DNA of 13,522 nucleotides from Acidobacteriota bacterium. Its GTDB lineage: Bacteria; Acidobacteriota; Terriglobia; Bryobacterales; Bryobacteraceae. The position numbers and the translations under genes were made by a program. Below the pieces are notes generated by a model. That model was given only the letters and a program-made list of their open reading frames with translations. It was not told where the DNA came from and searched no databases. The stretch covers positions 1 to 13,522 of the forward strand of contig JAPKYY010000139.1 of NCBI GenBank assembly GCA_026394095.1, read 5' to 3'. Positions 1-13,522 of this stretch are shown piece by piece (within the stretch, counting starts at the first letter, position 1; each line of letters begins with the position of its first letter).

Positions 1-822
1 CGGCCGCCCCACCCGGTTGTTGGCCCACGCAGTGGCATCCAGATTGTCGTTGCGCAGAAATTCAAATGCAGAGCCATGAAAGTCGTTCGATCCCCCTTTG
101 GTGACCACGCTGACAATGCCGCCACCAGATTTTCCAAACTCGGCGTCATAGCTATTGCGAGTTACTTGTACTTCCTGCACGCTCTCAACCGAGGGCGAGG
201 CAAGCAATCCACCCCAGTCGCCTGCCGTTGCCGGGATTCCGTCCACCAGTACTAACCCGGACATATCTCTACCGCCATTGAAGGCAAAGCGGGCGACATT
301 CTGGTCCGACGTGTTGTTGGATTGTGCCACCGACATCGAAGTCACCCCGGCCATCGCGTGGACGGCGACAAAGGGGTTGCGAGCGCTGGCTGGCAGGCTG
401 AGCATCTTTTGACGGTCGATCGTAAACGATTGGTTGGCGCTCTGTGTATCGAGCTGCGCTGCCGCCGCCTGAACTTCGATCGATTCGCTCAGCTGCCCCA
501 GTACCAGACTTGCATTCAGTTCGGCTGCCTGGTTACTCCTGACAGTGAACGCAGTAGTTGCAAACTGTTTGAAGCCTTTGGCCTCCACTTGCAGCGTGTA
601 GTCGCCGGGGGCGATCTGCGAGAAAACGTACCGCCCATCGGCACCTGATACGGTTTGTCTCGATTCACTGGTGGCGGCGTTCTTGATCCTGACGCTTGCT
701 CCGGGCACGGGAGCCGCCCCGGGGTCGCTAATCAGGCCGGAAATGCTGCCTGAGAAAGCCTGGGGGTAAAGACTGGTGGCGACCAGACACAACAAGGGTA
801 ATAGCGAAATGCGACTGAGCAC
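1..822 (-). CDS. Oar-like TonB-dependent receptor, N-terminal part (runs off window)
   Basis: This is an outer-membrane receptor predicted to import a large substrate using TonB energy; the substrate cannot be read from the sequence. The 274 visible codons are open to the window edge. A signal peptide covers about residues 1-23. A carboxypeptidase-regulatory-like beta-sandwich follows at about 26-118 (GSISGLISDPG, DGRYVFSQIAPGDYTLQV). The plug domain begins at about 135 and shows FNGGRDMSGLVLVDGIP, VESVQEVQVTRNSYDAEFG and GGGIVSVVTKGG. The beta-barrel lies outside the window; full-length family members usually exceed 1000 residues. The start is GTG, chosen because GAGG sits 5 bases upstream and the hydrophobic leader begins directly after it. 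The gene is divergent from the regulator candidate at 982 across a spacer with three dyads. The domain architecture is clear and the family assignment firm. Confidence 0.93.
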   Translation of the reverse strand, partial: MLSRISLLPLLCLVATSLYPQAFSGSISGLISDPGAAPVPGASVRIKNAATSESRQTVSGADGRYVFSQIAPGDYTLQVEAKGFKQFATTAFTVRSNQAAELNASLVLGQLSESIEVQAAAAQLDTQSANQSFTIDRQKMLSLPASARNPFVAVHAMAGVTSMSVAQSNNTSDQNVARFAFNGGRDMSGLVLVDGIPATAGDWGGLLASPSVESVQEVQVTRNSYDAEFGKSGGGIVSVVTKGGSNDFHGSAFEFLRNDNLDATAWANNRVGRP

Positions 823-845
823 AATGACCTCATTTGAAGGGCCCA

Positions 846-861
846 AACCGATCTATCGGTT
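846..861. promoter_or_regulatory. Dyad AACCGAT-N2-ATCGGTT in receptor leader
   Basis: Two perfect 7-base arms are separated by two bases. The element lies 24 bases upstream of the GTG of the receptor gene, so it is either an operator at or downstream of the receptor promoter or a small hairpin in its mRNA leader. There is no run of T after it, so it is not an intrinsic terminator. The binding partner is unknown. Confidence 0.45.
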
Positions 862-871
862 GGTCCATTGA

Positions 872-888
872 GACACATGTTATGTGTC
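872..888. promoter_or_regulatory. Dyad GACACAT-N3-ATGTGTC
   Basis: A perfect 7-base inverted repeat with a 3-base centre lies 10 bases from the neighbouring dyad at 846-861 and roughly 50 bases from the receptor start codon. Its size and symmetry fit an operator for a dimeric helix-turn-helix protein, and its position fits the receptor promoter. A hairpin in the leader RNA is the alternative. The assignment rests on symmetry and position only. Confidence 0.45.
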
Positions 889-916
889 GACGGAGTGAAC
901 AACAAGTTGGGATGGT

Positions 917-936
917 GTTTGTAAACGTTTCCAAAC
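917..936. promoter_or_regulatory. 20-bp LacI/cre-like palindromic operator
   Basis: This is an inverted repeat in which 9 of 10 base pairs match, with AAACGTTT at its centre and outer arms GTTTG and CAAAC. The inner 14 bases fit the LacI/GalR-type pattern TGWAANCGNTNWCA with a single mismatch. It lies about 45 bases upstream of the regulator start at 982 and about 95 bases upstream of the receptor start. A bound dimer could therefore affect both divergent promoters. No LacI-family gene is in the window, so the cognate factor is presumably encoded elsewhere. Confidence 0.55.
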
Positions 937-949
937 TATTGAAAACAGT

Positions 950-955
950 TATAGA
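950..955 (+). promoter_or_regulatory. Possible -10 box for the regulator gene
   Basis: TATAGA lies 26 bases upstream of the GTG start at 982 and matches the -10 consensus at four of six positions. No convincing -35 box is found at the usual spacing, and the palindrome at 917-936 would occupy that region. That arrangement is compatible with repression or with factor-dependent activation. This is a weak call. Confidence 0.25.
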
Positions 956-981
956 ATCTAGGCAAAGGTGAGTCAGGGTAC

Positions 982-2286
982 GTGCAAAATCAGCTTGGGC
1001 AATTCACAGCAGAACAAAAGCTGACAGCACTTGAGGCTGCTCTCCAAAGCAATACTTTTGCCCGCAGTAACCAGCTCAAACGCCTGCTGACTTATCTCGT
1101 CAAGCGCGAAATCGATGGCCTGGCAGAGAATCCCACCGAATACGAAATCGCGATTGAAGCTTTGGGGATGCCCGCAGATTTCTCTCCGGGTGAGGATTCA
1201 ACGGTACGAAATCGTGTCCATAGCTTGCGCAAAAAACTGGAGGATTTGTATCGGCTCGAGCTGACTGAGTCTGTAATCAGGATCGAATTCTCGAGAGGCA
1301 CCTACCTTCCGAGATTTTTGGAACTAACACCTCTTGCCGAATCTAGTCCGAAGTTGCTTCTCTCTGAATCCCCAACTGAGCTGGAAGCTCCGGCTCTAAC
1401 GCGAAAAGGGCCTGCAAGGCTCCTGCCAATTGCCACATTTGCGACGGGTGTCCTGTTGGCTGGCATGGCCTTCCTGATATTTGGATACAGGTTTCCGGTC
1501 TCAAGAGTGGACCCAATCTTGCGAGAGGTATGGGGGCCAATTCTTGATCCAGACGCCAACGCCCTGATTTGCGTGGCAACCACTCCCCAGATGCCGATTC
1601 GAAGTATTCCGGGCCAGTGGAAGCCGCTGGCAGGCGAACCCTTCCTCGAAGCGCCACCCAATGTAGTGGAATGGTATTCAAAGTTGCGGCCCCAATCCAC
1701 TGGGAACAAGATTTATCTTCTGCCCACAACTAATTCAGTTGGCCTGGGTGATGCCTTTGGGGCGGCCTCTGCCGCCAAACTGTTAACCATGGCTGGTGCC
1801 TCTTATCAGTTAGTGGCAGAACGATTGGTTCCATTGGCCGCTATGCGTAAGCGCAATGTGGTGCTGATGGGGGGAGCTTCGGATACGGAGACAGTCAAGC
1901 AGATACTGACCGACCGTCCCTTTAGGCTCGAATTCAATCCGGCAACGGGAGATTATTCCATCTTTGAGCAAAAGCCCGGTGGCCGTATTTTCTCAGCAAA
2001 GCGAAATTCCGACAATGTCCTCATCGAAACCTATGGAATTGTGACTGTTCTCCCCAGCGAAGGCAGTGATGGGCATCAACGTATGATTTTGGTGGTGGGC
2101 TCCTACACCGCCGGGGTGCAAGGCGCGATGGACTTTCTCAATTCTCCCGATTCGCTGCGCGACTTCAAGAATCGGATCGGCGGCAAAATTCCTTCGGCCT
2201 ATCAGATTGTCGTGAAGACCCGCATCGACAAGATGCTGCCTCTGAGTTCCCGCTATGAGACACATGCCTTGATGGATCTAAACTAA
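982..2286 (+). CDS. ToxR/CadC-like membrane-anchored regulator candidate
   Basis: The predicted protein has 434 residues in three parts. Residues 12-112 look like an OmpR-type winged helix: helices around FARSNQLKRLLTYLV (26-40), a recognition-helix-like stretch VRNRVHSLRKKLEDLY (75-90), and a wing-like hairpin IRIEFSRGTYLPRF (99-112) that recalls the RGxGYxL wing of OmpR proteins. This N-terminus recurs in many Solibacter-type proteins. Residues 147-168 are one membrane helix (LLPIATFATGVLLAG). Residues 171-434 would be periplasmic and match no fold I recognise. A DNA-binding head, one membrane span and an outer sensor is the ToxR/CadC plan. GTG is the start because an in-frame TAG lies 30 bases upstream and no other start codon intervenes. 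It is divergent from a TonB receptor gene and lies 17 bases before an FG-GAP gene. The regulatory function is inferred. Confidence 0.75.
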   Translation: MQNQLGQFTAEQKLTALEAALQSNTFARSNQLKRLLTYLVKREIDGLAENPTEYEIAIEALGMPADFSPGEDSTVRNRVHSLRKKLEDLYRLELTESVIRIEFSRGTYLPRFLELTPLAESSPKLLLSESPTELEAPALTRKGPARLLPIATFATGVLLAGMAFLIFGYRFPVSRVDPILREVWGPILDPDANALICVATTPQMPIRSIPGQWKPLAGEPFLEAPPNVVEWYSKLRPQSTGNKIYLLPTTNSVGLGDAFGAASAAKLLTMAGASYQLVAERLVPLAAMRKRNVVLMGGASDTETVKQILTDRPFRLEFNPATGDYSIFEQKPGGRIFSAKRNSDNVLIETYGIVTVLPSEGSDGHQRMILVVGSYTAGVQGAMDFLNSPDSLRDFKNRIGGKIPSAYQIVVKTRIDKMLPLSSRYETHALMDLN

Positions 2287-2303
2287 AGGAGCTTCGGAGA
2301 CCG

Positions 2304-3461
2304 ATGAAAAGACTCCTGCTTTGCCTTGGCTTTGCGTCACTTGCCATAGGTGAGCCTCGCTTTCTGCTGCACGAAATCGCCCGCGATCTCAGCGAAGGCG
2401 TCAGTGTTTTCGACGTCGATCGCGACGGCCGTCTTGATGTTGTAAGCGGAGCCTTCTGGTATCAGGCTCCAGATTGGAAGCCGCACCGCTTCCGTGAAGT
2501 GGGCTTTACCAACGAATACGTCATCAACTGCGGCGAATTCGCCGTCGACGTCAACGGCGATGGCTACGAAGATATCCTCTCGGCCGGCTGGCAGGAAGAC
2601 GGCATCTTCTACTTTGAGAACCCGAAGCAAATCGGCCCCATCTGGTCCAAGCGCAAAATCGCCTCATCCAAAGACACCGAAGGCCTCGCCATGGCCGATG
2701 TCGACGGCGACGGCATCCGCGATCTTCTGGTGTCCAACTACAGCCGGCAGCCCTTCTTCTGGATCCGCATTACCAAGGAGGGCCAATTCGAAGTCCACCC
2801 CATCCGGCCCAACGGTGAAGGAAATGGCCATGGCATAGGCTTCGGCGATATCGACGGAGACGGCAAAGGCGACATCGTCACCGAACGCGGCTGGTTCCGT
2901 CAGCTCGACTGGCAAAAAGACCAGTGGGAATACCACGCCGATTTCGAACTCCACGATGCCTCGATTGAGATGATCGTCAAGGACGTAAACGGAGACGGCA
3001 AAGCCGACATCATCTACGGCCGCGGCCATGCATTCGGCCTGTACTGGCTGGAGCAGCAGCCCGGTGGCAGGTGGCAACGTCACACGATTGACGAATCTTT
3101 CTCGCAGGTGCATACGGTGGCACTTGCCGATCTTGATGGCGACGGCAAACCCGAACTCCTTGCGGGCAAACGTTACCGGGCTCACAACGACAAAGACCCC
3201 GGCGCCTTTGAGCCGCTGGCCTTTCACTACTACAAGTTCACCCCTGGCCCGAAGGTCGCGTTTTCCCGTCACACCCTGGCTATGAATTCCCCCGCCAGCC
3301 CTGGAATGCAGTTGATCGTAAAGGATCTTGACGCCGACGGAGACCTCGATATCATCACTGCGGCCAAGAGCGGCCAGTACTGGTTTGAGAACCTGACGGT
3401 GAACAAGGTGCCCGACTCAAACCGAGAGACTTTTTACCAACACTTTCCAACTCGCAAATAG
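2304..3461 (+). CDS. Secreted FG-GAP/VCBS repeat protein
   Basis: This is a 385-residue exported protein with a short signal peptide (about residues 1-16, hydrophobic LLLCLGFASLAIG). Seven acidic calcium-loop-like motifs of the DxDxDGxxD type start near residues 37, 82, 132, 182, 227, 276 and 341. Each is followed by hydrophobic beta-strand residues and often an aromatic stretch such as YWFEN. The spacing of 45-65 residues fits a beta-propeller of the FG-GAP/VCBS kind (integrin-alpha-like). Such proteins act at the cell surface in binding or adhesion; no catalytic motif is visible. The sixth motif ends in Glu instead of Asp. The start has GGAG 4 bases upstream, and the gene begins 17 bases after the regulator, so the two are probably cotranscribed. 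The ligand is unknown. Confidence 0.85.
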   Translation: MKRLLLCLGFASLAIGEPRFLLHEIARDLSEGVSVFDVDRDGRLDVVSGAFWYQAPDWKPHRFREVGFTNEYVINCGEFAVDVNGDGYEDILSAGWQEDGIFYFENPKQIGPIWSKRKIASSKDTEGLAMADVDGDGIRDLLVSNYSRQPFFWIRITKEGQFEVHPIRPNGEGNGHGIGFGDIDGDGKGDIVTERGWFRQLDWQKDQWEYHADFELHDASIEMIVKDVNGDGKADIIYGRGHAFGLYWLEQQPGGRWQRHTIDESFSQVHTVALADLDGDGKPELLAGKRYRAHNDKDPGAFEPLAFHYYKFTPGPKVAFSRHTLAMNSPASPGMQLIVKDLDADGDLDIITAAKSGQYWFENLTVNKVPDSNRETFYQHFPTRK

Positions 3462-3473
3462 CTTTGGTATCCT
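3444..3473 (+). promoter_or_regulatory. Possible promoter of tRNA-Gln
   Basis: TTTCCA (3444-3449) and TATCCT (3468-3473) are 18 bases apart and resemble -35 and -10 boxes at four of six positions each. The -10 box lies 16 bases before the mature tRNA. The -35 box overlaps the end of the FG-GAP gene. The match is weak, and read-through from the upstream gene is an alternative source of transcript. Confidence 0.3.
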
Positions 3474-3489
3474 AGGAGAGTCCTGACGC

Positions 3490-3563
3490 TGGGAGATCGT
3501 TCAATGGTAGGACAGCAGACTCTGACTCTGCTTATCGGGGTTCGAGTCCCTGTCTCCCAGCCA
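3490..3563 (+). tRNA. tRNA-Gln (anticodon CUG)
   Basis: The full cloverleaf can be folded by eye. The acceptor stem is TGGGAGA/TCTCCCA, followed by discriminator G and an encoded CCA. The D arm is GTTC/GGAC, the anticodon stem is GCAGA/TCTGC, and the loop CTCTGAC gives anticodon CTG, which reads CAG. The T arm is CGGGG/CCCTG with loop TTCGAGT. The weak U1-A72 pair and G73 are known features of glutamine tRNAs. The length is 74 bases with CCA. The stop codon of the convergent receptor gene begins one base beyond the CCA. Confidence 0.97.
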
Positions 3564-3564
3564 C

Positions 3565-5292
3565 TTATCTTCGAATTTCAATTCCCCCCACAAAACTCCG
3601 TCCTGGCATCCGGATCCCCACAAATTCCTCATACCGCGTCGACGTCAAATTAGCCAATTGCAAGTAAGGCCTCACCCGGTGCTTCTGCCAGCTCCCGTAC
3701 AGATCCCAAACCGCATAAGGTGAGCGTCCAAACCTCTCCAAAGCCCCCAGCCGGCTACGCGCAATCCATCCGTCTCCAAAAGCCGCCTGCCAGCTCGCCA
3801 CACCCGAATGCCTCGGGTAGTTGAAGACATACTTCGACTGAAGGCCGTTCAACACGCTCTGCGCCCCATTCAGGCCCGTGTAGGCAAGCTCTACCCGGTG
3901 CACCCGGGCAATTGTGCGCCGCCAGTGCGCTTCCACTCCGGTAAAATTCAAAGCCTGAAAATTCGTCGCCCGCCAGATCGAAGTCGGTGAAGTCCGCACA
4001 AAATCAATCCCGTCCTTCTCGCGACGCTGAAACACCGTCACTCCAACCGGCCCCAGATCGAGGCCTCCTTCGATAGACCAAGCCCTTTCGGGCCGCAAGA
4101 GTGGGTTGCCCTCGTTGGCCGGATCCCGGTAATAGAGATCTGTGTAGGTGGGCAAGCGAAAAGCCCGGCTTACCGAGGCCCGCAACTTGGCCCTCGACGA
4201 GACCCAATACCCCGCACCTACCGAAGGATTCCACTGATGGGCGAAATTCCGGTAAATCTCATCGCGGATTCCGAGAGTCAAAGAAAATCGCTTCAGCGCC
4301 CGCACATCATAAGCCGCGTAGAAAGCACTCCGTGCTCGCGAGTGTTGCCCCAGATTGTTCGAATCAATCCGGTCCCCGATTACCTCAGCCCCATAGTGCA
4401 GGCGGCCTCCAGCCACAAAAGGATCACTCCGTCGCAGCGCGCCCTGATAAGTCTCTACGATATGGCGATTCGTGTAAACCTGCGGCCGGTCGCGATAAAG
4501 GACGAATAAATCCGTATGGCGACGGTAGGCGAAACTTGCTTCCGTCCGCTCGCCGATGCCCTGTCGAATCCCGGCAAACCAGTTTTTGGTCCGCTCCCAG
4601 GAATTGAAGTTGCCATAGAACTGTTCTGCCCCAAAGGGCCGGTCATTGATCCCCAGCAGGATCGAAGTACGGCGATAGCTGCTTTGTGAAGCAACAGACA
4701 AATTCCGGTAATCGCGATTCGGCATAAAGCCAGTGGAGAAATCCCGGGCAAAGGTGAATTGTTGCGCGATGCCCCGCCCGCGAAATGCCACGGACGCATG
4801 TTGCTGCTGCGTTCCGAAATTCCCAATCCCCGCCCGCAGCTTCACCTCAGTGGTTTCGGGAACTGTAGTGATCACATTCAATACACCCGCGGTTGCGTCC
4901 GATCCATAGAGCGTAGACCCGGACCCCTTCAGCACTTCCACCTGCGAGATTGCCTCCAGCGGAATTGGCAAATCCATACTCAGGTTCGAGGTTTGAACGC
5001 TATTGAGCCGGAAGCCATTCCACAACACAAGGGTTTGCCCAAAACTTCCACCCCGTATCGACAACCCGCTTTGCACCCCATTCGGTGCCCGTCCCCGCAG
5101 ATCGAGAGAAGGATCCAGGTGCAAAAAGTCGACGACAGATGCACTCAACGGAATTAGGGGCCGCGCCGCAATTGCCCTCACCGCACGCTCAGATTCCTCC
5201 AGCGGAATCGGCTCATAAGCCCCAGTCACCACAACACTCTGTTTTTCCTGCGCAAACAAGGCGCAGGCTGATAGCACTACTACAATTTTCAT
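3565..5292 (-). CDS. Short TonB-dependent receptor (BtuB/FepA-like)
   Basis: This 575-residue outer-membrane receptor has a signal peptide (KIVVVLSACALFAQ) followed by SVVVTG, a possible TonB-box region. The plug domain covers about residues 45-145 and shows LDLRGRAPNGVQSGLSIRGG, VLWNGFRLN, QVEVLKGSGSTLYGSDA and AGVLNVIT. The rest is a beta-barrel with typical alternating strands and ends MPGRSFVGGIEIRR. The terminal residue is Arg, not the aromatic residue usual for BAM recognition. The size and plug are BtuB/siderophore-receptor-like, but the substrate cannot be named. ATG at 5292 is preferred to the TTG one codon upstream; both have weak Shine-Dalgarno sequences. It is the last gene of the minus-strand array, 24 bases after the NlpC/P60 gene. 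Confidence 0.92.
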   Translation of the reverse strand: MKIVVVLSACALFAQEKQSVVVTGAYEPIPLEESERAVRAIAARPLIPLSASVVDFLHLDPSLDLRGRAPNGVQSGLSIRGGSFGQTLVLWNGFRLNSVQTSNLSMDLPIPLEAISQVEVLKGSGSTLYGSDATAGVLNVITTVPETTEVKLRAGIGNFGTQQQHASVAFRGRGIAQQFTFARDFSTGFMPNRDYRNLSVASQSSYRRTSILLGINDRPFGAEQFYGNFNSWERTKNWFAGIRQGIGERTEASFAYRRHTDLFVLYRDRPQVYTNRHIVETYQGALRRSDPFVAGGRLHYGAEVIGDRIDSNNLGQHSRARSAFYAAYDVRALKRFSLTLGIRDEIYRNFAHQWNPSVGAGYWVSSRAKLRASVSRAFRLPTYTDLYYRDPANEGNPLLRPERAWSIEGGLDLGPVGVTVFQRREKDGIDFVRTSPTSIWRATNFQALNFTGVEAHWRRTIARVHRVELAYTGLNGAQSVLNGLQSKYVFNYPRHSGVASWQAAFGDGWIARSRLGALERFGRSPYAVWDLYGSWQKHRVRPYLQLANLTSTRYEEFVGIRMPGRSFVGGIEIRR

Positions 5293-5316
5293 CAACCATT
5301 TAAGAATAGCGAAAGG

Positions 5317-6024
5317 CTACGGCCGCTCTTCGTTGGAAGGGAGACTCTCAGTCACCACAGGCGGCTGTATCTCAGTCGACAGGCGGCGGGCCCCTTTGTA
5401 GGATCGTTTCCAGAACGGAGTTTCGAGCCCTGAAACTCGAATGGAGTCTTTGCGATTGGGCGAATGGATGAATTGATCATCACCGGTATAGATGCCTACA
5501 TGCCAGCCCTGGCGGCTTCTGAAGAAGACCAGATCTCCGCGCTGCAGCTCATCGCGAGCCACTTCCTGGCCTAACGCAAACTGTTCCTGAGCGGATCTTG
5601 GCAAATGCAAACTGCACGAATTGGCAAAGACATGCTGCACAAAGCCGCTGCAATCGAAGCCTACATTCGGGTCGGAGCCACCCTTGCGATAACGCAGGCC
5701 TGTAAAGGCATGGGCGGTGGAGAGCGCTTGTTCAGCGCAATTGAGGCAAAGCCCGGTTGGTTGCGAGGTGCAAGCCTTCAGCTCAGAATTCACCGGCTCG
5801 GTAACAAATTTGAGGGGCCCGTTGGGAGCAGCCGCAACCGTTCGCCGCTTCGATTTCGCCACAACTTTCTTGCGCGCAATCGGCTTGCGCACCACCTTAC
5901 GAGCAACAGGTTTTTTCTTCACTGGCTTCTTGGCGACAGCGCCGTTCAGCACAAAGCTGCACAGGGCGCATAGCAGCACCAGAGTTTTGAAAACGTTAGG
6001 ACGCAAGTTCAAATAATACAACAA
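5317..6024 (-). CDS. Secreted NlpC/P60-family cell-wall hydrolase
   Basis: This is a cysteine peptidase predicted to cleave peptidoglycan stem peptides in the periplasm or at the surface. Numbered from the TTG at 6024 (235 residues), a hydrophobic signal segment lies at 12-31. A strongly basic linker at 32-62 (KKPVKKKPVARK and similar) follows. The catalytic domain spans about 95-215: nucleophile Cys125 in GFDCSGFV, His175 in GWHVGIYTG, and a third polar residue His187 in FIHSP. GDLVFF is also family-typical. The basic linker may bind anionic envelope polymers. The start is uncertain: only TTG codons precede the signal segment (6024, 6021, 6012, 6006) and none has a good Shine-Dalgarno sequence. 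The same reading frame is closed upstream by the stop of the preceding gene, 30 bases away. Confidence 0.9.
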   Translation of the reverse strand: MLYYLNLRPNVFKTLVLLCALCSFVLNGAVAKKPVKKKPVARKVVRKPIARKKVVAKSKRRTVAAAPNGPLKFVTEPVNSELKACTSQPTGLCLNCAEQALSTAHAFTGLRYRKGGSDPNVGFDCSGFVQHVFANSCSLHLPRSAQEQFALGQEVARDELQRGDLVFFRSRQGWHVGIYTGDDQFIHSPNRKDSIRVSGLETPFWKRSYKGARRLSTEIQPPVVTESLPSNEERP

Positions 6025-6054
6025 CTTGCACCATTTTAGGGTGGCTGAGCGAAC

Positions 6055-6666
6055 TTACCCCTCAGCCTTACCCACCAAGATAATCCCCAGCTTGATCCCG
6101 CCCATATTCGTATAAAGCACCCAGTCATGTTCACCGAGCAACTTCAAGCCCGGCTCGAAGCTCTCTTCTTCCTTCCAGAAGCTGAACACCGAAGGATGCG
6201 GCGTGCCGCTCGCCTTCCGGCTCATCTCCATCAGGTCGGCAAAGGCTGGCTTGGCCGCGAGATCCTTATCCACGGCAATCGGGGTCAAGAGCAAAAAGTC
6301 CCGCTGCGGTGCGGCACCCTGGTGATCCCCGTTCTGAGGATAGTAGCTATAGCGCATCGTATAGACGCCTGGCATCACCGTTTGCCCGCGACGGTCGGAA
6401 TACTTCATCGAGAACTGGATGATCCCCATGAAAGTCCCGTGCTCCACCTCAGGCAAGGTTAGAGCCTGCTGGTCGGATTTGGCGCCCGTAGGAATCGGGC
6501 TGCGCAACCAAAGCTCACAGATCACTTTGCCTGCGCCGTCCAGAACCTTAGCGCCCTCTTTCGCGACGAGATCGGCACCCGCAGGCGCAGCTCCGGCTTT
6601 CTCCAGCTTGTACTGCCCAAAGGCTATCGTCGAGCAAAACAGTACGGCAATCAGTAGATGCTTCAT
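6055..6666 (-). CDS. Conserved-looking secreted protein, function unknown
   Basis: The 203-residue product starts with a clear signal peptide (KHLLIAVLFCSTIAFG, cut near residue 17). The mature part is beta-rich, with the stretch MPGVYTMRYSYYPQNGDHQG and an aromatic segment HPSVFSFWKEEESFEPG. There are no membrane helices after the signal, no lipobox, and no catalytic motif that I recognise. The start ATG lies 5 bases after the stop of the upstream pseudogene and has no good Shine-Dalgarno sequence, which suggests coupling to upstream translation. The gene belongs to the envelope-related end of the array, before the NlpC/P60 hydrolase and the receptor. The reading frame and export are well supported; the role is unknown. 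Confidence 0.75.
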   Translation of the reverse strand: MKHLLIAVLFCSTIAFGQYKLEKAGAAPAGADLVAKEGAKVLDGAGKVICELWLRSPIPTGAKSDQQALTLPEVEHGTFMGIIQFSMKYSDRRGQTVMPGVYTMRYSYYPQNGDHQGAAPQRDFLLLTPIAVDKDLAAKPAFADLMEMSRKASGTPHPSVFSFWKEEESFEPGLKLLGEHDWVLYTNMGGIKLGIILVGKAEG

Positions 6667-6671
6667 TAGTT

Positions 6672-7251
6672 TTATTTTAAGAGCGGCAGCAGCACGGCGT
6701 CGACATCTTCATCGCGCCATTGCTTGATCTGCACGTCTTTATGCAAACTCCAGTTCTCAACTAGTTCGACGCCCTCATCCGGCAACAGTTTCACGATTGG
6801 CCCAAAGGTCTCAAGCTCCAGAAAATCCGCATTCGTGAAGGTCTGGAAACTGCAGAAATACTCCGGATACACCTTGTAGGGCTCCGCATGGTACTGCTTC
6901 AGGAAAAGCTCGTCATTCAGTAGATTGTAAGCCAGTCTCCGGCTCCACCGGTTGCGTCGCCCGTACGATGTCTCCCAGAATCTCAACCTGCACAGGAGCG
7001 TTGTCCAGGCCGTAGGTGTACTTGCCGTCCTCAGGCCCAATCCACAAACGGTGCCCGCCTCGAATCTGCCAGGTGGTCTCACCTGTCTTGCCCATCTGCT
7101 CGTCAAATTCCTTGAACAGATTCTGCCCTCCCACAAACCCGTATCGGATAATGCGTGGCCCCACATCGGAGGTCAAAATCAGTTCTACAGTACCGTTAGA
7201 AATCCGGTAGCAATTCGGCCAGCCGCCGTAGGCAATCTTCTCGACGTTCAT
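6672..7251 (-). pseudogene. Decayed DUF4380-type gene (internal deletion and frameshift)
   Basis: Two out-of-frame pieces together resemble the ends of one protein of the DUF4380 kind (sugar-mutarotase-like beta-sandwich). The first piece runs from ATG 7251 to a TGA at 6913-6915 and contains VELILTSDVGPRIIRYGF, IRGGHRLWIGPEDG and TQPVEPETGLQ. The second, in another frame, runs to TAA at 6672 and contains YNLLNDELFLKQYHAEP, TFTNADFLELETFGP and VENWSLHKDV. By memory of the family, about 100-130 residues are missing between them; the joint is near 6919-6934. The start has AGG 6 bases upstream and lies 10 bases after thiL. The second piece alone can be read in its own frame from upstream but starts with unrelated residues. 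Whether the gene is broken or misassembled cannot be told from sequence alone. Confidence 0.8.
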
Positions 7252-7261
7252 CAAGCCTAGA

Positions 7262-8065
7262 TTACCCGAAGTGATCCCAGCCCTTGGGCGGCAGCGGCGA
7301 CCCGGGCTTGCCCGCGCACACCAAACCTATCTCATGAAACGGCTTAGCCAGCCTCTTCGGGCTTGCAATCAACAGCTCATAATCCTCACCACGATGCCAG
7401 GCATCCTCTAGCGTCGCCCCGCGGCATACCGGTGGCGCAGCGGTGATTTCGCAAGTTACGCCCGAGGCAATCAGCATCCGGTCCAGATCCATCGACAGAC
7501 CATCGGTGATATCCATCGCCGCATGGGCTTCGCGGCGCACAATTTCTACCAGATCGAGGCGCGGGGTCGGGCGCTTCTTCCAGATTCCCAGCGGCCCGGT
7601 TACATAGAGCCAATCGCCTGGCTTGGCTCCGCTGCGCAGTAACGCCTTACCTTTAGGTACAGTCCCGCAAACGACGATGTCGACATGCACTTTCTCGCTG
7701 CGGGACAAGTCACCACCCGCCACCGTCACCCCATACTTGCGAGCCAACCCAAACAAGCCCCCAAAGAAGGGCTTCACAAAGGTTTCGTCCGGCACTGCTA
7801 GCGACACCAGCGCAAACCGCGGCTCCGCCCCCATCGCAGCAATATCGGACAGGCCCCGCGCCAGCGCTTTATAGCCTACATCGCGCGGCGAATAATCCCC
7901 CAAGGTAAAGTGCCTGCCCTCGATCGTGAAGTCGGTAGTAAAGACCAACTCCTCACCAGCGGCAGGCCGGTAGACCGCGCAGTCATCCCCGATTCCAACT
8001 CTTACGCCCGAGCCAAAGCTCGGCGCATGTTTGCGAATCCAGTCGATGACTCCGCGCTCGCTCAC
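7262..8065 (-). CDS. thiL: Thiamine-monophosphate kinase
   Basis: This cytoplasmic enzyme phosphorylates thiamine monophosphate with ATP to give thiamine diphosphate, the last step of the thiamine pathway. Family motifs appear in order: GIGDDCAVYRP (24-34), TTDFTIEGRHF (43-53), the YKALARGLSDIAAMGAEP helix (65-82), AGGDLSRS (116-123), RSGAKPGDWLYVTG (144-157), MDITDGLSMDLDRM (184-197) and GEDYELL (226-232). Acidic residues for metal and phosphate binding are present. At 267 residues it is shorter than typical members (about 310-330). The shortfall is mainly the helical segment after VTGPLG (about residue 160), where the usual SAAGL stretch is absent before PTPRL. The start is GTG, and its last two bases overlap the upstream gene's stop in a GTGA arrangement. 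No TPP riboswitch is seen. Confidence 0.93.
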   Translation of the reverse strand: MSERGVIDWIRKHAPSFGSGVRVGIGDDCAVYRPAAGEELVFTTDFTIEGRHFTLGDYSPRDVGYKALARGLSDIAAMGAEPRFALVSLAVPDETFVKPFFGGLFGLARKYGVTVAGGDLSRSEKVHVDIVVCGTVPKGKALLRSGAKPGDWLYVTGPLGIWKKRPTPRLDLVEIVRREAHAAMDITDGLSMDLDRMLIASGVTCEITAAPPVCRGATLEDAWHRGEDYELLIASPKRLAKPFHEIGLVCAGKPGSPLPPKGWDHFG

Positions 8066-10671
8066 GCGATTACCAGCCCGCTCGGCAACTCCTCACCAAA
8101 GACACGGCCCAGCGCAGCCAGCTCATCCTGGCCCTCGCCCTGCACCATCGCCATCAACTGATCGCGCTTCGGATGTTTGGCAAAAGCCTTCTCCACCAGA
8201 TCGAGCGTCTGCGCTGGCACATCGCGCGAAGCATCACCCGTCTGCCGGGCCATCGCTGCAATCGCCTCTGCCGCGTCTGACAAGGCTAAGACCTGATCGA
8301 TCCAGCGAGTCATCGTGGTCACCGGCACCACCAGATTATTTGGCCCGTAGAGCAACTTGCGCGAGCCGAGGCGCCCGAGGCACCACATCTCGCTCGCCGA
8401 GTAATCCTTGGCGCGAATGCGCTTCAGCAAACCGTTACCCAACTCTGTCTTGACACCCACAGGCAACAACTCGAGCGAACTCGCACAACGCCACATCTCA
8501 CGCGAAAGCGACGGGTTCATGCGTTTCGGCTTAGCCCCCTTCGGGATCAAAGCCCCCGACAAACGCTGATACAAATCCTGCTGCTGATTGCGATTGAGGC
8601 CGCCAGAGATACGGCCGGAGAAGATCCACCAGTCGATTTCATTCTGCGCCTGATTGCCAAACACAAGCCCACTGGCAAAGACCCGTCGCGCCTGCTCAAT
8701 TCGTAAATCGTCACCCGGCGCACCAAAGCCCGGCCGCAAACACAAACCCGCCAGATTCAGCCAGCGAATCTCATGCGCCGCAGACTTCTTGCGGCCCTCG
8801 GCACACTCGAGGAACACGTCGGCCAGCTTACGAATCGCGCCCAACGGCCAGGAATTCCGGCCCAAAGAAAGCGTCTGTTCGAGCTTCTGCGGCAATTCCT
8901 CCGGCAACATCGAGAACTCACCGGTAAAGGTTTGCCGCACCAGCGCGCAGGCCCGCTCCAGCGCCTCATCGTTCACCGTCGCCATCGGCCGTGCAACAAC
9001 ACTCTTGGCACTAGCCCGCCGCAACTCAAACTGCAAGCGCCACGAATGCTCACTCACCTTGCTATCGGCAAAGATCTCAAGCGTACCCACTTCCGTCAGG
9101 TGCGCCCGCAGCTTCACCGGCACACTGCGCTCCATATTCGGATTCCCAAACCGGATCACTGCATCGAGCGGTGCGTGCAGGTGAAAACTCTCGTCCACTG
9201 CAACGCTTTGCCCGGCGACGTCCTCAGTCCGCGTCAGCGAGCTATAAAGCCGAAAACTCACAGGCTTGTTTGCAAGTAGCTGCAATCCTGGCACATCGAG
9301 CTCGAGCGTCGAGCCTTCTTCAGACCCACGCGGTACCAGACAAATCGACTGCTTCTCACCCGTCCCGATAAAGTAAGCCCGGGGCAATCCACCACGCACC
9401 AGAATCCCCTGCCCACCACCACGCACATGCGAGTAATAAGCCGCACCCTGCGCCACGGCCAGATCGAGATCCTGATTCTCAAACACCAGCGGAGCCTTGC
9501 CAAACCAACTCTCGACAACACTCTTCACCCGATCCCGCAGGATCTCCGGGATGAAGAATCCACCGTTAAACAGAATCGCGTCGGGCCGCACATTGCCGCT
9601 TTCGCTCAAGAATTGCGCCAGGTGCTTGGTCACGGCCGGGTCAGACACGTAAGGCAAGCCGAGCTCACGAAATGCCGATTTCTTGTCGACTGTTGGCACG
9701 TCAGTCAGCGCACACTCGGGCAGAAATCCATCGAGTGCCAGCTCGCGTGCTTCCGTCTTTGTAATCTCGGTGCGCAAGGTGCCGCCAATCAAAGAGCTCC
9801 CGGCACCGAGCACGGTGATCTCGACGGAATCAGGCCCGTCCACCGCCAGCAACTTCTCTTTCGCCGCTGCACACTGCCGACGTAAGGCGCTACGCTGCCG
9901 CAGCGACAGCTGCGTATTCAGCTTGGTTTCCACCAGCCAGCTCAGCGTAAGGTCGAGATTATCTCCACCCAGCAACAAGTGCTTACCAACAGCGGTGCGG
10001 GTAAACTGCACATGGTCGCCTGTGCGAGCCACTTGAATGAGAGTAAAGTCTGAGGTGCCGCCGCCGACGTCGACAATCAGCACATTCATGCCATCGGTGA
10101 GGCTCTTCTGCGACTGCGAAAGGTGCCGCGCGATCCAGGAATAAAAGGCCGCCGCTGGCTCTTCAATCAGAGTCAGCTTCTCCATCCCCGCTGCGCGGGC
10201 CGCCTGTACCGTCAACTCACGAGCCTCTTCGTCGAAGCTCGCCGGTACCGTCAAAACAACATCATGCTCGCTGATCGACGATCCGTTGGCTTCTTTCCAG
10301 GCCGCAGCGATATGGGCCAGATATTTCGTTGAAGCTTCTACCGGCGAATAGAGGCGCCCGGCTTCCTGCGCATCCCAGGGCAGGATCTTTGCATTCCGGT
10401 CTACTTCACTATTCGAGAGCCAGCTCTTGGCCGCATACACGCTCTTGGTGGGAACCAGCGCTCCCTGCTCGCGCGCATAAACACCCACATACTCCTGCTG
10501 GTCGAGATAGAGAAAACTCGGCAGTGTGCGCCGCTTCTCCTGGCGGCCCTGCGCCACATATTGCCCGATCTCAAGTACCTGTATCGGCGTGTACTCTGCT
10601 TCGGCAGCCTCCACCTCATCTACCCAGGCCAGAGCTGAATTTGTTGTCCCTAAATCGATACCAATCTTCAT
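8062..10671 (-). CDS. Long Hsp70-like ATPase with DUF3731-type C-terminus
   Basis: This 869-residue protein is a diverged member of the Hsp70/DnaK family. The nucleotide-binding domain is complete in motifs: IGIDLGTTNSALAW (3-16), AAKSWL with the Lys expected for catalysis (80-85), VPASFDEEAR (142-151), LIEEPAAAFYSWI (168-180), LIVDVGGGTSDFTLI (198-212), LLGGDNLDL (233-241), ILFNGGFFIPE (366-376) and AVAQGAAYY (405-413). A beta-rich substrate-domain-like region covers about 420-550. Residues about 560-869 form an extra, mostly helical region matching the DUF3731 type by character (WPLGAIRKLADVF, WWIFSGRISGG, EMWCLGRLGSRKLLYG). It is not a normal DnaK lid, and there is no EEVD-like tail. It overlaps the short Hsp70 gene upstream and thiL downstream by 4 bases each. 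Client and co-chaperones are unknown. Confidence 0.92.
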   Translation of the reverse strand: MKIGIDLGTTNSALAWVDEVEAAEAEYTPIQVLEIGQYVAQGRQEKRRTLPSFLYLDQQEYVGVYAREQGALVPTKSVYAAKSWLSNSEVDRNAKILPWDAQEAGRLYSPVEASTKYLAHIAAAWKEANGSSISEHDVVLTVPASFDEEARELTVQAARAAGMEKLTLIEEPAAAFYSWIARHLSQSQKSLTDGMNVLIVDVGGGTSDFTLIQVARTGDHVQFTRTAVGKHLLLGGDNLDLTLSWLVETKLNTQLSLRQRSALRRQCAAAKEKLLAVDGPDSVEITVLGAGSSLIGGTLRTEITKTEARELALDGFLPECALTDVPTVDKKSAFRELGLPYVSDPAVTKHLAQFLSESGNVRPDAILFNGGFFIPEILRDRVKSVVESWFGKAPLVFENQDLDLAVAQGAAYYSHVRGGGQGILVRGGLPRAYFIGTGEKQSICLVPRGSEEGSTLELDVPGLQLLANKPVSFRLYSSLTRTEDVAGQSVAVDESFHLHAPLDAVIRFGNPNMERSVPVKLRAHLTEVGTLEIFADSKVSEHSWRLQFELRRASAKSVVARPMATVNDEALERACALVRQTFTGEFSMLPEELPQKLEQTLSLGRNSWPLGAIRKLADVFLECAEGRKKSAAHEIRWLNLAGLCLRPGFGAPGDDLRIEQARRVFASGLVFGNQAQNEIDWWIFSGRISGGLNRNQQQDLYQRLSGALIPKGAKPKRMNPSLSREMWRCASSLELLPVGVKTELGNGLLKRIRAKDYSASEMWCLGRLGSRKLLYGPNNLVVPVTTMTRWIDQVLALSDAAEAIAAMARQTGDASRDVPAQTLDLVEKAFAKHPKRDQLMAMVQGEGQDELAALGRVFGEELPSGLVIA

Positions 10672-12386
10672 GCTTTGCGCTCTCTCACACTAAACTCGAG
10701 CTTCCAGCGGTCGCCACTGGCGGCCACGCAAAATAGCTCCAACACGCCTGTCGCCGTTACATGCGATTCCAGCGTTACCGGCACCAGCCCGCCGGGGGTC
10801 TTTGGCGTCGGCGCTAGCGTAATCTCCATCGCTGGCAACTCTTTCAAATCCTTTGGCATCGGCTCAAGCAAGGCCCCAGCCTCATCCCCGCGACGCTCGG
10901 TCGAAGAGAAGATCCGAAACTCTACTGGCTCGCCTACATAGAGGCCAAACTTACGGCCCGGATACTGATGCGCCGAGCCTTCTTCCATTCCGAACGGCAC
11001 AACCGTAAAGGCCTTCATCGGGGCTGCCATGCCGGGTACGGCTGGCATCGCATCTTCAATTCCAACGTAATAGGTGCGCGGTACGCCGCCGCGAATCCGA
11101 ATCCCCTTACCTTGCCGCGCCAGGCCATAATAAGCGGCCCCGCGAGCTACTGCCAGCATCAGATCTTCCCCATCGAGCACCTTCACGGGCTTCGGCAACC
11201 ACAGGTTCAAACTCGTCAGAATCCGGTCCCGTACCAGGCCTGCCCGCAAGACGCCACCGTTAAACAAAACATGCGTCGGTGCGGCTCCGCCCTGCTTCAC
11301 AAAGTGAGCCAGATGCGCCGTAATCCTCGCGTCGCTTGCATATGGCAAAGCCATCTCGGACAAAGCAGAGCGCCTCGTCTTGGCCAAATCCTCATCGGGT
11401 GGCACATGAGGGAAGAAGCCCTCCACCAGAATCTGCTCTACTTCGGCCCGGGTAAGTTTCGACTTGATCGTGCCGCCAATCAGACTGCTGCCACGGCCCA
11501 GAATGGTTACCGGCTGCTCGGTCACACTCGACTCGGGGTCCAGCAATACTTCTTTTGCGGCCCGGCACTGCTGCCACAAGGCCTGCAATTGCTGCGCGTC
11601 GAGCTTGGGCATCTTGGTCTCAAGATGCCGCGCGAGCGCGAGGTCCATGTTGTCGCCACCCAGCAGGATGTGGTCTCCCACGGCCACTCGCTCCAGCGTT
11701 AAGGATCCATCCTGATCCTTCACATCGATCAGGGTGAAGTCGGTCGTACCGCCACCGATATCGATAATCAGCACCCGGTCGCCGGGGCCAACCTTTTCGC
11801 GCCAATCGGCATGTTTGCCGATCCAGGCGTAGAAAGCCGCTTGTGGCTCTTCAAGCAATACGAGCTTGGAAATCCCGGCCTCACGAGCTGCCTTCTCGGT
11901 CAACTGTCTTGCCACTGCATCAAAGCTGGCCGGCACGGTCAACACTACTTCATGCTCACCAAGAGCCGGATGCCCGGCATGTTGCCAGGCTTCGTTCAGA
12001 TGCTCAAGATAAGCGCGCGAAGCCTCGACCGGGGAAATCTTCGCTACCCCGTCCGGAGCATGCACTGGCAAAATCGCCTCATTGCGATCCACCCCCGCGT
12101 AGCTCAACCAAGACTTGGCGCTGGCCACCAGCCGCCCCATACTCTCGGCGCCGCGCCTACGGGCGAGCGTCCCCACAACATACTTGGGCTGCTCATCCCA
12201 GGGCAGCGCTGTCGCCCCTTCGGCAAAGTCCTTAGGCCCGGGCAAGTAAACAAAAGAGGGCAGCAAAGACTCCGCCCGTACCTCTCCCGGCTGCACTACC
12301 TGCTCCACCGCAAAGGCCTGAACGGCTTCATCCTCACCAAAAGCTAAAGCGCTATTGGTTGTACCGAGATCAATTCCAATTACCAA
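10668..12386 (-). CDS. Short Hsp70-like ATPase lacking a lid domain
   Basis: This 572-residue Hsp70-family protein has the ATPase signatures in order: IGIDLGTTNSALAFG (3-17), SAKSWL (89-94), VPASFDAVAR (151-160), LLEEPQAAFYAWI (177-189), IIDIGGGTTDFTLI (207-220), LLGGDNMDLAL (241-251), VLFNGGVLRAG (373-383) and AVARGAAYYG (412-421). A shortened beta-type domain fills about 425-570 and the protein then ends, so the alpha-helical lid of DnaK (normally to about 640) is absent. It is similar throughout to the next gene's product, so the two are paralogues. The start must be TTG at 12386: the first ATPase motif begins at residue 3, and an in-frame TAG lies 6 bases upstream. It sits 6 bases after the DUF2760 gene and overlaps the long Hsp70 gene by 4 bases. 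Confidence 0.93.
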   Translation of the reverse strand: MVIGIDLGTTNSALAFGEDEAVQAFAVEQVVQPGEVRAESLLPSFVYLPGPKDFAEGATALPWDEQPKYVVGTLARRRGAESMGRLVASAKSWLSYAGVDRNEAILPVHAPDGVAKISPVEASRAYLEHLNEAWQHAGHPALGEHEVVLTVPASFDAVARQLTEKAAREAGISKLVLLEEPQAAFYAWIGKHADWREKVGPGDRVLIIDIGGGTTDFTLIDVKDQDGSLTLERVAVGDHILLGGDNMDLALARHLETKMPKLDAQQLQALWQQCRAAKEVLLDPESSVTEQPVTILGRGSSLIGGTIKSKLTRAEVEQILVEGFFPHVPPDEDLAKTRRSALSEMALPYASDARITAHLAHFVKQGGAAPTHVLFNGGVLRAGLVRDRILTSLNLWLPKPVKVLDGEDLMLAVARGAAYYGLARQGKGIRIRGGVPRTYYVGIEDAMPAVPGMAAPMKAFTVVPFGMEEGSAHQYPGRKFGLYVGEPVEFRIFSSTERRGDEAGALLEPMPKDLKELPAMEITLAPTPKTPGGLVPVTLESHVTATGVLELFCVAASGDRWKLEFSVRERKA

Positions 12387-12392
12387 GGGAAA

Positions 12393-12935
12393 CTACTCAA
12401 CCTCAATTTCAGCCGGTGCCAGAATCTTCAGATTCGCCTTTACCTGCAGGGCAGGCAATTCGATCTTCTCGACCTTCCAGCCCTTATGGCGCAAAGTTCC
12501 GGCCTTTACATTGCCATCGGCAGGCACATTCCCGAGCAGCTTGATCGCGCCGGGATCATTCTTGAGTGCTCCTGCGGCTGACAGCTGGGTAACTGCACCC
12601 TCCACACCGTCAATCACCGGCTGGAGCGACAGATAGCGCTGCAAAGTGGCCCGTGAGCTCTCGTGGATGTTTCGAACAGCCGCCCCAACCTGCTCGTCAG
12701 AATAAGGAGAAACGTCCTCCATCAGAAAGTCCAGCAACCGGGCATCCCGCTGCAAAAGGGCGAGCAACTGCAATGCCCCGTCGCTGACGTCCACCTTGGG
12801 CGCAACCGGCGCCGCTGCTGGTGCGGCCTTTGTTGCACGCTTGGACAAGCCCAGTGCGAGAATGACCGAGTCAGGAAGTTGGCCGCCAAAAAGCAGGCCG
12901 AAGAAAGATGAGAATGCGAGCGAGATACGGCTCAA
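12393..12935 (-). CDS. DUF2760-type protein, first gene of the Hsp70 operon
   Basis: The 180-residue product begins with a hydrophobic or amphipathic segment (ISLAFSSFFGLLFGG, 4-18). An Ala/Pro linker follows (36-47), then a helical region with ALQLLALLQRDARLLDFLMEDV (54-75) and a beta-rich end around GWKVEKIELPAL. By memory this matches the DUF2760 family, which is found next to paired Hsp70-like genes in other bacteria. No enzymatic motif is visible; a role as partner or adaptor of the Hsp70 pair is inferred. The start is non-AUG: TTG at 12935 has a Shine-Dalgarno site 12 bases away, whereas CTG at 12941 (two codons earlier) has one at 6 bases. Its stop is in the same frame as the following Hsp70 gene. 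Confidence 0.82.
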   Translation of the reverse strand: MSRISLAFSSFFGLLFGGQLPDSVILALGLSKRATKAAPAAAPVAPKVDVSDGALQLLALLQRDARLLDFLMEDVSPYSDEQVGAAVRNIHESSRATLQRYLSLQPVIDGVEGAVTQLSAAGALKNDPGAIKLLGNVPADGNVKAGTLRHKGWKVEKIELPALQVKANLKILAPAEIEVE

Positions 12936-12947
12936 GTTCAGCTCGAG

Positions 12948-12952
12948 CCTCC
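12948..12952 (-). promoter_or_regulatory. Strong RBS (GGAGG) that questions the DUF2760 start
   Basis: GGAGG lies 6 bases upstream of CTG (12939-12941) and 12 bases upstream of TTG (12933-12935), both in the same frame. The closer spacing favours CTG, a rare initiator. The divergent merR gene has the same hexamer AGGCTC just before its ATG. An in-frame TAG upstream excludes any longer start. Confidence 0.55.
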
Positions 12953-12996
12953 GTTTCTATTGGGGATTCGCGGCCAGATCGACCGCATCTCCCATT

Positions 12997-13006
12997 CTAG
13001 CGCTAG
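12997..13006. promoter_or_regulatory. Palindrome CTAGCGCTAG in the merR/Hsp70 divergent spacer
   Basis: A perfect 10-bp palindrome lies 11 bases before the merR start codon. It overlaps TAGAAT on the minus strand (12994-12999), which matches a -10 box at five of six positions and faces the Hsp70 operon. No good -35 box was found for it. The arrangement suits an operator for the divergent MerR protein, but MerR sites are usually longer dyads, so confidence is low. The HAIR motif of HspR regulators is absent. Confidence 0.35.
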
Positions 13007-13017
13007 GATAGGCTCAG

Positions 13018-13344
13018 ATGCCCGTACTGGAAACCAAATGGAAACGCGGCGAATTGGCCGAAGCCTGTGGTGTCAACAGCGAAACTCTACGCTTCTATGA
13101 AAAAGCCGGTCTCCTCAACCCCGAGCGGGGCCCTAACGGCTACCGCCTCTATTCTGTAGCTGATGCCAAGCGCATCCGCCTCACCCAGCGCGCCATTGGT
13201 GTGGGCTTTAGCCTGCAGGATGTCAAAGACTGGCTGGCCGGCGACGCCATCAAAATGGAGCAGGCTCTGCTGCGGGTAGAATCCAAAATCACTGAGCTCG
13301 AACGCCTCAGAAAAAGCCTCCGAAAAAAATTAAAAAAAGTTTGA
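13018..13344 (+). CDS. Small MerR-family transcriptional regulator
   Basis: This 108-residue protein has the MerR DNA-binding domain at the N-terminus: helix-turn-helix RGELAEACGVNSETLRFYEKAGLL (about 10-33) and wing NGYRLYS (40-46). The second helical pair DAKRIRLTQRAIGVGFSLQDVKDWL (49-73) follows. A coiled-coil dimerisation helix covers about 78-105 and ends in a basic tail KSLRKKLKKV. There are no cysteines for metal binding and no ligand domain, so the signal is not apparent. It is divergent from the DUF2760/Hsp70 operon with about 80 bases between, the arrangement expected if it controls that operon. It resembles general MerR proteins more than HspR. The start ATG has AGG 5 bases upstream. 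Confidence 0.92.
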   Translation: MPVLETKWKRGELAEACGVNSETLRFYEKAGLLNPERGPNGYRLYSVADAKRIRLTQRAIGVGFSLQDVKDWLAGDAIKMEQALLRVESKITELERLRKSLRKKLKKV

Positions 13345-13405
13345 GCCTTTTGATCGAATAAAAGCGCTTATCCAAGTGAAGCCAAAACTTCTTTGCCACA
13401 AGGCG

Positions 13406-13449
13406 AGGCAGCGACGTTCCGGAGGGATATCGTCGCTGCCTTTTGTTTT
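13406..13449 (+). terminator. Intrinsic terminator after merR
   Basis: An 11-bp perfect stem (AGGCAGCGACG with CGTCGCTGCCT) and a 14-base loop are followed by TTTTGTTTT. It starts 61 bases after the merR stop, so it probably ends merR transcription. A smaller hairpin (TTGCC-ACAA-GGCGA, 13394-13407) abuts it. The loop contains GGAGGG. On the minus strand there is no T run, so it works rightward. Confidence 0.88.
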
Positions 13450-13458
13450 CATTGATAC

Positions 13459-13479
13459 ACTTTGCCCTGAGTGCAAAGT
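13459..13479. repeat. Inverted repeat ACTTTGC-N7-GCAAAGT
   Basis: Perfect 7-base arms with a 7-base spacer begin 9 bases after the terminator's T run. This may be an operator for the next rightward gene, which would start at or beyond the window edge. Short open frames exist here in all forward frames, but none shows a ribosome-binding site, so no gene is called in 13450-13522. Confidence 0.4.
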
Positions 13480-13522
13480 CTTCCCAGCTACGGCATCTAC
13501 CAGGCCACAGCCCTTCTGGGCC

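Follow-up and report, generated by a model that had tools for sequence, protein, structure and literature searches.

Background

In Hsp70 chaperones, the coupling of ATP use to the binding of clients is considered to depend on a J-protein and on a conserved linker, and in eukaryotes Hsp110 serves as an Hsp70 exchange factor. Two DnaK studies name residues of this coupling node: according to the first, linker residue D393 contacts N170 and T173 and is required to reach the ATP state (PMC12406271), and the second implicates R167, N170, T173 and D388-L392 in the binding of DnaJ or in stimulation by it (PMC4022485).

Much less is described of two protein families found beside Hsp70-like genes in the locus analyzed here, DUF2760 (PF10816) and DUF3731 (PF12531). 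Pfam gives no function for the former and labels the latter only 'DNA-K related protein', and no paper was found under either name in the literature searched. The Vibrio cholerae genes VC1373-VC1375 resemble the present trio by product names alone. In two reports they are listed as one unit, in which the products of VC1373 and VC1374 are DnaK-related (PMC9201469, PMC5816637); a further study describes how HapR, a regulator of quorum sensing, activates the VC1375 promoter both in vivo and in vitro (PMC10328515). VC1374 is also listed in a screen for biofilm-repressed genes (PMC9201469), and both VC1373 and VC1374 stand in two transcriptome tables (PMC5816637, PMC5636140).

Results and discussion

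Gene content and domain architecture

The DNA analyzed (the window, 13,522 nucleotides) constitutes a single contig in the 5.05-Mb genome (88.9% complete) of a Bryobacter-like member of the Acidobacteriota, and the named relatives of its DUF2760 protein come from Bryobacter and Bryobacteraceae. The main features are given in Table 1, where S and L denote the short and the long Hsp70-like protein.

Table 1. Position and identification of the features of the locus
Feature	Position	Strand	Start, length	Identification
DUF2760 gene	12393-12935	-	TTG, 180 aa	ORF list; PF10816, 128 bits (cut-off 25)
S, short Hsp70-like	10668-12386	-	TTG, 572 aa	PF00012, 76.5 bits (cut-off 20.6)
L, long Hsp70-like	8062-10671	-	ATG, 869 aa	HSP70, 89.4 bits (cut-off 20.6)
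DUF3731 domain in L	residues 630-867			Pfam, 233.9 bits (cut-off 25)
thiL-like (thiamine-phosphate kinase)	7262-8065	-		TIGR01379, 207 bits (cut-off 184)
MerR-type regulator, divergent from the operon	13018-13344	+	108 aa	PF13411, 64.7 bits

A first-pass annotation had described two Hsp70 ATPase genes overlapping by 4 bases, one of them ending after a short beta domain without a lid and the other carrying about 300 extra residues of DUF3731 type, with a small DUF2760-type protein at the head of the operon and no DnaJ or GrpE gene nearby. This description agrees with the profile matches. Both genes match the HSP70 family of Pfam and share bases 10668-10671 in the ORF list, in which L and the thiL-like gene share 4 bases as well (8062-8065); L exceeds S by 297 residues and bears a clear DUF3731 domain; and the leading gene is a clear match to its family. 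Neither DnaJ nor GrpE profiles gave a match on the window's contig.

Compared with DnaK and HscA of E. coli, S and L differ in four respects: they have neither the LLLDV-type linker, nor NEPTAA, nor the third Hsp70 signature; S appears to be lidless, and L has DUF3731 instead of a lid; their contig holds no J-protein or GrpE gene; and they are tied to DUF2760. L resembles Hsp110 in that it is a long relative of Hsp70 whose C-terminal part is enlarged, and in that it is encoded beside a shorter paralogue. It differs from Hsp110 in that this C-terminal part is DUF3731, and in that it is found without the short partner in a number of genomes (see below). With respect to the two Pfam families, the window proteins are clear members and no difference was seen.

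In the AlphaFold model of L, a nucleotide-binding domain (residues 1-421) is followed by a beta-rich domain (about 430-546) and an alpha-helical domain (about 568-858); the profile alignment is poor past the nucleotide-binding domain. A structural search with this model gave the nucleotide-binding domain an Hsp70-type fold. Judged from its length and its alignment to L, S would consist of a nucleotide-binding domain and a region that can be aligned with the beta domain of L, with no C-terminal helical domain. None of the PADLOC anti-phage models was matched over most of its length by S, L or DUF2760: PDC-M61B is the single model with any match, the best stretch, in L, covers 88 of its 588 profile positions (E 4.1e-7), S matches 65 positions of the same profile (E 0.0048), and DUF2760 has no match at all.

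Residues of the ATPase core and of the coupling node

We compared 81 S and 92 L sequences, mostly from Acidobacteriota with a few from Proteobacteria, a redundant set that reduces to 41 S and 40 L upon clustering at 78% identity. Frames were left out of the counts when they were shorter than 480 aa or had no phosphate-1 motif, as were two unclassified sequences. Controls were 27 canonical Hsp70s of the same class, chosen by their GIDLGTTN motif, and the canonical Hsp70 of the window's own genome served as a further reference; the latter is probably HscA, since a DnaJ-family gene adjoins it (contig C725).

Residues equivalent to DnaK K70, P143, E171, D194, G196, T199 and D201 are present in all 81 S and all 92 L, and R151 in 81/81 S and 90/92 L. 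D8 and T11 are conserved too, which is no test because the selection pattern required that motif. A different picture emerges in the loop N170-E171-P172-T173, which profile alignments of S and L to DnaK put at the same place. S has E-E-P-Q there, and most L have E-E-P-A: the N170 position is E in 173/173 sequences, and the T173 position is Q in 81/81 S, A in 82/92 L and T in none. R167 is kept in no S (V, T, I or M instead) and in four of the 92 L (T in 87), and K155 in two S and no L. As a result, NEPTAA is absent from all 173 sequences and present in 27/27 canonical Hsp70s, while EEPxAA is found in 172/173 and in 0/27, respectively. The VLLLD linker, searched as an LLLDV-type motif, occurs in 0/81 S and 0/92 L versus 21/27 controls, the exact motif being thus missing in 6/27 canonical proteins as well; in its place stands a family-specific stretch resembling R-G-G-x-P-R (79/81 S, 83/92 L, 0/27 controls). 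As for the three Hsp70 signatures, for which we used what we take to be the standard patterns, signature 1 is found in 81/81 S and 89/92 L (partly by selection), signature 2 in 77/81 S and 21/92 L, and signature 3 in none of the 173, against 26/27 controls.

Conservation of the ATPase residues together with replacement of the linker and J-contact residues means that the coupling node was exchanged as a whole and the ATPase core retained. As the parts of Hsp70 that respond to its helpers are the ones replaced, the gene set probably works unlike a textbook Hsp70. Such replacements need not abolish the response to a J-protein.

Co-occurrence of DUF2760, L and S

Among the best 80 of 314 loci from a DUF2760 search, all 80 named and almost all labeled Acidobacteria or subgroups thereof, 51 have the order DUF2760-S-L (L being split or cut at a contig end in some), in line with the statement of the first-pass annotation that tandem Hsp70-like genes with DUF2760 occur in other bacteria; with such recurrence, the arrangement is not due to chance. 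The S and L frames touch or overlap in 46 of these 51. The remainder comprises 20 loci with DUF2760-L and no S, three with DUF2760-S and no L nearby, five in which the contig ends after S, and a lone DUF2760 followed by 1.4 kb.

Three surveys bear on the relation of L to DUF2760. In the window's own genome and 40 relatives (n=41), DUF3731 was found in 23 genomes, DUF2760 in 22 and both in 21. In the only two L-bearing genomes without DUF2760 (G012 and G023), the contigs that encode L are 4.9 and 3.3 kb long and break off at the start of L, the side where DUF2760 is expected. In a sample of 199 genomes of the phylum, both families exceeded the cut-off in the same five and neither did in the other 194. 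In a plasmid collection, DUF2760 occurs in 11 records and DUF3731 in 10, all among those 11; the five regions inspected out of 11 belong to Beta-, Gamma- and Alphaproteobacteria. No DUF2760/DUF3731 system was found in viral contigs and phages at the sensitivity used.

A further search covered the 21 genomes from which a set of incomplete loci had come (17 of the 20 loci with L only, three with S only and the lone DUF2760), in which DUF2760 is present by construction, as is L in 17. In the four where L is absent beside DUF2760, it lies elsewhere in the genome (4/4). All 21 genomes carry a single L and a single DUF2760 above threshold, to which one genome adds a DUF2760 match below threshold. 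The co-occurrence of L and DUF2760 is near-strict, a statement carried by the independent surveys and not by the 21 picked genomes; most genomes examined come from one phylum and are therefore not independent of each other. Ten stretches around stand-alone S or L genes of split genomes were inspected by eye and revealed no constant neighbor, except a thiL-like gene near some L. The tie is therefore not just operon hitch-hiking. The first-pass annotation had proposed examining whether DUF2760 and the two Hsp70 genes co-occur across genomes, and they do.

S behaves otherwise. It is present in 19 of the 23 L-bearing genomes of the relatives' set and in 10 of the 21 picked genomes (one copy being cut at a contig end), and undetected in the other 11. 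Counting once two genomes that apparently belong to both sets (same contig coordinates), the genomes with L and no detectable S number 13, and DUF2760 is present in 12 of them; the thirteenth, G012, is the one where L lies at a contig edge. Conversely, all 29 genomes in which S was found (19 from the relatives' set, plus 10 picked ones, seven of which were chosen via an L locus) also have L. S is thus dispensable or optional, whereas L and DUF2760 are nearly inseparable. In a tree, 24 S rows, from which the HscA-like gene of locus L173 is excluded, form one clade (support 100/98). The monophyly of L hinges on where the root is placed, and long branches render that placement uncertain; as drawn, three proteobacterial L rows fall outside S and the remaining L rows.

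Several loci deserve individual mention. A diverged DUF2760 (67.7 bits; L055:8818-9378, contig C9) lies in G014, a 99% complete genome without L or S. A 22.3-bit DUF2760 match in a 1021-aa frame, in a sixth genome of the phylum sample, is below threshold and was taken as chance. G270 has an L-like Hsp70 frame of 871 aa and no S-like match in the Pfam HSP70 search, and is possibly a further, uncounted S-less genome. At L173, a solitary relocated S stands about 1.5 kb from genes that, by sequence reading, are HscA-like and HscB-like. On plasmid pTs485 of Thiodictyon syntrophicum (L165; plasmid record alone), the one of the 11 DUF2760 records that has no DUF3731, DUF2760 and S, with no L nearby, are surrounded by annotated anti-phage genes (DUF3780, DUF1156, phospholipase D-like) and a TIR protein. 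Two Bradyrhizobium plasmids carry a complete trio, located about 1 kb upstream of groES-groEL in one case (L166) and near trb conjugation genes in the other (L167).

The DUF2760 protein

DUF2760 relatives are numerous: a first search scored at least 4001, and another with a Comamonadaceae query, whose results overlap with those of the first, at least 6107. The model of the window protein (mean pLDDT 84.1, pTM 0.58) comprises a hydrophobic or amphipathic helix at residues 3-17, a low-confidence linker at about 30-48, a conserved helical core, and a C-terminal tail that has no secondary structure and terminates in APAEIEVE. An alignment of 38 sequences from Acidobacteriota and Proteobacteria contains 15 invariant columns. 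The tail motif A-x-A-E-x-E is present in 269 of 278 DUF2760 sequences (partly overlapping sets), with endings that are mostly AEIEVE-like in Acidobacteriota and AEVEL-like in proteobacterial proteins. The N-terminal helix is conserved and hydrophobic (R-I-x-L-A-F-x-x-F-F); its signal is moderate, a strict hydrophobicity threshold being reached by 81 of the 278 sequences. In two Bradyrhizobium plasmid copies, far more hydrophobic, transmembrane-like segments replace this helix. The earlier suggestion that DUF2760 is an adaptor or membrane anchor fits both the conserved helix and the apparent transmembrane segments. Given the invariant columns, the conserved tail and the hydrophobic helix, we propose that DUF2760 may be a membrane-held docking partner; we read it as the dedicated, probably membrane-associated protein that stands in for DnaJ and GrpE in a diverged Hsp70 machine.

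Possible modes of action

The reading that we tentatively favor is that L and DUF2760 form the core of a dedicated Hsp70-like chaperone machine, with S as an optional, lidless paralogue assisting L. Both L and S would bind and hydrolyze ATP, and the DUF3731 domain would cover the beta domain of L as the lid does in Hsp70. DUF2760, which its N-terminal helix would keep at the membrane, could dock on L via either the conserved helical core or the A-P-A-E-x-E tail at its C-terminus, and would take over the role of DnaJ in triggering and targeting, perhaps that of GrpE too. Clients of such a machine may be membrane-associated. The same idea can be carried further, to an Hsp70 machine free of J-protein, GrpE and linker control, in which DUF2760 represents a new class of membrane-tethered co-chaperones driving the ATP cycle of a DUF3731-lidded Hsp70; in this strong form we find it rather doubtful.

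Three other explanations were weighed. The first-pass annotation proposed that S and L work as a pair, L stabilizing S or exchanging its nucleotide in the manner of Hsp110, with DUF2760 as an adaptor. An obligate heterodimer of this kind is not the general rule, since L persists in the 13 genomes where S is undetected, and helping S therefore cannot be the whole job of L; moreover, the two genes are located apart in 10 of the 21 picked genomes, and S is encoded without L on one plasmid record. In favor of a pair, S is restricted to genomes that also have L (29/29, seven of them picked via an L locus), the frames of the two genes are most often in contact, and S-L distances remain correlated after correction by thiL, the single control gene (mirror-tree partial r 0.70 over 23 loci, against 0.67 for DUF2760-L and 0.54 for DUF2760-S). 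Such correlations fit contact and shared selection alike; a partnership of S and L is possible where both exist, and an Hsp110-like role of L is possible for genomes that have S; as an account of the system, we regard the pair as unlikely. A second alternative is an ordinary extra Hsp70 set, acting as a stress back-up and served in trans by housekeeping DnaJ and GrpE. Genes for both are indeed found elsewhere in the genome (DnaJ on contigs C702, C920 and C725, GrpE on C702) and could serve S and L in trans, and the Hsp70 fold of L and the catalytic residues are kept; against it, NEPTAA and the LLLDV-type linker are absent in 173/173 sequences, and the tie to DUF2760 is left unexplained, which makes this explanation quite unlikely in our view.

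It is also conceivable that S and L are not chaperones, but an actin-like or reactivase-type ATPase pair that forms a switch or polymer at the membrane via DUF2760. EEPxAA replaces NEPTAA, and MreB-like proteins bear EEP; in addition, both proteins exceed the Pfam cut-off of 27 bits for MreB_Mbl (28.5 bits for L, 39 for S). However, their HSP70 scores are about three times (L) and two times (S) higher, all 50 structural matches listed for the L model are Hsp70-family chains with no MreB among them, and L has the Hsp70 order of a nucleotide-binding domain and then a beta domain. We consider this explanation improbable.

Whichever mechanism applies, numerous bacterial Hsp70 relatives keep the ATPase core and lack the coupling node (173 sequences here), nearly always in company of DUF2760. 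The main points new in this analysis are the dispensability of the short Hsp70, set against the near-inseparability of DUF2760 and the DUF3731 Hsp70, and the absence of the standard linker and J-contact node from both Hsp70s. Whether a protein other than a J-protein can run an Hsp70 cycle becomes a testable question, and S and L provide natural sequences for the study of how Hsp70 allostery can be rewired.

Neighboring genes and regulators

The own genome (G000) has grpE and dnaJ on C702 and, on C725, the Hsp70 gene adjoining a DnaJ-family gene. No second full canonical Hsp70 was found in it, perhaps because the assembly is incomplete.

A thiL-like gene is a frequent neighbor, seen in 43 of the 80 named loci, some of which are cut by contig ends. 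It is probably co-transcribed, and we do not count it as a component of the chaperone machine. At 6672-7254 on the minus strand, the window has a pair of ORFs (6913-7254 and 6672-7166) that overlap and are read in different frames. By eye they resemble pieces of one protein, a 318-aa relative of which is encoded downstream of L in other loci (for example L150:16956-17912), and the gene seems to be broken or shortened in the window.

The divergent MerR is a possible regulator of the operon; short MerR proteins of this type are found in six of the 80 named loci. The gap between the DUF2760 gene and merR (12936-13017) is conserved in the genus (eight rows, one of them overlong) and contains a palindrome, TAGCGCTA, uninterrupted in five rows and with an 11-base insert in two; this region is a possible operator. 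In 22 of the 80 named loci, the strand that carries the DUF2760 gene also encodes, no more than 6 kb upstream of that gene (median distance 452 bases), a MerR-TPR-like protein that is distinct from the window's short divergent MerR and possibly a regulator as well. The one scanned among these 22 (L112:3573-4493) has a MerR-type HTH and TPR repeats.
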